From Conexibacter woesei Iso977N (lineage in GTDB: Bacteria; Actinomycetota; Thermoleophilia; Solirubrobacterales; Solirubrobacteraceae), in NCBI RefSeq assembly GCF_000424625.1, contig NZ_AUKG01000001.1:496001-560000 (forward strand): a DNA stretch of 64,000 nt, written 5' to 3'. How positions within the stretch are numbered: position 1 is the first letter of the stretch; each line of letters opens with the position of its first letter. A program made the position numbers and the translations under genes. The notes beneath the pieces were generated by a model. The model saw only the letters and a program-made list of their open reading frames with translations, ran no database searches and was not told the origin of the DNA. Shown here one piece after another: positions 1 through 64,000 of this stretch.

Positions 1-74
1 ACCGCAGCAGGCGCCAGGAGGACGCAGAGGTATGCGGCCGCGCACGCGGCCGTGAGGAGACGAAGTGGCTTCAC
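1..74 (-). CDS. N-terminus of a secreted/membrane flagellar protein (FliO or FliP), cut by window edge
   Basis: Reading leftwards from a GTG at 74-72, about 24 codons are visible: two basic residues (K2, R5) followed by a long hydrophobic Leu/Ala/Cys stretch ending in APAA, which is a classic signal peptide or first membrane segment. It follows fliN on the same strand. In flagellar operons fliO and then fliP usually come after fliN, and FliP normally carries a cleavable signal peptide, so one of these is likely. No strong Shine-Dalgarno is visible. The identity is inferred from context only. Confidence 0.5.
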   Translation of the reverse strand, partial: MKPLRLLTAACAAAYLCVLLAPAA

Positions 75-160
75 TGGAGGGACTCGGTAGGTCGGGAGGG
101 ACGACCAGCCAGTCCTTAGATCGGCCTGTGCGTAGCGGACTTGAGGGCGGTGTCTGGACG

Positions 161-189
161 ACCGTTCGACTGGTTCGCAGCCGAACGGT
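161..189. terminator. Strong hairpin downstream of fliN
   Basis: ACCGTTCG at 161-168 pairs with CGAACGGT at 182-189, and CTG/CAG continue the stem after one mismatch, leaving a 5-nt loop. No T-tract follows, as is common in high-GC genomes. It lies between the fliN stop (205) and the next gene start (74), so it could attenuate or process the transcript at this point. Confidence 0.55.
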
Positions 190-204
190 GGTCCTCATGC
201 CCGA

Positions 205-588
205 TCAGCCCGCTGGGAGCTCGGCGGGCGGGAAGTCGCCCGCCCCGAGGGCTTCCGGCTGGAAGTCCTCCACGGCCTGCGGCGCGGCCTTGACGGCGCC
301 GTTGACCTCGGTGATGCGCAGCCCGAACTGCTCGTCGATGACGACGACCTCGCCGCGGGCGATCGGGCGGCCGTTGACCAGCAGGTCGACGGGCTTGTCG
401 GCGAGGCGGTCGAGCGTGACCACCGAGCCCTGGCCGAGCGACATCGTCTCGCCCAGCGACATGCGGGTGCGGCCGACCTCGACCGTCAGCTCGACGGTCA
501 CCTCGGTCAGGCGCGTGAGGTCCGCGTCGCCGGCGATGGCGCCTTCGGCGCCCGCGTCGGGGAGCGGCGTGAACTCGACGTCGGTCAT
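205..588 (-). CDS. fliN: Flagellar motor switch protein FliN
   Basis: Protein of 127 aa with a single SpoA (surface presentation of antigens) domain at about residues 27-95, including the typical V-E-V-G-R-T-R-M-S-L-G start and the conserved G-E-V-V-V-I-D-x-x-F-G-L-R-I segment near its end. FliN forms the bottom of the cytoplasmic C-ring with FliM and FliY. The C-terminal 30 residues are an acidic/Pro-rich tail not typical of the core domain. The ATG has a good ribosome binding site (AAGGAG, 9 nt upstream). The gene lies 13 nt after fliL in the same operon. Confidence 0.93.
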   Translation of the reverse strand: MTDVEFTPLPDAGAEGAIAGDADLTRLTEVTVELTVEVGRTRMSLGETMSLGQGSVVTLDRLADKPVDLLVNGRPIARGEVVVIDEQFGLRITEVNGAVKAAPQAVEDFQPEALGAGDFPPAELPAG

Positions 589-601
589 CGTCCAGATCTC
601 C

Positions 602-1060
602 TTACTGCACCGCGAGGTCCGTCAGCATGACGTCCTCGACCTTGATGTCGGTCTCCTTCTGCAGCCGCCGCAGGATCAGCTTCTGCAGCCTGGCCCGCTG
701 CTTCTCGTGCACGAGGTGCGACGAGGGCTCGTCGGTGATCGTGTCGGTGATGATCGCGCGGGCGACGGCCTCCTGCGGGAGCGTGCCGTAGCCGGTCGGC
801 GGGGTCCCCGCCTCCTTCTCGCCGGACGCCTTCATCGCGGCCTTGACGGCCTCGGCGAGGTAGCCCTCCTTGAGGACCAGCGCGGCGTCGAGCTTGGCGA
901 ACTTGCCACCCGACAGGTTGATCAGGAAGTCCTTGGGCATGATGTACACCTCGCCCGCGACCCTGGGCTTGGGCACGACCGGCTTGGGGGCCAGGACGAA
1001 CTTGTAGACGCCGCCGGCGACGAGCAGCAGCACGGGGATCAGGATCTTGATGTTCTTCAT
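602..1060 (-). CDS. fliL: Flagellar basal body-associated protein FliL
   Basis: 152 aa with one N-terminal membrane segment (about residues 4-23, preceded by two Lys) and an extracytoplasmic domain starting with the family-typical strand reading F-L-I-N-L-S-G-G-K-F-A-K-L-D. FliL surrounds the MotA/MotB stator and supports torque generation. The length fits the family. Its ATG overlaps the motB stop (ATGA), so it is probably translationally coupled to the stator genes. Confidence 0.9.
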   Translation of the reverse strand: MKNIKILIPVLLLVAGGVYKFVLAPKPVVPKPRVAGEVYIMPKDFLINLSGGKFAKLDAALVLKEGYLAEAVKAAMKASGEKEAGTPPTGYGTLPQEAVARAIITDTITDEPSSHLVHEKQRARLQKLILRRLQKETDIKVEDVMLTDLAVQ

Positions 1061-1995
1061 GGGGACGAGCTCGGGGCGAAGTTCGGCTTGATGGACGGGA
1101 TCTTGGAAGACGAGGTGTCGGACGTCGCCGAGCTGGAGCTGGCGTTGGCGGCCGTCACCGAGGTGATGCGGGGCACGAGGATCTCGACGCGCCGGTTCAG
1201 CGAGCGTCCGCTGTCGGTCGCGTTGGACGCGATCGGGGCGTACTCGCCGCGACCGGCGGCGGTCATCCTCACCGGCGAGATGCCGTCGTGCGTGAAGGTG
1301 CGGAAGATCGACTCGGCGCGCGCCGAGGACAGCGACAGGTTGTCCTCGAACTGGCCGGAGTGGATCGGCTGGTCGTCGGTGTTGCCCGACACGATCAGCT
1401 GGTGGCTCTGCGCCGTGGTGTGGAGCAGGTCGGCCACGTCCTTGAGCAGCGGCAGCGACTGGGGCGTCGGCGTCGCCGACCCGGACGAGAACAGCAGCTT
1501 GTCGGTCAGCAGGCGGATCAGCAGGCCCTGGTCGGTGACCGAGACCTTGACCTTGCCGCTGATGCCCCTGGCCGCGGCGACGTGGTCGAGCCTCTGCTTG
1601 AGCTGCTTGAAGGCCTGCTCCTCGGCGTTGCCCGCCGCCTTGGCGGCGGCCGCGGCCGTGGCGGCCTTGTTCTTGGCCACCGCCTGGTCCTTGGGCGAGC
1701 CGACGTAGGGCTGCAGGCTCGACTCCTTCGGGGACTGCGAAGGCGTCTTGATGTTCTCGACGCCGCCGCCCTCCTTGATCGACTGGCCGCCCGGCAGGAT
1801 CTTGCCCGAGAAGGCGTCCTGCAGCGAGTGCTGGAGCGACTCCAGCTTGGACTTGTTGACCGAGGAGATCGAGAACAGCACCATGAAGAGCGCGACGAGC
1901 AGCGTCATCAGGTCGGCGTACGTCACCAGCCAGCGCTCGTCGGGATGCTCCCCGTGGTCGCCGCCACGTTTGCCCCTCTTGCCGTGCCCGCTCAT
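1057..1995 (-). CDS. motB: Stator protein MotB
   Basis: 312 aa. A short basic cytoplasmic tail leads into a single membrane helix (about 23-45) containing the proton-accepting Asp28 in the context T-Y-A-D-L-M-T-L-L. A long Ala/Lys-rich linker is followed by an OmpA-like peptidoglycan-binding domain (about 150-278) with the signatures N-L-S-x-x-R-A and G-R-S-L-N-R-R-V-E-I. The last ~30 residues are Ser/Ala-rich. Partner of MotA in the stator, anchored to the cell wall. Asp in a T-Y-A-D-L context is compatible with H+ drive; ion choice cannot be read safely from sequence alone. Confidence 0.95.
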   Translation of the reverse strand: MSGHGKRGKRGGDHGEHPDERWLVTYADLMTLLVALFMVLFSISSVNKSKLESLQHSLQDAFSGKILPGGQSIKEGGGVENIKTPSQSPKESSLQPYVGSPKDQAVAKNKAATAAAAAKAAGNAEEQAFKQLKQRLDHVAAARGISGKVKVSVTDQGLLIRLLTDKLLFSSGSATPTPQSLPLLKDVADLLHTTAQSHQLIVSGNTDDQPIHSGQFEDNLSLSSARAESIFRTFTHDGISPVRMTAAGRGEYAPIASNATDSGRSLNRRVEILVPRITSVTAANASSSSATSDTSSSKIPSIKPNFAPSSSP

Positions 1996-2006
1996 AGACC
2001 GAGCCC

Positions 2007-2828
2007 TTACGCCGCCTGCGCCGCGCCGCCGTCGACGGCCCTGAGGTCGGCCTTGGCGTCGCCGCCCTCGACCGCGTCGCGCTCGGCGGGGGAGAGGTAG
2101 CTGAGCAGCTTCTGCTGCACCATGCGCGGGTTGTCGCCCGCCTGGATGGCCAGGATGCCCTCGAGCACCAGCGTGCGCTCGTCGACCTCCTTCTGGCTCA
2201 TCATCTGCAGCGAGTAGCAGACCGGCAGGTAGACGACGTTCGCCGAGCCGACGCCGTACAGCGTCGCGATGAACGCGCCGGAGATCGCCGGCCCGAGGGT
2301 CTCGGGTGCGCTCAGGTTGGAGAGCACGTGCACGAGCGAGACGACGGTGCCGAGCACGCCGATCGTCGGCGCGATGCCGCCGGCCTTCTCGAAGACCGAG
2401 AAGCCCAGCTTGTGGCGCGCGGCCATCGCGTCGATGTCGGCGTCGAGGATCTCGCGCAGGAGGTCCGGATCGGTGCCGTCCACGATGAGCCCCATGCCCT
2501 TGCGCATGAACGGCTCGTCGATGGCCTCGATCTCCTCCTCCAGCGCGAGCAGGCCGTCCTTGCGGGCCCGCTCGGCGAAGCCCACAAGCGTCTTGACGCG
2601 TTCGCCCAGATCGGGCTGCTCGCCAAGGATGGCCTTCATGTACAACTTGGGGATCGCCATGAACCGCTTCATGCCGACGCCGCCGAAGACCGCGCCCGCC
2701 GTGCCGCCGAGCACCAGGATCAACGCATTGGGGTTGATGAGCGCCGGGGGAGCGACGCCCTCCAAGATCCCCGCGATGATGATGCAGCCGGCGGCGAGTC
2801 CAATTCCGATAGCGGTAGCGGCCTTCAT
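2007..2828 (-). CDS. motA: Stator protein MotA
   Basis: 273 aa with four predicted membrane segments: two near the N-terminus (about 4-23 and 31-51) and two in the second half (about 150-172 and 187-210). The cytoplasmic loop between carries the charged segment R-A-R-K-D-G-L-L-A-L-E-E-E, corresponding to the rotor-contacting Arg and Glu of MotA. The conserved channel proline follows in A-P-T-I-G-V-L-G-T-V. First gene of the motA-motB-fliL-fliN unit, with GGGGAG upstream of the ATG. A degenerate sigma-28-like site precedes it. Confidence 0.95.
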   Translation of the reverse strand: MKAATAIGIGLAAGCIIIAGILEGVAPPALINPNALILVLGGTAGAVFGGVGMKRFMAIPKLYMKAILGEQPDLGERVKTLVGFAERARKDGLLALEEEIEAIDEPFMRKGMGLIVDGTDPDLLREILDADIDAMAARHKLGFSVFEKAGGIAPTIGVLGTVVSLVHVLSNLSAPETLGPAISGAFIATLYGVGSANVVYLPVCYSLQMMSQKEVDERTLVLEGILAIQAGDNPRMVQQKLLSYLSPAERDAVEGGDAKADLRAVDGGAAQAA

Positions 2829-2839
2829 GATCTCCCCTT

Positions 2840-2866
2840 TGGTCGGCCGCTAATGCGTGTGCTGAA
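2840..2866 (-). promoter_or_regulatory. Degenerate sigma-28-like promoter for motA
   Basis: On the minus strand TTCA is followed after 15 nt by GCCGACCA, ending 11 nt before the motA start. The -10-like box matches the GCCGA core seen at the better sites in this window; the -35-like box is off by one position (TCA would need a 14-nt spacer). The closeness to the start codon would leave almost no leader. Plausible but weak. Confidence 0.35.
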
Positions 2867-2886
2867 GCGCGATGTTGGCGCTGGGA

Positions 2887-3246
2887 CTAGCCCAGGGCCT
2901 TCTCGATCGCGGACAGGACGCGCTCGGCCTGGAAGGGCTTCACGACGAAGTCCTTCGCGCCCAACTTGATCGACTCCAGGACCTTGGACTCCTGGCCCAG
3001 GGCCGAGCACATGACGACCTTCGCGCCGGGGTCGACGGCGATGATCTCCTTCAGGGCGGCCAGGCCGTCCTTCTCCGGCATGGTGATGTCCAGCGTCATG
3101 ACGTCGGGGCGCAGCTCCTGGAACCGCGCCACCGCCTCGGCGCCGTTGGCGGCTTCGCCAACGATCTCGTGGCCGCCGCCGCTCAGGGCGTCGGTGACCA
3201 TCTTCCGCATGAACGCGGCGTCATCAACGACGAGCACGCGAGCCAT
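2887..3246 (-). CDS. cheY: Chemotaxis response regulator CheY
   Basis: 119 aa single receiver domain. Acidic pocket Asp8/Asp9, phosphorylated Asp53, switch Ser81 (Thr in most family members) and Lys103 in V-V-K-P-F are all present. No output domain follows, so it is the diffusible messenger from CheA to the motor switch. Start codon shares one nucleotide with the fliY stop (TGATG). Placement beside fliY and fliM matches Bacillus-type systems, in which CheY-P binds FliM and FliY dephosphorylates it. Confidence 0.93.
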   Translation of the reverse strand: MARVLVVDDAAFMRKMVTDALSGGGHEIVGEAANGAEAVARFQELRPDVMTLDITMPEKDGLAALKEIIAVDPGAKVVMCSALGQESKVLESIKLGAKDFVVKPFQAERVLSAIEKALG

Positions 3247-4115
3247 CAGACTGCAACCTCCGTGGGGGTGATTTCAGGGGTAGGTGGTGAAGAGTTGGAA
3301 ACGCCGAGGATCGACTCGACGCGGACGGCGAGCCCGCCGTCCTCGGTGACCATCAGCCGGCCGGTCGCGAAGCGCATGCCGTCGGCGTAGAGGTCGATCG
3401 GGGCCTCGACCTCGCGGTCGAGCTCGACGACCGCGCCGGCGGGCAACGCCACGATCCGGCCCGAGGGCATCCTCGTGCGCCCGAGCTCGGCCCAGACGCG
3501 GACGGCGATGTCCCGCAGGGCGTCGCCGAGCGGCGCGTCGTCGTGGCTCTCGGTCATCTCGTCCAGCGCGCGCGTCATGCGCACGATGAACGCGTTGGGC
3601 ACCAGCTGCACGAGCAGGCACGGTGCGCCGCAGAACGTGAACGTCACCGCGGTGGCGTGGCCAGGATGCTCCCAGCCCTCGCCGCCCGAGTCGGACGAGT
3701 CGAGCTGGCGGACGTCCGGCGGGGCGATCTCGACCTCTTCGTCGAGGACCTTCGACGTGGCCATGGCAGCGGCCGACATCATCTGGTTCATCGCCTCGCC
3801 GACCGCGCTGAACTCCAGCTCGGACAGCTCGCCGCCGGCCTCGACCTCGTTGGGGTCCATCCCCATCATGGCCGCGGCCAGCCGGCGCGCGCCCTCGATG
3901 CCGATGACCATCACGTTGCCGCCGGTCACGCCGTCGACGTAGGACACGTCGGCGGCGATCGCCGGGAACATCGCGTCGGCGAACGGGTTCTCCTCCGGCG
4001 GGACGACCCGCACGGTGCCCGGCGCGACGCCGGTCGGGGAGAACATCTGCAGGACGCCCTGGACCGCCTCCGAGGTGGAGGCGCCCAGGCGCAGAAGGGC
4101 TTGCTCGGCGTTCAC
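3246..4115 (-). CDS. fliY: Motor switch phosphatase FliY (CheC-like domain plus FliN domain)
   Basis: 289 aa with a CheC-like N-terminal part and a SpoA domain at about 205-275. One CheC-type phosphatase motif is intact: Ser103-x3-Glu107-x2-Asn110, followed 22 residues later by Pro132. This is the FliY arrangement of Bacillus and Thermotoga, where the protein is both a C-ring component and a CheY-P phosphatase. The other half of the CheC domain lacks a second obvious E-x2-N, so only one active site is expected. GTG start overlapping the fliM stop (GTGA). Confidence 0.9.
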   Translation of the reverse strand: MNAEQALLRLGASTSEAVQGVLQMFSPTGVAPGTVRVVPPEENPFADAMFPAIAADVSYVDGVTGGNVMVIGIEGARRLAAAMMGMDPNEVEAGGELSELEFSAVGEAMNQMMSAAAMATSKVLDEEVEIAPPDVRQLDSSDSGGEGWEHPGHATAVTFTFCGAPCLLVQLVPNAFIVRMTRALDEMTESHDDAPLGDALRDIAVRVWAELGRTRMPSGRIVALPAGAVVELDREVEAPIDLYADGMRFATGRLMVTEDGGLAVRVESILGVSNSSPPTPEITPTEVAV

Positions 4116-5089
4116 GGCTCGATCTCCACGGGTCCGGTGATCTGCACGGCGCGGTGCTTGCCGCTGCGACCGCCACGCGCGTGGTGCACGGGCGTGCGGT
4201 CGGCGAAGAGGGTGATGTCGGTGTCCGCGTTGGCGTCGAGGCGGATGACGTCGCCGGGCTGCAGGCGCAGGATCTCGTCGAGCGTCAGGTGCGTGTCGGC
4301 GACCTCGGCGCGCATCGAGACCTCGACGCGCGACAGGCCCTCGTTGACGGCTGCGGCGGTGGCCTCGTCCCTGACCTTGACCTCCTCGTCGCGGCGCGAG
4401 AACGCACCGGCGACGGGGGCGATCGCGGCGTAGGGGATCAGCAGCGTCATCGTCGAGGACAGGCCGTCCAGGCGCGCCTCGAGCGTCAGCGCGAGCGTCG
4501 GCTCCGAGCCGGCGGCGACCTGCACGGTCTCCGTCTGCGTGTCGACCATCGCGATGTTCAGCGTCATCTCGGAGACGTCGAACCAGACCGACGACAGCGC
4601 GTCGACGACGGTCGCGAACATCCGCTGCACGACCATCAGGTCGATGTCGGTCAGATCGCGGTCCTTGGACGCGGTCTCCGCCCGCCCGCCGAGCATGCGC
4701 TCCAGGGCGATCAGGACGACCGGCAGCTCCGCCGACAGCAGCATGCGGCCGTCGTGCGGGGCGGTGTCGATCTGGATGTGGACGGAGTGGTCCGGGACCT
4801 GCGCGAACGCGTTGGCCCAGGTGAACTGCCCGACGTCGATGACCTCCATCTCGATCGCCGTGCGGTGCTCGGCGACGAGGCGGGTGCTGGCACGCTCGGT
4901 GAACGTGTCCATGGCGCGGCGGATCCGCCGCTCCTGGTCGGTCGTGAACTTCGTCGGGCGGGTGAAGTCGACGGTGCGCAGCCAGCGGGCACGGCGGCCC
5001 TGGCGCTCCTCCGACTCCATCGGCATGTTGCCCTCGCTCGCCCGAGCGAAGAGCTTCTCGATCTCGTTGGCGTCGAGGAAGCCGCTCAT
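4112..5089 (-). CDS. fliM: Flagellar motor switch protein FliM
   Basis: 325 aa from the ATG that overlaps the cheD stop (ATGA). The N-terminus L-D-A-N-E-I-E-K-L-F is the short CheY-P-binding peptide of FliM. It is followed by the CheC-like middle domain (about 50-230) and a C-terminal SpoA domain (about 245-315). FliM links FliG to FliN/FliY in the C-ring and receives CheY-P. An open frame extends much further upstream but that part is only antisense/frame-shadow of cheD. Confidence 0.93.
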   Translation of the reverse strand: MSGFLDANEIEKLFARASEGNMPMESEERQGRRARWLRTVDFTRPTKFTTDQERRIRRAMDTFTERASTRLVAEHRTAIEMEVIDVGQFTWANAFAQVPDHSVHIQIDTAPHDGRMLLSAELPVVLIALERMLGGRAETASKDRDLTDIDLMVVQRMFATVVDALSSVWFDVSEMTLNIAMVDTQTETVQVAAGSEPTLALTLEARLDGLSSTMTLLIPYAAIAPVAGAFSRRDEEVKVRDEATAAAVNEGLSRVEVSMRAEVADTHLTLDEILRLQPGDVIRLDANADTDITLFADRTPVHHARGGRSGKHRAVQITGPVEIEP

Positions 5090-5607
5090 GCGATCAGGGC
5101 TGCCTTGCGGTTGGCCACGGTGCCGCCGCCGAGCAGCTGCGTCTCGGTGCCGCCGGCCTCGCGGACGGTGATGGTGATCTCGGAGCCCAGGCTGACGCGC
5201 ACCGTGCGGCCCTTGGAGCCGCCGGTCTCGGAGGCGCGCACCGGGATGCGCTCCTTCTCGAGCAGGCGCGTGACCGCGGCCGCGTTGCGCTGGCCGATGT
5301 CCTGGCCGCTGCCCCCGAACGAGAACATCGCGGCGCCGCCGACGAGGCAGGCCTCGAGGCGGGTGCGCGACGCGCCGTGGGCGAGCGCGAGGTCGATCAG
5401 CGCCGGGACCGCGAGGTCGGCGAACTTGTGGGGTTGCGGCGGGTCCGACTGCGTGGACTCGGGCAGCATGACGTGCGCCAGCGCGGCCACGCCCTTGCTG
5501 CGGTCGACGAGCGTGAGCCCGATGCACGAGCCCAGGCCGATGCACGCCAGCACGTCTCCGGTGGCATTCGAGGCTGACGCCTCGCCCATGCGGACGACGG
5601 TCTCCAT
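5086..5607 (-). CDS. cheD: Chemoreceptor glutamine deamidase CheD
   Basis: 173 aa from the ATG at 5607, directly after the cheC stop. The Cys-His pair of the deamidase is visible: Cys28 in L-G-S-C-I-G and His45 in A-L-A-H-V-M-L-P. CheD deamidates receptor glutamines and, in Bacillus and Thermotoga, also binds and activates CheC. Here cheC and cheD are adjacent (2-nt gap), which fits that partnership. A longer upstream reading frame is possible but would run inside cheC. Confidence 0.92.
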   Translation of the reverse strand: METVVRMGEASASNATGDVLACIGLGSCIGLTLVDRSKGVAALAHVMLPESTQSDPPQPHKFADLAVPALIDLALAHGASRTRLEACLVGGAAMFSFGGSGQDIGQRNAAAVTRLLEKERIPVRASETGGSKGRTVRVSLGSEITITVREAGGTETQLLGGGTVANRKAALIA

Positions 5608-5609
5608 GG

Positions 5610-6194
5610 CTAGAGGCCGAGCCGCCCCAGCAGCTCCTTGATCCCGCCGTGGTTGGGCAGGAGCAGGAAGGACAGGGTGCACTCCTCTTCCTCGACGAGG
5701 AGGTTGGAGTCGAGGATCAGCGCCTCGTCGACGTCGTCGCCGCGGCCGATCAGGACCGTCGACAGGATCGAGGCGAGCATGTCCTCGACGACCTGCGGCG
5801 GCTGGGGCTCCATCTCCATGCCGACCATCTGGGCGAGCGCGTTGATGTAGTTGGTGCCGAGGATGTTGCCGACCTCGCCGAGCATCGAGTAGCCGTCGGG
5901 CGTCGAGGGCTCGATGCCGTAGATGCCGGTCAGCTTCTTGGCGTCCTCCTCGGGGAAGAGGAGGACGACGATCGCGTCGAAGTCGCCGACCATCGGCACG
6001 ACCACGCCGTAGCGGAGCTCGTCGGGGGCGCCGGCGATCGCGACCGCCTCGTCGAGCGGCAGGGCGGCGGCGGTGGGGACGTTGATGTCCACCGACTTGC
6101 CCAGCATCGCGCCGAGCGCGGTACCGGCGTTGCCGGATCCGATGTTGGCCAGCTCGCGCAGGGCGTCGAGCTGCATCTCAGAGAACGTGGTCAT
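5610..6194 (-). CDS. cheC: CheY-P phosphatase CheC
   Basis: 194 aa with two copies of the CheC phosphatase motif: Glu14-x2-Asn17 in the first half and Glu107-x2-Asn110 in the second, the latter followed by Pro about 22 residues later. Acts in the cytosol to reset CheY-P, with CheD as modulator. Together with FliY this organism therefore encodes two CheC-family phosphatases and no CheZ in this window. Follows cheA by 17 nt in the same operon. Confidence 0.92.
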   Translation of the reverse strand: MTTFSEMQLDALRELANIGSGNAGTALGAMLGKSVDINVPTAAALPLDEAVAIAGAPDELRYGVVVPMVGDFDAIVVLLFPEEDAKKLTGIYGIEPSTPDGYSMLGEVGNILGTNYINALAQMVGMEMEPQPPQVVEDMLASILSTVLIGRGDDVDEALILDSNLLVEEEECTLSFLLLPNHGGIKELLGRLGL

Positions 6195-6211
6195 GGCTTC
6201 CTGGGTGATCG

Positions 6212-8245
6212 TCAGACGGCGGCGGGGACCGGAGCGGTGCGCTCGGCCGCGGACAACGCCGGGTGGGTGTTCAGGGTCAGTGCGTCGCAGTCCGCCAGCA
6301 GCACGATGTCGCCGTTGGACAAGACCGCCGCACCCGAGACCGCCGCTTCCTGGGCGACGTTCGGCGGGAGCGGGCGGGTGACCAGCTCACGCTGGCCGAT
6401 CAGCTTGGAGACCGAGAGGGCGATCGAGCCCTCCTGGCCCCGCACGATCACCACATGCGAGTCCGGGGTGTCGTCGCCACCGTTGCCGGCGGCGCCACCG
6501 AACACGTCGACCGCGCGCCGCAGGGGCAAGGCCTCGTCCTTGAGGACGAGCATCTTGCGCCCGGCGACCGAGCGGACGGGGTTGTCGTCGAGGCGCATGG
6601 TGCGCTCGACACGCTGCAGCGGGATGCCGAACGGCTTCTCGCCGGCCTCCACCAACAGCGCGGACATGATCGCGAGCGTCAACGGCAGGCGGATCTCGTT
6701 GACGGTGCCCTCGCCCTGAACCGAGGTGACCGTCACCTCCCCGCCCAGCTCGCGGATCTTCTCTCGCACCGCGTCCATCCCGACGCCGCGGCCCGACAGG
6801 GCCCCGACCTCGGCTGCGGTGCTGAAGCCGGGTGCGAACAGCAGCTCGATGGCCGCCCGCATGTCGATCAGCTGGGCCTGGTCACGGGTGATCAGGCCAC
6901 GCTCGACGGCGACCGCGGCGACCTTCGTCGGGTTGATGCCGTGACCGTCGTCCTTGACCGTGATGCTGATGCTGCCGCCGGCGTGGCGGGCGGCGATCGT
7001 CAGCTTGCCGGTCGGGTTCTTGCCCGCGGCGATGCGGTCCTCGGGGGACTCCAGGCCGTGGTCGAGCGAGTTGCGGATCAGGTGGACGAGCGGGTCGCCG
7101 ATCGCGTCGACGACCGTGCGGTCCAGCTCGGTCTCCTTGCCGACGAGGTCCAGCTCGACCTGCTTGTCGAGCTTGGAGGCGACGTCGCGGACCAGGCGCG
7201 GGAAGCGCATGAAGACGGCCTCGATCGGGATCATGCGGATCTGCATGACCATCGCCTGGAGGGCGTGCGAGGAGCGGGTCAGCTCCTGCATCGCCTGGCT
7301 CAGGCCCGGGACGTCGGCCTCGGCGGACAGCGCCTCGACGTGCGTGCGCTGGACGACGAGCTCACCCATGAGGTGCATGAGCTGGTCGAGGCGCTCGGCG
7401 TCGACGCGGACGGTCTGGTGCTGGGCGCCCTTCTTGTGGGCGGCCGGCGCGGCACCGGCGGCCGGCGTGGCGGCGGGAACGGCAGCGCCGTCCTCGTCGA
7501 CCGCGGCCAGCGGCGCGGACTCCTCGACGTGCTCGACGACGTGCTCGGCGACGCGGGCGTCGCCGACGTCGGGGACCTGGCGGATCGCGGCCGCGACGGC
7601 CTCGACCTCGTGGTCGGTGGCCAGCAGGATCTCGATGATGCGGCCGTCGAAGCCGTCGACCTCGCCCTCGGCGGGCGTCGAGCGCAGGACGTCGCCCAGC
7701 TCGGCGGCGGCGTTCAGCGCCTGGAAGGCGCGGACGGCCGGCATCTGCGCGTCCTCGGCGAGGACCGCGTGGATCTCCAGGACCGTGCGCCCGTCGCCGA
7801 CCTCGGCCAGCTTGACCGGGGTCGCGACGACCTCGGGCTCGGGCTCGACGGCCTCCGGGTCGTCCTTGTCGCGGACCAGCGACTGCAGGCGCTCCAGCAG
7901 CTGCGCCGGGTCCAGCTCCTCGGAGCCGTCGGAGTCGATCGAGTCCACGGCGCCGCTCAGGGCGTCGAGGCAGGCCAGCAGGACGTCGACGACCTCGCGG
8001 GACAGCTCGCCGCCGCGCTGGCGCAGCAGCTCCAGCACGTCCTCCATCTTGTGCGTCAGGGTCGCCATGCCCTCGAAGCCCATGGTCGCGGCCATGCCCT
8101 TCAGGGAGTGGGCGATGCGGAAGATCGCGTCGACCGTCTCACGATCGTCGGGCGCCTCCTCGAGGCGCACGACGGCCAGGTTGAGCTCCTGGAGGTTCTC
8201 CCGGCACTCGGCCAGGAACATGGGGAGGTACTCGGAGGTGTCCAT
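6212..8245 (-). CDS. cheA: Chemotaxis histidine kinase CheA
   Basis: 677 aa. Domains in order: HPt with phospho-acceptor His46 in R-I-A-H-S-L-K-G; an Ala/Glu-rich linker region with a P2-like domain (about 150-235); dimerisation helices (about 275-340); GHKL ATPase (about 340-520) with the N-box L-I-R-N-S-L-D-H-G and the G-box G-R-G-V-G-M-D; and a CheW-like P5 domain (about 520-660). Phosphorylates CheY and CheB in response to receptors. No receptor gene is present in the window. Its start shares one nucleotide with the cheR stop. Confidence 0.95.
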   Translation of the reverse strand: MDTSEYLPMFLAECRENLQELNLAVVRLEEAPDDRETVDAIFRIAHSLKGMAATMGFEGMATLTHKMEDVLELLRQRGGELSREVVDVLLACLDALSGAVDSIDSDGSEELDPAQLLERLQSLVRDKDDPEAVEPEPEVVATPVKLAEVGDGRTVLEIHAVLAEDAQMPAVRAFQALNAAAELGDVLRSTPAEGEVDGFDGRIIEILLATDHEVEAVAAAIRQVPDVGDARVAEHVVEHVEESAPLAAVDEDGAAVPAATPAAGAAPAAHKKGAQHQTVRVDAERLDQLMHLMGELVVQRTHVEALSAEADVPGLSQAMQELTRSSHALQAMVMQIRMIPIEAVFMRFPRLVRDVASKLDKQVELDLVGKETELDRTVVDAIGDPLVHLIRNSLDHGLESPEDRIAAGKNPTGKLTIAARHAGGSISITVKDDGHGINPTKVAAVAVERGLITRDQAQLIDMRAAIELLFAPGFSTAAEVGALSGRGVGMDAVREKIRELGGEVTVTSVQGEGTVNEIRLPLTLAIMSALLVEAGEKPFGIPLQRVERTMRLDDNPVRSVAGRKMLVLKDEALPLRRAVDVFGGAAGNGGDDTPDSHVVIVRGQEGSIALSVSKLIGQRELVTRPLPPNVAQEAAVSGAAVLSNGDIVLLADCDALTLNTHPALSAAERTAPVPAAV

Positions 8246-9069
8246 CAGATCTTCCGGTAGACGAAGGGGGACTCGGGCTCGAGGCCGTGGCCGGCGGGGT
8301 CCGAGACGCGCTCGGTGGCCCCGACGACGAGGCGGCCGCCCTCACGGAGGCTCGCGGCGAGCCGGCCGTGGAGTGCGTCGCGCACGTCCTCGTTGAAGTA
8401 GATGACGGTGTTGCGGCAGAGGACCAGGTCGTAGGACGCGGCCGGCGGGTTGACGCGCAGCAGGTCGCCCTGCTCGAAGCGCACGACCTTCTTCAGCTCC
8501 GGCGCGGCGTGCCACCGGCCGTCGACCATCTCGAAGTGCGAGGCCAGCGTCGCCGTGGGGGCGTCGCGGGCGTCCTCGCCGCTGAACACGCCGCTGCGGG
8601 CGCGCTCGACCATGCGGGCGTCGATGTCGGTGCCGAGGATCGAGACCTGGGCGCGCGGGATCGCCTTGCGGGCGATCGCGGCCAAGGTGTAGGCCTCGGC
8701 GCCGTACGAGCTGCCGGCGCTCCAGCAGCGGACGCGGTTCCTGCCGGTCTCGGCGAGGTCCGGGAGGATCTTGGCCTCCAGCGTCTCCCACTGCTCCGGG
8801 TTGCGCCAGAGCTGCGAGACGTTGATCGTCACGCGGTCCAGGAACTTGTTGAGCTCGGCCTTGTCGGCGTTGAGCTTCTGGCAGTAGGTCAGCAGGTCGA
8901 CGCCGCCGCCGCGCGTGGCGACGAACGAGCGGATCCGGCGCTCCATCTGGCCGCGCTTGTACTGCAGCAGGTCGATCCCGCACACGCGGCGGAACGCGAC
9001 GCAGAACTGCTCGTACTCGTCGGAGGCGCCGGCGCGGGCCGGCGAAGTGGTGGGGGTGAACGTGCTCAT
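8245..9069 (-). CDS. cheR: Chemoreceptor methyltransferase CheR
   Basis: 274 aa with the N-terminal all-helical domain (about 15-85) and a SAM-dependent methyltransferase domain carrying W-S-A-G-S-S-Y-G-A-E-A-Y-T-L-A, the CheR version of the SAM-binding motif I. The segment Y-D-L-V-L-C-R-N-T-V-I-Y-F is the expected motif IV. Methylates receptor glutamates; works against CheB. ATG overlaps the cheB stop (ATGA). Confidence 0.95.
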   Translation of the reverse strand: MSTFTPTTSPARAGASDEYEQFCVAFRRVCGIDLLQYKRGQMERRIRSFVATRGGGVDLLTYCQKLNADKAELNKFLDRVTINVSQLWRNPEQWETLEAKILPDLAETGRNRVRCWSAGSSYGAEAYTLAAIARKAIPRAQVSILGTDIDARMVERARSGVFSGEDARDAPTATLASHFEMVDGRWHAAPELKKVVRFEQGDLLRVNPPAASYDLVLCRNTVIYFNEDVRDALHGRLAASLREGGRLVVGATERVSDPAGHGLEPESPFVYRKI

Positions 9070-10193
9070 GCTCCGACCTCCGCCCGGATCGCGTCCGCGA
9101 GCTGGTGCAGGGGGACGACCTCGTCGGCGAGCTGCGCTTCGACGATCGCGCGCGGCATGCCGTAGACGGTGCAGGTGGACTCGGCCTCGGCGAGGATCCG
9201 GCCGCCGCGGGCGCGCACTTCCTTGGCGCCCTCCAGGCCGTCCTTGCCCATGCCGGTCATGACGACGAGCAGCAGGCGCTCGCCGAAGAGCTTCGCGGCG
9301 TCGGCGATCGTCAGGTCCGCGCGCGGGCGCAGGCCGCCGATGGCAGCCTCGTCGGTGAGGCGGGCCGAGCCGTTGTCGGCCAGGCGCAGGTGCGAGCCGC
9401 CGGGCGCGAGGATCAGCGTGTCGGGCCGCAGGGCCTCGCCGCCGCCGGCCTCGACGACGTTGAGCTTGGAGCTGCGGTCCAGGCGCTGGGCCAGCGAGGC
9501 GGTGAAGCCCGCGGGCATGTGCTGGACGATCATGCCGCCGGCGCCCAGGGGCGACGGCAGGTGGGGGATCAGCTCGGCCAGGGCGCGAGGGCCACCGGTC
9601 GAGGTCGCGATCAGGACCACCTTCTTGCTGCCGGCCACCGACGGCGACGCCGAGCGGCGGGCCCGCAGGCGGGCGACGGCGGTGTCGCCGTTGGTCGGCG
9701 TGACCGCGGCGGCACGCGCGGACTCGGTTCCCGCCCGCCCCGGCGCCGGCAGCGTCGTGACCGTGGCGGACGGCTTGTTCGAGCTCGCCGCTGCCGTGAC
9801 CTTCTCCCGCAGGGCGCTGACGAACGTCTCCAGCGGCTCGCCGAAGGCGGGCTTGGCGACGAGGTCGAACGCACCCTCGGCGAGGGCGTCGACCGCCCGG
9901 GCGCCGTGGGCCGGCGAGAACGCCGAGACCACGACGACGGGCAGCGACGAGCGCTCACCGCGCAGCGCGCGGAGGACGCCGATCCCGTCCATGCCGGGCA
10001 TGGCGAGGTCGAGCGTCATGGCGTCGGGGCGCAGCTCTCGGTAGAGCTTGAGCGCCTCGTCTCCGTCTCCGGCCTCCCCGACGACCTCGAACCCCGCGTC
10101 ACGGAGCGCCTGCGTGAGCAGGCGCCGCATGAACGTGGAGTCGTCGGCGACGAGGATGCGGGACGGCTTGGCGGTGCGGGCGGCGGCGAGCAC
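9066..10193 (-). CDS. cheB: Chemoreceptor methylesterase/deamidase CheB
   Basis: 375 aa. N-terminal receiver domain with D-D at about 18-19 and the phospho-Asp in M-T-L-D-L-A-M-P; a Thr/Ala-rich linker; then a CheB methylesterase domain with the catalytic triad in T-S-T-G-G-P (Ser), V-Q-H-M-P (His) and G-M-G-K-D-G (Asp). Activated by CheA. Assigned a GTG start (V-L-A-A-A); a short N-terminal difference is possible. 18 nt after cheW. Confidence 0.95.
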   Translation of the reverse strand: MLAAARTAKPSRILVADDSTFMRRLLTQALRDAGFEVVGEAGDGDEALKLYRELRPDAMTLDLAMPGMDGIGVLRALRGERSSLPVVVVSAFSPAHGARAVDALAEGAFDLVAKPAFGEPLETFVSALREKVTAAASSNKPSATVTTLPAPGRAGTESARAAAVTPTNGDTAVARLRARRSASPSVAGSKKVVLIATSTGGPRALAELIPHLPSPLGAGGMIVQHMPAGFTASLAQRLDRSSKLNVVEAGGGEALRPDTLILAPGGSHLRLADNGSARLTDEAAIGGLRPRADLTIADAAKLFGERLLLVVMTGMGKDGLEGAKEVRARGGRILAEAESTCTVYGMPRAIVEAQLADEVVPLHQLADAIRAEVGA

Positions 10194-10211
10194 GATTGCG
10201 GTTCCTACGGC

Positions 10212-10691
10212 CTAGGCGGCGACACGGAGGTCGTCGACCTCCGGGGCGTCGGCAGAGGCGACGATGTCGGCGGCGGCGCCGACGATCCCCTCGGGATCGA
10301 GCAGGACGACGAGGCGGTCGCCGATCTTGGCGATGCCGTCGATGCCACGACCACCAGCGGTGGGGGCCTCGTCCAGCTGCTCGCCGTCGATCGTGATGAC
10401 TTCCTCGACGTCGTCGACGACGACGCCGGCCATGTCCTCGGCGGTCTCGACGATCACGATCTTGGCCTCGCTGACGTCGGCGTGCTCGACGCCGAGCCGG
10501 GTGGCCAGGTCGTAGACCGGCAGGATCTTGCCGCGCAGGGAGATCACACCGCGGACCGACGGGTCCGACGAGGCCACGGATCGCGGTTCGGTGAACCGGA
10601 TGATCTCGTGGACCTGGGTGATGGGAAGCGCGTACTCCTCCTCGCCAAGCGAGAAGACCACGAGCTGGCGCGAGAGGGTCTCTTCAGGCAT
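10212..10691 (-). CDS. cheW: Chemotaxis coupling protein CheW
   Basis: 159 aa, a single CheW domain (about 8-150) with the conserved G-V-I-S-L-R-G-K-I-L-P-V-Y-D-L segment and a closing D-D-V-E-E-V. It couples CheA to receptors. First gene of the cheW-cheB-cheR-cheA-cheC-cheD-fliM-fliY-cheY series. Preceded by an exact sigma-28-like element at 10731-10757, so this may be the head of a chemotaxis transcript. Confidence 0.94.
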   Translation of the reverse strand: MPEETLSRQLVVFSLGEEEYALPITQVHEIIRFTEPRSVASSDPSVRGVISLRGKILPVYDLATRLGVEHADVSEAKIVIVETAEDMAGVVVDDVEEVITIDGEQLDEAPTAGGRGIDGIAKIGDRLVVLLDPEGIVGAAADIVASADAPEVDDLRVAA

Positions 10692-10730
10692 TGCTTACTC
10701 CGGGTAGGGAAGACTTGCTGTCTGACCCGG

Positions 10731-10757
10731 TTGTCGGCCGCCCGGTGTGCTAGTTGA
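10731..10757 (-). promoter_or_regulatory. Sigma-28-like promoter upstream of cheW
   Basis: Minus strand: TCAA, exactly 15 nt, GCCGACAA. Both boxes and spacing agree with the family consensus (TAAA-N15-GCCGATAA) and with the other copies in this window. The -10-like box ends 40 nt before the cheW ATG. It lies just after the flbD stop, so it would give cheW its own transcript. Confidence 0.7.
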
Positions 10758-10776
10758 GAGCGACAGCGCGCCGCTG

Positions 10777-10986
10777 TCAGCGTGCGAGGCGCAATGCACG
10801 CGCCATGACGTCCACACGCCAGGCGCGGATCCTGCCGACGACCTCGTCGACCGACTCGGTCACCGCGATGCGCTGGCCGGTGGTCAGCGTGACGTGGCAG
10901 TCGGGCGAGGCGTCGATGCGCTCGATCAGGTCGACGTTGAGCTGGAAGGGCTCGCGCGTGGTGGACAGCTTGTGGAGCTCGATCAT
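10777..10986 (-). CDS. flbD: Small flagellar protein FlbD
   Basis: 69 aa from the ATG at 10986, which has GAGGG 8-9 nt upstream. The start M-I-x-L-H-K-L and the central N-x-D-L-I-E-R-I-D and T-T-G-Q-R-I-A-V segments are those of the FlbD/YlzI family found in flagellar operons of Gram-positive bacteria, where it sits between flgE and the motor genes, as here. Molecular role is not settled. A longer upstream frame exists but would lose the strong ribosome binding site. Confidence 0.85.
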   Translation of the reverse strand: MIELHKLSTTREPFQLNVDLIERIDASPDCHVTLTTGQRIAVTESVDEVVGRIRAWRVDVMARALRLAR

Positions 10987-11007
10987 CTGTTTATCCCTCG
11001 ATCGGGG

Positions 11008-11034
11008 TAGTCGGCAGCCAGTTTGCAGGCTTAA
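11008..11034 (-). promoter_or_regulatory. Sigma-28-like promoter upstream of flbD
   Basis: Minus strand: TTAA, exactly 15 nt, GCCGACTA, ending 22 nt before the flbD ATG. It lies immediately after the terminator hairpin that follows flgE, the expected position for a new transcript start. Confidence 0.65.
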
Positions 11035-11040
11035 ACGAAT

Positions 11041-11109
11041 CGAGGCCACGGCACGCCCGCCCGCGCGGATGCCCTCCGCATCCGAGCGGGCGGCCGCGCC
11101 GCGGCCTCG
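11041..11109. terminator. Nested terminator hairpin between flgE and flbD
   Basis: Inner stem of 14 bp with one mismatch: 11059-11072 pairs with 11078-11091 around a CCTCC loop. An outer pair CGAGGCC (11041-11047) / GGCCTCG (11103-11109) encloses it. Very stable, without T-tract. It separates the flgB-to-flgE unit from the flbD/che unit. Confidence 0.7.
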
Positions 11110-11156
11110 CAGTACTCCTATGACTTGCGAAAGAGTCCTGGAACCAAGTGCTACAA

Positions 11157-12005
11157 CTAGCGCTTCAGCTGGACCAGGTCCTGCAGCATGTCGTCGGCGG
11201 TCGTGATGACCTTCGAGTTGGCCTGGAAGCCGCGCTGGGCGACGATCAGGTTCGTGAACTCGGACGCGAGGTCGACGTTGGACATCTCCAGCGTGCCGCC
11301 GATCGTCGAGCCGAAGGTCTTGCCGCCGTCCGGCGTGCCGACCTGCTCGGTGCCCGCGGACGGGCTCGAGGCCCAGCGGTTGCCGGACATCCGGACCAGG
11401 CCCTCGTCGTTGGAGAACTTCGCCAGCGAGATCGTGCCCGCGTTGGTGCGCGTACCGCCGCCGGCGGGGAGGTAGGAGACCGAGCCGTCGGTGCCGACGG
11501 CCATCGCGGTCGCGCCGTCCGGGATCTGGATGTAGGCGTCGGTGGCCGGCGTCGTGGTCGTGTCGCGACCCATGACGTAGTAGCCCTCCGGCGTCGTCAG
11601 GTAGCCCTGGTCGTTGACGATGAAGTTGCCCGCGCGGGTGTAGTTCATCTCGGTCGGCATCGTCGCCGGCGTCGTCGACGGGTCGCCGAGGCCGACGCGG
11701 AAGAAGCCGTCGCCCTGGATCGCGACGTCGCGCCAGGTGCCGGTCGACTGCAGCGAGCCGTCGGTCATGACCGAGTCGATCGAGCCGAGCTGCACGCCGA
11801 GGCCGACCTGCGCCGAGTTCGTGCCGCCGGTGTTGGGACCCTCGGCGGACCCGCCGTACAGCGTCTGCTGCAGCTGGTCCTTGAAGGTGACGCGGGAGGA
11901 CTTGTAGCCGACGGTGTTGACGTTGGCCAGGTTGTTGGAGACGACGTCGAGCATCGTCTGGTGCGTCTGCAGGCCGGAGATGGCCGAGTACATGCCGCGG
12001 ATCAT
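11157..12005 (-). CDS. flgE: Flagellar hook protein FlgE
   Basis: 282 aa. Starts with the rod/hook N-terminal motif M-Y-S-A-I-S-G-L-Q and N-N-L-A-N-V-N-T-V-G-Y-K, contains the G-D-G-F-F-R-V and G-N-F-x-x-N-x-x-G-Y-L-x-T-x-x-G-Y core, and ends with V-D-L-A-S-E-F-T-N-L-I-V-A-Q-R-G-F-Q-A-N-S-K-V, all typical. Position after flgD and the TIGR02530 protein identifies it as the hook subunit rather than a rod protein. It is short for a hook protein (around 400 aa in enterics). AGGAG lies 10 nt before the ATG. The stop is followed in frame by a second TAG two codons later. Confidence 0.9.
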   Translation of the reverse strand: MIRGMYSAISGLQTHQTMLDVVSNNLANVNTVGYKSSRVTFKDQLQQTLYGGSAEGPNTGGTNSAQVGLGVQLGSIDSVMTDGSLQSTGTWRDVAIQGDGFFRVGLGDPSTTPATMPTEMNYTRAGNFIVNDQGYLTTPEGYYVMGRDTTTTPATDAYIQIPDGATAMAVGTDGSVSYLPAGGGTRTNAGTISLAKFSNDEGLVRMSGNRWASSPSAGTEQVGTPDGGKTFGSTIGGTLEMSNVDLASEFTNLIVAQRGFQANSKVITTADDMLQDLVQLKR

Positions 12006-12029
12006 TGCTGGGAGGCTCCTGTGGATCCT

Positions 12030-12057
12030 CCGGCTTCCCCAGATGGGGTCCAGCCGG
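12030..12057. other. Hairpin in the leader of flgE
   Basis: CCGGCT/AGCCGG (12030-12035 / 12052-12057) enclose CCCC/GGGG (12037-12040 / 12045-12048). It sits 25 nt before the flgE ATG in the otherwise short gap after the TIGR02530 gene. On the plus strand it is followed by a T-rich run, on the coding (minus) strand it is not, so it is more likely a leader or stability element for the abundant hook protein than a terminator. Confidence 0.4.
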
Positions 12058-12088
12058 TTTGGTTTTGGCGTTCCGTGCCGCGCCGCCG

Positions 12089-12499
12089 CTAGGCGATGAC
12101 GGCGCTGTCGATGTTCGTGAACACGTGGTCCTTCATCTGGTCCTTGCCGACGGCCGTGACGACCGTGCGGTTGGTGACCGAGACCACGAAAGCCGTTTCG
12201 TCCACGAGGACCACCGCGTCGCGGGCACCCTTGCCCGCGGCACGATCGACCCCGTCGTTGAGGCGCTGCATCACGGCGTTGTCGACCGTGAGGTTGCGGC
12301 GCTCCAGACGCTGGAGGGCGTGCTTGCTGAACGAGACGGGCGTCGTGCCCGCCGTGTCCTTGAATACGTCCGAGAAGCTCGGACCTTGAGGTCCCTGGAC
12401 AGACGGCCGAACCGGCTGCGTCCGGACGCCGACAGATGCGGGCCCACCCACCCCCGAGACTCCGGGCGGGACGAGCGCAGGGTTGAAAGCGTTGCTCAT
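12089..12499 (-). CDS. TIGR02530-type flagellar operon protein
   Basis: 136 aa. The C-terminal half carries the family signature S-K-H-A-L-Q-R-L-E-R-R-N-L, then V-V-L-V-D-E-T-A-F-V-V-S-V-x-N-x-T-V-V-T-A, as in the flagellar operon protein found between flgD and flgE in Firmicutes and other Gram-positives. The N-terminal 40 residues are Pro/Gly/Val-rich and probably disordered. Its exact function is unknown; context (flgD-here-flgE) suggests a role in hook assembly. Confidence 0.82.
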   Translation of the reverse strand: MSNAFNPALVPPGVSGVGGPASVGVRTQPVRPSVQGPQGPSFSDVFKDTAGTTPVSFSKHALQRLERRNLTVDNAVMQRLNDGVDRAAGKGARDAVVLVDETAFVVSVTNRTVVTAVGKDQMKDHVFTNIDSAVIA

Positions 12500-12508
12500 G
12501 ACCCGTGA

Positions 12509-12946
12509 CTACTGGATCGACGTGACCGAATCCGGGTCGACCAGGGTCTTCCCGTCGGCCATCGTCAGCGACGGCCCCTTGGTGTCGTCGAACTGCACCG
12601 ACGCCACCGTGCCGGTGGCCGTGCTGCTCGCGCCGGTCGTCGGGTCCTGGGTGATGTAGCTGACCTGGTGGCCGAGCATCGCCTGGGCGTTGGTGTCCTT
12701 CTGACGCGACAGCTGCGCGGTCTGCGACGTGGCGACGTTGGTCATCTGCTCGACCTCGGTCATCATCGAGATCGTCTGGAAGTACTGGTTGGGGTCCTGG
12801 CCGGACGTGGGGTCCTGGTTGGACATCTGCGCGGTCAGCATCCTCAGGAACCCGTTCTTGTCCATCGACGTGGCATCGGTGGTCCTGGTGGTGTTGTACG
12901 CCTGGTTGGTGTACATGCTGCTGGCGGCGGGATCGACGCTGGGCAT
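12509..12946 (-). CDS. flgD: Flagellar hook-capping scaffold FlgD
   Basis: 145 aa with the FlgD N-terminal motif: K-N-G-F-L-R-M-L-T-A-Q-M-S-N-Q-D-P followed by E-V-E-Q-M-T-N-V. The second half (about 80-145) is a short version of the FlgD Tudor-like region; the FnIII-like insertion of enteric FlgD is missing, giving a minimal protein. Scaffold on the growing hook tip. Nine nt separate it from the downstream TIGR02530 gene. Confidence 0.92.
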   Translation of the reverse strand: MPSVDPAASSMYTNQAYNTTRTTDATSMDKNGFLRMLTAQMSNQDPTSGQDPNQYFQTISMMTEVEQMTNVATSQTAQLSRQKDTNAQAMLGHQVSYITQDPTTGASSTATGTVASVQFDDTKGPSLTMADGKTLVDPDSVTSIQ

Positions 12947-12985
12947 GAGGGTCCTTCCTCTCGTCCTTTTAGTTACGCGCGGGGG

Positions 12986-14362
12986 TCACGCGGTCACGTC
13001 GACCAGCTCGCCGGCTGGGATCGACGGGGTGCGGGAGATGGTCAGCTCGAGCTCGTCGTCGGCGTCCTCGCCGTCGAGCCCGTAGGAGGCGTTGCGGCCG
13101 CCCTGCCCGGTGGAGGCCTGGCGGGCGTCGCCCTGGTTGGAGAAGCCGGAGTCGGCGCCGGCGCCGAGCTGGAGGTCGAGGCTGTGCAGCTGCACACCGC
13201 GGTCCTCGAGCGTGCGCTTGAGCTCGCCGGCGGCGTTCTGCAGCGCGTCGAGCCCGGCCTGGTCGTGGGCGGCGATCGTCGCGACGAGGCCGTCCTTGGT
13301 CGTGCGCAGCTGCACGTCGACCTGGCCGAGCGCCTCGGGCCTGAGCTGCAGCGTGGCGCGCGCGTTGCCGGCACGGGTCGTCGCGATCCGGACCAGCTCC
13401 TGGACGCGCTCGGCGGTCTGGACGACCGAGCCCTTGGTCAGCTGCGGCATGCCGCTGGCCGTCGGGACCGCGGTCAGCGGCGTGGCGGTCGGCTGCCCGG
13501 CGGCGACCGTGGGCGGCGTCGCGGGCTGGGCCTGGGCGCCGGCACCGTTGTTGGGGTTGTTGCCTGCGCCGCCCTGCTGGCCGGCACCGGCACCGGCGCC
13601 GGCCTGCGCGGCCGCGGTGGCGGTCGGCGCGAGCGTCGGCGCGGGCGGGAGGCCGTCGATCACGGCGCCGCCCTGTGAGGTCTTGATGCCCTTGGCCGCG
13701 TGCTTGCCGGCGCCCTTGGCGTCGAGCAGCTCGGCGGGAAGCTGGAGCTTCCCGGCCGGCGTGCCGTCGCCCGTGGCGGCGGCCTTCGCGTCGGTGGCGG
13801 CGGCCAGCGCGGCCTGCGCCGCGACGTCGGTCGCGACCACGGCCTGCTGCGTCTGTGCGTTCTGGCCGGGCACCCCGCCGTCGGCGACCACCGGGTTGCC
13901 TGCACCCTTCGGCACCAACGGCGTCGCCTGGAGGGCGAGCGCGGCGGCCGCGGCCGTGGAGGCGGCTGCGTTGGCGTCGGGGTTGCCCTGCTTCTGCTGT
14001 TGCTGCGCATCGGCGTCCTGGCCGGCCTGCTGCTGGGCGCCCTTGCCGCTCCCATCGGGATCGGTGGCGTCCTTGGCCGTCGGCTGGGACTGCGTCTTGG
14101 ACGCGTCGTCGGACGCCCTGGAGGTGGCGTCGGGCTTGGCGTCGTCGTCGTGCTGACTGCGCACAGCGCGGCCGTCGTCGTCACGACGGCTCTGGGCGGG
14201 GCGGGTGTTGCGGCCTTCCGCAGGTGCGGTCCGGGCCTGGGTGGTGGTCTGGCTCAGGAGGGCGGCGAAGTCTTCGCCGGATGAGCCACCGGGTGGGCTG
14301 GCGCTCCTACTCGGAGCGGGGTCCACCCGCGCCTTGGGCGGGGTGATGGGGAGGGATGACAT
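12986..14362 (-). CDS. fliK: Flagellar hook-length control protein FliK
   Basis: 458 aa. The first ~310 residues are low-complexity (Ala, Gln, Pro, Thr, Gly, Asp), consistent with the disordered ruler region. Residues about 320-405 form the conserved Flg_hook domain with L-Q-L-R-P-E-A-L-G-Q-V-D-V-Q-L and L-K-R-T-L-E-D-R-G-V. Measures hook length and switches export specificity through FlhB. Precedes flgD, the usual order. Composition is strongly biased so antisense frames look deceptively open. Confidence 0.9.
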   Translation of the reverse strand: MSSLPITPPKARVDPAPSRSASPPGGSSGEDFAALLSQTTTQARTAPAEGRNTRPAQSRRDDDGRAVRSQHDDDAKPDATSRASDDASKTQSQPTAKDATDPDGSGKGAQQQAGQDADAQQQQKQGNPDANAAASTAAAAALALQATPLVPKGAGNPVVADGGVPGQNAQTQQAVVATDVAAQAALAAATDAKAAATGDGTPAGKLQLPAELLDAKGAGKHAAKGIKTSQGGAVIDGLPPAPTLAPTATAAAQAGAGAGAGQQGGAGNNPNNGAGAQAQPATPPTVAAGQPTATPLTAVPTASGMPQLTKGSVVQTAERVQELVRIATTRAGNARATLQLRPEALGQVDVQLRTTKDGLVATIAAHDQAGLDALQNAAGELKRTLEDRGVQLHSLDLQLGAGADSGFSNQGDARQASTGQGGRNASYGLDGEDADDELELTISRTPSIPAGELVDVTA

Positions 14363-14365
14363 GGC

Positions 14366-15151
14366 CTATACGGTGCTGTAGTTCAACGTTCCGGAGGAAG
14401 AAGTGGTGGGGTCCGCAGCGGTGAGCGCCGACGTGGCGTCGCTGTCGCTGTCGGAGTCGTCGCTGCTCGCGAGCAGGCTCGCGGCCGAGACCGGCTGCGT
14501 CTGCTGCAGCAGCTGCGCCGCGGTGGTCGCGCTCGTGCCGGTCGTCGAGGCGGTCGCGGCCGCCGTCCCGCTCGCGCGGTACTGGTCGGCGAACGCGAGG
14601 ACGCTCTTGACGTAGTTCTGCGTCTCGGCGTAGGGCGGGACGCCGCCGTACTTGGCGACCGCGCCCGGGCCCGCGTTGTAGGCGGCCAGCGCCTTGGACG
14701 CGTCGCCGCCGAAGCGGTCGAGCTGCTGCTTGAGGTACTTCGCGCCGCCGTCGATCGCCTGCGCGGGATCGGACGGGTCGACGCCGAGCGACCTCGCCGT
14801 GGCCGGCATCAGCTGGGTCAGGCCCTGCGCGCCGGCGCCGGACTGGGCGCTCGCGTTGAAGTTGGACTCCTGCCGGATCAAGCCCTTCAACAACGCCGGG
14901 TCGATCCCGTACTTGTTGGCGGCGGCCGTGATCTGGCTGTCGTACTGCGTGGGCGTGCCGCCGCCGAGCGTGGTCGGCGTGGCGGTGGAAGCCACAGAGG
15001 AAGTCGTGGAGGACGTCGAACCACTCGCAGACTGCGCAGCGGCGAGCTGCGAGGCGAAGTCGGTCGACGACGTCGCGGAGGACTGCCCGGTGAACTGGGC
15101 GATCTCCTGCTGGATCGCGGCGACGCGCTGGCCGATCAGCTCGATGCTCAT
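14366..15151 (-). CDS. Lytic transglycosylase of the flagellar operon
   Basis: 261 aa from the ATG that shares a base with the fliJ stop. A Ser/Thr-rich N-terminal region (about 25-75) precedes a Slt/goose-lysozyme-type catalytic domain (about 85-190) with catalytic Glu in R-Q-E-S-N-F-N, then Q-G-L-T-Q-L-M-P-A-T-A and A-Y-N-A-G-P-G-A-V. The C-terminal ~70 residues are Thr/Ser/Ala/Asp-rich. No N-terminal signal peptide is visible, so export may use the flagellar apparatus; this would give it the peptidoglycan-opening role that FlgJ has in enterics, since the FlgJ-like protein at 30.7 kb lacks a muramidase domain. That role is inferred. Confidence 0.85.
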   Translation of the reverse strand: MSIELIGQRVAAIQQEIAQFTGQSSATSSTDFASQLAAAQSASGSTSSTTSSVASTATPTTLGGGTPTQYDSQITAAANKYGIDPALLKGLIRQESNFNASAQSGAGAQGLTQLMPATARSLGVDPSDPAQAIDGGAKYLKQQLDRFGGDASKALAAYNAGPGAVAKYGGVPPYAETQNYVKSVLAFADQYRASGTAAATASTTGTSATTAAQLLQQTQPVSAASLLASSDDSDSDSDATSALTAADPTTSSSGTLNYSTV

Positions 15152-15603
15152 CAGGCCGCCATCTTCCGCACGTGCATCTGCAGCGCCATCTCGTCCAGGG
15201 CGGCGGCCTCGACGCGCTCGGCCTGCACGCGGTGGGCCTCGCGCTGCTTGGTCTTCAGCTGGTCGAGCACCTCGCGGGCCTGGCTGGCCTGGGCCAGCTC
15301 GCCGCGCTTGCTCTGCAGGTCGGCCTCGTAGTTGGCCATCCGCAGCTGCGCGTCGGAGCGCGACTGCTCCAGCCGCTCGACCCACGCCTGGCGTGCGACG
15401 AGCGTCGCGCCGCTCAGCGGCCCGAGGGCCGGCGCGGTGACGCCGGTCTGCGCGTCGCGCAGGTGCTGCTCGGCCGAGCGCAGCGCCGCCTCGCCGCGCA
15501 CGCGCGCGTTCAGCGATGCCGCGAACCGCTCCTTGGCCTGGTCCTCGTCGTGCGCGCGGATCTCGCGGACACGTTCGAGGCCAAAGCGGAAGGGACGGGA
15601 CAT
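15151..15603 (-). CDS. fliJ: Flagellar export chaperone/ATPase stalk protein FliJ
   Basis: 150 aa, nearly all heptad-rich helix with many Arg, Gln, Glu and Ala, the anti-parallel coiled-coil expected of FliJ. The N-terminus F-R-F-G-L-E-R-V-R-E-I-R matches the typical FliJ start (F-x-x-x-L-x-x-V-L-x-x-R). Sits directly after fliI. Assigned from coiled-coil pattern, size and position. Confidence 0.85.
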   Translation of the reverse strand: MSRPFRFGLERVREIRAHDEDQAKERFAASLNARVRGEAALRSAEQHLRDAQTGVTAPALGPLSGATLVARQAWVERLEQSRSDAQLRMANYEADLQSKRGELAQASQAREVLDQLKTKQREAHRVQAERVEAAALDEMALQMHVRKMAA

Positions 15604-15670
15604 GTCAGTCAGGAGGTCGGACGGTGGGAGGACGGATGAAGGGCGCTGGACGCTTGTCGGACAGCGCGTG

Positions 15671-17161
15671 TCAGATCGCGAGGTTCAGCGGCGGGATCGC
15701 GGACGGGCCCGTGGGCTCGGGCGCGGCGGGAGCGGCCGACGCAGCCGGCATCGCGGCGGCGAGATCGCCGACCGAGACCTCGGTGATGCCGACCGTGTGC
15801 AGCATCAGGTGGTCGGAGTCGGGGCCGGGAACGGCCTCGTCCGGGCGCTGCTTGAGGAACCCGTCGATCGAGTCCTTCAGGTCGATCGCCATGTCGGTCA
15901 CCGGGTCCGAGCCGCGCTCGTAGGCGCCGATCGCGATCAGGTCCTTCTTGTCGCGGTAGGCGGCCAGCAGCGCGCGCAGGCGCGTCGCGCCCGCGCGGAC
16001 GTCGGGCGTCATGATCTCGCCCTCCAGCCGGGACACCGACTGCAGGATGTCGATCGCCGGGTAGTGGCCCATGTGCGCGAGGTCGCGGCTGAGGACGATG
16101 TGGCCGTCGAGGATCGAGCGGACCGCGTCGGCGATCGGCTCGTTCATGTCGTCGCCGTCGACCAACACGGTGTACAACGCGGTGATCGATCCGTCCGGGC
16201 TGGTGCCCGAGCGCTCCAGCAGCTTCGGCAGCAGCGCGAAGACCGACGGCGTGTAGCCGCGCGTCGCCGGCGGCTCGCCGATCGCGAGGCCGACCTCGCG
16301 CTGGGCCATCGCGAAGCGCGTGACCGAGTCCATCATCAACATGACGTCGTGGCCCTGGTCGCGGAAGTGCTCCGCGATCGTCGTGGCCGTCAGCGCCGCC
16401 TTGATGCGCACGAGCGCGGGCTGGTCGGACGTCGCGACGACGACGACCGAGCGCTCGATCGCGCTGCCGAGGTCGCGCTCGATGAACTCCTTGACCTCGC
16501 GGCCACGCTCGCCGACGAGGCAGATGACGTTGATGTCGGCCGACGTCGAGCGCGCGATCATCCCCATCAGCGAGGACTTGCCGACGCCCGAGCCGGCGAA
16601 GATGCCGAGGCGCTGGCCGCGGCCGCACGGGACGAGCGAGTCGAGCGCGCGCACGCCGAGCGTCACGCGGTCGGTGATCCGCGGGCGCAGCAGCGGCGAC
16701 GGCGGCGCGGCGACGATCGGGCGCTGGGTCAGCGCGCCGAGCGAGCTGCCGCCGTCGATCGGGTCACCAAGGCCATCAAGAACTCGCCCGAGCAGGTCGG
16801 AGCCGATCGGGACCGAGACCTGGCGGCCGGTCGCGGTGACCGTGTCGCCCGGGCCGATGCCGTGCATCTCGCCCAAGGGCATCAACAACGTGCGGCCGGA
16901 GCGGAAGCCCACGACCTCGGCCGGGATCGTCCTCCAGCTGCCGGTCTGCGGGTCGCGGCCGGTGCGGACGTCGCAGACCTCGCCGACCTCCGCTTCCAGG
17001 CCGGTCGCCTCGACGATCAGGCCGATCAGGTCCATCACGCGGCCGTGGCGGCGGTGCAGGTCCGCGCGTGAGACGGCACGGCCCAGGCTCGCCAGGCGCT
17101 GCGCGATCTCGGCCTCGGGCGCGAGGATCGCGCCGCCCTGCTCGAGGACGAGCTCAGGCAT
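15671..17161 (-). CDS. fliI: Flagellar type III export ATPase FliI
   Basis: 496 aa from the ATG at 17161 (GGTGAG just upstream); an in-frame GTG two codons earlier (17167) is the alternative. F1-beta-like ATPase: Walker A in G-S-G-V-G-K-S-S (about 180), Walker B in V-M-L-M-M-D-S-V-T-R-F-A. N-terminal beta-barrel domain (about 25-100) and C-terminal helical domain present. Energises export with FliH and FliJ. The C-terminal ~25 residues are Ala/Pro-rich. The start overlaps the fliH stop by 8 nt or more. Confidence 0.95.
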   Translation of the reverse strand: MPELVLEQGGAILAPEAEIAQRLASLGRAVSRADLHRRHGRVMDLIGLIVEATGLEAEVGEVCDVRTGRDPQTGSWRTIPAEVVGFRSGRTLLMPLGEMHGIGPGDTVTATGRQVSVPIGSDLLGRVLDGLGDPIDGGSSLGALTQRPIVAAPPSPLLRPRITDRVTLGVRALDSLVPCGRGQRLGIFAGSGVGKSSLMGMIARSTSADINVICLVGERGREVKEFIERDLGSAIERSVVVVATSDQPALVRIKAALTATTIAEHFRDQGHDVMLMMDSVTRFAMAQREVGLAIGEPPATRGYTPSVFALLPKLLERSGTSPDGSITALYTVLVDGDDMNEPIADAVRSILDGHIVLSRDLAHMGHYPAIDILQSVSRLEGEIMTPDVRAGATRLRALLAAYRDKKDLIAIGAYERGSDPVTDMAIDLKDSIDGFLKQRPDEAVPGPDSDHLMLHTVGITEVSVGDLAAAMPAASAAPAAPEPTGPSAIPPLNLAI

Positions 17162-17777
17162 GCTCACCGACGGCGGTCGCGGGCGCGCGCAGCGCCTCCT
17201 CGACGGCCTCGCGGGCGCGGGCCAGCTTCGTGGCGAGCGTCGCGTCGACCTCGCCCTCGACGGTCCGGACGATCGCGCCGCCGCGCGCCACGCGGCGCTC
17301 GGCCTGCACGTCGCAGGTCTCGATGCCGCCCAGCTCGTTGGCCAGCGTCTCGGCCGCGCCGCGGACGAGCTCCAGGTCCTCGGGGTTGACGAGGACCGTC
17401 ACGCGCTCGCGCTCGACCAGCCGGCGCAGCGCGCCGCGTACCACATCAACAACGACTTCGGGCTGCGCGGCGATCGTCGCGCCGATCGCCTGCTCGGCGA
17501 TCCGCAGCGCCAGCTCGACGGCCGACGCCTCGACGGCCGCGGAGATCCGCGCGCGCTCGGCAGCGACCGCGTCGGCCGCGGCCTGCAGGGCCGCGACGCC
17601 CGACGCCATCTGCGCCTGGGCCTCCAGCAGTCCCGCCTGGAAGCCGGCCTCGTGGCCCGCCGCGCGGGCGGCCTCGGCCTCGGCCTCGAGGTCGATCTGC
17701 GGGACCTCGGGCGCCGGGGCGCCGATGGTCTCGAAGCCGGCCGTCGGCTCCAGCGTGGGGAAGGCGAAGTCCTGCAT
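17154..17777 (-). CDS. fliH: Flagellar assembly protein FliH
   Basis: 207 aa from the ATG sharing one nucleotide with the fliG stop. Acidic/Ala-rich N-terminus, a GxxxG-like helical stretch around A-A-G-H-E-A-G-F-Q-A-G, and a C-terminal V-type ATPase subunit E-like domain ending in V-E-G-E-V-D-A-T-L-A-T-K-L, typical of FliH. Stator-like regulator of FliI. Confidence 0.9.
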   Translation of the reverse strand: MQDFAFPTLEPTAGFETIGAPAPEVPQIDLEAEAEAARAAGHEAGFQAGLLEAQAQMASGVAALQAAADAVAAERARISAAVEASAVELALRIAEQAIGATIAAQPEVVVDVVRGALRRLVERERVTVLVNPEDLELVRGAAETLANELGGIETCDVQAERRVARGGAIVRTVEGEVDATLATKLARAREAVEEALRAPATAVGEHA

Positions 17778-18817
17778 CAGATGATGTCGTCCTCGGACGC
17801 CTCGCCGCCCTCGCCGCCACGGCCGATCGTGATCGCGCCCGCGTCCTCCAGGCGCCGGATCGCGCCGACGATGCGCGACTGCGCCTCCTCGACGACCGAC
17901 CGCCGCTGCGGCTTGCCGGTGTCCAGGTCCTCCTGGAGCATCTCGGCGCCGCGCGAGGACATGTTGCGGAAGATGGTGTCCTTGACCTCGTCGCTGACGC
18001 CGCGCAGCGCCAGGCCGAGGTCCTTCTGGTCGACCTCGCGCAGCAGCAGCTGGATGTCGCGGTCGTTGAGCACGACGATGTCGTCGAACGTGAAGAGCTT
18101 CTGGCGGATCTCGTCGGCGAGCTCGCCGTCGGTCTCGGCGATCGCCTCGAGCACCGTGCGCTCGGTCGAGCGGCCGGCGCGGTTGAGCAGCTCGGCGAGC
18201 GAGTCGACGCCGCCGGCCTGGCTGAACTCCTGCGTCAGGACGTTGGAGAGCTTGAGGCGCAGGCCGCGCTCGACGTCCTCGATGACGCCCGGGTTGGTGT
18301 CCTCCATCGTCGCGATGCGCATCGCGACGTTGGCCTGGACCTCGGGGGTCAGGCAGCCGAGCACCTTCGCGCCGAGCGTCGTGTGCAGCGACGCGACGAC
18401 CAGCGCGATCGTCTGCGGCGCCTCGTCGGCGAGGAACGTGGCGATCTGCTCCGGCGGCGTGCGCCGCAGGAAGTCGAACGGGCGCAGCTCGGCCTGGGCG
18501 GTGATCTGGCCGAGGATCTCCTCGGCACGCGTCTCGCCGAGCAGGTGGACCAGGACCTCGCGGGCGAACTGCGGGCCGCCCATCGCGAACTCGTCCTGGG
18601 CGTCGAAGCGCTCGGCGAGCTCCTGGACGACCGCGTCCGCGGTCTCGGCCTTGACGCGCCACAGCGACGCCATCTCGGCCGAGATCGCCTCGATCTCGCG
18701 CTCGGAGAGGAACTTCAGGACGTCGGCGGCGCGCGTCGTCCCGATCGTGATCAGGAAGACGGCGGCCTTCTGGCGGCCGGTCAGCGCGGCCGCGCCTCCG
18801 CGGGTCGCGACGCTCAC
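17777..18817 (-). CDS. fliG: Flagellar motor switch protein FliG
   Basis: 346 aa from the GTG overlapping the fliF stop (GTGA). N-terminal domain begins L-T-G-R-Q-K-A-A-V-F-L-I-T-I-G; the middle domain has D-E-A-P-Q-T-I-A-L-V (the EHPQ-like surface contacting FliM); the C-terminal torque domain includes F-T-F-D-D-I-V-V-L-N-D-R-D-I-Q-L-L-L-R-E and D-L-G-L-A-L-R-G, with the charged residues that face MotA. The last ~12 residues are Gly/Asp/Glu-rich. Confidence 0.95.
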   Translation of the reverse strand: MSVATRGGAAALTGRQKAAVFLITIGTTRAADVLKFLSEREIEAISAEMASLWRVKAETADAVVQELAERFDAQDEFAMGGPQFAREVLVHLLGETRAEEILGQITAQAELRPFDFLRRTPPEQIATFLADEAPQTIALVVASLHTTLGAKVLGCLTPEVQANVAMRIATMEDTNPGVIEDVERGLRLKLSNVLTQEFSQAGGVDSLAELLNRAGRSTERTVLEAIAETDGELADEIRQKLFTFDDIVVLNDRDIQLLLREVDQKDLGLALRGVSDEVKDTIFRNMSSRGAEMLQEDLDTGKPQRRSVVEEAQSRIVGAIRRLEDAGAITIGRGGEGGEASEDDII

Positions 18818-20364
18818 TTGTTGTCCTCCGTGACCCACTGACGGAGGTGCGCGGCCACGCGCTCGGGCTCGTCGTGGATCAGGTTGTCGAGCTGCTGGCG
18901 GCGCGGGTCGCTGGTGGCGATCGACACCTCGCTGGCGCCGGCGTCGGACGTGAAGTCCGGCATCGGCATCAGCTCGGCGCGCGGGTTCGCGGCCTCCAGC
19001 GACTTCAGCCAGGACGGCTCGTCGATCAGCTCGCCACGCTCGCGCCTGCGCAGGTGGCGGGTGACGAAGAACAGGAACATCAGCGCGCCGAGGCCGATGC
19101 CCGCGCCCTTGAGGATGCCCGAGAAGGCGGCCGGGATCGGACCGGCCTTCGGGGCGGCCGTCGTGGGCGTGAAGCTCAGGCCCTGGGTGACGGCCAGCGT
19201 GTCGCCGCGCTTGGTGTTGAGGCCGGCGGCCGAGCTGACCGAGGCCTTCAGCTGCGTCAGCTGCGCGGGCGTGAGCCTGACGGACTTGTCGAGCATGAGC
19301 GACATGTCCATCTTGTTGACCGTGCCCGGGGCGACCGTCGTCTTCGTGATCGTCTTGCCGATCGCGTTGGACGTGTCGGAGGTCTTGTTCTTGTAGTCGT
19401 TGTTGCCCGAGCCCGACGCGCTGCCGTTGGCGGCGTAGGACGGCAGGTTGCTCGCCGTGCCCGACGTGCCGCCGGAGGCCGAGCCGGTGCCCTTCAGCGT
19501 CTCGTTGGTGACCCTCTGCTCGGACGGCACGACGTTCTTGGTGTCGTACTGCAGCCTCTGCAGGTCGGTCTTGTCGACGTTGAGGTCGGAGTGGACCATG
19601 ACCTGGGCCTTGTTCGGGCCGAGGGTGCGGTCGAGCATCGCCTGGACGGCCGAGGCCGTCGAGGCGTTGTACTTGGCCTCGGCGTTCGTCTTGGACGGCA
19701 GGCTGCCGCCCGACCCGTCGCCGGAGCTGTCGCCGTTGGGCCACAGCATCGCGCCGGTGCCGTCGGTGATCGTGACGTTCGCGGACCTCAGGTTCGGGAC
19801 CGACGAGGCGACGAGGTTCGCGATGCCCTTGACCGACGCGGGGTCCATCGAGGACGCGTCGGACGGGAGCAGGACCGCCGCGGTGGCGGGCTGGCTCTCG
19901 TCGGCGAAGAGGTTGTCCTGGCCGAGCGTGAGGTTGACCGTCGCGCCCTGGGCGCCGTCGATCTGGGAGATCGTGTTGGCGATCTCGCCCTCGAGGCCGC
20001 GCTGGTAGGCGACCTGCTGCTGCTGGGTGGAGGCGCCCAGCTTCTGCTTGTCGAGGATCTCGAAGCCCGGCTGCGTCGTGCCCGAGTTCAGGCCCTTGGA
20101 CGCCAGCGCCACGTTGGCCGCCGTCTCCTTGCCCTTCTGCACGGCGATCGCGGTGCCGCCGTTCTGCAGCTCGAACGGCACGCCGGCCGCGGTGAGCGCT
20201 GAGGTGATCTGCGTGGTCTTGGCCGGGTCGACGCCGGTCATCACGGTCGTGTAGGACGGCTTGGAGGCCATCTTCACGATGAAGACCGACGCGGCCAGGA
20301 AGGCCAGCGCGCAAGCGGCAAGGGTGATCTTGCCGCGCAAGGACATGGAGTTGATGAGAGCCAT
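18814..20364 (-). CDS. fliF: Flagellar MS-ring protein FliF
   Basis: 516 aa with an N-terminal membrane segment (about 14-32), ring-building motifs (Y-Q-R-G-L-E-G-E-I-A-N-T-I and A-A-V-L-L-P), a Gly/Ser-rich loop (about 230-330), a second membrane segment near 425-445 and a cytoplasmic tail of about 70 residues that binds FliG. Base of the rotor and export gate housing. ATG with GGAGGG just upstream. Confidence 0.94.
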   Translation of the reverse strand: MALINSMSLRGKITLAACALAFLAASVFIVKMASKPSYTTVMTGVDPAKTTQITSALTAAGVPFELQNGGTAIAVQKGKETAANVALASKGLNSGTTQPGFEILDKQKLGASTQQQQVAYQRGLEGEIANTISQIDGAQGATVNLTLGQDNLFADESQPATAAVLLPSDASSMDPASVKGIANLVASSVPNLRSANVTITDGTGAMLWPNGDSSGDGSGGSLPSKTNAEAKYNASTASAVQAMLDRTLGPNKAQVMVHSDLNVDKTDLQRLQYDTKNVVPSEQRVTNETLKGTGSASGGTSGTASNLPSYAANGSASGSGNNDYKNKTSDTSNAIGKTITKTTVAPGTVNKMDMSLMLDKSVRLTPAQLTQLKASVSSAAGLNTKRGDTLAVTQGLSFTPTTAAPKAGPIPAAFSGILKGAGIGLGALMFLFFVTRHLRRRERGELIDEPSWLKSLEAANPRAELMPMPDFTSDAGASEVSIATSDPRRQQLDNLIHDEPERVAAHLRQWVTEDNK

Positions 20365-20397
20365 TGGAGGGAGGGGCTCCGGGTCGGAGGGTGAGGC

Positions 20398-20727
20398 TTA
20401 GACCTGGGTTCGGAAGATCTCTTGGAGGGCTTCTGTGCCCTTGGTGCGCAGCTGCGCCGCAAGTTGCATCGACAGCTGGGCCCGTTCGACTGCAACGATC
20501 GCCTGCGTCGGGTCCGTGGCCGTACCGTCGGCCAGCGAACGCGACGCGTCGGCAGCGGAGTTCTGGGACTTCTCGAGCGCGCCGATCTGGTTCGTGAGCG
20601 CCGAGCCGAAGGAGCCGGAGGCGCCGGACGCGGCACCGGTGCCGCTCGTGGCGCCGTCGACGCCGCCGATCGAGCCGACGTTCCACTCGCCGCCGCCGAG
20701 GCCGCCGATCGCGGGGATGGCGGGCAT
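20398..20727 (-). CDS. fliE: Hook-basal body complex protein FliE
   Basis: 109 aa. Gly/Ser/Ala-rich N-terminus, then the FliE C-terminal helical pattern A-I-V-A-V-E-R-A-Q-L-S-M-Q-L-A-A-Q-L-R and T-E-A-L-Q-E-I-F-R-T-Q-V, which is highly diagnostic. Links MS-ring to rod. Start shares a base with the flgC stop. Confidence 0.92.
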   Translation of the reverse strand: MPAIPAIGGLGGGEWNVGSIGGVDGATSGTGAASGASGSFGSALTNQIGALEKSQNSAADASRSLADGTATDPTQAIVAVERAQLSMQLAAQLRTKGTEALQEIFRTQV

Positions 20728-21188
20728 CAGCGCAGCAGGTCCAAGGTCTTGGAGAACATCGTCTTGGCGGTCTGCATCGCCGTGACGTTGGCCTCGTAGG
20801 CGCGGGAGGAGGAGATCAGGTCGGTCATCTCCGTCACCGTGTTGACGTTGGGCATCGTCACGTAGCCGTTCTTGTCGGCGTCCGGATGGCCCGGGTCGTA
20901 GATCCGCTTGAGCGGGCTGGAGTCCTCGACGATGCCGGAGACCTTGACGCCGTTGGCGACGCCGGCGCCGGAGCCGGAGCCGCCGCCCTGGACCGAGGAG
21001 AGGACCGAGGCGAAGTCGTTACCGGCACCGCCGGCCTCCTGGAGCACGACCTCCTTGCGCCGGTACGGCTGGCCGTTGGCGGCCTTCGTCGTCTCGGCGT
21101 TGGCGAGGTTCTCGGACGTGACGTCCATCCGCATGCGCTCGGCCGTGAGGCCCGAGCCGGAGATGCCGATCGCGTCGAACAGGCCCAT
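20727..21188 (-). CDS. flgC: Flagellar proximal rod protein FlgC
   Basis: 153 aa from the ATG sharing a base with the flgB stop. N-terminal G-I-S-G-S-G-L-T-A-E-R-M-R-M-D-V-T-S-E-N-L-A-N-A, the FlgC-specific Y-D-P-x-H-P-D-A-x-x-x-G-Y-V-x-x-P-N-V-N, and C-terminal S-S-R-A-Y-E-A-N-V-T-A. Rod component exported by the type III apparatus. Confidence 0.94.
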   Translation of the reverse strand: MGLFDAIGISGSGLTAERMRMDVTSENLANAETTKAANGQPYRRKEVVLQEAGGAGNDFASVLSSVQGGGSGSGAGVANGVKVSGIVEDSSPLKRIYDPGHPDADKNGYVTMPNVNTVTEMTDLISSSRAYEANVTAMQTAKTMFSKTLDLLR

Positions 21189-21544
21189 CAGGAACCACCG
21201 ATCGCAGACTTGAGGATGGAGATGCGCGTCTTCATGACCGACTCGATGGCCTCGTAGTGCAGGCCGTTCTCGGCCTGCGTCGAGGCCTCCTGGTCGATGT
21301 CGACCGAGGAGCCGTCGGCGCGCATGACGCTGGACATGTCCGCCTGCTGCGTCGGGTTCACCGACGAGACCGCGGACTGGCCCCCGTCCCACGCCGCGTG
21401 CAGGGCCGACGCGAAGTCGACGTCCTGGCGGCGGTAGCCGGGGGTGTTGACGTTCGCGATGTTCTGCGAAATCGCCTGCTGCCGGAGAGCGCTGCCGGAG
21501 AGGGCGCGCTCGAGGCCGATCTGGGTGGTGTCGAAGAGTCCCAT
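21188..21544 (-). CDS. flgB: Flagellar proximal rod protein FlgB
   Basis: 118 aa, with L-x-x-R-Q-x-x-I-S-Q-N-I-A-N-V-N-T-P-G-Y-R-R-Q-D-V-D-F, the canonical FlgB N-terminal motif, and the D-I-D-Q-E-A-S-T-Q-A-E-N-G-L-H-Y-E-A region near the end. Leads the flgB-flgC-fliE-fliF-fliG... unit, with an exact sigma-28-like promoter 72 nt upstream. Confidence 0.94.
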   Translation of the reverse strand: MGLFDTTQIGLERALSGSALRQQAISQNIANVNTPGYRRQDVDFASALHAAWDGGQSAVSSVNPTQQADMSSVMRADGSSVDIDQEASTQAENGLHYEAIESVMKTRISILKSAIGGS

Positions 21545-21615
21545 GGACGTGCGAGGTCACTGCCGCCCGTCCGTGGGCTCTGAGTCAGTCGCCGGCCATG
21601 GCAACCCACTCACCG

Positions 21616-21642
21616 TTCTCGGCCGAACGGAGTCGCGCTTGA
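21616..21642 (-). promoter_or_regulatory. Sigma-28-like promoter upstream of flgB
   Basis: Minus strand: TCAA, exactly 15 nt, GCCGAGAA, with the -10-like box ending 72 nt before the flgB start. It lies right after the terminator of the preceding fliT gene, as expected for the head of the long basal-body operon. Confidence 0.7.
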
Positions 21643-21663
21643 GTGGGATGCGGAGGAACCGTC

Positions 21664-21681
21664 CCGGCGCGAACGCGCCGG
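21664..21681. terminator. Hairpin with tetraloop downstream of fliT
   Basis: CCGGCGC (21664-21670) and GCGCCGG (21675-21681) form a perfect 7-bp all-strong stem around a 4-nt loop, 13 nt after the fliT stop and upstream of the flgB promoter. No T-tract. Confidence 0.6.
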
Positions 21682-21693
21682 TCGGACATGCGG

Positions 21694-22023
21694 CTAGGCC
21701 GCGGAGCTGAAGGAGGGCAGCGGCTTGGCCACCCCGGTGCCGGACTGGTAGCCGGCGGCGGCCGTGCGGCCGGTCTTCAGACGGCGCAGCTCGCCCGCCG
21801 TCTCGATCATGCCCTGCTTGATGACGGTGGCGCTCAGCGCCTGGAGGCGCACGGCCTCGCGCAGGTCGGCCATGGCCCACGCGGGGGCCTGCGCCGGCAG
21901 CAGGCTCAGGAGCACGTCGCGGCGCGCGTTGAGGTCCGCGAGGTCCTCCCAGCGGCCGTCGGTGCAGAGCGCGTGCTCCTCGCGGCCGAGGGCCACGAGC
22001 TGCGCGTAGATCTGGTGGCTCAT
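21694..22023 (-). CDS. FliT-like flagellar protein downstream of fliS
   Basis: 109 aa from the ATG overlapping the fliS stop (ATGA). Mostly helical, with an L-D-x-x-R-D-x-L-L-type segment (D-L-N-A-R-R-D-V-L-L-S-L-L) similar to FliT-family and other small export chaperones. The C-terminal 25 residues are Gly/Ser/Ala-rich. In many flagellar loci the gene after fliS encodes the FliD chaperone FliT; assignment rests on position, size and helical pattern. Confidence 0.65.
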   Translation of the reverse strand: MSHQIYAQLVALGREEHALCTDGRWEDLADLNARRDVLLSLLPAQAPAWAMADLREAVRLQALSATVIKQGMIETAGELRRLKTGRTAAAGYQSGTGVAKPLPSFSSAA

Positions 22024-22415
22024 GCCGAGGCGGGAGCGACGGCGGCGGCCTGCTGGGCCAGCGCGGCCCATGCCTCGCGCAGGTTGGACAGCAGCGCGAC
22101 GACCTGGGCGATCTTCTCGCCCTGGCGCTGGATGCGGGCCTCGATCAGCGTCTTCTTGCAGAAGATGTAGATCGCCTGCAGGCGATCGGCGATCTCGCCG
22201 GTGTCCATGTTCAGCGTCGCGAGGAGCTCGTCGAGGATCGCCTCGGCGCGGTTGAGCTTCTCGAAGGAGTGCAGCCAGGCGCCCTCGTTCATGGCGACCT
22301 CGGCCTGACGCAGGAAGCGCACGGCGCCGTCATAGAGCATCACGACGAGCTGCTCGGGAGAGGCGGTCAGGACCGCGGAGTCGCGGTAGGCCTGCGGGCT
22401 GGCGTAGGGGTTCAT
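22020..22415 (-). CDS. fliS: Flagellin export chaperone FliS
   Basis: 131 aa beginning N-P-Y-A-S-P-Q-A-Y-R and continuing S-P-E-Q-L-V-V-M-L-Y-D-G-A-V-R-F-L, the diagnostic FliS N-terminus, then four helices with L-N-R-A-x-x-I-L-D-E-L. Binds the C-terminus of flagellin and keeps it unfolded; in Bacillus it also antagonises FliW. Adjacent to fliD as usual. A weaker sigma-28-like element lies 35 nt upstream. Confidence 0.93.
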   Translation of the reverse strand: MNPYASPQAYRDSAVLTASPEQLVVMLYDGAVRFLRQAEVAMNEGAWLHSFEKLNRAEAILDELLATLNMDTGEIADRLQAIYIFCKKTLIEARIQRQGEKIAQVVALLSNLREAWAALAQQAAAVAPASA

Positions 22416-22449
22416 GGTGGTCGCTTCCGAGGGAGGGGGACGTACGGGT

Positions 22450-22476
22450 TGATCGCTGGGGATCGGCGGTGCTTGA
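22450..22476 (-). promoter_or_regulatory. Possible sigma-28-like promoter upstream of fliS
   Basis: Minus strand: TCAA, exactly 15 nt, AGCGATCA. The -10-like box matches GCCGATCA (the flgG site) at six of eight positions, with the CGATCA part intact. Located 35 nt before fliS and just after the fliD stop. A second GCCGATCC inside the spacer is at the wrong distance. Confidence 0.4.
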
Positions 22477-22493
22477 GGTCAGAGGTCCGCGGG

Positions 22494-23870
22494 CTAGCTG
22501 GCCGTGAAGCTCGACAGCTTCGAGCCGGCCGCCTGGCTGTTGGCCATCGCGGTCTCCATCGCGGTGAACTGCTTGGTCAGCAGCTGCTGCTTGGAGTCCA
22601 TCCGGGCGTCGAAGGTCGTCAGCTTCGCCGCGAGGTCGGAGAGGTCGGAGTTGGTGGAGGTGATCCGGGCCTGGATCAGGCCCGTCGAGCCCTGGTAGTT
22701 CCTCAGGACGTTGCGGAACTGCTGCGCGAAGCCGTTGACGTTCGCGGTGCCGCCGAGGAGGCTGCGCACGGTCAGCGGGTCGGCGTCCAGGGCGGTCGAG
22801 AGCTTGGTCTCGTCGAGCGTGAGCTTGCCGTCGAGGGCGTCCTGGTTGATCGTGCCGCCGCTGGTCGACGCGCCGGTCGAGATGCCGATGTCGGCCAGCG
22901 ACCTCAGCGTGCCCGAGAGGCCCGGCACCGCGGCGCTGATCGTCGAGCGGAAGCTCGAGAGCATGTCGTTGAGGCCGGAGTCGCCGAACAGCGATCCCCT
23001 GACGATGTCGTCGGCCGCCGTGGCGTTGACCACCGGCGTGTCGGTCAGCGCGCCGCGACCGGCGGTCACGACGTCGTTGTAGGCCGAGACGAACGCCTTG
23101 ACCTTGGTGGTGATCGCGTCCTTGTCGGGACCGGGCGAGCCGACGGTCAGGGCTTCGGTCGTGCCCGCGGCGGTCTTGCCCTTGAGCACGAACTGGACGC
23201 CCGGCATGGCGTCCTTGATCGTGTTGGACTCGCGCTCGTACTGCGTGCCGTTGATCGTGAGCTTCGCGTTGGTGCCCGCGATCCGCTCGGTCTGGCTCCC
23301 GGCGCCGGCGCCGGAGATCGAGAAGCCCGACGACGCGCCGGTCGTCTTGGCGCTCAGGACGAGGCTGCCGTTGACGTTGACCGCGTAGAGGTTGCCGCCG
23401 GTGGCGCCGTTGATCGCCGAGACCGCGTCGTCGACGGTCGCGCCGGCCCTGAGGTCGACCGTCGAGCGCGGGGTGCCGTCGGCGTTGTTGATGACCATCT
23501 GGCCATCCGCCGTCGGGCTCGTGAACGACCACGTCTGGCGCTCGGCGGAGGCCAGCTGGTCGACCGAGACGTCGTAGCCGCCGGGAGGCGCGCCGCCGGT
23601 GCGCGAGACCGTGAACTTCGTCGTGTCGGTGGACTCGACGGTCTGCGTGTCGATCCAGGTCAGCGCCGACGACAGGTCGTCGTTGGCCGTCTTCAACGCC
23701 GTGAGCTTGGTGCTCAGGTCGTTGTAGATGCTGACCTTCTTGTTGTCGATCGCCTGGTCGTTGGTGATCTTGGTCCGCGGGATCTTCTCCGCGGCCATCA
23801 GCTGGTCGATGATCGACGCGGTGTCGAGGCCGGACACCAGGCCGCTCATCTGGATCGGGGGTGTGGACAT
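22494..23870 (-). CDS. fliD: Flagellar filament cap protein FliD
   Basis: 458 aa. N-terminal FliD domain starts Q-M-S-G-L-V-S-G-L-D-T-A-S-I-I-D-Q-L-M-A, the typical G-L-x-S-G-L-D-x-x-x-I-I-x-x-L motif. The C-terminal FliD domain (about 230-450) ends in helices T-S-T-N-S-D-L-S-D-L-A-A-K and M-E-T-A-M-A-N-S-Q-A. Thr/Ala/Gly-rich middle. Caps the filament and folds incoming flagellin. AAGGA lies before the ATG. Confidence 0.95.
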   Translation of the reverse strand: MSTPPIQMSGLVSGLDTASIIDQLMAAEKIPRTKITNDQAIDNKKVSIYNDLSTKLTALKTANDDLSSALTWIDTQTVESTDTTKFTVSRTGGAPPGGYDVSVDQLASAERQTWSFTSPTADGQMVINNADGTPRSTVDLRAGATVDDAVSAINGATGGNLYAVNVNGSLVLSAKTTGASSGFSISGAGAGSQTERIAGTNAKLTINGTQYERESNTIKDAMPGVQFVLKGKTAAGTTEALTVGSPGPDKDAITTKVKAFVSAYNDVVTAGRGALTDTPVVNATAADDIVRGSLFGDSGLNDMLSSFRSTISAAVPGLSGTLRSLADIGISTGASTSGGTINQDALDGKLTLDETKLSTALDADPLTVRSLLGGTANVNGFAQQFRNVLRNYQGSTGLIQARITSTNSDLSDLAAKLTTFDARMDSKQQLLTKQFTAMETAMANSQAAGSKLSSFTAS

Positions 23871-23887
23871 GGTTGTCCTTCGTTCTC

Positions 23888-24244
23888 CTACGCGGCCGGG
23901 GCCGGGTCGGGTTCGGTGCCGAAGAGCTCGCCGAGCGCGACGGGGCGCAGGACGCGGCCCTCGTCGTCGACCAGCGAGGCGACCACCCGGTTGGTGAGGC
24001 GATGCGTGTCGAACCGCACGCTCTGGCCGCGCTCCGACAGGTCGTCGGCGAGCTGCCCTGCGCGGCTGATGTCGTCCCAGACCTCGTCCGGGATCCTGTC
24101 GGGCCCGGTCATCCGGCGCTTGCGCGCGTCGGCGAGGTCGAAGACACGCGCGAACTCGCCGCTTGCCGCCGGCGCCTCAGGCGCTCGGTCGGCAGCGCGA
24201 AGGAAGGCCCCGTGGCCGATCCTCGTGGTCGCGTCGATGTCCAT
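23888..24244 (-). CDS. flaG: FlaG-like flagellar protein
   Basis: 118 aa from the ATG at 24244, chosen because AAAGGA sits 6 nt upstream. The C-terminal half reads V-R-F-D-T-H-R-L-T-N-R-V-V-A-S-L-V-D-D-E-G-R-V-L-R-P-V, following the FlaG pattern (L-x-F-x-x-x-x-x-x-x-x-x-V-x-V-V-D-x-x-T-G-E-V-I-R-x-I-P). FlaG genes normally precede fliD, as here. A longer upstream reading (to about 24399) is possible but has a weaker start. Confidence 0.7.
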   Translation of the reverse strand: MDIDATTRIGHGAFLRAADRAPEAPAASGEFARVFDLADARKRRMTGPDRIPDEVWDDISRAGQLADDLSERGQSVRFDTHRLTNRVVASLVDDEGRVLRPVALGELFGTEPDPAPAA

Positions 24245-24404
24245 GTCGATCCTTTCGAAGTACGTCCGGCTCGTCCCTGAGCCTCCTGCTCCTGTCTCTC
24301 CGGTCATCGGTGTCCCGGAAAGGCCCTTGAGCAGGGGCATGGACGTTCGGCCGATCGTCGGATCGTCGAACAGCTGATGTGCGCGCTCGGCGGACATCGA
24401 AGGT

Positions 24405-26828
24405 TCAGGCGGCCGCCTGGGCCAGCTGGCGCGCCTCGGCGCGCATGATCTCGGCGTCGTCGTGCAGGCCCTGGGAGTCCGCGAGGGTCGCGAGGCCGAG
24501 CAGGACGCGCTCGTCCGGAGCGCCGAGCTTCTCGGCCACGCCGATCCACTCGCGGGCGGCGGACTCGCCGAAGCCACGGCGCAGGTAGACGCCCGCGAGC
24601 AGCTCGCGCTGCTCGCGCCAGGGCAGGTCGAGCCGGTCGACCACGCCGGCCAGCGCCTCGAACTCGTCGAAGCGCTCCAGCCGCGCGAGCGACTCGAGCA
24701 TGGCGGTGACCAGCGGCTGCGCCGCGGCCGGGACCGACACCGGGGCGCCGTCGCCGCCGCGCCACGCGCGGAACGCGGCGTGGTGACCGGACGGCAGGCC
24801 GGCGCTGCCGGCGTAGGCGAAGGCCGTCTCGACCAGCGCGGGGTCGGCCGGGGCGGCCAGGCGGGCGAAGAGCGCGGTCTGGGCGGCGACCGGCGCGTGC
24901 GGCGCGTCGGCCGGGACCAGCAGGGCGGTCGCGGCGGCGGCCGCCAGGTCGCCCTTGGACAGCTCGGCCTCGGCGAGCGCGACGCGCGCGGCGTGCGCGC
25001 CCGGCTGGGCCGCGAGCACGGCGCGCAGCTGCGTCTCGGCCTCGGCGATCGCGCCGGCCTCGTAGAACGGCACCGCCAGCAGGAAGCGCTGCGACGGCGT
25101 CGGGCTCGGGACGAGCTCCGCGACGCGGGCGACGACGTCGCCGGCCGGCACCCCGCGGCGCAGCAGGACGCGCACGTAGGGCTCGACGACGGCGACGAAC
25201 TGCGGGTGATGCTCCAGGACGTGCTCGAGATGCGCGGCGGCCTCGTCCAGACGGCCGTCCTCGATCAGCGTCTCGGCCAGGATGTTGCGGGCGTGGTAGG
25301 TGCCGACGCCGACGGTGGCGCTGTAGCGCGGCGGCGCGTCACCCATCGCCAGGCACTGCTCGAGCTTGGCGATCGCCTCGTCGCGGCGGCCGAGCGCGCG
25401 CTCCGCCAGGGCCTGCTCCAGGACGATGTCGGTGAAGCCGTCGAGCAGGCCCAGGACGGTGTCGCCCATCTCGAGGGCGTCGGTGTGGCGGCCGTTGGCG
25501 TTCAGGGCCTTGACCAGGCGCGCCGCCAGCGACGGGAAGAACCCCATCTCCAGGCGCTGAGGATCGCGCTCCAGCAGCGCCCACGCGCGGGCGAGGTGCG
25601 TCAGCGAGCCGGCGACGTCGCCGGCCGCGGCCTGCTCGGAGCCGAGGTTGAAGTGCAGGAACGGCGTGTCGACGCCCTCGGCCAGCTGGCGCTGCAGCAG
25701 CTCCAGGTTGCGCGTCTGCTTGCCCTTGGCGTCGCGGACCGCGCCGAGGTAGCCGAAGTGCTCGATGCGGACCTGCGAGTACTCGATGCGCTCGGGCAGG
25801 TCGGGCAGCTTGTGGGCGAACTGCTCGTGGACGCGCCCCTCGAAGCGGTACGACGCGCGATTGCGGAACAGGCGCAGGGCGTTGTGCTGGACGCCGACGC
25901 CGTCCTCGAGCTCGCCGACGTGGTTGGTCTCGACGAGGAAGATGCCCTCGCGCCAGGTGTGGCCGAGCAGCGCGCGGAGCTTCTCGCCCTCGCCCTCGTT
26001 GAGGAGCTCGTCGGCGTCGAGGTACATCAGCCAGTCGGACGTCGCGGCCTCGAGGCCGACGTTGCGCGCGGCGGCGAAGTCGCCGTCCCACTCGTGGTGC
26101 AGGACCGTCGCGCCGAAGCCCTCGGCGATCTCGACGGTGCGGTCGGTCGAGCCGGTGTCGACGACGATCAGCTCGTCGACGAAGTCCTTCACGGACGCGA
26201 GGCACTGCGGGAGCATCGACTCCTCGTCCTTGACGATCATGCACAGCGACACGGTCTGGCCGGTCGCCGGGACCGCCTTCTGCGCGAGGCGCTGGGCGCG
26301 CGGGCCGAGGTCGCGCAGCGCGCGCAGGACCTGCGGCGGGAGACCCTGCGGCGTCGTGATGCCGGCCTTGCGGCGGCGCTTGCACGCCTCGAGGTTGCCG
26401 GCGACGTCGGGCAGCTGGTCGTCGAGGCGGTGGGCGGCGCGGAACAGCGCCTCGGCCGCGACGACCGCGCCGAGCTCGTAGAAGAGGACGCCGGCGAAGT
26501 TCAGGAGGACCGGCTCGCGCGGGTTCTCGTCGAGCGCGTCCAGCGCGGCGACCGCGCCGGCCAGGAAGCGCTCGGCGGTCTGCGCGGGCGCGGAGGTGCC
26601 GTGGGAGAGGATCGACTCGATCAGCAGGCGGCGCGCCTGGTAGCGATCGTTGTCGTCGGTCAGCTTGGCGGCGCCGTCGGCGAGGACGCGCCAGCCCGCA
26701 AGGTCGTGGGCGTCCAGCAGCGACGCCGCGCGGTTGGTGACCGCGGCGACGGCGGCGGCGCCCGTGACCGGGGCGGCGGAGGTCTTCTTGGCCGGTCCGT
26801 CGACCGGCGCGACGAGGCGAAGCGCCAT
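24405..26828 (-). CDS. Large TPR-containing family 2 glycosyltransferase, probable flagellin/filament glycosylation enzyme
   Basis: 807 aa. A family 2 (GT-A) glycosyltransferase domain spans about 185-400: S-L-C-M-I-V-K-D-E-E-S-M-L then V-V-D-T-G-S-T-D-R-T and a D-A-D metal-binding motif in M-Y-L-D-A-D-E-L-L. It is flanked by helical repeat regions, N-terminal about 30-150 and C-terminal about 400-800, with TPR-like spacing and A-x-x-x-L/A-x-x-x-P patterns. No membrane segment is seen, so it should act in the cytosol. Such TPR-GT2 proteins resemble those modifying peptides or proteins. Location beside flaG-fliD-fliS and the exact sigma-28-like promoter suggest flagellin as substrate; this is inference. 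Confidence 0.8.
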   Translation of the reverse strand: MALRLVAPVDGPAKKTSAAPVTGAAAVAAVTNRAASLLDAHDLAGWRVLADGAAKLTDDNDRYQARRLLIESILSHGTSAPAQTAERFLAGAVAALDALDENPREPVLLNFAGVLFYELGAVVAAEALFRAAHRLDDQLPDVAGNLEACKRRRKAGITTPQGLPPQVLRALRDLGPRAQRLAQKAVPATGQTVSLCMIVKDEESMLPQCLASVKDFVDELIVVDTGSTDRTVEIAEGFGATVLHHEWDGDFAAARNVGLEAATSDWLMYLDADELLNEGEGEKLRALLGHTWREGIFLVETNHVGELEDGVGVQHNALRLFRNRASYRFEGRVHEQFAHKLPDLPERIEYSQVRIEHFGYLGAVRDAKGKQTRNLELLQRQLAEGVDTPFLHFNLGSEQAAAGDVAGSLTHLARAWALLERDPQRLEMGFFPSLAARLVKALNANGRHTDALEMGDTVLGLLDGFTDIVLEQALAERALGRRDEAIAKLEQCLAMGDAPPRYSATVGVGTYHARNILAETLIEDGRLDEAAAHLEHVLEHHPQFVAVVEPYVRVLLRRGVPAGDVVARVAELVPSPTPSQRFLLAVPFYEAGAIAEAETQLRAVLAAQPGAHAARVALAEAELSKGDLAAAAATALLVPADAPHAPVAAQTALFARLAAPADPALVETAFAYAGSAGLPSGHHAAFRAWRGGDGAPVSVPAAAQPLVTAMLESLARLERFDEFEALAGVVDRLDLPWREQRELLAGVYLRRGFGESAAREWIGVAEKLGAPDERVLLGLATLADSQGLHDDAEIMRAEARQLAQAAA

Positions 26829-26887
26829 GGGTGCTGAGTGCTCCTTGGAGGGGAAGGAAGCGGCAGGCGAGAGCCCGCTCAACCGTT

Positions 26888-26914
26888 GGTTCGGCCATTG
26901 GCGGTTTGAGTTGA
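26888..26914 (-). promoter_or_regulatory. Sigma-28-like promoter upstream of the TPR glycosyltransferase
   Basis: Minus strand: TCAA, exactly 15 nt, GCCGAACC. The -10-like box ends 60 nt before the glycosyltransferase ATG. Places this gene in the same regulon as the flagellar genes. Confidence 0.65.
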
Positions 26915-26921
26915 GCGAACG

Positions 26922-26958
26922 GCGAGCAGTTGTCAGCACGCGGTCGCCGGCTGCTCGC
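26922..26958. promoter_or_regulatory. Spaced perfect inverted repeat in the divergent region (operator candidate)
   Basis: GCGAGCAG (26922-26929) and CTGCTCGC (26951-26958) are perfect inverted copies 21 nt apart, lying immediately upstream of the glycosyltransferase promoter and about 215 nt before the sigma factor gene. It could be a dimeric-regulator site serving one or both divergent genes, or an RNA stem; unproven. Confidence 0.35.
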
Positions 26959-27033
26959 GATCGCCCTCGCGCGTACGCACGCGTCAAGCGCCTCGTCACC
27001 GATGCACAGGTTTGAGCGGGTTCGATGGAGGTT

Positions 27034-27108
27034 CGACCCGCCCCCTCCCCAGAAGTGGGGAGGAGGGGTCTGGACACACGTCCCCCAGTCGAATACCGGA
27101 CACTGGGG
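27034..27108 (+). other. Two hairpins in the leader of the flagellar sigma gene
   Basis: The 345-nt gap between the glycosyltransferase and the sigma gene holds, besides the sites listed separately, a C-rich/G-rich hairpin at 27034-27070 (CCCCCTCCCC against GGGGAGGAGGGG, 6-nt loop, flanked by GACC/GGTC) and a second stem CCCCAGT/ACTGGGG (27083-27089 / 27102-27108). If transcription starts upstream they would form a structured leader of the sigma factor mRNA. No sigma-28-like site facing the sigma gene was found. Confidence 0.45.
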
Positions 27109-27173
27109 ATGCGGAAGGTTCGGTGCCGTCCCGATACGTCTTGTGTCCCCCCCGCACCAAGGAGCACCGTCGT

Positions 27174-27992
27174 ATGAGCCTCGCCACCGCACAGACCTCC
27201 AAGCGCCGCCTCTCCTCCGAGGACACGCTCGCGCTCTGGAAGGAGTACCGCCGCACCAACGACCGCGCCACGCGCGATCGCCTGGTCCTCACCTTCGCCC
27301 CGCTGGTCAAGTACATCGTCTACAAGAAGGTCCGCGAGATGCCGGCCCGCTGTGAGGTCGAGGACTTCATCAGCTGCGGCCTCGAGGCCCTGATCCAGTC
27401 GATCGAGCGCTACGACCCGGCCAAGGGCGCCACGCTCGAGCAGTACGCCTGGACCCGCATCCACGGCGCCGTCCTCGACGAGCTGCGCCGCCAGGACTGG
27501 GCCCCGCGCTCCGTCCGCCGCTGGGAGCGCGACATCGAGCGCGCCGCCGACGAGTTCACCACCCTGCACGGCCGTCGTCCCACGCAGCCCGAGCTGGCCG
27601 AGTCGATGGGCACCACCGTCGCCGAGCTGCGCAAGCGCCGCGACGAGATCACGCAGTCCGACCTGACGTCGCTGAACACGCTCGTCCTCTCCGACGACGA
27701 GACGACGATCGAGCGCATCGACACGATCGCCTCGACCGACGTGTCGGCCGACCCGCTGCACGCCGCCGCCAAGGAGCAGGCCAAGGACAAGTTCCGCGAG
27801 GCCTTCTCCCGCCTGCCGCAGCGTGAGCGCGAGGTCGCCGTCCTGCTCTACGTCAAGAACATGACGCTGGCCGAGATCGGCGAGATCCTCGGCGTCTCCG
27901 AGTCGCGCGTCTGCCAGATCCACGGTCAGCTCAAGAAGACGCTGCGCACCGTGCTGGACGACGACGCCCCGCTGTTCCAGGCTGTCGCTTAG
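27174..27992 (+). CDS. fliA: Flagellar sigma-28 factor (FliA/WhiG family)
   Basis: 272 aa from the ATG at 27174, with AAGGAG 9 nt upstream. Region 2 (about 25-100) includes R-D-R-L-V-L-T-F-A-P-L-V-K-Y-I-V and D-F-I-S-C-G-L-E-A-L-I-Q-S-I-E-R-Y-D-P; region 3 (about 118-160) L-H-G-R-R-P-T-Q-P-E-L-A-E; region 4 (about 210-262) F-S-R-L-P-Q-R-E-R-E-V-A-V-L-L-Y with helix-turn-helix L-A-E-I-G-E-I-L-G-V-S-E-S-R-V-C-Q-I. Region 1.1 is absent, as in sigma-28. No anti-sigma FlgM is recognisable in the window. Likely reader of the TCAA-N15-GCCGA elements. Confidence 0.93.
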   Translation: MSLATAQTSKRRLSSEDTLALWKEYRRTNDRATRDRLVLTFAPLVKYIVYKKVREMPARCEVEDFISCGLEALIQSIERYDPAKGATLEQYAWTRIHGAVLDELRRQDWAPRSVRRWERDIERAADEFTTLHGRRPTQPELAESMGTTVAELRKRRDEITQSDLTSLNTLVLSDDETTIERIDTIASTDVSADPLHAAAKEQAKDKFREAFSRLPQREREVAVLLYVKNMTLAEIGEILGVSESRVCQIHGQLKKTLRTVLDDDAPLFQAVA

Positions 27993-28054
27993 CTCCTGGT
28001 CCCCCGCGTCGCTGGTACGTGCGGGGGCGCTTGGATCAGCGACGCGAACGGAAC

Positions 28055-28071
28055 CTCGCCCTCAGGGCGAG
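28055..28071. terminator. Bidirectional terminator between the sigma gene and flhB-like gene
   Basis: CTCGCCC (28055-28061) / GGGCGAG (28065-28071) form a 7-bp stem whose 3-nt loop is the stop codon of the convergent flhB-like gene. GGGCGA can alternatively pair with TCGCCC at 28076-28081, giving two mutually exclusive stems, one useful for each transcription direction. Confidence 0.6.
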
Positions 28072-28349
28072 CGTTTCGCCCTTTCCAAGCCGTAGGCCCA
28101 CACCAGGACCTCGGCCACCGCGGCGAAGAGCTCGGGCGGGATCTCCTGCTCGAGCTCGAGCCGTGCCAGGGCCTCCGCCAACGCGGGGTCCTCGCGGATC
28201 GCGACGCCCTGCTCGCGGGCGATCTCGACGATCTTGTCGGCGATCAGGCCCGCGCCGGCCGCCACGACCTTCGGCGCGCCGTCGCCGCCCTGGTCGTACC
28301 TCAGCGCCGCGGCCCGCCGCGGCTTCTCCGGCCTCTGGCCGTCAGACAC
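28062..28349 (-). CDS. Stand-alone FlhB C-terminal-domain homologue (YlqH/FlhX type)
   Basis: 95 aa matching only the cytoplasmic FlhB_C region: A-A-A-L-R-Y-D-Q, A-P-K-V-V-A-A-G-A-G-L-I-A-D-K-I-V-E-I-A-R-E-Q-G-V, then P-x-L-A-E-A-L-A-R-L-E-L-E-Q-E-I-P-P-E-L-F-x-A-V-A-E-V-L-x-W. The autocleavage motif N-P-T-H of true FlhB is missing, as in other stand-alone FlhB-like proteins. Such proteins can substitute for FlhB-C in substrate switching. Overlaps the FliK-like gene by 8 nt. Confidence 0.85.
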   Translation of the reverse strand: MSDGQRPEKPRRAAALRYDQGGDGAPKVVAAGAGLIADKIVEIAREQGVAIREDPALAEALARLELEQEIPPELFAAVAEVLVWAYGLERAKRSP

Positions 28350-28953
28350 GGGCGTTGACCGTCACGTCGCGCGGGTGGACCGTGACGAGCACCGGCCCGC
28401 CGGTCGCCCGGACCAGCGCGTCCTGCAGGGCGCCCGCGTTCTGGGCGACCGTCCACGCCGGGTCGCCGCCGGACACGTGCACCGCCGCCGACTGCGCGTC
28501 GACCCGGACGTCGAGGCGCCCGAGCGTCGGCGAGTCGTAGCGGACGACGACCGACTTCGCGGGCGTCGCCCCGCCGCGCCTGGCGGCCTGCTCGCGCTCC
28601 TCGACGTGGATCCGGGCGAGGATCCCGCCGGGCAGCATCAGCTGGTAGGCATCGGCCGGGACGGTCGGAGATGCGTCGGCCTGCTGAGCGTTCTGCAGCT
28701 GTGGTGCGCCCGGGGGTTCCACGACGCGCAGGTGCAGGCGCTCGGTGCTCGCCTCCTCGACGCGCAGCCGCAGCACCTGCCCGGCGATGACGCCCTCCGG
28801 CAGCTGGGCCTGCATCCGGACCCCGGCGAGCACCAGCGTCCTGGGATCGAGCACCCGCGCCTGGACGACGACGCCCGGCACGAGCCTGACGTCGGGCAGC
28901 AGACCGCGCAGCAGGACGAGGCTGATGGGCGCGGCGCCGGACATGTCCGGCAA
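28342..28953 (-). CDS. FliK-like (YlqG-type) flagellar hook-length-control-related protein
   Basis: 203 aa if the TTG at 28953 is used, 200 aa from the ATG at 28944. The N-terminal half is beta-rich; the last 75 residues read L-G-R-L-D-V-R-V-D-A-Q-S-A-A-V-H-V, then A-L-Q-D-A-L-V-R-A-T-G-G-P-V-L-V-T-V, resembling the C-terminal domain of FliK. In Bacillus ylqG-ylqH encode the same pair next to the flagellar cluster. No membrane segment or signal peptide. The start codon lies inside a 16-nt perfect palindrome. Function inferred from pairing with the FlhB-C homologue. Confidence 0.6.
   Translation of the reverse strand: MPDMSGAAPISLVLLRGLLPDVRLVPGVVVQARVLDPRTLVLAGVRMQAQLPEGVIAGQVLRLRVEEASTERLHLRVVEPPGAPQLQNAQQADASPTVPADAYQLMLPGGILARIHVEEREQAARRGGATPAKSVVVRYDSPTLGRLDVRVDAQSAAVHVSGGDPAWTVAQNAGALQDALVRATGGPVLVTVHPRDVTVNARV
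28936..28951. promoter_or_regulatory. 16-nt perfect palindrome over the FliK-like gene start
   Basis: GCCGGACATGTCCGGC is fully self-complementary and contains the candidate ATG of the FliK-like gene in its centre. It lies 28 nt upstream of the flgF promoter element on the other strand. May be a DNA operator or may hide the start codon in mRNA; could also be chance. Confidence 0.35.
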
Positions 28954-28978
28954 CAGGTTCGCACGTCGTCCGGAGTCC

Positions 28979-29005
28979 TCAAGTCGGCCCTGTCGCCGCC
29001 GAGGA
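28979..29005 (+). promoter_or_regulatory. Sigma-28-like motif immediately upstream of flgF
   Basis: TCAA, exactly 15 nt, GCCGAGGA. Shares the extended CTCAAGTCGG start with the flgG promoter at 29816. However, the -10-like box ends only 10 nt before the ATG and a start site at the usual distance would remove part of the AAGGAGG ribosome binding site, so function is doubtful or would give a near-leaderless message. Confidence 0.45.
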
Positions 29006-29015
29006 ACAAGGAGGC

Positions 29016-29705
29016 ATGGAACGCGGGCTTTACATCGCCGCCGCCGGCATGGTTGCCGAGATGGTGCGGCAGGACCAGATCTCCAACGACCTGGCGAACG
29101 CAGCGACCCCGGGCTACAAGTCCGACCAGTCGCAGCAGCGGTCGTTCAACGACCTCCTGCTCCAGAACACCAAGACCGGCGAGACGATCGGCAAGCTCGG
29201 GCAGGGCCCGCTCATCACCAAGACGGTGACGGACCTGGACCCGGACGCGCTGAAGCCCACGCAGGAGCCGCTGGACCTCGCGATCGAGGGCCAGGGCTAC
29301 TTCGGCGTGCAGACCTCGGCGGGCGTCCGCTTCACGCGCGACGGCTCGTTCCAGGCCAACGCCCAGGGCTACCTGACCGACCAGCAGGGCAACACCGTGC
29401 TGGGGTCCGACCGCAAGCCGGTGAAGATCAACGCCGACGGCACGGTCGACACGGCCAAGGTCGGCAACTTCGCGCTGACGGGCGTCAAGAAGCAGGGCGA
29501 CTCCTACTTCACCGGCACCGCCGCCGGGAAGGGCACGGGCGAGATCCGCTCGGGCTACCTGGAGAGCTCGAACGTCGAAGCCGGCAAGGTCATGGTCGAC
29601 ATGATGGCCTCGCTGCGCGCGTTCGAGGCCGGCCAGAAGGCCATCCAGACGATCGACGGCACGCTTCAGCAGGCCGCCGGTCAAGTCGGCAACCTCCCCG
29701 CGTAA
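29016..29705 (+). CDS. flgF: Flagellar rod/hook-basal body protein, FlgF/FlgG family
   Basis: 229 aa. Begins M-E-R-G-L-Y-I-A-A-A-G-M and contains N-D-L-A-N-A-A-T-P-G-Y-K, G-Q-G-Y-F-G-V-Q and F-T-R-D-G-S-F, ending with V-E-A-G-K-V-M-V-D-M-M-A-S-L-R-A-F-E-A-G-Q-K. The conserved Asn/Gly-Phe pattern marks the FlgE/F/G family; as the shorter paralogue preceding flgG it is most likely FlgF. Very good AAGGAGG ribosome binding site 1 nt before the usual spacing. Followed by tandem terminators. Confidence 0.88.
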   Translation: MERGLYIAAAGMVAEMVRQDQISNDLANAATPGYKSDQSQQRSFNDLLLQNTKTGETIGKLGQGPLITKTVTDLDPDALKPTQEPLDLAIEGQGYFGVQTSAGVRFTRDGSFQANAQGYLTDQQGNTVLGSDRKPVKINADGTVDTAKVGNFALTGVKKQGDSYFTGTAAGKGTGEIRSGYLESSNVEAGKVMVDMMASLRAFEAGQKAIQTIDGTLQQAAGQVGNLPA

Positions 29706-29763
29706 CCACGGCCCAGAGGGCCGCGGTTCCGTTGCGGGTGTTCGCCCAGAGGGCGAAACCCGC
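29704..29763 (+). terminator. Tandem terminator hairpins after flgF
   Basis: Two hairpins directly after the stop codon, both with an AGA loop: AACC-a-CGGCCC / GGGCCG-c-GGTT (29704-29728) and GCGGGT-g-TTCGCCC / GGGCGAA-ACCCGC (29734-29763). They separate flgF from the flgG promoter. Confidence 0.75.
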
Positions 29764-29815
29764 GCGTCGCCAACCTCCGACACCGTCCGAGTTAGGACGA
29801 ATGTCCAGGGACTTC

Positions 29816-29842
29816 TCAAGTCGGTTCGGCCCTTGCCGATCA
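29816..29842 (+). promoter_or_regulatory. Sigma-28-like promoter upstream of flgG
   Basis: TCAA, exactly 15 nt, GCCGATCA, the best match in the window to the FliA/WhiG consensus. The -10-like box ends 92 nt before the flgG start; the leader in between encodes nothing recognisable. It would transcribe flgG-flgJ-flgN-flgK-flgL and possibly fliW-csrA. Confidence 0.75.
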
Positions 29843-29934
29843 CCGGAGAGACAGAGGACCTCCGATGGCTGGACCACCCGCTGGTGGAAGCCGGAGCTCC
29901 TGATCTCCCTCCTTCTCAGGAGACCCGGTTAACA

Positions 29935-30675
29935 GTGCTCGAAGGCATGTACACGGCCGCTGCCGGCATGGCAGCGCAGCAGACGCGCATCGACGCGGTC
30001 TCCAACGATCTCGCGAACGTCGACACGACGGGCTACAAGTCCGCGCGTCTCGCGTTCCGTGATCTCGTGTACGACTCCGCCCAGGGCTACGGCGCCGCGA
30101 AGGCCGTCGAGATCGGGGCGGGTTCCGCTGCCACGTCGATCGGTCGCAGCTCCGCGCAGGGCGACCTGCAGCAGACCGGCCGCTCGCTCGACGTCGCGCT
30201 CAACGGCCCGGGCTTCATCCAGGTCAAGCTGGCCGACGGCAGGACGGGCATGACGCGCGACGGCAACCTGCAGGTCTCGCCGGACGGCAGGCTCCGCCTC
30301 TCCAGCGGCCAGCTGGTCGACCCGCAGATCACGATCCCCCAGGGCGCCGACGACGCCGCGATCGCGATCAAGGCCGACGGCACCGTCTCCTACCAGGGCA
30401 GGTCGCTCGGGCAGCTCAAGCTCGTCGACGTGCCCGCCGAGTCCGGCCTGCAGGGCGGACCGGACAACACCTTCGTGGCGACCAAGGCCAGCGGCGCGAT
30501 CCGCGCGGCCAACAGGTCCACCATCTTGACCCAGGGCACCCTGGAAGGGTCGAACGTCGACGAGTCGCAGGCGATGACCGACATGATCGAGGCCCAGCGC
30601 GCGTTCCAGATGGCCAGCAAGGCCATCACGACGCAGGACCAGATGCTCGAGATGGCCAACCAGGTGAAGAAGTGA
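29935..30675 (+). CDS. flgG: Flagellar distal rod protein FlgG
   Basis: 246 aa from the GTG giving V-L-E-G-M-Y-T-A-A-A-G-M, which matches the family start M-x-x-x-L-Y-T-A-A-x-G-M; AGGAG lies 12 nt upstream, and an ATG four codons later is an alternative. Contains N-D-L-A-N-V-D-T-T-G-Y-K, D-V-A-L-N-G-P-G-F-I-Q-V, and C-terminal E-G-S-N-V-D-E-S-Q-A-M-T-D-M-I-E-A-Q-R-A-F-Q, the canonical FlgG ending. Confidence 0.92.
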   Translation: MLEGMYTAAAGMAAQQTRIDAVSNDLANVDTTGYKSARLAFRDLVYDSAQGYGAAKAVEIGAGSAATSIGRSSAQGDLQQTGRSLDVALNGPGFIQVKLADGRTGMTRDGNLQVSPDGRLRLSSGQLVDPQITIPQGADDAAIAIKADGTVSYQGRSLGQLKLVDVPAESGLQGGPDNTFVATKASGAIRAANRSTILTQGTLEGSNVDESQAMTDMIEAQRAFQMASKAITTQDQMLEMANQVKK

Positions 30676-31010
30676 TGAGCACCTCTTCGCTGCCGCCCAT
30701 CGACAACGCGCTGCTGCCGACCGACGTCCGCAACGGGTCCAAGAGCGACCAGGACAACTACAAGGCCGGCCTGCAGTTCGAGCGCCAGCTCGTCGAGCAG
30801 CTCACGCAGACGATGTCGGACACGACCAAGGCCATGACCGGCGGCGACTCGGGCTCCGACAGCGGCGACGACACCGGCGACGGGTCGAGCGCCGTGACCG
30901 ACTCCTACAACCAGCAGATGCCGGGCATCATGGCCGACGCCATCATGCAGGCCGGCGGGCTGGGCCTCGCGCGCACCATCGCGCAGAACCTGAAGGGCTC
31001 GCAGTCGTGA
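30675..31010 (+). CDS. flgJ: FlgJ-like rod-binding protein without muramidase domain
   Basis: 111 aa starting at the ATG in the TGATG junction with flgG (a GTG one codon earlier is possible). The pattern F-E-R-Q-L-V-E-Q-L-T-Q-T-M, an acidic Gly/Ser/Asp linker (about 57-77), then Y-N-Q-Q-M-P-G-I-M-A-D-A-I-M-Q-A-G-G-L-G-L-A-R-T-I is the rod-binding domain of FlgJ. Acts as rod cap/scaffold. The cell-wall hydrolase function is presumably supplied by the lytic transglycosylase at 14.4-15.2 kb. Confidence 0.82.
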   Translation: MSTSSLPPIDNALLPTDVRNGSKSDQDNYKAGLQFERQLVEQLTQTMSDTTKAMTGGDSGSDSGDDTGDGSSAVTDSYNQQMPGIMADAIMQAGGLGLARTIAQNLKGSQS

Positions 31011-31564
31011 CCACCGCCCTCGCCACCGCCGCGCCGACCGCCTACGGCACCGACGTCCTGCGCCACCTCGACGCCCAGATCGCGTCGGCCCGCAGGCTGC
31101 TCGACGCCGTCCTGCGCCAGGGCGCCGCGATCCGCAACCGCGACGTCGACGGCGTCCTCGCCCGCCTGGGCGAGATGCAGGCCGAGATGGAGCGCCGCTC
31201 CGGCCTGGAGCGCGACCGCGTCCGGATCCTCACGCAGGCCGGCCAGGGCCTCGGCGTCCCGGCCCACACCGTCACGCTCGACGCGCTCGCCCACCTGCTC
31301 GCGCCGCACGAGGCGCAGGCCGCCAAGGGCCGCAGCGCCGAGCTGAAGGGCCTCCTCGCCGAGGTCCAGCGCGAGCACATCACCAACCGCGCCCTCATGC
31401 GCCAGGAGCTCGCGTTCCTGTCGCACCTGACCCGCCAGCTCGGCGTGGACGGCGAGGACGTCGGCTACCGGCCGCCCAGCGAGCCGGGCGCCACGATGCG
31501 CGCAACCCTCGACCCGGCCGCCCAGCCGGTGCGCATCCGCCGCGCACTGGACCTCGAGGCGTAG
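31007..31564 (+). CDS. flgN: Hook-filament junction chaperone FlgN
   Basis: 185 aa from the GTG overlapping the previous stop (GTGA). Long helices with L-D-A-V-L-R-Q-G-A-A-I-R-N-R-D-V-D-G-V-L and E-M-E-R-R-S-G-L-E-R-D-R-V are typical of the FlgN family; position directly before flgK and flgL, its clients, supports it. No FlgM is encoded before it, unlike in many bacteria. Confidence 0.82.
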   Translation: MTTALATAAPTAYGTDVLRHLDAQIASARRLLDAVLRQGAAIRNRDVDGVLARLGEMQAEMERRSGLERDRVRILTQAGQGLGVPAHTVTLDALAHLLAPHEAQAAKGRSAELKGLLAEVQREHITNRALMRQELAFLSHLTRQLGVDGEDVGYRPPSEPGATMRATLDPAAQPVRIRRALDLEA

Positions 31565-31570
31565 GCCACC

Positions 31571-32911
31571 ATGTCGATCCCCGCTTTCACCGGTCTCAAC
31601 ACGGCGCTGTCGGGCGTCCAGGCGCAGCAGGCTGCCCTGAACACCGTCGCTCACAACATCGCCAACGTCGAGACCCCGGGCTACTCGCGACAGGAGGCCG
31701 TCTTCTCGTCGTCCCCGTCGCTGCGGCTCGGCGCGGGCGCGACCGCCGACGGCCAGGGCGCCCAGCTGGGCACCGGCGTCCAGGTGCAGCAGTACCGGCG
31801 CCTGCGCGACGACTTCCTGGACCTCCAGTTCCGCACGCAGAACATGGCCGCCGGCCAGAGCGACGTCGCGACCAAGCGCCTCTCGGTCGTGCAGTCCTCG
31901 CTGGCCACCAACAGCAAGGGCGACCTCGGCCAGCTGCTCGACAACTTCTGGGACTCGTGGCAGACGCTCTCGAGCAACCCCAGCGACCCGGCCGGCAAGG
32001 CCGGCGTCGTCGGCGCCGCGGCGAACCTCGCCCAGCGCTTCAACACGCTCGACAGCGACCTGGCGACCACCGGCGCGCAGGCGACCAGCGACCTCAACGA
32101 CATGTTGAGCGACGCGGGCCCGATCAAGCCGATCGCCGACCAGCTCGCCGCGCTCAACACCCAGATCAACCAGGTCATCGGGTCCAACGGCTCGCCGAAC
32201 GACCTGCTCGACAAGCGCGACCTGCTGCTCGACCAGCTGTCGCAGTACGGCCAGGTCTCGGTCACCCCGGACCCGACCGTCGGCACCGACGGCAGGCCCG
32301 CCTACCCGGGCATGATCCAGGTCAGCTTCGGCGGCGCCTCGACCCCGCTGGTCTCGCAGACCGGGGTGACGATGCCGACCACCGCGACGCTGTCGGCGAC
32401 GCCCGGCGGGCAGATCCAGGGCCTGCAGGACGTCGCGAGCAAGACCGCCGGATACCGCACGACGCTGTCGACGATGGCGGCCTCGCTGATCTCCTCGGTC
32501 AACTCGCTGACCAGCAACCCGATCTTCTCCGGCACGGGCGCCAACGACATCACGACGGTCGCCACCGCGGCCACCGTGAGCGCGGGCGCAGCGGGCGGAG
32601 CGTCCGGCGACAACAGCGTCGCTCTTGCAGTGCTCAACCTCCGCGGCGGATCCGTCGATCAGTCCTACGCCGGGCTCGTCCAGACGATCGGCTCCGACGT
32701 CGCGACGGCGACGACCAACAACACGACGGCCAACGCCGTGCTGGGCAACGTCACCGCTCAGCGCACGTCGACGTCGGGGGTCTCGATGGACGAGGAGATG
32801 TCGAACATGATCCGCTTCCAGCGTGGCTACCAGGCCGCGGCGCGAGCGCTGACGACCATGGACGACCTGCTCAACCAGCTCATCAACTCGACCGGCCGAG
32901 TGGGCGTCTAG
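31571..32911 (+). CDS. flgK: Flagellar hook-associated protein 1 FlgK
   Basis: 446 aa. N-terminus F-T-G-L-N-T-A-L-S-G-V-Q-A-Q-Q and N-I-A-N-V-E-T-P-G-Y-S-R-Q are diagnostic; the middle has L-N-x-Q-I-N-Q-V and D-L-L-D-K-R-D-L-L-L-D-Q-L; the C-terminus S-G-V-S-M-D-E-E-M-S-N-M-I-R-F-Q-R-G-Y-Q-A-A-A-R is classic FlgK. Forms the hook-filament junction with FlgL. Confidence 0.95.
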   Translation: MSIPAFTGLNTALSGVQAQQAALNTVAHNIANVETPGYSRQEAVFSSSPSLRLGAGATADGQGAQLGTGVQVQQYRRLRDDFLDLQFRTQNMAAGQSDVATKRLSVVQSSLATNSKGDLGQLLDNFWDSWQTLSSNPSDPAGKAGVVGAAANLAQRFNTLDSDLATTGAQATSDLNDMLSDAGPIKPIADQLAALNTQINQVIGSNGSPNDLLDKRDLLLDQLSQYGQVSVTPDPTVGTDGRPAYPGMIQVSFGGASTPLVSQTGVTMPTTATLSATPGGQIQGLQDVASKTAGYRTTLSTMAASLISSVNSLTSNPIFSGTGANDITTVATAATVSAGAAGGASGDNSVALAVLNLRGGSVDQSYAGLVQTIGSDVATATTNNTTANAVLGNVTAQRTSTSGVSMDEEMSNMIRFQRGYQAAARALTTMDDLLNQLINSTGRVGV

Positions 32912-32913
32912 TC

Positions 32914-33864
32914 ATGTCGATGCGGATCACCAACAACATGGTCAGCGACCGGGTCATCTCCGACCTGCAGTCGCAGTACGCCCAGCTGGCGAACACCCAG
33001 CTGCAGGTGTCCACGGGCCGGCGGGTCAACAACCCGTCCGAGGACCCGACGGCCTACTCGCAGGAGCGGATGCAGAACTCCGCGCTGGCGGGCATCCAGG
33101 CCTCGCAGACGTCGGTCAACTCGGCGCAGACCTGGCTGAACCAGAGCGAGTCGAGCCTCGACAGCATCAACAGCATCATCGCCCGCGCCAAGGACCTGGC
33201 GACGGCGGCGGCCAACGGCTCCATGAGCCAGGACGGCCGCAACTCGACCGCCAACGAGATCGACCAGCTGATCAAGTCCGTCAAGGACGCGATGAACACC
33301 AAGGTCGGCAACGACTACATCTTCTCGGGCACCAGGACCGACACCGCGCCGTACACCGACGCGACCGGCGACGCCTACCAGGGCGACGCCAACGCGGTCG
33401 TCCGCAGCGGCGGCACCGGCGTCACGCTCCAGGCCAACCCGACCTTCGTCGACGCCTCCGGCGCCAGCACCCCGCTGACCGCCGGCGCGCTCCTCGGCGG
33501 CGGCTCGGCCTCGGGCGACGGCAAGATCCTGAACGTCCTGACGCAGCTCGCGGCGCACCTGCGCGGCGGCACGACCGCGGACATCGCCGCGATCGGCACG
33601 ACGGACCTCACGGCGCTCGAGACCAACCGCGTCGCGGTCGTCAGCGCGACGCAGGCGATCGGCGCGATGGGCAACCGCGCGACGGCCGCCACCAGCCGCC
33701 TCCAGGACATGGAGGACAACGCCAAGAACTCCATCGACGACCTCACCGGTGTCGACATGGCGCAGGCGCTCACCGACTACTCCACCCAGTCTGCCGCGTA
33801 CCAGGCCGCCTTGAAGGTCGGCGCGCAGATCATCCAGCCGTCGCTGCTCCAGTTCCTCTCATGA
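32914..33864 (+). CDS. flgL: Flagellar hook-associated protein 3 FlgL
   Basis: 316 aa from the ATG 2 nt after the flgK stop. Begins M-R-I-T-N-N-M-V-S-D-R-V-I-S-D-L and V-S-T-G-R-R-V-N-N-P-S-E-D-P, the flagellin-like N-terminus in the FlgL variant; the centre has G-N-D-Y-I-F-S-G-T-R-T-D-T-A-P-Y and the C-terminal coiled coil ends Y-Q-A-A-L-K-V-G-A-Q-I-I-Q-P-S-L-L-Q-F-L. Junction protein. Confidence 0.94.
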   Translation: MSMRITNNMVSDRVISDLQSQYAQLANTQLQVSTGRRVNNPSEDPTAYSQERMQNSALAGIQASQTSVNSAQTWLNQSESSLDSINSIIARAKDLATAAANGSMSQDGRNSTANEIDQLIKSVKDAMNTKVGNDYIFSGTRTDTAPYTDATGDAYQGDANAVVRSGGTGVTLQANPTFVDASGASTPLTAGALLGGGSASGDGKILNVLTQLAAHLRGGTTADIAAIGTTDLTALETNRVAVVSATQAIGAMGNRATAATSRLQDMEDNAKNSIDDLTGVDMAQALTDYSTQSAAYQAALKVGAQIIQPSLLQFLS

Positions 33865-33905
33865 GCGGCGGATTGAACAACCCCAACAATGGAGGCGACT
33901 CCCAC

Positions 33906-34358
33906 ATGGCAGTGACGCTTCAGTCGAGCCGCTTCGGGGAGCTTCAGATCCCCGCAGAGGCCGTCCTCGAGTTCCCGAATGGCCTGATCGGCCTGGGCGG
34001 TCGCAAGTTCGCCCTCCTCGCCCGCAGCGAGGAGTCCGCGTTCGTGTGGCTGCACTCGATGGACGACCCGGACCTCGCGGTCCCGGTCACCAACCCGTGG
34101 CGGTTCTTCAACGACTACGAGCTCGAGCTCTCCGACGACGATGCCGAGCGCATCGGCGTGACGAGCTCCGAGGACGCGATGGTCTACGTGACCGTCCGGT
34201 CCGCTCCCGCACTCGAGGACTTCTGCGCGAACCTTCGCGCGCCGATCCTCGTCGTGGGCAACCAGGGTCACCAGGTCATCAACCAGACCCCGGAAGCACC
34301 TGTCCGCGCACCCCTCTTCGCCGGTCTCGAGGAGGAGTCGTCGACGAAGGCCGCATAG
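33906..34358 (+). CDS. fliW: Flagellar assembly factor FliW
   Basis: 150 aa from the ATG at 33906 (GGAGG 10-12 nt upstream). F-G-E-L-Q-I-P-A-E-A-V-L-E-F-P-N-G-L-I-G-L is the FliW start, and A-P-I-L-V-V-G-N-Q-G-H-Q-V-I the expected late motif. FliW binds CsrA and relieves repression of flagellin mRNA; flagellin titrates FliW. An in-frame ATG at 33861 overlapping the flgL stop is an alternative that adds 15 Asn/Gly-rich residues. Confidence 0.92.
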   Translation: MAVTLQSSRFGELQIPAEAVLEFPNGLIGLGGRKFALLARSEESAFVWLHSMDDPDLAVPVTNPWRFFNDYELELSDDDAERIGVTSSEDAMVYVTVRSAPALEDFCANLRAPILVVGNQGHQVINQTPEAPVRAPLFAGLEEESSTKAA

Positions 34359-34383
34359 CCCTCCGGTACGCTCGCTCCACTGA

Positions 34384-34405
34384 CTTGGAATCCAAGGAGG
34401 AATCC
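34384..34405 (+). promoter_or_regulatory. csrA leader with hairpin and repeated GGA motifs
   Basis: CTTGG-aat-CCAAG (34384-34396) forms a small hairpin abutting the GGAGG ribosome binding site, and GGAATCC occurs twice 12 nt apart (34387 and 34399). CsrA binds GGA motifs, often in hairpin loops and over ribosome binding sites, so this leader is a natural autoregulation target. Inferred from motif only. Confidence 0.45.
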
Positions 34406-34410
34406 CTCTC

Positions 34411-34644
34411 ATGCTCATCATCACCCGCCGTCCCGGCGAAAAGATCATGGTCGGCGACGACGTCGTCGTCGAAGTGATCGAAGTCAGCGGCTCGAGCGTG
34501 CGCATCGGCATCGCAGCCCCGAAGTCCATCCCGGTGTACCGGGAGGAGATCTGGGCCGCAGTCCAGGCGGAGAACAAGGCCGCCGCTGCGTCGGATGTCA
34601 CCGAACTTCCGGATGACGTCCCGACGCCCAGCAAGAAGTCCTAG
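34411..34644 (+). CDS. csrA: Translational regulator CsrA
   Basis: 77 aa starting M-L-I-I-T-R-R-P-G-E-K-I-M-V-G-D, with I-R-I-G-I-x-A-P-K-S-I-P-V-Y-R-E-E-I, both signatures of CsrA (Arg43/44 region of the RNA-binding surface is present). Tail of about 20 residues is longer than in E. coli (61 aa), close to Bacillus (74 aa). Next to fliW and flagellin as in the FliW-CsrA-Hag switch. Confidence 0.95.
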   Translation: MLIITRRPGEKIMVGDDVVVEVIEVSGSSVRIGIAAPKSIPVYREEIWAAVQAENKAAAASDVTELPDDVPTPSKKS

Positions 34645-34738
34645 CGGCCTCCGCCAGCTAGCCCAGTAACCGCAGTCCCCTCCGAGCAGCCTCCACTGCC
34701 CGGCGGGTCCCTCCCGTAACACAACTCCCTCCAAGCTC

Positions 34739-34756
34739 AGGAAAGGACAAAGGATG
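34739..34756 (+). promoter_or_regulatory. Flagellin leader with GGA repeats over the ribosome binding site
   Basis: Three GGA triplets (34740-34742, 34745-34747, 34752-34754) occupy the Shine-Dalgarno and initiation region, the last overlapping the flagellin ATG. In Bacillus CsrA represses hag through two such sites. The 109-nt csrA-flagellin gap shows no convincing sigma-28-like element. Confidence 0.45.
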
Positions 34757-35560
34757 TCCCTTCGCATCACCCACAACGTCGAGGCAATGAATGCGGCTCG
34801 GAATCTCCAGGCGAACACCGCCAAGATCTCCGCGTCGATGGAGAAGCTCTCCTCCGGCTACCGCATCAACCGCGCAGCCGACGACGCCGCCGGCCTCGGT
34901 ATCTCCGAGTCCATGCGGTCGCAGATCCGCGGCCTCGCTCAGGCTCAGCGCAACATCCAGGACGGCGTGTCCATGGTGCAGACGGCGGAAGGCAACCTCG
35001 ACGAGGTGCACTCCATGCTGCAGCGCGTCCGCGAGCTCGCCGTGCAGTACAAGAACGGCTCGCTGGACAACAACGCCCGCACCTCGATCCAGAACGAGGT
35101 CAACCAGCTCGCGTCCGAGATCGGCCGCATCGGCTCGCAGGCGTCGTTCAACGGCATCAACCTGCTCGACGGCACGGCGACCGTGTCGTTCCAGGTCGGC
35201 GCCAACGACGGCGAGCAGATCGGGATCACGTTCCTGAACCTCTCGACCACGGTCGGCACGTCCTACGCCCAGCTCTCGCAGACGGGCGCCACCGACATCT
35301 CGGAGATCGACGCGGCCATCACCGCCGTCTCCACGGCCCGCGGCCAGATGGGCGCGGTCCAGAACCGCCTCGACCACACCCTCTCGGTGTCCGCGGCCTA
35401 CCAGGAGAACCTCACCTCGGCCGAGTCGCGCATCCGCGACGTCGACATGGCCGACGAGATGGTGAACCTGACGAAGATGCAGGTCCTGCAGCAGGCCGGC
35501 ACGGCGATGCTCGCCCAGGCCAACCAGAGCCCGCAGTCCGTCCTGAAGCTCCTCGGGTAG
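34754..35560 (+). CDS. hag: Flagellin
   Basis: 268 aa. N-terminal D0/D1 region L-R-I-T-H-N-V-E-A-M-N-A-A-R-N-L and S-S-G-Y-R-I-N-R-A-A-D-D-A-A-G-L-G-I-S-E-S-M-R; C-terminal D1/D0 region E-S-R-I-R-D-V-D-M-A-D-E-M-V and V-L-Q-Q-A-G-T-A-M-L-A-Q-A-N-Q-S-P-Q-S-V-L-K-L-L. The variable D2/D3 region is reduced to about 80 residues, so the filament should be thin like that of Bacillus. Several Ser/Thr in the D1 loops would be available for O-glycosylation. Single flagellin gene in the window. Confidence 0.96.
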   Translation: MSLRITHNVEAMNAARNLQANTAKISASMEKLSSGYRINRAADDAAGLGISESMRSQIRGLAQAQRNIQDGVSMVQTAEGNLDEVHSMLQRVRELAVQYKNGSLDNNARTSIQNEVNQLASEIGRIGSQASFNGINLLDGTATVSFQVGANDGEQIGITFLNLSTTVGTSYAQLSQTGATDISEIDAAITAVSTARGQMGAVQNRLDHTLSVSAAYQENLTSAESRIRDVDMADEMVNLTKMQVLQQAGTAMLAQANQSPQSVLKLLG

Positions 35561-35608
35561 TCCCCGACGGACGCGCTCCCAGCGTCCGGAAGCTCTCTGT
35601 CCGGCTCC

Positions 35609-35631
35609 GAGCCGCCCCGTTGGGGCGGCTC
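35609..35631. terminator. Bidirectional terminator after flagellin
   Basis: Perfect 10-bp stem GAGCCGCCCC / GGGGCGGCTC with a 3-nt loop, between the convergent flagellin and DsbA-like genes, followed by a T-containing stretch on the plus strand. Confidence 0.85.
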
Positions 35632-35649
35632 GTGGTCGTTGTCCTACAC

Positions 35650-36414
35650 CTAGGTCGCGGCGTGCCAGAGCACGCCGCCGCCGATCCGCTCGGGCCGGGC
35701 GGCGAAGTCCAGCGCCAGCGTCCACAGCGCGTGCTCGGCGCGCGGCCACGGCAGGCCGGTCGCCGCGGCGACCTCTGCGGTCGTCGCGGGACCCGCGGCC
35801 AGGACGGCGGCCGGCTGCGGCAGCTCCCGCGCGGTCGCCCCGGTCGCGGCCACCGCGGCGGCGAGCGCCTGCGCGCCATCCTGCACCCGCGCCCCGTTGA
35901 CGTCGAAGCTCGGCAGCGCGAGGCCGCGCGCGCGTTCGAGGTCGGCGCCGAAGGCCTCGGCGATCGCGCTGGAGCGCAGGTCGATCGCGAAGCGCGCGCC
36001 GTCCAGGCCGGGCACGTGGCGCGCCGCGTCCTCCAGGGCGTCCGGGGTGTCGAGCGTCGCCCGGCGCAGCCAGAAGCCCTCGCGCAGCACGCGCAGGTAG
36101 GCGGCGCCGATCGCCGGTCCCTGCTCCTGGGCCGCTTTCACGGCCAGGCAGGCCGGGTAGGTCGAACGTGTTGGCCGTCCATCCCGCCCACCCCAGCCGC
36201 GCGCGTCGACCGGCATGCCCGACGCGGCCGCGGCATCCAGACCGCTCAGCAACATCTCGTGCGGATCGCTGATCTCACGCGCCAATCCGGCCATCACGTA
36301 GGTGATCGCGACCGAGTCGGCGAACTCAGCTTGGATGCGTCGCAGCACGGGCTCCGACGCCCACGACCACGGGCATGCAGGGTCCGTGTACGAGATGACC
36401 TCGACTTCCGCCAT
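35650..36414 (-). CDS. DsbA-family (FrnE-like) thioredoxin-fold protein
   Basis: 254 aa. Starts with a thioredoxin-fold strand then D-P-A-C-P-W-S-W: a CPxx site in which the second Cys is replaced by Ser, and the late G-x-x-S-F-D-V-N region carries the cis-Pro-like segment (L-P-S-F). The long helical insertion between is that of the DsbA/FrnE family. With no signal peptide it should be cytosolic. Having only one active-site Cys it cannot be a normal disulfide oxidase; isomerase or glutathione/thiol-transferase-like chemistry is possible. Not flagellar; the transition out of the flagellar island. Confidence 0.78.
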   Translation of the reverse strand: MAEVEVISYTDPACPWSWASEPVLRRIQAEFADSVAITYVMAGLAREISDPHEMLLSGLDAAAASGMPVDARGWGGRDGRPTRSTYPACLAVKAAQEQGPAIGAAYLRVLREGFWLRRATLDTPDALEDAARHVPGLDGARFAIDLRSSAIAEAFGADLERARGLALPSFDVNGARVQDGAQALAAAVAATGATARELPQPAAVLAAGPATTAEVAAATGLPWPRAEHALWTLALDFAARPERIGGGVLWHAAT

Positions 36415-36434
36415 CGCGCCAGCACAATAGAGAC

Positions 36435-37940
36435 GTGAGCTCGCAGGTCGGCACGCTCCTATCGGGTCGCTATCGGCTCGACGCCCAGATCGGCACCGGT
36501 GGGATGTCGACGGTCTACCGCGCCTTCGACACGGTCCTGGAGCGCCAGGTCGCGATCAAGCTCATGCACCGCGAGATCGCCTCGGACTCCGACCAGCTGG
36601 AGCGCTTCCGGCGCGAGGCGCGCGCGGTCGCGCAGCTCAACCACCCGCACATCGTCACGGTCATCGACGCGGGCGAGGACGACAACACCCCGTACATCGT
36701 CTTCGAGTACGTCGAGGGCGAGACGCTGAAGGACCGGATCAGGCGCTACGGGCGGCTGCCGATCCAGGAGTCGATCGCCTACGCGATCGAGATCGCGCGC
36801 GCGCTCGGCGTCGCGCACGAGCGCGGGATCGTCCACCGCGACGTCAAGCCCCAGAACGTCCTCGTCGACGAGGAGGGCTCGGCGAAGGTCACGGACTTCG
36901 GCATCGCCAGGACGCTGGACCAGGAGGGCCTGACCGCCGACGGGCGCGTGCTCGGGACCACCGACTACGTCTCGCCCGAGCAGGCGCTCGGCCACGCGGT
37001 CACCGGCCAGAGCGACCTGTACTCCTTGGGCATCGTCCTGTTCGAGATGCTGACGGGCGACGTCCCGTTCAGGGGCGAGAACCAGGTCGCGGTCGCGATG
37101 AAGCACGTGCGCGAGCAGCTCCCGGACGTCCAGGCGCGGCGCCCGGAGGTGTCGAGCGCGCTGGCGGCGGTGATCGACCGCGCGACCGCGAAGGACACCG
37201 CCGACCGCTACGCGACCGACGCCGAGCTGATCGCCGACCTCGAGCAGGTGCTGGCCTACGAGACGCAGCGCTCGGGCCAGTCGACCGGCGAGGCGACCGC
37301 GGTCCTGCGGACGCTGCCGTCCAAGACCCGGCGCGGCCTGCCGGCGCGCGTCACCCATCCGGTCCGGCTGATCCTCGCGCTGCTGGTGATCGCCGGCGTC
37401 GTCGTCGCCGCGGTGCTGCTGCTGGCCGACAACACGCACAGGGGCGTGCCGCCGCGCGCGATCGTCAGGACGCCCGCCGCCGCGAGGCTGCAGCCGGTGC
37501 CGCTGGGCCAGTCGCGCGCCCACGACTTCGACCCTTACGGCGACAAGGACGAGCACCACGAGGACGTCGGGCGCGTGCTCGACGACGACCCGGGCACGTC
37601 GTGGACGACCGAGCACTACCAGAACGGGCAGTTCCCCTCCGACAAGCCGGGCGTCGGCCTGTACCTCGACGCCAAGCCCGGCGTGATCGCGCGGCAGCTG
37701 GACCTCCGGACCTCCACCACCGGGTGGGAGGGCAAGGTGTACGTGTCGAACAGCGTCGACCCGAACGCGGCCGACCTGACGGGCTGGAGGGACATCGGCG
37801 CGACGTTCAGCGCCGACAGGAAGACGTTCTCGGTCCCGCTCGACACGGCCAAGCAGAAGTTCCGCTACTACCTGATCTGGATCACGAGGCTGCCGTCGGT
37901 CGGGCAGGTCGCGATCTCCGACGTCGTGCTGCAGAAGTGA
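36435..37940 (+). CDS. Ser/Thr protein kinase with extracellular discoidin-like domain
   Basis: 501 aa from a GTG. Kinase domain about 10-275: G-T-G-G-M-S-T-V-Y (P-loop), V-A-I-K, H-R-D-V-K-P-Q-N catalytic loop, D-F-G-I-A and S-P-E-Q. One membrane helix at about 310-332. Residues about 350-501 form a beta-rich module with S-x-A-x-D-F-D-P-Y-G-D, L-D-D-D-P-G-T-S-W-T-T and L-D-L-R-T-S-T-T-G-W-E-G, resembling F5/8 (discoidin/galactose-binding) domains, likely a glycan sensor outside the cell. A CACAAT hexamer 6 nt before the GTG suggests a leaderless message. Overlaps the next gene (GTGA). Confidence 0.85.
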   Translation: MSSQVGTLLSGRYRLDAQIGTGGMSTVYRAFDTVLERQVAIKLMHREIASDSDQLERFRREARAVAQLNHPHIVTVIDAGEDDNTPYIVFEYVEGETLKDRIRRYGRLPIQESIAYAIEIARALGVAHERGIVHRDVKPQNVLVDEEGSAKVTDFGIARTLDQEGLTADGRVLGTTDYVSPEQALGHAVTGQSDLYSLGIVLFEMLTGDVPFRGENQVAVAMKHVREQLPDVQARRPEVSSALAAVIDRATAKDTADRYATDAELIADLEQVLAYETQRSGQSTGEATAVLRTLPSKTRRGLPARVTHPVRLILALLVIAGVVVAAVLLLADNTHRGVPPRAIVRTPAAARLQPVPLGQSRAHDFDPYGDKDEHHEDVGRVLDDDPGTSWTTEHYQNGQFPSDKPGVGLYLDAKPGVIARQLDLRTSTTGWEGKVYVSNSVDPNAADLTGWRDIGATFSADRKTFSVPLDTAKQKFRYYLIWITRLPSVGQVAISDVVLQK

Positions 37941-38812
37941 CCGCCCGCGCGGTCAGGCTCACCCACCCGGATCGCGAGATCTGGCCGGGCGACGGGATCA
38001 CCAAGCGCGAGTTGTATGACTACTTCGGCGCGATCGCCGAGGTGATGCTGCCCCACGTGCGCGAGCGGCCGGTGTCGATGCAGCGCTTCCGCGGCAGCGT
38101 CGAGGACGGCGGGTTCTTCATGAAGGAGGTCCCGAAGGGCGCGCCCGACTGGGTCGCGACCGTCGAGGTGCCGAAAAGGACCCACCCGCCCGGCGTGGTC
38201 CACCACGTGCTCGCCAACGACCGCGAGACCCTGCAGTGGCTGGCCCAGCAGGGCTGCGTGACGCCGCACGTCTTCACCGAGCGCGCCGACAGGCTGGACC
38301 GCCCGGACCGGCTGGTCGTCGACCTCGATCCCTCGCACGAGGACTTCGCCGCGGTGCGGCGGGCGGCCCAAGTTGTAGGAGAAGGGTTCCGGGCCGCGGG
38401 CCTGGAGCCGTTCGCGATGGTCACGGGGTCGCGCGGGATCCACGTCGTCGCGCCGCTGAAGCGCACGCGAACGACCGAGGACGTCTACGCCTGGATCCGC
38501 GCCTTCGCCGCCGAGCTGGCCGCCGGCAACGACGCCGAGCTGACGACCGAGTTCCACAAGGACAGGCGCGACGACCGCATCTACCTCGACGTCGCCCGCA
38601 ACGGCGTCGCCCAGACCGTCGTCCCGCCCTACGCGCCGCGGCCGCGCCCCCACGCGCCGGTCGCCACACCGCTGCGCTGGGAGGAGCTCGACGACGACGC
38701 GCTCCGGCCCGACGCCTGGACGCTGCGCACGATCGCGAGCCGTCTGGATGAGCTGGGTGGCGACCCGTGGAAGGACATCAACCAGTCCGCCGCGGCGTTG
38801 CCGAGGGCCTGA
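37937..38812 (+). CDS. LigD-type primase/polymerase domain protein (NHEJ)
   Basis: 291 aa from the GTG in the GTGA overlap with the kinase. Archaeal/eukaryotic primase-like polymerase domain: R-L-T-H-P-D-R-E-I-W-P at the start, phosphate-binding F-M-K-E-V-P-K-G-A-P-D-W, metal-binding D-L-D in V-V-D-L-D-P-S, and S-R-G-I-H-V. The ligase and nuclease domains of full-length LigD are absent, so this is a stand-alone PolDom protein for end-filling in Ku-dependent repair; no ku or ligase gene is near. Two AGTTGTA stretches with rare codons occur near 38012 and 38380. Confidence 0.88.
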   Translation: MTARAVRLTHPDREIWPGDGITKRELYDYFGAIAEVMLPHVRERPVSMQRFRGSVEDGGFFMKEVPKGAPDWVATVEVPKRTHPPGVVHHVLANDRETLQWLAQQGCVTPHVFTERADRLDRPDRLVVDLDPSHEDFAAVRRAAQVVGEGFRAAGLEPFAMVTGSRGIHVVAPLKRTRTTEDVYAWIRAFAAELAAGNDAELTTEFHKDRRDDRIYLDVARNGVAQTVVPPYAPRPRPHAPVATPLRWEELDDDALRPDAWTLRTIASRLDELGGDPWKDINQSAAALPRA

Positions 38813-38813
38813 G

Positions 38814-38831
38814 CTCCCCCACCCGGGGGAG
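38814..38831 (+). terminator. Terminator after the LigD-like gene
   Basis: CTCCCCC (38814-38820) / GGGGGAG (38825-38831), 7-bp stem with a 4-nt loop starting 2 nt after the stop codon. Confidence 0.65.
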
Positions 38832-38894
38832 GTCCGCGTCGGGACGATGACGCGGCCCCTTCGCAGCGAGGCGCGAGCGGTCGATGCATGGACC

Positions 38895-39074
38895 ATGGCC
38901 TCCCTCCCTGCCATCTCCAGCTTCGCCCGCCGCCCCGCCAGGGCCCAGGAGCCCGAGGCGACCCGCCTCGCCGCCGAGGTCGACGCCAAGCTCCAGCTCG
39001 CCCGCCGCCTGCGCGAGGAGGACGCGGCCCGCCGCAGCACCTCGATCGCCCCGCCCTCGCGGCCGATCTACTAG
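38895..39074 (+). CDS. Possible small basic/helical protein of unknown function
   Basis: 59 aa (or 75 aa from the ATG at 38847). After a short start it is an Ala/Arg/Glu-rich helix (L-A-A-E-V-D-A-K-L-Q-L-A-R-R-L-R-E-E-D) ending in P-P-S-R-P-I-Y. No clear ribosome binding site and no recognised family. Codon third positions are GC-rich like real genes, and it fills the gap between the LigD terminator and the convergent ddl gene. Could be spurious. Confidence 0.3.
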   Translation: MASLPAISSFARRPARAQEPEATRLAAEVDAKLQLARRLREEDAARRSTSIAPPSRPIY

Positions 39075-39082
39075 ACCTACAA

Positions 39083-40053
39083 CTAGTGCCGGAGCGCGCG
39101 GCCGCGCTCGAAGCGCGCCACCGCGATGCGGCACAGCTCGTCGCAGACCTCGGGGTAGGGCACGCCCGAGTGCTCCCAGAGGACGCCGTAGACCGACGTC
39201 GGCGTCTGGCCCGGCAGCGTGTTGAGCTCGTTGAGCAGCACGGTCTCGCCGTCCACGAAGAAGTCCGCGCGGGCCAGGCCGGTGCAGCCCGCCGCCGCGA
39301 ACGCGCGCGCGGCGATGTCCTTCAACAACGCCTCGGCCGTCTCCGAGATCCGCGCCGGGACCTGCAGGCGCATGCCGCCCTCGCCGTACTTGGCGTTGTA
39401 GTCGTACCAGCCCTCGCGCAGCAGGACGATCTCGCCCGGCCCGCTCACGCGCGCGTCGTGCGTGTCGCCGAGCACCGCCGTCTCGACCTCCGCGCCGGTC
39501 GCCGTCGCCTCGACGATCAGGCGCTCGTCATGCGCGAACGCCTCGTCCAGCGCGGCCTCGATGTCCTCCGCGCGCTCGACGCGCACGATCCCGACCGAGG
39601 AGCCCAGCCGCGCGGGCTTGACCCACAGCGGGAAGCCGAGCGCCTCCAGGTCCGGGCGCTCGCGGCCGGCCTCGACCAGCGCGTAGCCGACCTGCGGGAT
39701 CCCGGCGGCGCCCATCAGCTCCTTGAACACCACCTTGTCCATGCACACCGCGGACGCCATCACGCCCGAGCCGACGTACGGGACGTCCAACAACTCCAAC
39801 AACCCCTGGACCGTGCCGTCCTCGCCGAACGGCCCGTGCAGGACCGGGAAGACGACGTCGCAGTCGAGCAGCCCGCGGCCCGGGTGCAGCGCCAGCTCCT
39901 CGCCGTCCGGGCCGTGCCAGGTCCCGTCGCGCTCCAGCGTCACCGACACCACGTCGTGGCCGGCGTCGAGCAGACCCTGGCGGACCGTGCCCGCGCTGGT
40001 CAGCGAGACGTCGTGCTCCGAGGACCGGCCGCCGCCGAGGACCGCAACCCGCA

Positions 40054-40054
<1 letters not shown>
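39083..40054 (-). CDS. ddl: D-alanine--D-alanine ligase
   Basis: 323 aa from the GTG sharing a base with the pknB stop. ATP-grasp enzyme: N-terminal L-G-G-G-R-S-S-E-H-D-V-S; V-F-P-V-L-H-G-P-F-G-E-D-G-T; substrate/ATP residues in V-K-P-A-R-L-G-S-S-V-G-I; and C-terminal L-N-E-L-N-T-L-P-G-Q-T. Makes the D-Ala-D-Ala dipeptide for peptidoglycan. Follows pknB and pbpA, coupling precursor supply to the growth-signalling cluster. The TAG stop is followed in frame by three further TAG codons. Confidence 0.95.
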
Positions 40055-42011
<1,957 letters not shown>

Positions 42012-42015
<4 letters not shown>

Positions 42016-43454
42016 TGGAGGAGGGTCTTCATGATGTCGCGTGCGATCGGCGCGGCGAAGTCCCCGCCGAACCCGGTCACGGCCTTCACGGTCACCGCGA
42101 CCGCGATCCGCGGATGGTCCGCCGGCGCGAAGCCGATGAACCAGACGTCGTTGACCTTCGCGCCGAACTCGGTCTCGGCCGTGCCGGTCTTGCCCGCGAC
42201 CTGGATGCCCGGGATCTGGGCCTTCGTGCCCGTGCCGTGCGTCACCACGCCCACCATCATGTCGGTCACGGCGGCGGCCGTCGACGGCTTCATGACCTCG
42301 GACTGCTGCTCGGGCTCGATCGTGTCGACCGTGCGGCCGTCGCGATCGACCACGCGCGTGCCGATGTGCGGCTTCATCAGCCTGCCGCCGTTGGCGACCG
42401 CGGCGGCGACCTGGGCCATCTGCAGCGGCGTCGCCTGCAGGCCGCCCTGGCCGATCGCCACGCGCCCGAGGTCGACGTAGCGCGACGTCGCGGGCACCGG
42501 GTGGCCGGGCGGGTTGGGGACGATCGAGCTGGCCGACATCGTGGCCTTGGGGTAGTCGAGCTGGGGCTTGCGGTCGAAGCCGAAGCGCTCCATGTACTCC
42601 TTCATCGTCGCCGCGCCGAGCTTGGTGCCGACGTTGGCGAAGGCGGTGTTGACCGACTGGGCCAGCGCCTCCTTGATGCTGATCGGGCCGAAGTCCCTGT
42701 TGAAGTCGTTGGCCAGCGGCTTGGACGCGAACTTCTGGCCGGAGTCGCCGTCGACCGTCGAGTTCTCGTTGAACGTCCCGGTGTCGATCGCGGCGGTGGC
42801 GGTCACGACCTTGAACGTGGATCCGGGCGCGGCGCCGAACTGCACGGCGCGGTTGACCAGCGGCGTGTTCTTGTTGTCCCTGTTGGCCGAGGAGAACGCG
42901 CCCCTCTTGGTGATCCCGTTGGGGTCGTAGCCCGGGGTCGAGGCCATCACCTTGACCGCGCCGGTGCGCGGGTCCAGCGCGACGGCGGCGCCGGACGTGC
43001 CGACCGCGGCGATCTCGTCCAGCGCCAGCTGCTGGGCCTTCGGGACCAGCGACGTCCGGACGTCGTCGCCCTCGCGCTGGTGGCCGATCAGCTGGTCGAA
43101 CGTCGTCGTGATCGCGTTCTTCTTGCCGGTCAGGTCGTCGTCGTACTGCTTCTCGATCCCGGTCTGCCCGAGCGAGGTGTAGGAGTAGCCGACGGGATGG
43201 CCGAAGCGCTTGCCCTGCGGGTAGCTGCGCGAGTAGACGCCCTCGTCGTCGCGCGTGGACCTGGCGATCGCGCTGCCGTCGGCGGCGAAGATCGTGCCGC
43301 GGCGGATCTTCGTCTCGCGGATCAGCGCGCGGCGGTTCTGGGGGTCGTCGTTGAGCTTCTTGGCCCTGACGACCGTCCACCAGGTCGTCGACCCGAGCAG
43401 CGCGGCGAACATCAGCAGCGCGACGACGAAGAGGCGGCCGATCGGCTTGTTCAC
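42012..43454 (-). CDS. pbpA: Class B penicillin-binding protein (PbpA/FtsI type)
   Basis: 480 aa from the GTG overlapping the ftsW/rodA stop (GTGA). N-terminal membrane helix about 7-25; dimerisation domain with R-R-G-T-I-F-A-A-D-G; transpeptidase domain with the active Ser in G-S-T-F-K, the S-x-N motif in S-V-N-T-A, and K-T-G-T near 420. Mono-functional transpeptidase working with the adjacent SEDS glycosyltransferase. Equivalent of mycobacterial PbpA by size and position. Confidence 0.95.
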
Positions 43455-44812
43455 GCCGGCAGCTCCGCTTCGCGCCGCGCGCGATCCGACACCATCAACA
43501 ACAACGCCAAGAGCACGAAGTTGGCCAGCACCGACGAGCCGCCGTAGGAGACGAACGGCAGCGTGACGCCGGTCAAGGGGATCAACTTGGTCACGCCGCC
43601 GACGATCACGAAGACCTGCAGCGCGAAGACGCTCGTCAGCCCGGTCGCCAGCAGCTTGCTGAACGAGTCGCGCGCGAGCATCGCGATCTTGAAGCCGCGC
43701 TGGACGACCAGCAGGTTGATGCACAACAGTCCGGCCGCGCCCGCGAGGCCGAGCTCGTTGACGATCACCGCGTAGATGAAGTCGGTGTGCGGCGCGGGCA
43801 GCAGCGAGCAGTTGATGGTGGAGTCGGCCGTCGAGTGGCAGAGCGCGCCGATGCGCAGCACCGACTGGCCGAAGCCCTGCCCGAGCACGCCGCCGTCGGC
43901 CTGCGCCCACAGGCCCTGCGCGAGCTGGTAGCTGCCGCCGCTCTGCCTGTTGAGCAGCACCGCGTCGAACGGGTGCTTCCAGGCGTCGATGCGGTCGGCG
44001 ATGTGGCCGATGTGGCCGGCGACGAGGTAAGCGCCGAGGCCGAACGTGACGAGCCCGACGACGACGAAGCTCAGCCGGTCGGTCGCGACGTAGATCATCG
44101 CCAGGAACGCGCCGAAGAACATCACCGACGACCCGATGTCGCGGATGTAGAACAGCAGCAGCATCGCCGTGCCCCAGACCACGAGCATCGGGCCGAAGTG
44201 CTTCAGCGGCGGGATCGTCACGCCCGCGAAGCGCCTCCCGGCGGTCACCAGCAGCTGGCGCGTGTCGCGCAGGTAGGACGCCAGGAAGACGACGATCGCG
44301 ATCTTCGCGAACTCCGCGGGCTGCACCGACAGCGAGCCGATCTGGATCGACAGGTACGCGCCGTTGACCGGCGTGAACGCCCGCGGCAGCATCAGCAGCA
44401 GGATCCCGCCGATCGCGATCAGGTAGCGGTAGCGCTCCAGCTTGCGGTAGTCGCGCAGCAGCACGATCGTCGCGGTGAAGAGGCCGAGGCCGATCACGAA
44501 CCACTGCGCCTGCAGGCGCGCGAGGCCGTCGTCGATCCGGTAGATCTCGACCAGGCCGAAGCTCGCCAGCAGCGCGGCGAGCGGGAACAGATACGGGTCG
44601 GCGCGCGGCAGGAAGATCCGGATGACGACGTGCGCGGCGAAGCAGAGGCCGAGGAAGATCGCGCCGTAGGTCAGGCTGACGTTCGAGACCTCGTTGGTCC
44701 CGGACAGGCCGCCGAGCAGGTCGTCACGGCTCAGGAAGACGGCGGCGAACCCGGCGCTGATCAGCAGCGCGGCGGGGATGAGCGCGAAGAGCTCGCGATT
44801 GCGTGCGCTCAA
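43451..44812 (-). CDS. rodA: SEDS-family peptidoglycan polymerase (FtsW/RodA)
   Basis: 453 aa if started at the TTG at 44812 (AGAGGG 5 nt upstream); no in-frame ATG or GTG gives a better start. About 11-12 membrane segments. Family motifs: L-S-I-Q-I-G-S-L-S-V-Q-P-A-E-F-A-K, D-I-G-S-S-V-M-F-F, and P-L-T-G-V-T-L-P-F-V-S-Y-G-G-S-S near the C-terminus. Polymerises lipid II with the neighbouring PBP. Confidence 0.92.
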   Translation of the reverse strand: MSARNRELFALIPAALLISAGFAAVFLSRDDLLGGLSGTNEVSNVSLTYGAIFLGLCFAAHVVIRIFLPRADPYLFPLAALLASFGLVEIYRIDDGLARLQAQWFVIGLGLFTATIVLLRDYRKLERYRYLIAIGGILLLMLPRAFTPVNGAYLSIQIGSLSVQPAEFAKIAIVVFLASYLRDTRQLLVTAGRRFAGVTIPPLKHFGPMLVVWGTAMLLLFYIRDIGSSVMFFGAFLAMIYVATDRLSFVVVGLVTFGLGAYLVAGHIGHIADRIDAWKHPFDAVLLNRQSGGSYQLAQGLWAQADGGVLGQGFGQSVLRIGALCHSTADSTINCSLLPAPHTDFIYAVIVNELGLAGAAGLLCINLLVVQRGFKIAMLARDSFSKLLATGLTSVFALQVFVIVGGVTKLIPLTGVTLPFVSYGGSSVLANFVLLALLLMVSDRARREAELPA

Positions 44813-44840
44813 CAGAGCCCTCTGGGCGAGGTTGGGCCCT

Positions 44841-46094
44841 TCACTGCGTGTTCTGCCCCGCGATCTCGCCGCGCTCGAGCTGACGCACGAGATCGACCGC
44901 ATCGTCATAGGACCGCAGCTTGTTCGCGGTGACCGTCCTCTGCACGTGCGGGGAGAGCTCCTGCGCGGGCACGCCGGTCGTGAACTCGGTGGAGTAGAGG
45001 TCGAAGCCGCCGGGCAGCTCGTAGGGCAGCCCGGAGTAGAGCGTGACGTAGCCGTCGTCGTTCGTCCCCACGAAGTAGACGGACTGGGCAGCGATCCAGC
45101 CGCCGGAGGCGACGAGCGCCAGCAGGACGAAGATGACCGCGAAGCCCTTGGCGAACGGGACCCAGCGGCGGCGCTTGCGGCGCGGCTGCGCGCGGGGGTC
45201 ACCCGGGCGGGGCGGCCGCGGCTGGCGGCGCTGCGCCTGCGTCGTGGCGGGCGCCGCCTCGGCGACGCTGGCCAGCGGCGCGCCGCGGGAGGTCTCGACA
45301 GTCGCGGGCGGGCGCACGGCCGGCTCGCCGACCATCGTGTGCTCGCTGACGACCGCGCCCGCGCCGGGCGTGACGTCCTCGACGCGGAACAGGATCAACG
45401 TGATGTTGTCGCGCCCGCCGGCCTCGTTGGCCGCGGCGACCAGGCGCTGCGCGGCGACGGCCAGCGACTCGGCGCCCGCGATGATCTCGGCGATCAGCGC
45501 GTCCGGGACCATGCCGGTCAGGCCGTCGGAGCAGAGCAGGAAGACGTCGCCGTCGCGGACCGGCCAGGAGAAGTGGTCGACGACGACCTCGCCCTCGATC
45601 CCCAGCGCGCGGGTGATGATCGACCGCTGCGGGTGGTCCTCGGCCTCTTCGGCCGAGATCTGGCCGCGCCGGACCAGCTCGCCCACGAGCGAGTGGTCGT
45701 CGGTCAGCTGCTGCAGCTCGCCGTCGCGCAGGACGTAGAAGCGCGAGTCGCCGACGTGGGCGATCGCGAGGTCCTCGGGCGTGACGTAGGCGACGGTCAG
45801 CGTCGTGCCCATCCCGGCGAACTGGTCGTCGGACTGCGCCTGGGCGTAGACCTCGACGTTGGCGCGCTCGACCAGCTCGGCCAGGCGCGCCTCGTAGGTG
45901 CCGGGGCCGTCGGGCAGGCCGCCGAGCGCCCTGAAGACCTCGACCGCGGTCGACGACGCGACCTCGCCCGCCTGCGCGCCGCCCATGCCGTCGGCGAGCA
46001 CGAACAGCGGCGAGTTGGCCCAGTAGGAGTCCTCGTTGGCGGAGCGGGCGCGGCCGGTGTCGGTCCGGGCGGCGAGGTCTGAGACGCGCAGCAT
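44841..46094 (-). CDS. pstP: PP2C-type Ser/Thr phosphatase PstP
   Basis: 417 aa. PP2C catalytic domain about 5-238 with N-E-D-S-Y-W, L-A-D-G-M-G-G metal-binding Asp/Gly, H-V-G-D-S-R and C-S-D-G-L-T-G and G-G-R-D-N-I-T; a Pro/Arg-rich juxtamembrane region about 265-312; one membrane helix about 316-338; and a ~75-residue external tail. Reverses the kinases of this cluster. Shares a base with the preceding fhaB stop. Confidence 0.94.
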   Translation of the reverse strand: MLRVSDLAARTDTGRARSANEDSYWANSPLFVLADGMGGAQAGEVASSTAVEVFRALGGLPDGPGTYEARLAELVERANVEVYAQAQSDDQFAGMGTTLTVAYVTPEDLAIAHVGDSRFYVLRDGELQQLTDDHSLVGELVRRGQISAEEAEDHPQRSIITRALGIEGEVVVDHFSWPVRDGDVFLLCSDGLTGMVPDALIAEIIAGAESLAVAAQRLVAAANEAGGRDNITLILFRVEDVTPGAGAVVSEHTMVGEPAVRPPATVETSRGAPLASVAEAAPATTQAQRRQPRPPRPGDPRAQPRRKRRRWVPFAKGFAVIFVLLALVASGGWIAAQSVYFVGTNDDGYVTLYSGLPYELPGGFDLYSTEFTTGVPAQELSPHVQRTVTANKLRSYDDAVDLVRQLERGEIAGQNTQ

Positions 46095-46591
46095 CAGCGG
46101 TCCAGGTAGGTGAACTCGCTGTCGCCGATCCGCACGCGGTCGCCGGCGTGCAGCGGCTGGGGGCCGGACAGCAGCTCTTCGTTGAGGTAGGTGCCGTTGG
46201 TCGAGCCGAGGTCCTCGATCACGATCACCGCGCCCTGGCGCGTCAGGCGCGCGTGGCGGGAGGAGGCGAACGGGTCCTCGAGCCGGATCTCGGCCTGGTC
46301 GCCGCGGCCCATGACGGCGCCCTCGCCGACCTCGTACTCCATGCCGGGCACGTGGCCGGGCGCGCGCTCGACGACCAGGCGCGGGTCCTCGGGCGCCGCG
46401 CCTTGGGTGCTCGCGGAGTGGATCCCGGTGGCATCGGCGGGCGGCGGCGGCGCGTAGCCGCCGGGCGCGGGCGTCGTCTGGATCGTCGTGCGCCTGAGAT
46501 CCCTCAGCGCGTTGCGGCTGATCCAGAGCAGGAACAGGTACAGGACCGCGAGGAAGGCGAACTTCAGGGCGACGGAAGCGGGGTCGATCAT
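46094..46591 (-). CDS. fhaB: FHA-domain membrane protein (FhaB/FipA type)
   Basis: 165 aa. N-terminal membrane helix about 8-25, a Pro/Ala linker, then an FHA domain about 80-160 with G-R-G-D-Q-A-E-I, S-S-R-H-A-R-L and L-G-S-T-N-G-T-Y-L-N, the phosphothreonine-binding loop residues. Recruits phosphorylated partners at the membrane; in mycobacteria it links to FtsZ/FtsQ. Located between pstP and fhaA. Confidence 0.92.
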   Translation of the reverse strand: MIDPASVALKFAFLAVLYLFLLWISRNALRDLRRTTIQTTPAPGGYAPPPPADATGIHSASTQGAAPEDPRLVVERAPGHVPGMEYEVGEGAVMGRGDQAEIRLEDPFASSRHARLTRQGAVIVIEDLGSTNGTYLNEELLSGPQPLHAGDRVRIGDSEFTYLDR

Positions 46592-46598
46592 GCGGCGG

Positions 46599-47384
46599 TC
46601 ACTCGACCTCGAACGTGACGGTGACGGTGCCGAGCTCGATCCTGTCGCCGGACTCCAGCGGGTGCGGGCCGTCGACCTGGCGGCCGTTGACGCGCACGCC
46701 GTTGGTCGAGCCGAGGTCCTGGATCCGCCAGCCGTTGCCGCCGGGCAGCAGCTCGGCGTGGCGGCGGGAGACGTTGGTGTCGTCGACGACGATGTCGGCC
46801 TCGCGGCTGCGGCCGATCAACGCGCCCTGCGGCGGGACGAGCAGGCGCTTGCCGTTGACGACGACGATCGCGCGGCGGCGGCCCACGCCGGCGCCGGAGC
46901 CGACGTCCTCGAGCGCGTCCTGGTGGCGGGCCGAGGTCGAGTAGACCATCGTGTGGCCCATGTCGGCGGGCCTCGCGGCCGGCGCTTCCGAGGATGCGGA
47001 CCCACCCGCCCCGTACGGCTCGATCAGGCGCGCCTGGATGCCGAACTCGCCGAGCGCGAGGCGGTCGTCGGTCCGGAACTCGATCTGCGGCTTGGAGACC
47101 AGCGCGAGCCGCTCGCGGCGCGCGTGCTCCAGCAGGTAGGCACCGAGCTCGTCGATGACGGACTGCTCCACGCCCTCGTAGCGCTCCCGGTCCTGGGGCG
47201 ACAGCCAGACGACGTACTCGTTGGGGACGTAGGTGCGGGAGACCGAGACCGTGCGGTGCTCGTCCATCTCCTTGGCCAGCTTGCGGGCCAGCTCGACGGG
47301 CCGGACCTCGCTGCGGAAGACGCGACCGAACGTCCCCTCGACGAGGCCGGCGATCTTCTCTTCGAGGTTGCGGAGAACGCTCAT
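46599..47384 (-). CDS. fhaA: FhaA-like protein (DUF3662 plus FHA domain)
   Basis: 261 aa. Residues about 1-125 are the DUF3662/GAF-like N-terminal domain (L-E-E-K-I-A-G-L-V-E-G-T-F-G-R-V-F and P-V-E-L-A-R-K-L-A-K-E-M-D); a linker; then FHA domain about 180-258 with G-R-S-R-E-A-D-I-V, S-R-R-H-A-E-L and L-G-S-T-N-G-V-R-V-N. Promoter side: a TAACCT hexamer and a GTTCC...GGAAC hairpin lie in the 55-nt gap upstream. Confidence 0.93.
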   Translation of the reverse strand: MSVLRNLEEKIAGLVEGTFGRVFRSEVRPVELARKLAKEMDEHRTVSVSRTYVPNEYVVWLSPQDRERYEGVEQSVIDELGAYLLEHARRERLALVSKPQIEFRTDDRLALGEFGIQARLIEPYGAGGSASSEAPAARPADMGHTMVYSTSARHQDALEDVGSGAGVGRRRAIVVVNGKRLLVPPQGALIGRSREADIVVDDTNVSRRHAELLPGGNGWRIQDLGSTNGVRVNGRQVDGPHPLESGDRIELGTVTVTFEVE

Positions 47385-47439
47385 GCCGTGCAGGGGCCAG
47401 TTCCCCGGGGAGGAACGGGGCGAACTAGGTTACGCAAGC

Positions 47440-49107
47440 TCAACGCGCGTCGCGCGGGCGGAGTTGCGCTCGGGGCAGGATCGCGAGCACCGCGGCGAGG
47501 ATCGCACCCTGGATCAACCCGCGCGGCGCGGTGCCGAGCGCGGCCTGCGTGGCGGCCGCCAGGCCCGCCGCCCAGGCGGTCGCGGCGACGATGTCGAACA
47601 CCAGCAGCCGGCCACGGACCAGGAACGGGAGGATCGCGGCGCCCGCCGCCCAGATCCCGGCCAGCGCGATCGACTGCGCGCTCAGGACCGACCAGACCGC
47701 GTCGCTGCCGCCGCTCGCGGCGGGCGCGCCGAGGACCAGCGTCCGGTGCAGCAGCGGTTCTGCGAGGAGCGTCGCCCATGCGCCGAGGGCACCCACCGCG
47801 GCGCGCGTCCACACGTCGCCGGTCCGGCCCGCGACCGCCGGGAAGCCGCCCGCGACGGTCCCGAGGGCCATCACCGGCGCCAGCGCGGGGACCGACCACG
47901 TCACCGGCGAGGCGAGCCGCAGCAGGAACGGCACCGGGAGGACCGCCGCCCCGACCAGCCACGCGCGGTCGGGCGCGACGTCCGCCAGCCACACGGTCGT
48001 CGTGACCGCCATCGCGACCCAGACGATCCGCGGGAGCAGCAGCGCGGCGAGCGCGACTCCCAGCGCGCCGGTCGCGGGCGCGACGAGCGGCTCGGCGCCG
48101 CCGGGCGGGCCCCATTTCAGCGCGGCGGCGGCCAGCGCGGCGGCGCCGGCGGCGGTCGCGGCGCGCTCGATCAGGCGGGTGCGCTGCGGTGGGACGACCG
48201 GCGCGAGCGGCTCCAGCGCGCCGCCGGCGATCGTCCCGGGCTCGTCGTCGACGTCGGCCAGCGCGGTGCTCAGCGCGGCCTTGAGGTCCTGGAGCGTCCC
48301 GCGCTCCTCGGGGTGCGGCCAGACCGCGGTGTCGATCGCCTCGCAGAGCTCGAGCGGCAGGTCGCGGCGCAGGCGGCCCAGCGGCGGCAGGCGCTGGCCG
48401 ATCCGGCGCGCGGTCGCGCCCGCGCCCCGCGCGCGCAGGGGGTTCACGCCCGCCAGGCCCTCGTAGAGGCAGAGCCCGAGCGCGTAGAGGTCGGCCTCCG
48501 CGCCGACGTCGCCGCCCTCGGCCTGCTCGGGCGCCATGTAGGCGAGCGTGCCGACGACGTCGCCCGTCCGCGTGAGCGCGTCGTCGCCCGCGATCCGCGC
48601 GACGCCGAAGTCGGTCAGCTTCGCGGGCGGCCCGTCGCCGTCACCCGCGGCGTCCGGGACGAGGATGTTCAGCGGCTTGACGTCGCGGTGGATGATCCCG
48701 CGCCTGTGGGCGTGGGCGAGCGCGTCGCACAGCGCGACGCCGATCTCGACGACGTCGCGGTCGCTCAGCGCGCCCTCCTCGAGCAGGCGCGCGAACGTCG
48801 CGCCCCGGACCAGCTCGGAGACGAGGTAGACGTGGTCGTCGTCGGAGCCCGCCTCGTGCAGCGCGACGATCGCGGGGTGCTGCAAGCGCGCGGCGGCGGT
48901 CGCTTCGCGCTGCGCGCGCTTGGCGGTCTCGGCGTCCGGCGCCGGGATCCGCTTGACCGCGACGGTCCGGTCGAGCTTCAGGTCGCGCGCCAGCCAGACC
49001 GCGCCGAACCCGCCGGAGCCCAGGCGGCGGTGGAGCTCGTAGCGGTCCAGGACGACCTCGGCGGAGGCCGTCTGCGTGGTCGTCGTGGTGTGCTCCGCGG
49101 TCTCCAC
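47440..49107 (-). CDS. Ser/Thr protein kinase fused to a multispanning membrane domain
   Basis: 555 aa from the GTG at 49107 (V-E-T-A-E-H). After a Thr-rich start, the kinase domain runs about 18-275: G-S-G-G-F-G-A-V-W, V-A-V-K-R-I, H-R-D-V-K-P-L-N, D-F-G-V-A and A-P-E-Q. The rest (about 305-545) is strongly hydrophobic with about seven to nine predicted membrane helices and short loops, and no PASTA or other sensor domain. The membrane half could sense a membrane or small-molecule signal. Only the kinase part is recognisable by family. Adjacent to fhaA, whose FHA domain may be a target. Confidence 0.85.
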   Translation of the reverse strand: METAEHTTTTTQTASAEVVLDRYELHRRLGSGGFGAVWLARDLKLDRTVAVKRIPAPDAETAKRAQREATAAARLQHPAIVALHEAGSDDDHVYLVSELVRGATFARLLEEGALSDRDVVEIGVALCDALAHAHRRGIIHRDVKPLNILVPDAAGDGDGPPAKLTDFGVARIAGDDALTRTGDVVGTLAYMAPEQAEGGDVGAEADLYALGLCLYEGLAGVNPLRARGAGATARRIGQRLPPLGRLRRDLPLELCEAIDTAVWPHPEERGTLQDLKAALSTALADVDDEPGTIAGGALEPLAPVVPPQRTRLIERAATAAGAAALAAAALKWGPPGGAEPLVAPATGALGVALAALLLPRIVWVAMAVTTTVWLADVAPDRAWLVGAAVLPVPFLLRLASPVTWSVPALAPVMALGTVAGGFPAVAGRTGDVWTRAAVGALGAWATLLAEPLLHRTLVLGAPAASGGSDAVWSVLSAQSIALAGIWAAGAAILPFLVRGRLLVFDIVAATAWAAGLAAATQAALGTAPRGLIQGAILAAVLAILPRAQLRPRDAR

Positions 49108-49223
49108 CGCGTTTGGTCTTCCGCGCGGGAAGAAGGTGCCCTGCGCGCGACGGCGAAGTTGCAGCGGGCGTTGCCGCCCGACGTACCCGCAATACTGGCC
49201 CATTCGACGCCGCCTGGAGCGAC

Positions 49224-50384
49224 GTGTCCTTCTTCGACGACGAGCCCGACGACGAGCCCACCCGTGTCACCCGGCCCGCGCGCCCGCGCAGGGCTGCGCC
49301 TGCCGGTGGCGGCGGTGCGCGCCCGCGCGGCGGTGGAGGGGGTGGCCGGGCCGGCGGCGCCGGCACCCCGCCCGCCGACATCGCGCGGCGCCGGCAGTTC
49401 GTGCTGTTCGGCGGCCTGGCGGTCGTCGCGATCCTCCTGATCTTCACCGTCAGGTCGTGCGGGAGCACGCGCGCCAAGAACGCGCTGAAGGACTACAACC
49501 GCAACGTCACGTCGATCGTGCAGTCCTCGGACGGCGAGGTCTCCAAGCAGCTGTTCGACGTGCTCGGCGGAACCGGGAGCCAGAGGGACGTGCAGGTCGC
49601 CGTCCAGCAGGTCCGGCTCGAGGCCGAGAACGACGCCAAGCGCGCCAAGGAGCTCGACGCGCCGAGCGCCGTCGGCACGGCCCAGCACGACTTCGAGATG
49701 GTCATGAACTTCCGGGAAGCCGGGGTGACCGAGATCGCCGAGCAGCTCAACAAGGCCGTGTCGTCGCAGCCGGGCGCGCAGGACGCGATCCGCCGGATCG
49801 CTGGGCAGATGCAGCAGTTCCTGGCCAGCGACATCGTCTACTCGCAGCGCGTCAAGCCGCTGATCGAGGACGCGCTGAAGAGCAAGGACATCAACGACCA
49901 GCAGGTCCCGGCGTCGAAGTTCCTGCCGTCGATCGGCTGGCTCGATCCGGACCAGGTCAGCACGAAGCTCAACCCGAGCGCGTCGTCGGACAGCTCGACC
50001 GGCAGGGGCACGCCGAAGCCGGGCACGCACGGCCACGGGCTGCTGAGCACCAAGATCGGCGCTACGACGCTGCAGCCGGGGTCGGCCATCAACAAGGTCA
50101 CGACGGCGACGCCGCTGCCGGTCGAAGTGTCGTACGCCAACCAGGGCGAGAACGACGAGACCAACGTCGACATCAACGTGACGATCACCGGCGGGCCGAG
50201 GAGGATCTCGGTCGACAAGAGGCTCAACCAGACCAAGGCCGGGACCCAGGGCGCGGTGACGATCAACCTGCCGACGGTCCCGCCGAAGGGCACCTCGACG
50301 GTGATGAAGGTGACGATCAAGCCCGTCAACGGCGAGATCAACACCACCAACAACACCTCGTCGTACACCGTGTTGTTCCAGTAG
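49224..50384 (+). CDS. Single-span membrane protein with Ig-like C-terminal domain, function unknown
   Basis: 386 aa from the GTG at 49224 (GGAG 4 nt upstream). Acidic start (F-F-D-D-E-P-D-D-E-P), a Gly/Arg/Pro-rich disordered stretch, a membrane helix about 60-80 (Q-F-V-L-F-G-G-L-A-V-V-A-I-L-L-I-F), then a helical external domain (about 90-230) and a Ser/Gly linker leading to a beta-rich CARDB-like module (about 285-386) with V-E-V-S-Y-A-N-Q-G-E-N-D-E-T-N-V-D and I-N-T-T-N-N. No family name recognised. Divergent from the kinase; the 116-nt gap may hold promoters for both (TACTGG-like -10 at about 49194). Confidence 0.75.
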   Translation: MSFFDDEPDDEPTRVTRPARPRRAAPAGGGGARPRGGGGGGRAGGAGTPPADIARRRQFVLFGGLAVVAILLIFTVRSCGSTRAKNALKDYNRNVTSIVQSSDGEVSKQLFDVLGGTGSQRDVQVAVQQVRLEAENDAKRAKELDAPSAVGTAQHDFEMVMNFREAGVTEIAEQLNKAVSSQPGAQDAIRRIAGQMQQFLASDIVYSQRVKPLIEDALKSKDINDQQVPASKFLPSIGWLDPDQVSTKLNPSASSDSSTGRGTPKPGTHGHGLLSTKIGATTLQPGSAINKVTTATPLPVEVSYANQGENDETNVDINVTITGGPRRISVDKRLNQTKAGTQGAVTINLPTVPPKGTSTVMKVTIKPVNGEINTTNNTSSYTVLFQ

Positions 50385-50387
50385 GAC

Positions 50388-50406
50388 CCGTGCCCGTGCG
50401 GCACGG
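50388..50406 (+). terminator. Terminator after the membrane protein gene
   Basis: CCGTGCC / GGCACGG 7-bp stem (50388-50394 / 50400-50406) with a 5-nt loop, 4 nt after the stop codon. Confidence 0.65.
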
Positions 50407-50447
50407 CGGGGCGCGTTCCGGGCGGCGGGCCTAGTAGCGTCGAGGGC

Positions 50448-50969
50448 GTGGACAGCTCGACCGCAGGGATCGTCGCGATCGCGGCCTGCGCGGTGGCGCT
50501 GGCGGCGCTGGTCGTCGGCACGGTCGCGGTCGTCCGGCTGCGCCGGTTGCGCGCCGACCAGCGCGTCCTGCTCGGGACCGGGCCGACGGAGGACCTCGTC
50601 GAGCACGCGGCGCGCATCGAGCAGGAGTTCCGGTCGCTGCACGCCTACGTCGGCGACGTCGCGGCGCGGCTCGACGGCCGGCTCGGCACGGCCGAGGACC
50701 GCCTCGACCGCGCGATCGCGTTCCGCGGGCTGGTCCGGTTCGACGCCTACAACGAGATGTCGGGGCAGCAGTCGGTGGCGATCGCGCTGCTCGACGCCGA
50801 GCAGTCCGGGATCGTCCTGAGCTCGATCCACCATCGCGACCAGGCGCGGCTCTACGTCAAGCACATGGTCAACGGGGAGCCCGAGTACCCGCTGTCGCCC
50901 GAGGAGATCGAGGCGGTCCGGGTCGCGCTCGCGGGCGAGCCGCCGCCGACCCCGCCGCGCCTGCCATGA
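50448..50969 (+). CDS. DUF4446 family membrane protein
   Basis: 173 aa from a GTG. N-terminal membrane helix about 6-28, a helical region (V-E-H-A-A-R-I-E-Q-E-F), then the family block V-R-F-D-A-Y-N-E-M-S-G-Q-Q-S-V-A-I-A-L-L-D, S-S-I-H-H-R-D-Q-A-R-L-Y-V-K and L-S-P-E-E-I-E-A-V. Function of the family is unknown; homologues often sit near pheA and other origin-proximal genes in Gram-positives. A TAGCGT hexamer 7 nt before the GTG suggests a leaderless message. Overlaps pheA by 4 nt. Confidence 0.85.
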   Translation: MDSSTAGIVAIAACAVALAALVVGTVAVVRLRRLRADQRVLLGTGPTEDLVEHAARIEQEFRSLHAYVGDVAARLDGRLGTAEDRLDRAIAFRGLVRFDAYNEMSGQQSVAIALLDAEQSGIVLSSIHHRDQARLYVKHMVNGEPEYPLSPEEIEAVRVALAGEPPPTPPRLP

Positions 50970-51901
50970 GCGGCGCGCCGCTGCGGCTCGGCTTCCTCGG
51001 TCCGGCCGGGACGTTCACGCACGCCGCGCTGGCGGCGTCCTGGCGCTCGGATGGGGCGGAGGCGGTGCCGTTCCCGACCGAGCGCGAGACGATCCTGGCC
51101 GCGGAGCGCGGCGAGATCGACGCGTGCCTCGTGCCGATCGAGAACTCGATCGAGGGCGGCGTCAACGCCTCGCTCGACACGCTCGCCTTCGACGCCGAGG
51201 GCGTCAGCATCGTGGGGGAGGAGGTGCTGCCGGTGACCCACGCGCTGATCGCCCGCGCGGGCGTGGCGGTCGAGGAGATCACCGCCGTCGTGTCGCACCC
51301 CCAGCCGCTCGGCCAGTGCCGCCGCTGGCTCTCCGAGCACCTCGGCGACTTCCGGCCGATCGCCGCGACCTCGACCGCCGAGGCCGTCCGCCTGGTCTCG
51401 CAGAGCGACGAGCCCCACGCCGCCATCGGCACGACGACCGCCGCCGACCTCTACGGCGCGACCGTCCTCGCCTCCGGCATCGAGGACGAGCACGGCAACG
51501 AGACCCGCTTCCTCTGGCTCGCACCCACGCCGACCAACCCCTTCGCCTTGCCCGCCTCCGCGGCCGGCGAAGGCGGCGGCGCGACGCCGTCTGCTTCGCC
51601 CGCGGCCGGCGCGGCTTCGGCGCCGCGGCTCGGCGCGCCGAAGACGTCGCTCGTGTTCCACGGGGCGGGCGATGCTTCGCCGGGCTGGCTCGTGCGGTGC
51701 CTGTCGGAGCTCGCGTTCCGGGGCATCAACCTGACGCGGATCGAGTCGCGGCCGCTCAAGCGGCAGTTGGGGCACTACCTGTTCTTCGTCGACGCCGAGG
51801 GCGATGCGGCCGATCCCGCCGTCGCCGAGGCGATCGAGCGGCTGCGCGTCCATGCCGAGGTCGTGCGCGTCCTCGGCTCCTACCCGCGCGCGCTGCGGTA
51901 G
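50966..51901 (+). CDS. pheA: Prephenate dehydratase
   Basis: 311 aa, ATG overlapping the DUF4446 stop (ATGA). Substrate-binding halves with L-G-P-A-G-T-F-T-H-A-A, P-I-E-N-S-I-E-G-G-V and the catalytic Thr-Arg-Phe in E-T-R-F-L-W-L; C-terminal ACT regulatory domain (about 225-305) with G-I-N-L-T-R-I-E-S-R-P, the Phe-binding motif. Converts prephenate to phenylpyruvate. Between the two domains lies an extra Ala/Gly/Pro/Ser-rich stretch of about 35 residues not found in the compact enzymes. Confidence 0.94.
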   Translation: MSGAPLRLGFLGPAGTFTHAALAASWRSDGAEAVPFPTERETILAAERGEIDACLVPIENSIEGGVNASLDTLAFDAEGVSIVGEEVLPVTHALIARAGVAVEEITAVVSHPQPLGQCRRWLSEHLGDFRPIAATSTAEAVRLVSQSDEPHAAIGTTTAADLYGATVLASGIEDEHGNETRFLWLAPTPTNPFALPASAAGEGGGATPSASPAAGAASAPRLGAPKTSLVFHGAGDASPGWLVRCLSELAFRGINLTRIESRPLKRQLGHYLFFVDAEGDAADPAVAEAIERLRVHAEVVRVLGSYPRALR

Positions 51902-52009
51902 CCGCGCCTTCCGGCGGTCGGCGGGTTGTTGCCGATCTGTCACCTGCGGGTTCGAACCAGGCGGTTTCCGTCCGGTCTAGTGCTACGGTTTCCGCCAGGA
52001 ACGCGCCTC

Positions 52010-52585
52010 ATGACGACCCTCACGCCACCACACATGACGCGGTCCACGTCGCCCGACGAGCACCGGCGACGTGGACGTGACGGTGGCCGGGTGCTCGTCC
52101 TCAACGCCTCGTACGAACCGATCAACGTCTGCACGGTCCGTCGCGCGGTCGTCCTGTTGTTGAAGTCCAAGGCCGAGGTCGTCGACCACGCGACCTGGGA
52201 GCTGCGCTCCGAGCGCGCCGCGATGTCACGCCCCGTCGTGATCCGCCTCAACACCTACATCGTGGTCCCCCGCGACACCCACCGCAGGAAGATCACCCGC
52301 CGCGCGGTCTTCGCCCGCGACAACTGGACCTGTCAGTACTGCGGCTCCCGCAGCAACCTGACCGTCGACCACGTGATCCCCCGCTCCAAGGGCGGCGGCT
52401 CCACCTGGGACAACATCGTCGCCTCCTGCGCACCCTGCAACCGCCGCAAAGCCGACCACCTCCCCGACAAAGCCGGCATGCACCCCAAGCGCGTACCGGC
52501 CATGCCCCAACCCCACGTCTTCATCCACGTCGCCACGCCGACCATCCCGGCAGCCTGGCGTCAGTGGCTGCCCGAAGCCGCCTAG
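52010..52585 (+). CDS. HNH endonuclease family protein
   Basis: 191 aa from the ATG at 52010; 183 aa if the ATG at 52034 is used. The body starts R-V-L-V-L-N-A-S-Y-E-P-I-N-V. The HNH core is C-Q-Y-C-G, L-T-V-D-H-V-I-P-R-S-K-G-G, W-D-N-I-V and C-x-x-C-N-R-R-K, with a structural zinc site formed by the two CxxC pairs. Members near pheA/gyrA are common chromosomal genes in actinobacteria; role unknown, not an obvious homing enzyme as no intron or intein is near. TACGGT at about 51984 could be a -10 box. Confidence 0.88.
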   Translation: MTTLTPPHMTRSTSPDEHRRRGRDGGRVLVLNASYEPINVCTVRRAVVLLLKSKAEVVDHATWELRSERAAMSRPVVIRLNTYIVVPRDTHRRKITRRAVFARDNWTCQYCGSRSNLTVDHVIPRSKGGGSTWDNIVASCAPCNRRKADHLPDKAGMHPKRVPAMPQPHVFIHVATPTIPAAWRQWLPEAA

Positions 52586-52683
52586 CGCTCATCCCCGCGG
52601 AGCGGTTCGCGGAGAGCGGGGCCCGGCACCTCGGAGTGGGCGGCACGACGAGGCGAGCGGCGCGACGGCGTCCCGCCGGCAGT

Positions 52684-52860
52684 GTCGGCGTAGCGGGGGT
52701 TCGACACCTTGTTCTTCACGCGGAGCGGTGAAGGCGCGGATTCCGATGCCAACGCCATGACGGCCCGGCGGGACAGCGATACCACCAACCACGCGCCGGG
52801 CCCCGCGAACTGAGCGCCGTAGCGGAGCGTGAAAACAAGGGTGTCGATACCCCCGCCGAC
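52684..52860. repeat. Long imperfect inverted repeat
   Basis: Arms at 52684-52721 and 52827-52860 align over about 34 nt when one is reverse-complemented: GTCGGCG, GGGGGT, TCGACACC, TTGTT and TTCACGC blocks are shared in order, separated by small indels. The 105-nt interior also contains shorter matches (GGGCCCGG-type blocks) to sequence left of the first arm. Looks like a degraded palindromic repeat element or a large stem. Confidence 0.6.
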
Positions 52861-52883
52861 CCACACCTCCCGGCGCTTAAACG

Positions 52884-52917
52884 ACGAGGGACGCAAGCCA
52901 CCGCTTGCGCCCCTCGT
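52884..52917. other. 14-bp hairpin with CACC loop
   Basis: ACGAGGG-a-CGCAAGC pairs with GCTTGCG-c-CCCTCGT around a 4-nt loop. Could be the terminator of a transcript running left from gyrA or part of an RNA. Confidence 0.6.
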
Positions 52918-53142
52918 ACAACCACTGGACTGGACTTGCCCACACCGCGACTGGTCTGAAGCGGCCGGAGGGACGACTTCCGGCATCGCGGCGCAGGGGT
53001 GGCCCGGCGTGGATTCGCTGGATCGTTACTCCAGCCCGACCGATCTAGCGGCCGGCCACCTCCAGGGTCCCGCAACTACAAGAACTAGGACTAGATATTC
53101 GGACCACCTCCTTTCTCTGGTAGCGCCAATGTAGCACCACCT

Positions 53143-53168
53143 CCCGACGACCAAAACCGGTCGTCGGG
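53143..53168. terminator. gyrA terminator hairpin
   Basis: Perfect 10-bp stem CCCGACGACC / GGTCGTCGGG with a 6-nt A-rich loop, 20 nt downstream of the gyrA stop codon. Confidence 0.8.
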
Positions 53169-53188
53169 AAGGGGGGTCAAACCGCGGA

Positions 53189-55789
<2,601 letters not shown>

Positions 55790-55824
55790 CAGGCCTCAAC
55801 TCCTTCAACAAGCTTCGGGATCAT

Positions 55825-58254
<2,430 letters not shown>

Positions 58255-58262
58255 GGGTACTG

Positions 58263-58340
58263 CGTCCTATACGCAGGCACGCCCCGATGCTGGGCTCGGT
58301 CGAGCCCGGCCGGGGCGTGGAAGAAGTTATCCACAGGATA
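58263..58340 (-). promoter_or_regulatory. gyrB control region: promoter-like -10, DnaA box and leader hairpins
   Basis: A perfect DnaA box TTATCCACA (58327-58335) abuts a minus-strand TATCCT (-10 pattern TAnnnT) at 58340-58335. Downstream the leader folds as CACGCCCCG/CGGGGCGTG (58278-58286 / 58311-58319) with an inner GGGCTCG/CGAGCCC stem, then CTGCGT-atagg-ACGCAG just before the ATG. The rest of the 170-nt gap to the DUF721 gene shows nothing else clear. DnaA control of gyrB is inferred. Confidence 0.5.
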
Positions 58341-58424
58341 GCACAGCGGGGTCCCGGAACGCCCGTGTGAAGACCCCAGAAACGCCTGCAAATCGCCACA
58401 AAAGTGTGGCGGCTTCGTGACGGG

Positions 58425-58730
58425 TCAGCGGCGGGGTCGCGCAGCGACGCAGCGGAGCGCGGTTATGCGCCCTTCGCCGAGCTTGTCGTTGAGCCTGGCG
58501 ATCAGCTCCGGAGCCATCAGATCGAGCTCCTGCGCCCACACCGACGACCGGCAGGTGATCGTGAGTGATCCACCGCGCTCAGAGGTCGGCTCGGCGTTCT
58601 TGGCAAGCGCCGGACCCGCGATCTGCCCCCACGCCCGCTGCGCCTCGGCGAGCGTCGTCCGCGGCGCGAGCTGGTCAGTGAGCGCCCCGATCGACGACCC
58701 GACCCGCCGCGGCGTGCGCCGTGAGGCCAT
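58425..58730 (-). CDS. DUF721 (DciA-like) protein
   Basis: 101 aa. W-G-Q-I-A-G-P-A-L-A-K-N-A-E-P and G-x-L-T-I-T-C-R-S-S-V-W-A-Q-E-L-D-L-M are the DUF721 signatures. The family includes DciA, the ancestral loader of the replicative helicase DnaB, and the gene occurs between recF and gyrB in actinobacteria. N- and C-termini are Arg-rich. Confidence 0.88.
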   Translation of the reverse strand: MASRRTPRRVGSSIGALTDQLAPRTTLAEAQRAWGQIAGPALAKNAEPTSERGGSLTITCRSSVWAQELDLMAPELIARLNDKLGEGRITALRCVAARPRR

Positions 58731-58731
58731 G

Positions 58732-59925
58732 TCAGGCGGCCTCCGCCGCGGGCGCCGGCGAAGGATCCGCGGCGGCGGAGCCGTGCGCGTTCGGCTCGGC
58801 GGAGCCGGCGTCGCTTGGCCCGGTGGGCGCGTCCGGCGTGATCGAGCCGCCGGGGGAGACGGTGAGGCTGACGACCTCGGCGCGGTCGCCGCCGGGGACG
58901 TGGGCGAGGTCGGTGGTCGTCACGAGCGCCTGGCCGCCGTCGTCGAGGCTGGCGACGAGGAAGGCGCGGCGGTCGGCGTCGAGCTCGCTCATGACGTCGT
59001 CGAGCAGCATCAGCGGCGCCGCGCCGCGGACGTCGGCCAGCTCCGCGCGCTCGGCCAGCAGCAACGCCAGCAGCGCCAGCCGCTGCTCGCCCTGAGACCC
59101 GTAGGCCTTCAGCTCGCGCCCGTCGCGCACCAGCGCGAGGTCGTCGCGGTGCGGGCCGTGCTGGGAGAAGCCGCGGTCGAGGTCGCTCGTGCGGCGCTCG
59201 CGCAGCTCTTCCACAAGGCCATCAACATCGGTGGCCTTCGACCGCGGCCTGTACTTGACCTCGGCCGCACCCAACAACCCCAACTCGCTCGCGATCGCCG
59301 GGAACCGCGCGGCCACGCGCTCCACGGCGCCCGCGCGATCGGCCTGCAGCGCCACGCCCCAGCGCGCCAGCTCCGCGTCCCAGGCGTCCAAGGCATCGAC
59401 CCCGACGCGCCCCGCCCGGATCCGCGCCAGCAGCGCGTTGCGCTGCGCCAGCGCCCGCGAGTACTGCGCGCGGTTGCCGGAGCGCGCCGGCCACAGCGCG
59501 GCGACGAGCTGGTCCAGGTGCGCGCGCCGGCCCGCGGGCGCGCCCTTGACGAGCTCCAGCCGGTCCGGGAGGAACACGCTCACCAGCGGCCGCGCGGGCG
59601 AGTCGGTCAGCCGCTCGACCGGCGCGCCGTCGACCCGCAGCCGCTTCGGCTCGCCCGGCTGGAAGCCGACCTCGAGCGTGTGCTTCCAGCCGTCGCCGTC
59701 GACCGTGTCGACCTCGACCCGCGCCGCCGGCGCGCCGAAGCGCACGACCTCGCGCTCGTTCGTCGTCCGGCACGACCGCGACGTGCACCCGAAGTACAGC
59801 GCCTCCAACATGTTGGTCTTGCCCGCGCCGTTGGGTCCGTGCAGGACCGTCAGGCCCGGGCCGACCGCGACGTCCGCCGCCGCGTAGGTCCGGAAGTCGC
59901 GCAGCCGCAGGCGCTCGACTCGCAT
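58732..59925 (-). CDS. recF: DNA replication and repair protein RecF
   Basis: 397 aa. Walker A in H-G-P-N-G-A-G-K-T-N, R-L-R-D-F-R-T-Y at the start, ABC signature region Y-G-S-Q-G-E-Q-R-L-A, and Walker B L-M-L-L-D-D-V-M-S-E-L-D. SMC-like ATPase loading RecA at gaps with RecO/RecR. The C-terminal 30 residues are Ala/Pro/Gly-rich. One nt from the DUF721 start. Confidence 0.95.
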   Translation of the reverse strand: MRVERLRLRDFRTYAAADVAVGPGLTVLHGPNGAGKTNMLEALYFGCTSRSCRTTNEREVVRFGAPAARVEVDTVDGDGWKHTLEVGFQPGEPKRLRVDGAPVERLTDSPARPLVSVFLPDRLELVKGAPAGRRAHLDQLVAALWPARSGNRAQYSRALAQRNALLARIRAGRVGVDALDAWDAELARWGVALQADRAGAVERVAARFPAIASELGLLGAAEVKYRPRSKATDVDGLVEELRERRTSDLDRGFSQHGPHRDDLALVRDGRELKAYGSQGEQRLALLALLLAERAELADVRGAAPLMLLDDVMSELDADRRAFLVASLDDGGQALVTTTDLAHVPGGDRAEVVSLTVSPGGSITPDAPTGPSDAGSAEPNAHGSAAADPSPAPAAEAA

Positions 59926-59955
59926 GGTGGTCGGGGGCGGAGGGTGGGGGTCGAT

Positions 59956-61071
59956 CTACACGTTGAGGCGGATCGGCATGATCAGGTAGAGGAAGCCGCT
60001 CTCGTCGGCGCCCTCGATCAGGCCGGGCCGCAGGGGGCTGATGAGCTTCAGCAGCAGGTCGTCGGACCCGACGCTGTCGAGCCCGTCGCGCAGGAACTCC
60101 GGGTTGAAGCCGATCTCGAACGCCTCGCCGGCGAACGGCACGGGCAGCGGCTCGGACGCCTCGCCGACGTCCGGCGTCTGCGCGCTCACGGTCAGCTCGC
60201 CGTCGGAGAACGCCAGCCGCAGCGGCGCGTTCTTCTGCGCCATCAGCGAGATGCGCTTGACGACGTCGCCGAGCTCCTCGCCGGAGATCCGGAGCTGGTG
60301 CTCGTAGCCGTCCGGGATCAGTTGGCGGTAGTTCGGGAACTGGCCGTCGATCAGCCGCGACGACAGGACCGCGCCGCCGACCTCGAACACGACCTGGTTG
60401 GAGCGCACGCCGATCCGGATCAGGTCCGCGCCGGTGTTGCCGACGACCGAGCGCAGCTCGTCGAGCGCGCGGGCCGGGACGTTGGCCTCGAAGCCCGGGT
60501 CGAGCGGGACCTCGAGCTGGGTCTCCTTCACCGACAGCCGGTAGGAGTCGGTCGCGACCATCCGCAGCTCGGACCCCGAGGCGCTGACGAGGATGCCCGT
60601 GAGGATCGGCCGCGTCTCGTCGCGCGACGCCGACTTGGACACCATCTCGATCGTGTCCACGAACGCGTGGGCGGGGATCTCGACGACCGTGTCGCCGCCC
60701 GGCTCGGGCAGCGGCGGGAAGTCCTCGGCGCGCAGCGTGCGCAGGTGGAACTTCGCGCTGCCGGCGACGACCTCGACGTCCTGCTGCTCGGCGCGCAGCT
60801 CCAGCGTCACGCGGTCGGCGTTCTTGGGCAGCGACCGGGCGACGTCGAGGAGCAGGCGCGCGGGCAGCACGACGGTGCCCTCGCTCTGGACCTCGGCCGT
60901 CAACGGGACGCGCAGCGCGATCTCCATGTCGGTCGCGCGCAGCTCGACACCGTTGGCGGTGGCGGCGACCTGCACGCCGGACAGCGCCTGGACGGCGGAG
61001 CGCGTCGAGGCGACGCGGGAAACGGACTGCAGCTGTGCGAGCAGATCGGCGCTCGCGGCGGAAAGCTTCAC
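59956..61071 (-). CDS. dnaN: DNA polymerase III sliding clamp (beta subunit)
   Basis: 371 aa from a GTG. Three-domain beta clamp: V-Q-A-L-S-G-V-Q-V-A in domain 1, R-P-I-L-T-G-I-L-V in domain 2, and the C-terminal L-Y-L-I-M-P-I-R-L, the conserved end of DnaN that forms the protein-binding pocket. Between dnaA and recF as usual. Confidence 0.97.
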   Translation of the reverse strand: MKLSAASADLLAQLQSVSRVASTRSAVQALSGVQVAATANGVELRATDMEIALRVPLTAEVQSEGTVVLPARLLLDVARSLPKNADRVTLELRAEQQDVEVVAGSAKFHLRTLRAEDFPPLPEPGGDTVVEIPAHAFVDTIEMVSKSASRDETRPILTGILVSASGSELRMVATDSYRLSVKETQLEVPLDPGFEANVPARALDELRSVVGNTGADLIRIGVRSNQVVFEVGGAVLSSRLIDGQFPNYRQLIPDGYEHQLRISGEELGDVVKRISLMAQKNAPLRLAFSDGELTVSAQTPDVGEASEPLPVPFAGEAFEIGFNPEFLRDGLDSVGSDDLLLKLISPLRPGLIEGADESGFLYLIMPIRLNV

Positions 61072-61196
61072 GATGAAGACCTTAGAAGAGAGATTCAGGA
61101 GTCATAGGGGCTGTTGGTTGTGGACAACCGCCGAGATGACCGGTGTTTGCGGGGTTCTTGTGCGCAGAAGCGGTGGGAGTCTGCCAACAACGCCGG
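61072..61196. promoter_or_regulatory. dnaA-dnaN intergenic region with one DnaA box
   Basis: 125 nt. TGTGGACAA at 61119-61127 is the reverse complement of the actinobacterial DnaA box TTGTCCACA and lies in the small inverted repeat GGTTGTGGACAACC (61116-61129). No cluster of boxes and no AT-rich unwinding region here, unlike Streptomyces or mycobacteria where oriC is in this gap. Confidence 0.55.
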
Positions 61197-62627
61197 TCAA
61201 ACCGCGCCGTCAGGGTCCGCGGACGTCAGGCGGGCGGTGATCATGGTCACCTTGTCGTAGGCGTCCGGGTCGGTGCTCATGCGGTCCGTGGCGCGCCTGA
61301 TCGCATGCAGGACGGTCGAGTGGTCGCGGCCGCCGAAGGACCGGCCGATCGCCGGCAGCGTCGCGTGCGTGTGCTCGCGGGCGAGGTACATGGCGACCTG
61401 GCGCGGCCACGCGACGCGGGCCGCGCGCGACCTGGAGAGCAGCTCCTCGCGCGTGAGGCCGAACGCCTCGGCGACGAGCTCCTGGATGTGCTCGACGGTC
61501 GCCTCGCCGCCCGCGGCGATCGCGCGCTCCTGCTGGCGGCCGTAGAGCTGGGTCAGCACGTCGTCGGCCAGCTCGGCGTCGATCGGGCGGCCGGTCAGCG
61601 ACGCGTAGGCGACGACGCGGATCAGCGCGGCCTCGAGGCTGCGCAGGTTGTCGGTGACGCGGTCGGCGATCACGCGCAGGACCTCGGGGTCGGCGTCGAC
61701 GCCGTCGTGCAGCGCGCGCTTGCGCAGGACCGTCAGGCGCGTGGCCGGGTCGGGCTTGCGGATGTCGACCAGCAGCCCGGACTCGAACCGCTGGCGCAGC
61801 CGGTCCTCGAGCGCGGCCATGTCGCGCGGCGGGCGGTCGGAGGTCAGGACGATCTGCGCCCCGGTCTCGTGCAGCGCGTTGAAGGTGTGGAAGAACTCCT
61901 CCTCGGTCTTGACCTTGGACTCGAGGAACTGCACGTCGTCGATGAGCAGGACGTCGTTGCGCCGGTAGCGGTGCTTGAAGGCGTCGACGTCGCGGGCCTT
62001 CAGCGCTTCCAGGAACTCGTTCGTGAAGCGCTCGACGGTCGTGTAGCGGACGGTCAGGCCCCCGCCGTAGGCGTCGATGTAGTTGCCGATCGAGTGCAGC
62101 AGGTGGGTCTTGCCGACGCCGGGCGGGCCGACGATGAAGAGCGGGTTGTAGGCCTGGCCGGGCAGCTCGGCGACCGCGAGCGCCGCGGCGTGGGCGAAGC
62201 GGTTGGCGTCGCCGATGACGAACTGCTCGAACGTGTACTTGGCGTTCAGCGGCGCGCCGTCGTCGGCGAAGAGCGCGCTGGTGGGGTCGTCGGCGGGCGC
62301 GGGTCGCGCAGAGGCGCGCGTCGCGGACGTGGGCGCGGTGCGCGCGCCGCCGGAAGCGCCGGATCCCTTGCCGGCGCCGGCCGCGTCCCGGACGTCGACC
62401 GTCGCCGCGTCGCCGAGGACGGTCCTCGCCGCGTCCTGGAGGATCCCCGCGTAGCGCTGGGCGACCCAGTCGCGCACGTCGGCGCCCGCGAGCAGCACGA
62501 CCCGGTCGCCGTCCTCGACGCCGCCCCACGCCAGCGGCGCGAGCCAGGTGTCGAACGTGGCGTCGGGAACCCTGCGCCGAAGCTCCGCCTGCAGGCGGGT
62601 CCAGATGGGGGCAGGGTCCGGCGTCAC
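61197..62627 (-). CDS. dnaA: Chromosomal replication initiator DnaA
   Basis: 476 aa from the GTG at 62627, placing I-W-T-R-L-Q-A-E-L-R-R-R-V at the start as in domain I. Ala/Thr-rich domain II; AAA+ domain III with Walker A G-P-P-G-V-G-K-T-H, Walker B L-L-I-D-D-V-Q-F-L; domain IV with the DnaA signature G-R-D-H-S-T-V-L-H-A-I. AAGGAG is 15 nt upstream, rather far, so the start is not certain. Confidence 0.97.
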   Translation of the reverse strand: MTPDPAPIWTRLQAELRRRVPDATFDTWLAPLAWGGVEDGDRVVLLAGADVRDWVAQRYAGILQDAARTVLGDAATVDVRDAAGAGKGSGASGGARTAPTSATRASARPAPADDPTSALFADDGAPLNAKYTFEQFVIGDANRFAHAAALAVAELPGQAYNPLFIVGPPGVGKTHLLHSIGNYIDAYGGGLTVRYTTVERFTNEFLEALKARDVDAFKHRYRRNDVLLIDDVQFLESKVKTEEEFFHTFNALHETGAQIVLTSDRPPRDMAALEDRLRQRFESGLLVDIRKPDPATRLTVLRKRALHDGVDADPEVLRVIADRVTDNLRSLEAALIRVVAYASLTGRPIDAELADDVLTQLYGRQQERAIAAGGEATVEHIQELVAEAFGLTREELLSRSRAARVAWPRQVAMYLAREHTHATLPAIGRSFGGRDHSTVLHAIRRATDRMSTDPDAYDKVTMITARLTSADPDGAV

Positions 62628-62943
62628 GGCAGCGTCGTACGGCTCCTTGGGAGCGAGTTGAAGTACTTGGCGAGGAGGCCGGTCCGCGGAGGTTCCGTGG
62701 TGGTGCGCCGCGCCGGCGGGGGAGAAACGTAGCAGGTGCTCTCGGGGCGGTCCGGGCTGTTGGCAAGTGCGTTCGCACGACGCCGCAAATGCCGTCAAAA
62801 TCCCTTGCGGAAGGGTCAGTTCCACGCCTGTGCACGCGTGTTAGCAGTCGCTGTGGACAGTGTGGAAAGGCGGTCGCGCGACCGGGTCGGTACACTGGCC
62901 CGCCGGTCGATCCACGGCCGGTCCCCGACGGAGCACGATCTTC
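62628..62943. other. dnaA-rpmH divergent region, candidate replication origin
   Basis: 316 nt between leftward dnaA and rightward rpmH. Holds two abutting DnaA-box-like nonamers on the minus strand, CTGTCCACA (62852-62860) and CTTTCCACA (62861-62869), and a weaker one near 62829. Hairpins GTGCG/CGCAC (62767-62778) and CCGCAA/TTGCGG (62783-62810) flank the least GC-rich part (about 62786-62803). TACGTT (minus, upstream of dnaA) and TACACT (62891-62896, upstream of rpmH) are -10 candidates, the latter next to the palindrome GGTCGCGCGACC (62872-62883). Confidence 0.5.
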
Positions 62944-63078
62944 ATGAAGCGCACCTACCAGCCCAAGCGTCGCAAGCGCGCCCGCTCGCACGGCTTCCGC
63001 AACCGCATGGCCAGCCGCGCCGGCCGCCTCACGCTGAAGCGCCGCCGCGACAAGGGTCGCAAGCGGCTGACCGTCTGA
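62944..63078 (+). CDS. rpmH: 50S ribosomal protein L34
   Basis: 44 aa, [12 protein letters not shown] then [12 protein letters not shown] and C-terminal R-R-x-K-G-R-K-R-L-T-V: a complete, typical L34. TACACT -10-like box 48 nt upstream. First gene of rpmH-rnpA-yidD-yidC. Confidence 0.97.
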
Positions 63079-63086
63079 CCCCGAGG

Positions 63087-63548
63087 GTGAGCGAAGCGCT
63101 CCCGTCGCGCGCGAACAACACGAAGCGGCCCAAGAAGGGCCGCTTGTCGCGCAGCGCCGAGTTCGAGCGCGTCTACCGTCAGGGCCGTTCCATCGGGAAC
63201 CGCTACCTGACGCTGTACGTCTTCCCGCGCGGCGGCGCTCCCGTCGCCGCTGCGTCGCCGAACCTCGAGCTGGGCTCGGGCGACGACGCCGGCACCCCGC
63301 GCCTGGGGCTGTCGGTGTCGCGCAGGGTCGGCGGCGCCGTCGACCGCAACAGGGTCAAGCGCCTGCTGCGCGAGGCCTTCGCGGTCGAGGGCGCGCGGCT
63401 GCCCGCCGACTACGACGCGGTCGTCGTCGCGCGCCCGGATGCGCGTGAGCTGGCGGAGCGCGAGGGCCTGGCCGGCATCCAGACCGCGCTCGGCGAGCTG
63501 ATCGGCCGGTCGCTCGGCGAGAAGCCCGCGGCCGCCGCGGGCTCGTGA
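63087..63548 (+). CDS. rnpA: Ribonuclease P protein component
   Basis: 153 aa from the GTG 8 nt after rpmH. G-R-L-S-R-S-A-E-F-E-R-V-Y-R-Q-G-R-S, then G-L-S-V-S-R-R-V-G-G-A-V-D-R-N-R-V-K-R-L-L-R-E-A-F, the RNR motif that binds RNase P RNA. An Ala/Gly/Asp-rich insert of about 15 residues precedes strand 3; Ala-rich tail. Confidence 0.94.
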   Translation: MSEALPSRANNTKRPKKGRLSRSAEFERVYRQGRSIGNRYLTLYVFPRGGAPVAAASPNLELGSGDDAGTPRLGLSVSRRVGGAVDRNRVKRLLREAFAVEGARLPADYDAVVVARPDARELAEREGLAGIQTALGELIGRSLGEKPAAAAGS

Positions 63549-63853
63549 GCGCCGGACCGGACCCGGGGCGCCCCTCGCTGGCGCGGCGGGTGGCGGTCGC
63601 GCCGATCACCGTCTACCAGCGGCTGATCTCGCCGCTGTTCCCGCGGCGCTGCAAGTACGAGCCGACGTGCTCGGCCTACGCCGCGCAGGCGATCTCCCGC
63701 TACGGCATACTCCGGGGCCTGATCCTTGGGGGCTGGCGGCTCCTGCGCTGCAACCCGTGGAGCCACGGCGGCTTCGACCCCGTCGAGGCGCAGACCCTCT
63801 TCCGCCAGCCCGAGCCGCCCTCTTCCCCCGCCGCCCGGCCCCCGTCCGCCTGA
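63545..63853 (+). CDS. yidD: Membrane protein insertion efficiency factor YidD
   Basis: 102 aa from the GTG in the GTGA overlap with rnpA. Core I-T-x-Y-Q-R-L-I-S-P-L-F-P-R-R-C-K-Y-E-P-T-C-S-x-Y-A and R-C-N-P-W-S-x-G-G-F-D-P-V with the conserved Cys residues. Pro/Ser-rich tail. Works with YidC. Confidence 0.95.
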   Translation: MSAGPDPGRPSLARRVAVAPITVYQRLISPLFPRRCKYEPTCSAYAAQAISRYGILRGLILGGWRLLRCNPWSHGGFDPVEAQTLFRQPEPPSSPAARPPSA

Positions 63854-63856
63854 GCC

Positions 63857-64000
63857 ATGGTCCCCATCACCGCGAACATCCTCCAGCCGCTCGTCGATGT
63901 CTTCGAGTCGGTCCTCAAGTTCTTCCACGACACCTTCGGCGCAAGCTGGGGTCTGTCGATCATCCTGCTGACGATCGTCGTCCGCGCTGCGTTGCTGCCG
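63857..64000 (+). CDS. yidC: Membrane protein insertase YidC, N-terminus (cut by window end)
   Basis: 48 codons visible. Short N-terminus then L-V-D-V-F-E-S-V-L-K-F-F-H, a short loop, and W-G-L-S-I-I-L-L-T-I-V-V-R, the start of the Gram-positive YidC/Oxa1 first conserved membrane segment. Follows yidD by 3 nt, as expected. Confidence 0.92.
   Translation, partial: MVPITANILQPLVDVFESVLKFFHDTFGASWGLSIILLTIVVRAALLP

What the first reader, a model, noticed from the sequence alone, without database searches (positions are those of the whole stretch)
24405..26958. Large TPR-GT2 glycosyltransferase wired into the flagellar regulon
An 807-aa soluble protein with a GT-A family 2 core flanked by TPR-like repeats lies next to flaG-fliD-fliS and has an exact sigma-28-like promoter. 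No Maf or other usual flagellin glycosyltransferase, and no sugar-nucleotide genes, are in the window. This may be a flagellin or cap-protein glycosylation enzyme of a type little described in actinobacteria, with the repeats holding the unfolded export substrate.
Basis: partly seen in the sequence, partly recalled or inferred. Interest (0 to 1): 0.65.

Follow-up and report, generated by a model that had tools for sequence, protein, structure and literature searches.

The report
Flagellin-decorating sugar transferase, GmaR-like
A gene inside the flagellar cluster of a soil actinobacterium encodes an enzyme that most likely attaches sugars to the flagellar filament protein before export; its kind is known from Listeria and Clostridium, and this work shows that relatives sit in the flagellar clusters of many actinobacteria, where I found no description of it.

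Summary
Window 24405-26828 (-) encodes an 807-aa GT2 glycosyltransferase with TPR-type repeats on both sides, between fliA and a flaG-like gene-fliD-fliS. The nearest solved structure is the glycosyltransferase domain of GmaR (phmmer E=2.7e-34; family profile E=1.8e-63), the bifunctional flagellin O-GlcNAc transferase of Listeria; SunS is next. In the same bacterial family, 47 of 60 flagellin-bearing genomes carry an orthologue and 0 of 61 flagellin-free genomes do (Fisher P=5e-22). The gene stays beside fliA/fliD/fliS in 17 of 20 relatives read; in one genus it lies directly downstream of flagellin. A sigma-28-like element (TCA-N15..17-GCCGA) precedes 13 of 21 orthologues (0.25 expected) and other flagellar genes. 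Best reading: a cytoplasmic GmaR-type flagellin glycosyltransferase that probably adds one or a few HexNAc to Ser/Thr near the D1 tip, with TPRs gripping flagellin. GmaR's antirepressor region was not matched, so the MogR switch is not implied. Donor sugar and acceptor are inferred; FliD as acceptor is not excluded. Verdict: real, a new member of a known kind, apparently undescribed in Actinomycetota. Structure prediction of the GT domain failed for want of an alignment.

The parts
24405..26828 (-). GT2-TPR glycosyltransferase gene, 807 aa
   Evidence: orthologues in 47 of 121 family genomes
25608..26258 (-). GT-A family 2 core (about residues 191-407): DTGSTD 224, DF..ARN 250-256, DAD 271-273, RVHEQ 332-336, HxGY 357-360, R373 N374
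   Evidence: Pfam; GmaR and SunS alignments; invariant or nearly invariant in 31 homologues; positions
26274..26756 (-). N-terminal TPR-like helical region (about residues 25-185)
   Evidence: model helices within 24-185; TPRs scored in orthologue L093
24408..25607 (-). C-terminal TPR superhelix (about residues 408-807)
   Evidence: Pfam TPR_19/TPR_16; model helices and Foldseek matches to O-GlcNAc transferase TPR domain
26889..26914 (-). sigma-28-like promoter TCAA-N16-GCCGAAC, 86 bases before the ATG
23886..24242 (-). flaG-like gene between the glycosyltransferase and fliD (approximate coordinates)
   Evidence: translation; found at the same place in several relatives; no Pfam hit
22494..23870 (-). 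fliD, filament cap
   Evidence: Pfam FliD_N/FliD_C
22020..22415 (-). fliS, flagellin chaperone
   Evidence: Pfam FliS E=1e-34
27174..27992 (+). fliA/whiG-type flagellar sigma factor, divergent
   Evidence: NCBIfam FliA_WhiG above cut-off
34754..35560 (+). flagellin, the likely acceptor; candidate sites are Ser/Thr in LLDGTATVSFQVGANDGEQIGITFLNLSTTVGTSY
   Evidence: Pfam Flagellin_N/C; sequence

Best explanation
The gene encodes a cytoplasmic flagellin O-glycosyltransferase of the GmaR type. It is expressed with the late flagellar genes from a FliA-type promoter. Its GT-A domain transfers a sugar, most likely GlcNAc from UDP-GlcNAc, to Ser/Thr of newly made flagellin around the D1 tip, before FliS hands the subunit to the export apparatus. 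The TPR arms on both sides of the GT domain select and hold the flagellin. Shown here: homology, catalytic motifs, flagellar linkage, co-occurrence with flagellin, promoter element. Inferred: the donor, the acceptor, the timing and the role of the TPRs.
For: GmaR GT domain is the best solved relative (E=2.7e-34; profile: GT domain E=1.8e-63, TPR part of GmaR E=2.6e-41), far above any other GT2 of the same genome (34 bits). GT-A motifs are invariant or nearly so in 31 homologues. Orthologue in 47/60 flagellin-bearing and 0/61 flagellin-free genomes of the family. Gene kept beside fliD-fliS, mostly with fliA divergent, in 17 of 20 loci and directly downstream of flagellin in the other three; phylum-wide 28/60 versus 14/336, and most distant relatives also lie beside fliC/fliD/fliS. 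Sigma-28-like element before 13/21 orthologues against 0.25 expected by shuffling; the same element precedes flagellin and flgF in relatives (read). No PF01973 in the genome; NeuB missing in 38 of 47 carriers, which disfavours a nonulosonate donor. GmaR transfers GlcNAc to flagellin (PMC9638930); the C. difficile glycosyltransferase CD0240, next to fliC, adds GlcNAc to peptides including LLDGTSSTIR (PMC10714395); window flagellin has the similar LLDGTATVSF.
Against: Thirteen flagellin-bearing genomes have no full orthologue. Nine of these look truly without it (seven in one genus, with several flagellins), so the enzyme is dispensable. Ser/Thr content of the flagellin centre does not differ between carriers and non-carriers (P=0.41). 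The gene sits nearer to fliD than to fliC in this genome. No biochemical data. GT-domain models were of low confidence.
Confidence: 0.8

Rival explanations
1. The acceptor is the cap protein FliD (or a hook-associated protein), not flagellin.
For: In most Solirubrobacteraceae loci read the gene is beside flaG-fliD-fliS and about 8 kb from fliC.
Against: In one genus (L043-L045, L064) the gene follows flagellin directly and fliD is not nearby; in distant relatives the order is fliC-GT-fliD. The characterised relatives modify flagellin (PMC9638930, PMC10714395).
Confidence: 0.1
2. It is mainly a regulator, like the antirepressor half of GmaR, with the glycosyltransferase fold used as a scaffold.
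For: GmaR is bifunctional (PMC9638930, PMC3150276).
Against: GT motifs are invariant, so catalysis appears to be under selection. Profile homology to GmaR stops at chain residue 286 of 7x9r (about GmaR residue 420) and does not cover its C-terminal antirepressor domain. MogR is described only in Listeria and the B. cereus group (PMC7793685); the PF12181 search found none here, but its controls did not ring either.
Confidence: 0.05
3. It extends or adds a nonulosonate-based or longer glycan on flagellin, as in Maf- or Aeromonas-type systems.
For: The genome has a NeuB. Some distant relatives are fused to extra GT2, GT4 and methyltransferase domains.
Against: No PF01973 Maf; NeuB presence does not follow the gene (9/47 versus 14/74, P=1); no sugar genes recognised beside the gene in the window.
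Confidence: 0.1

Closest known systems
GmaR of Listeria monocytogenes (PDB 22ao/22ap GT domain; 7x9r/7x9s TPR and antirepressor parts)
   Same: GT2 domain followed by TPRs, flagellar regulon, GT motifs; best solved relative
   Different: Extra N-terminal TPR-like region of about 190 aa; antirepressor region not matched; MogR not known outside Listeria and the B. cereus group
CD0240 of Clostridioides difficile and GT2-TPR flagellin glycosyltransferases proposed in Clostridium (PMC10714395, PMC13317340)
   Same: Single GT beside fliC; in Clostridium predicted from a GT2 domain plus TPR repeats
   Different: No genes of the cd0241-0244 (phosphothreonine) type recognised beside this gene; direct sequence comparison with CD0240 not done
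SunS S-glycosyltransferase (TIGR04195; PDB 7msp)
   Same: Same GT2 subfamily plus first C-terminal helices
   Different: Bacteriocin-peptide substrate; score 77 against a cut-off of 350; not flagellar
FlmG of Caulobacter (PMC7591256)
   Same: TPR arm plus GT arm in one cytoplasmic flagellin O-glycosyltransferase
   Different: GT-B fold, pseudaminic acid, NeuB dependent

Membership tests
GmaR-type flagellin O-GlcNAc transferase | GT-A family 2 domain closest to GmaR among solved structures, with catalytic motifs | tested here: met
GmaR-type flagellin O-GlcNAc transferase | TPR domain following the GT domain, homologous to that of GmaR | tested here: met
   7x9r E=2.6e-41 over profile positions 316-602
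GmaR-type flagellin O-GlcNAc transferase | Encoded with flagellar genes under flagellar control | tested here: met
   synteny and promoter motif; expression itself not measured
GmaR-type flagellin O-GlcNAc transferase | Transfers GlcNAc to flagellin | not testable with these tools
   needs mass spectrometry or enzyme assay
GmaR-type flagellin O-GlcNAc transferase | C-terminal antirepressor domain that binds MogR | tested here: inconclusive
   7x9r match ends at chain residue 286; MogR not found but controls silent
SunS peptide S-glycosyltransferase (TIGR04195) | Curated equivalog cut-off of 350 bits | tested here: not met
   77 bits
Maf flagellin glycosyltransferase | PF01973 domain | tested here: not met
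   the protein has no such Pfam match; the domain is absent from the whole genome
FlmG-type | GT-B catalytic domain | tested here: not met
   GT domain is GT2/GT-A

The most novel reading that the evidence does not exclude
Flagellin glycosylation by GT2-TPR enzymes is an ancient, general feature of actinobacterial flagella, with the N-terminal TPR arm as a second substrate clamp not present in GmaR, so that flagellin is held from both sides of the active site; in one lineage the module is fused with three further sugar- and methyl-transferring domains into a one-polypeptide glycan builder.
Probability: 0.35. Interest if true: 0.6.

Novelty: new member of a known kind. Interest (0 to 1): 0.42.

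Why it matters
It predicts glycosylated flagellin across many flagellated Actinomycetota, a phylum whose recent flagellar survey (PMC10746217) does not use the word stem 'glycosyl' in its main text. It gives a single-gene, directly testable enzyme with a clean set of natural carriers and non-carriers, and a comparison for how TPR arms select flagellin.

Tried and rejected
AlphaFold of the whole protein and of the GT domain with a two-sequence alignment gave poor GT models (mean pLDDT 56 and 38), so fold matches were used only for the TPR part. Orthologues from whole genomes were not handed to the folding tool because its stated rule does not allow them. Ser/Thr enrichment in flagellins of carriers: no difference. 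NeuB as partner: no association. The genome-contig scan with the single protein found one relative only. MogR search uninformative. The papers describing the original GmaR enzyme and the Actinoplanes flagellar cluster were not held, so the GlcNAc activity is cited from PMC9638930 and the FliA consensus of Actinoplanes could not be compared. A Nei-Gojobori-like estimate gave dN/dS of about 0.5-0.65 against two congeners; with 71% G+C codon bias this is crude and was not used.

Full report
What is there. The minus-strand ORF 24405-26828 encodes 807 aa. The finding's end coordinate, 26958, adds the upstream region. Pfam finds Glycos_transf_2 at residues 194-293 and TPR repeats at about 515-650. 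The predicted model, though weak overall (mean pLDDT 56.5), gives helix hairpins at 24-185 and 405-806 with moderate to good confidence over much of their length, and Foldseek places the repeats with TPR superhelices, the O-GlcNAc transferase TPR domain first. An orthologue (L093) has scored TPRs in front of the GT domain.

Neighbourhood. Upstream and divergent is a FliA/WhiG sigma factor (27174-27992); downstream on the same strand are a flaG-like ORF, fliD and fliS. The flaG-like ORF has no Pfam match. The flagellin gene is at 34754-35560 behind fliW and csrA, and a second flagellin lies outside the window at G000:C1:487135.

Relatives of the protein. phmmer against solved structures gives GmaR (22ao) E=2.7e-34, then SunS (7msp) 1.5e-21. 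A profile of 31 homologues gives the GmaR GT domain E=1.8e-63, the GmaR TPR part (7x9r) 2.6e-41 over profile positions 316-602, and SunS 4.5e-37. The other GT2 hits in the same genome score only 34 and 19 bits and have other domain contents. Across 31 homologues the motifs DxGSxD (224-229), W..DF..ARN (247-256), DAD (271-273), HEQ (334-336), GY (359-360) and K..RN (370-374) are invariant or nearly so. The enzyme is thus very likely catalytic and of the GmaR/SunS group.

Link to flagella. In 121 genomes of the family, full orthologues occur in 47 of 60 genomes with a flagellin and in none of 61 without (Fisher P=5e-22; genomes are related, so this P ignores shared descent). Two more carry fragments at contig ends (G092, G096). 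Of the remaining 11, G007 and G071 also lack a detectable fliD, seven are one genus (g12), and G016 and G120 are single cases. In 20 loci read around the gene, 17 keep it beside fliD/fliS, most with fliA divergent; in the other three (one genus) it lies directly downstream of flagellin on the same strand. In flagellate genomes without it (L061, L066) fliA and fliD-fliS are neighbours with no such gene between them. Phylum-wide, at E<=1e-20, 28 of 60 flagellin genomes and 14 of 336 others have a relative, and most distant relatives read lie among fliC, fliD and fliS.

Promoter. TCAA-N16-GCCGAAC stands 86 bases before the ATG. The loose form TCA-N15..17-GCCGA is found within 150 bases upstream of 13 of 21 orthologues, against 0.25 expected from dinucleotide shuffles and 2.4% of background tiles. 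The same element, most often TCAA-N16-GCCGATCA or GCCGACCA, precedes flgF in many relatives and, in loci L043 and L044, both flagellin and this gene (read). This supports expression with the late flagellar genes; dependence on FliA is inferred.

Mechanism. GmaR transfers GlcNAc to flagellin (PMC9638930). In C. difficile the glycosyltransferase CD0240 attaches GlcNAc to FliC, including the peptide LLDGTSSTIR (PMC10714395). In Clostridium, GT2 domains with TPR repeats were taken as marks of flagellin glycosyltransferases (PMC13317340). In Caulobacter the TPR arm of FlmG binds flagellin (PMC7591256). From these I infer that this enzyme acts in the cytoplasm on flagellin around the D1 tip (LLDGTATVSFQVGAND... 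in the window flagellin), with TPR arms as the acceptor-holding part. A nonulosonate donor is unlikely: there is no PF01973 Maf, and NeuB is absent from 38 of 47 carriers and unrelated to the gene's presence. GlcNAc is my best guess for the donor (about 0.5). That the substrate is held unfolded is not shown.

What does not fit. Flagellins of carriers and non-carriers do not differ in Ser/Thr share of the centre, and loss of the gene is tolerated. FliD as acceptor cannot be excluded from sequence.

Novelty. The kind of enzyme is known (GmaR, CD0240). What seems new is its presence as a frequent part of flagellar clusters in Actinomycetota; the 2023 survey of actinobacterial flagella contains no 'glycosyl' in its main text, and my literature searches found no description, within the limits of an open-access library. 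The close relative with a public name is a Conexibacter MAG, so the organism is probably a Conexibacter-like member of the Solirubrobacteraceae (inference).

Noticed in passing
L097:8417-13579, L099:124-5235, L103:4847-10009 (genomes G168, G319, G235; also G255, G214): A single ORF of about 1704-1721 aa fuses the flagellar GT2-TPR module to an N-terminal GT2, TPRs, a GT4 and a methyltransferase (Pfam on L097), near flagellin or fliD-fliS: possibly a one-polypeptide builder of a methylated flagellin glycan.
   Followed up: partly
L110:382-4851: A 1490-aa ORF with three GT2 stretches and a GT4 lies next to flagellin and fliD in another actinobacterial family.
   Followed up: no
L057, L113, L114, L065 (genus g12): Flagellate genomes without this glycosyltransferase carry up to about ten tandem flagellin genes whose central region is about 16-18 aa longer than in carriers.
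   Followed up: partly
G000:C1:1095624 and 1107613 (outside the window): A WsaF-like GT2/GT4 gene and a NeuB-type nonulosonate synthase lie within about 12 kb of each other, nearly 0.6 Mb from the flagellar cluster: probably a separate surface-glycan locus.
   Followed up: no
window 28342-28953 and 21694-22071: Two ORFs that recur in flagellar loci of relatives have no Pfam match.
   Followed up: no
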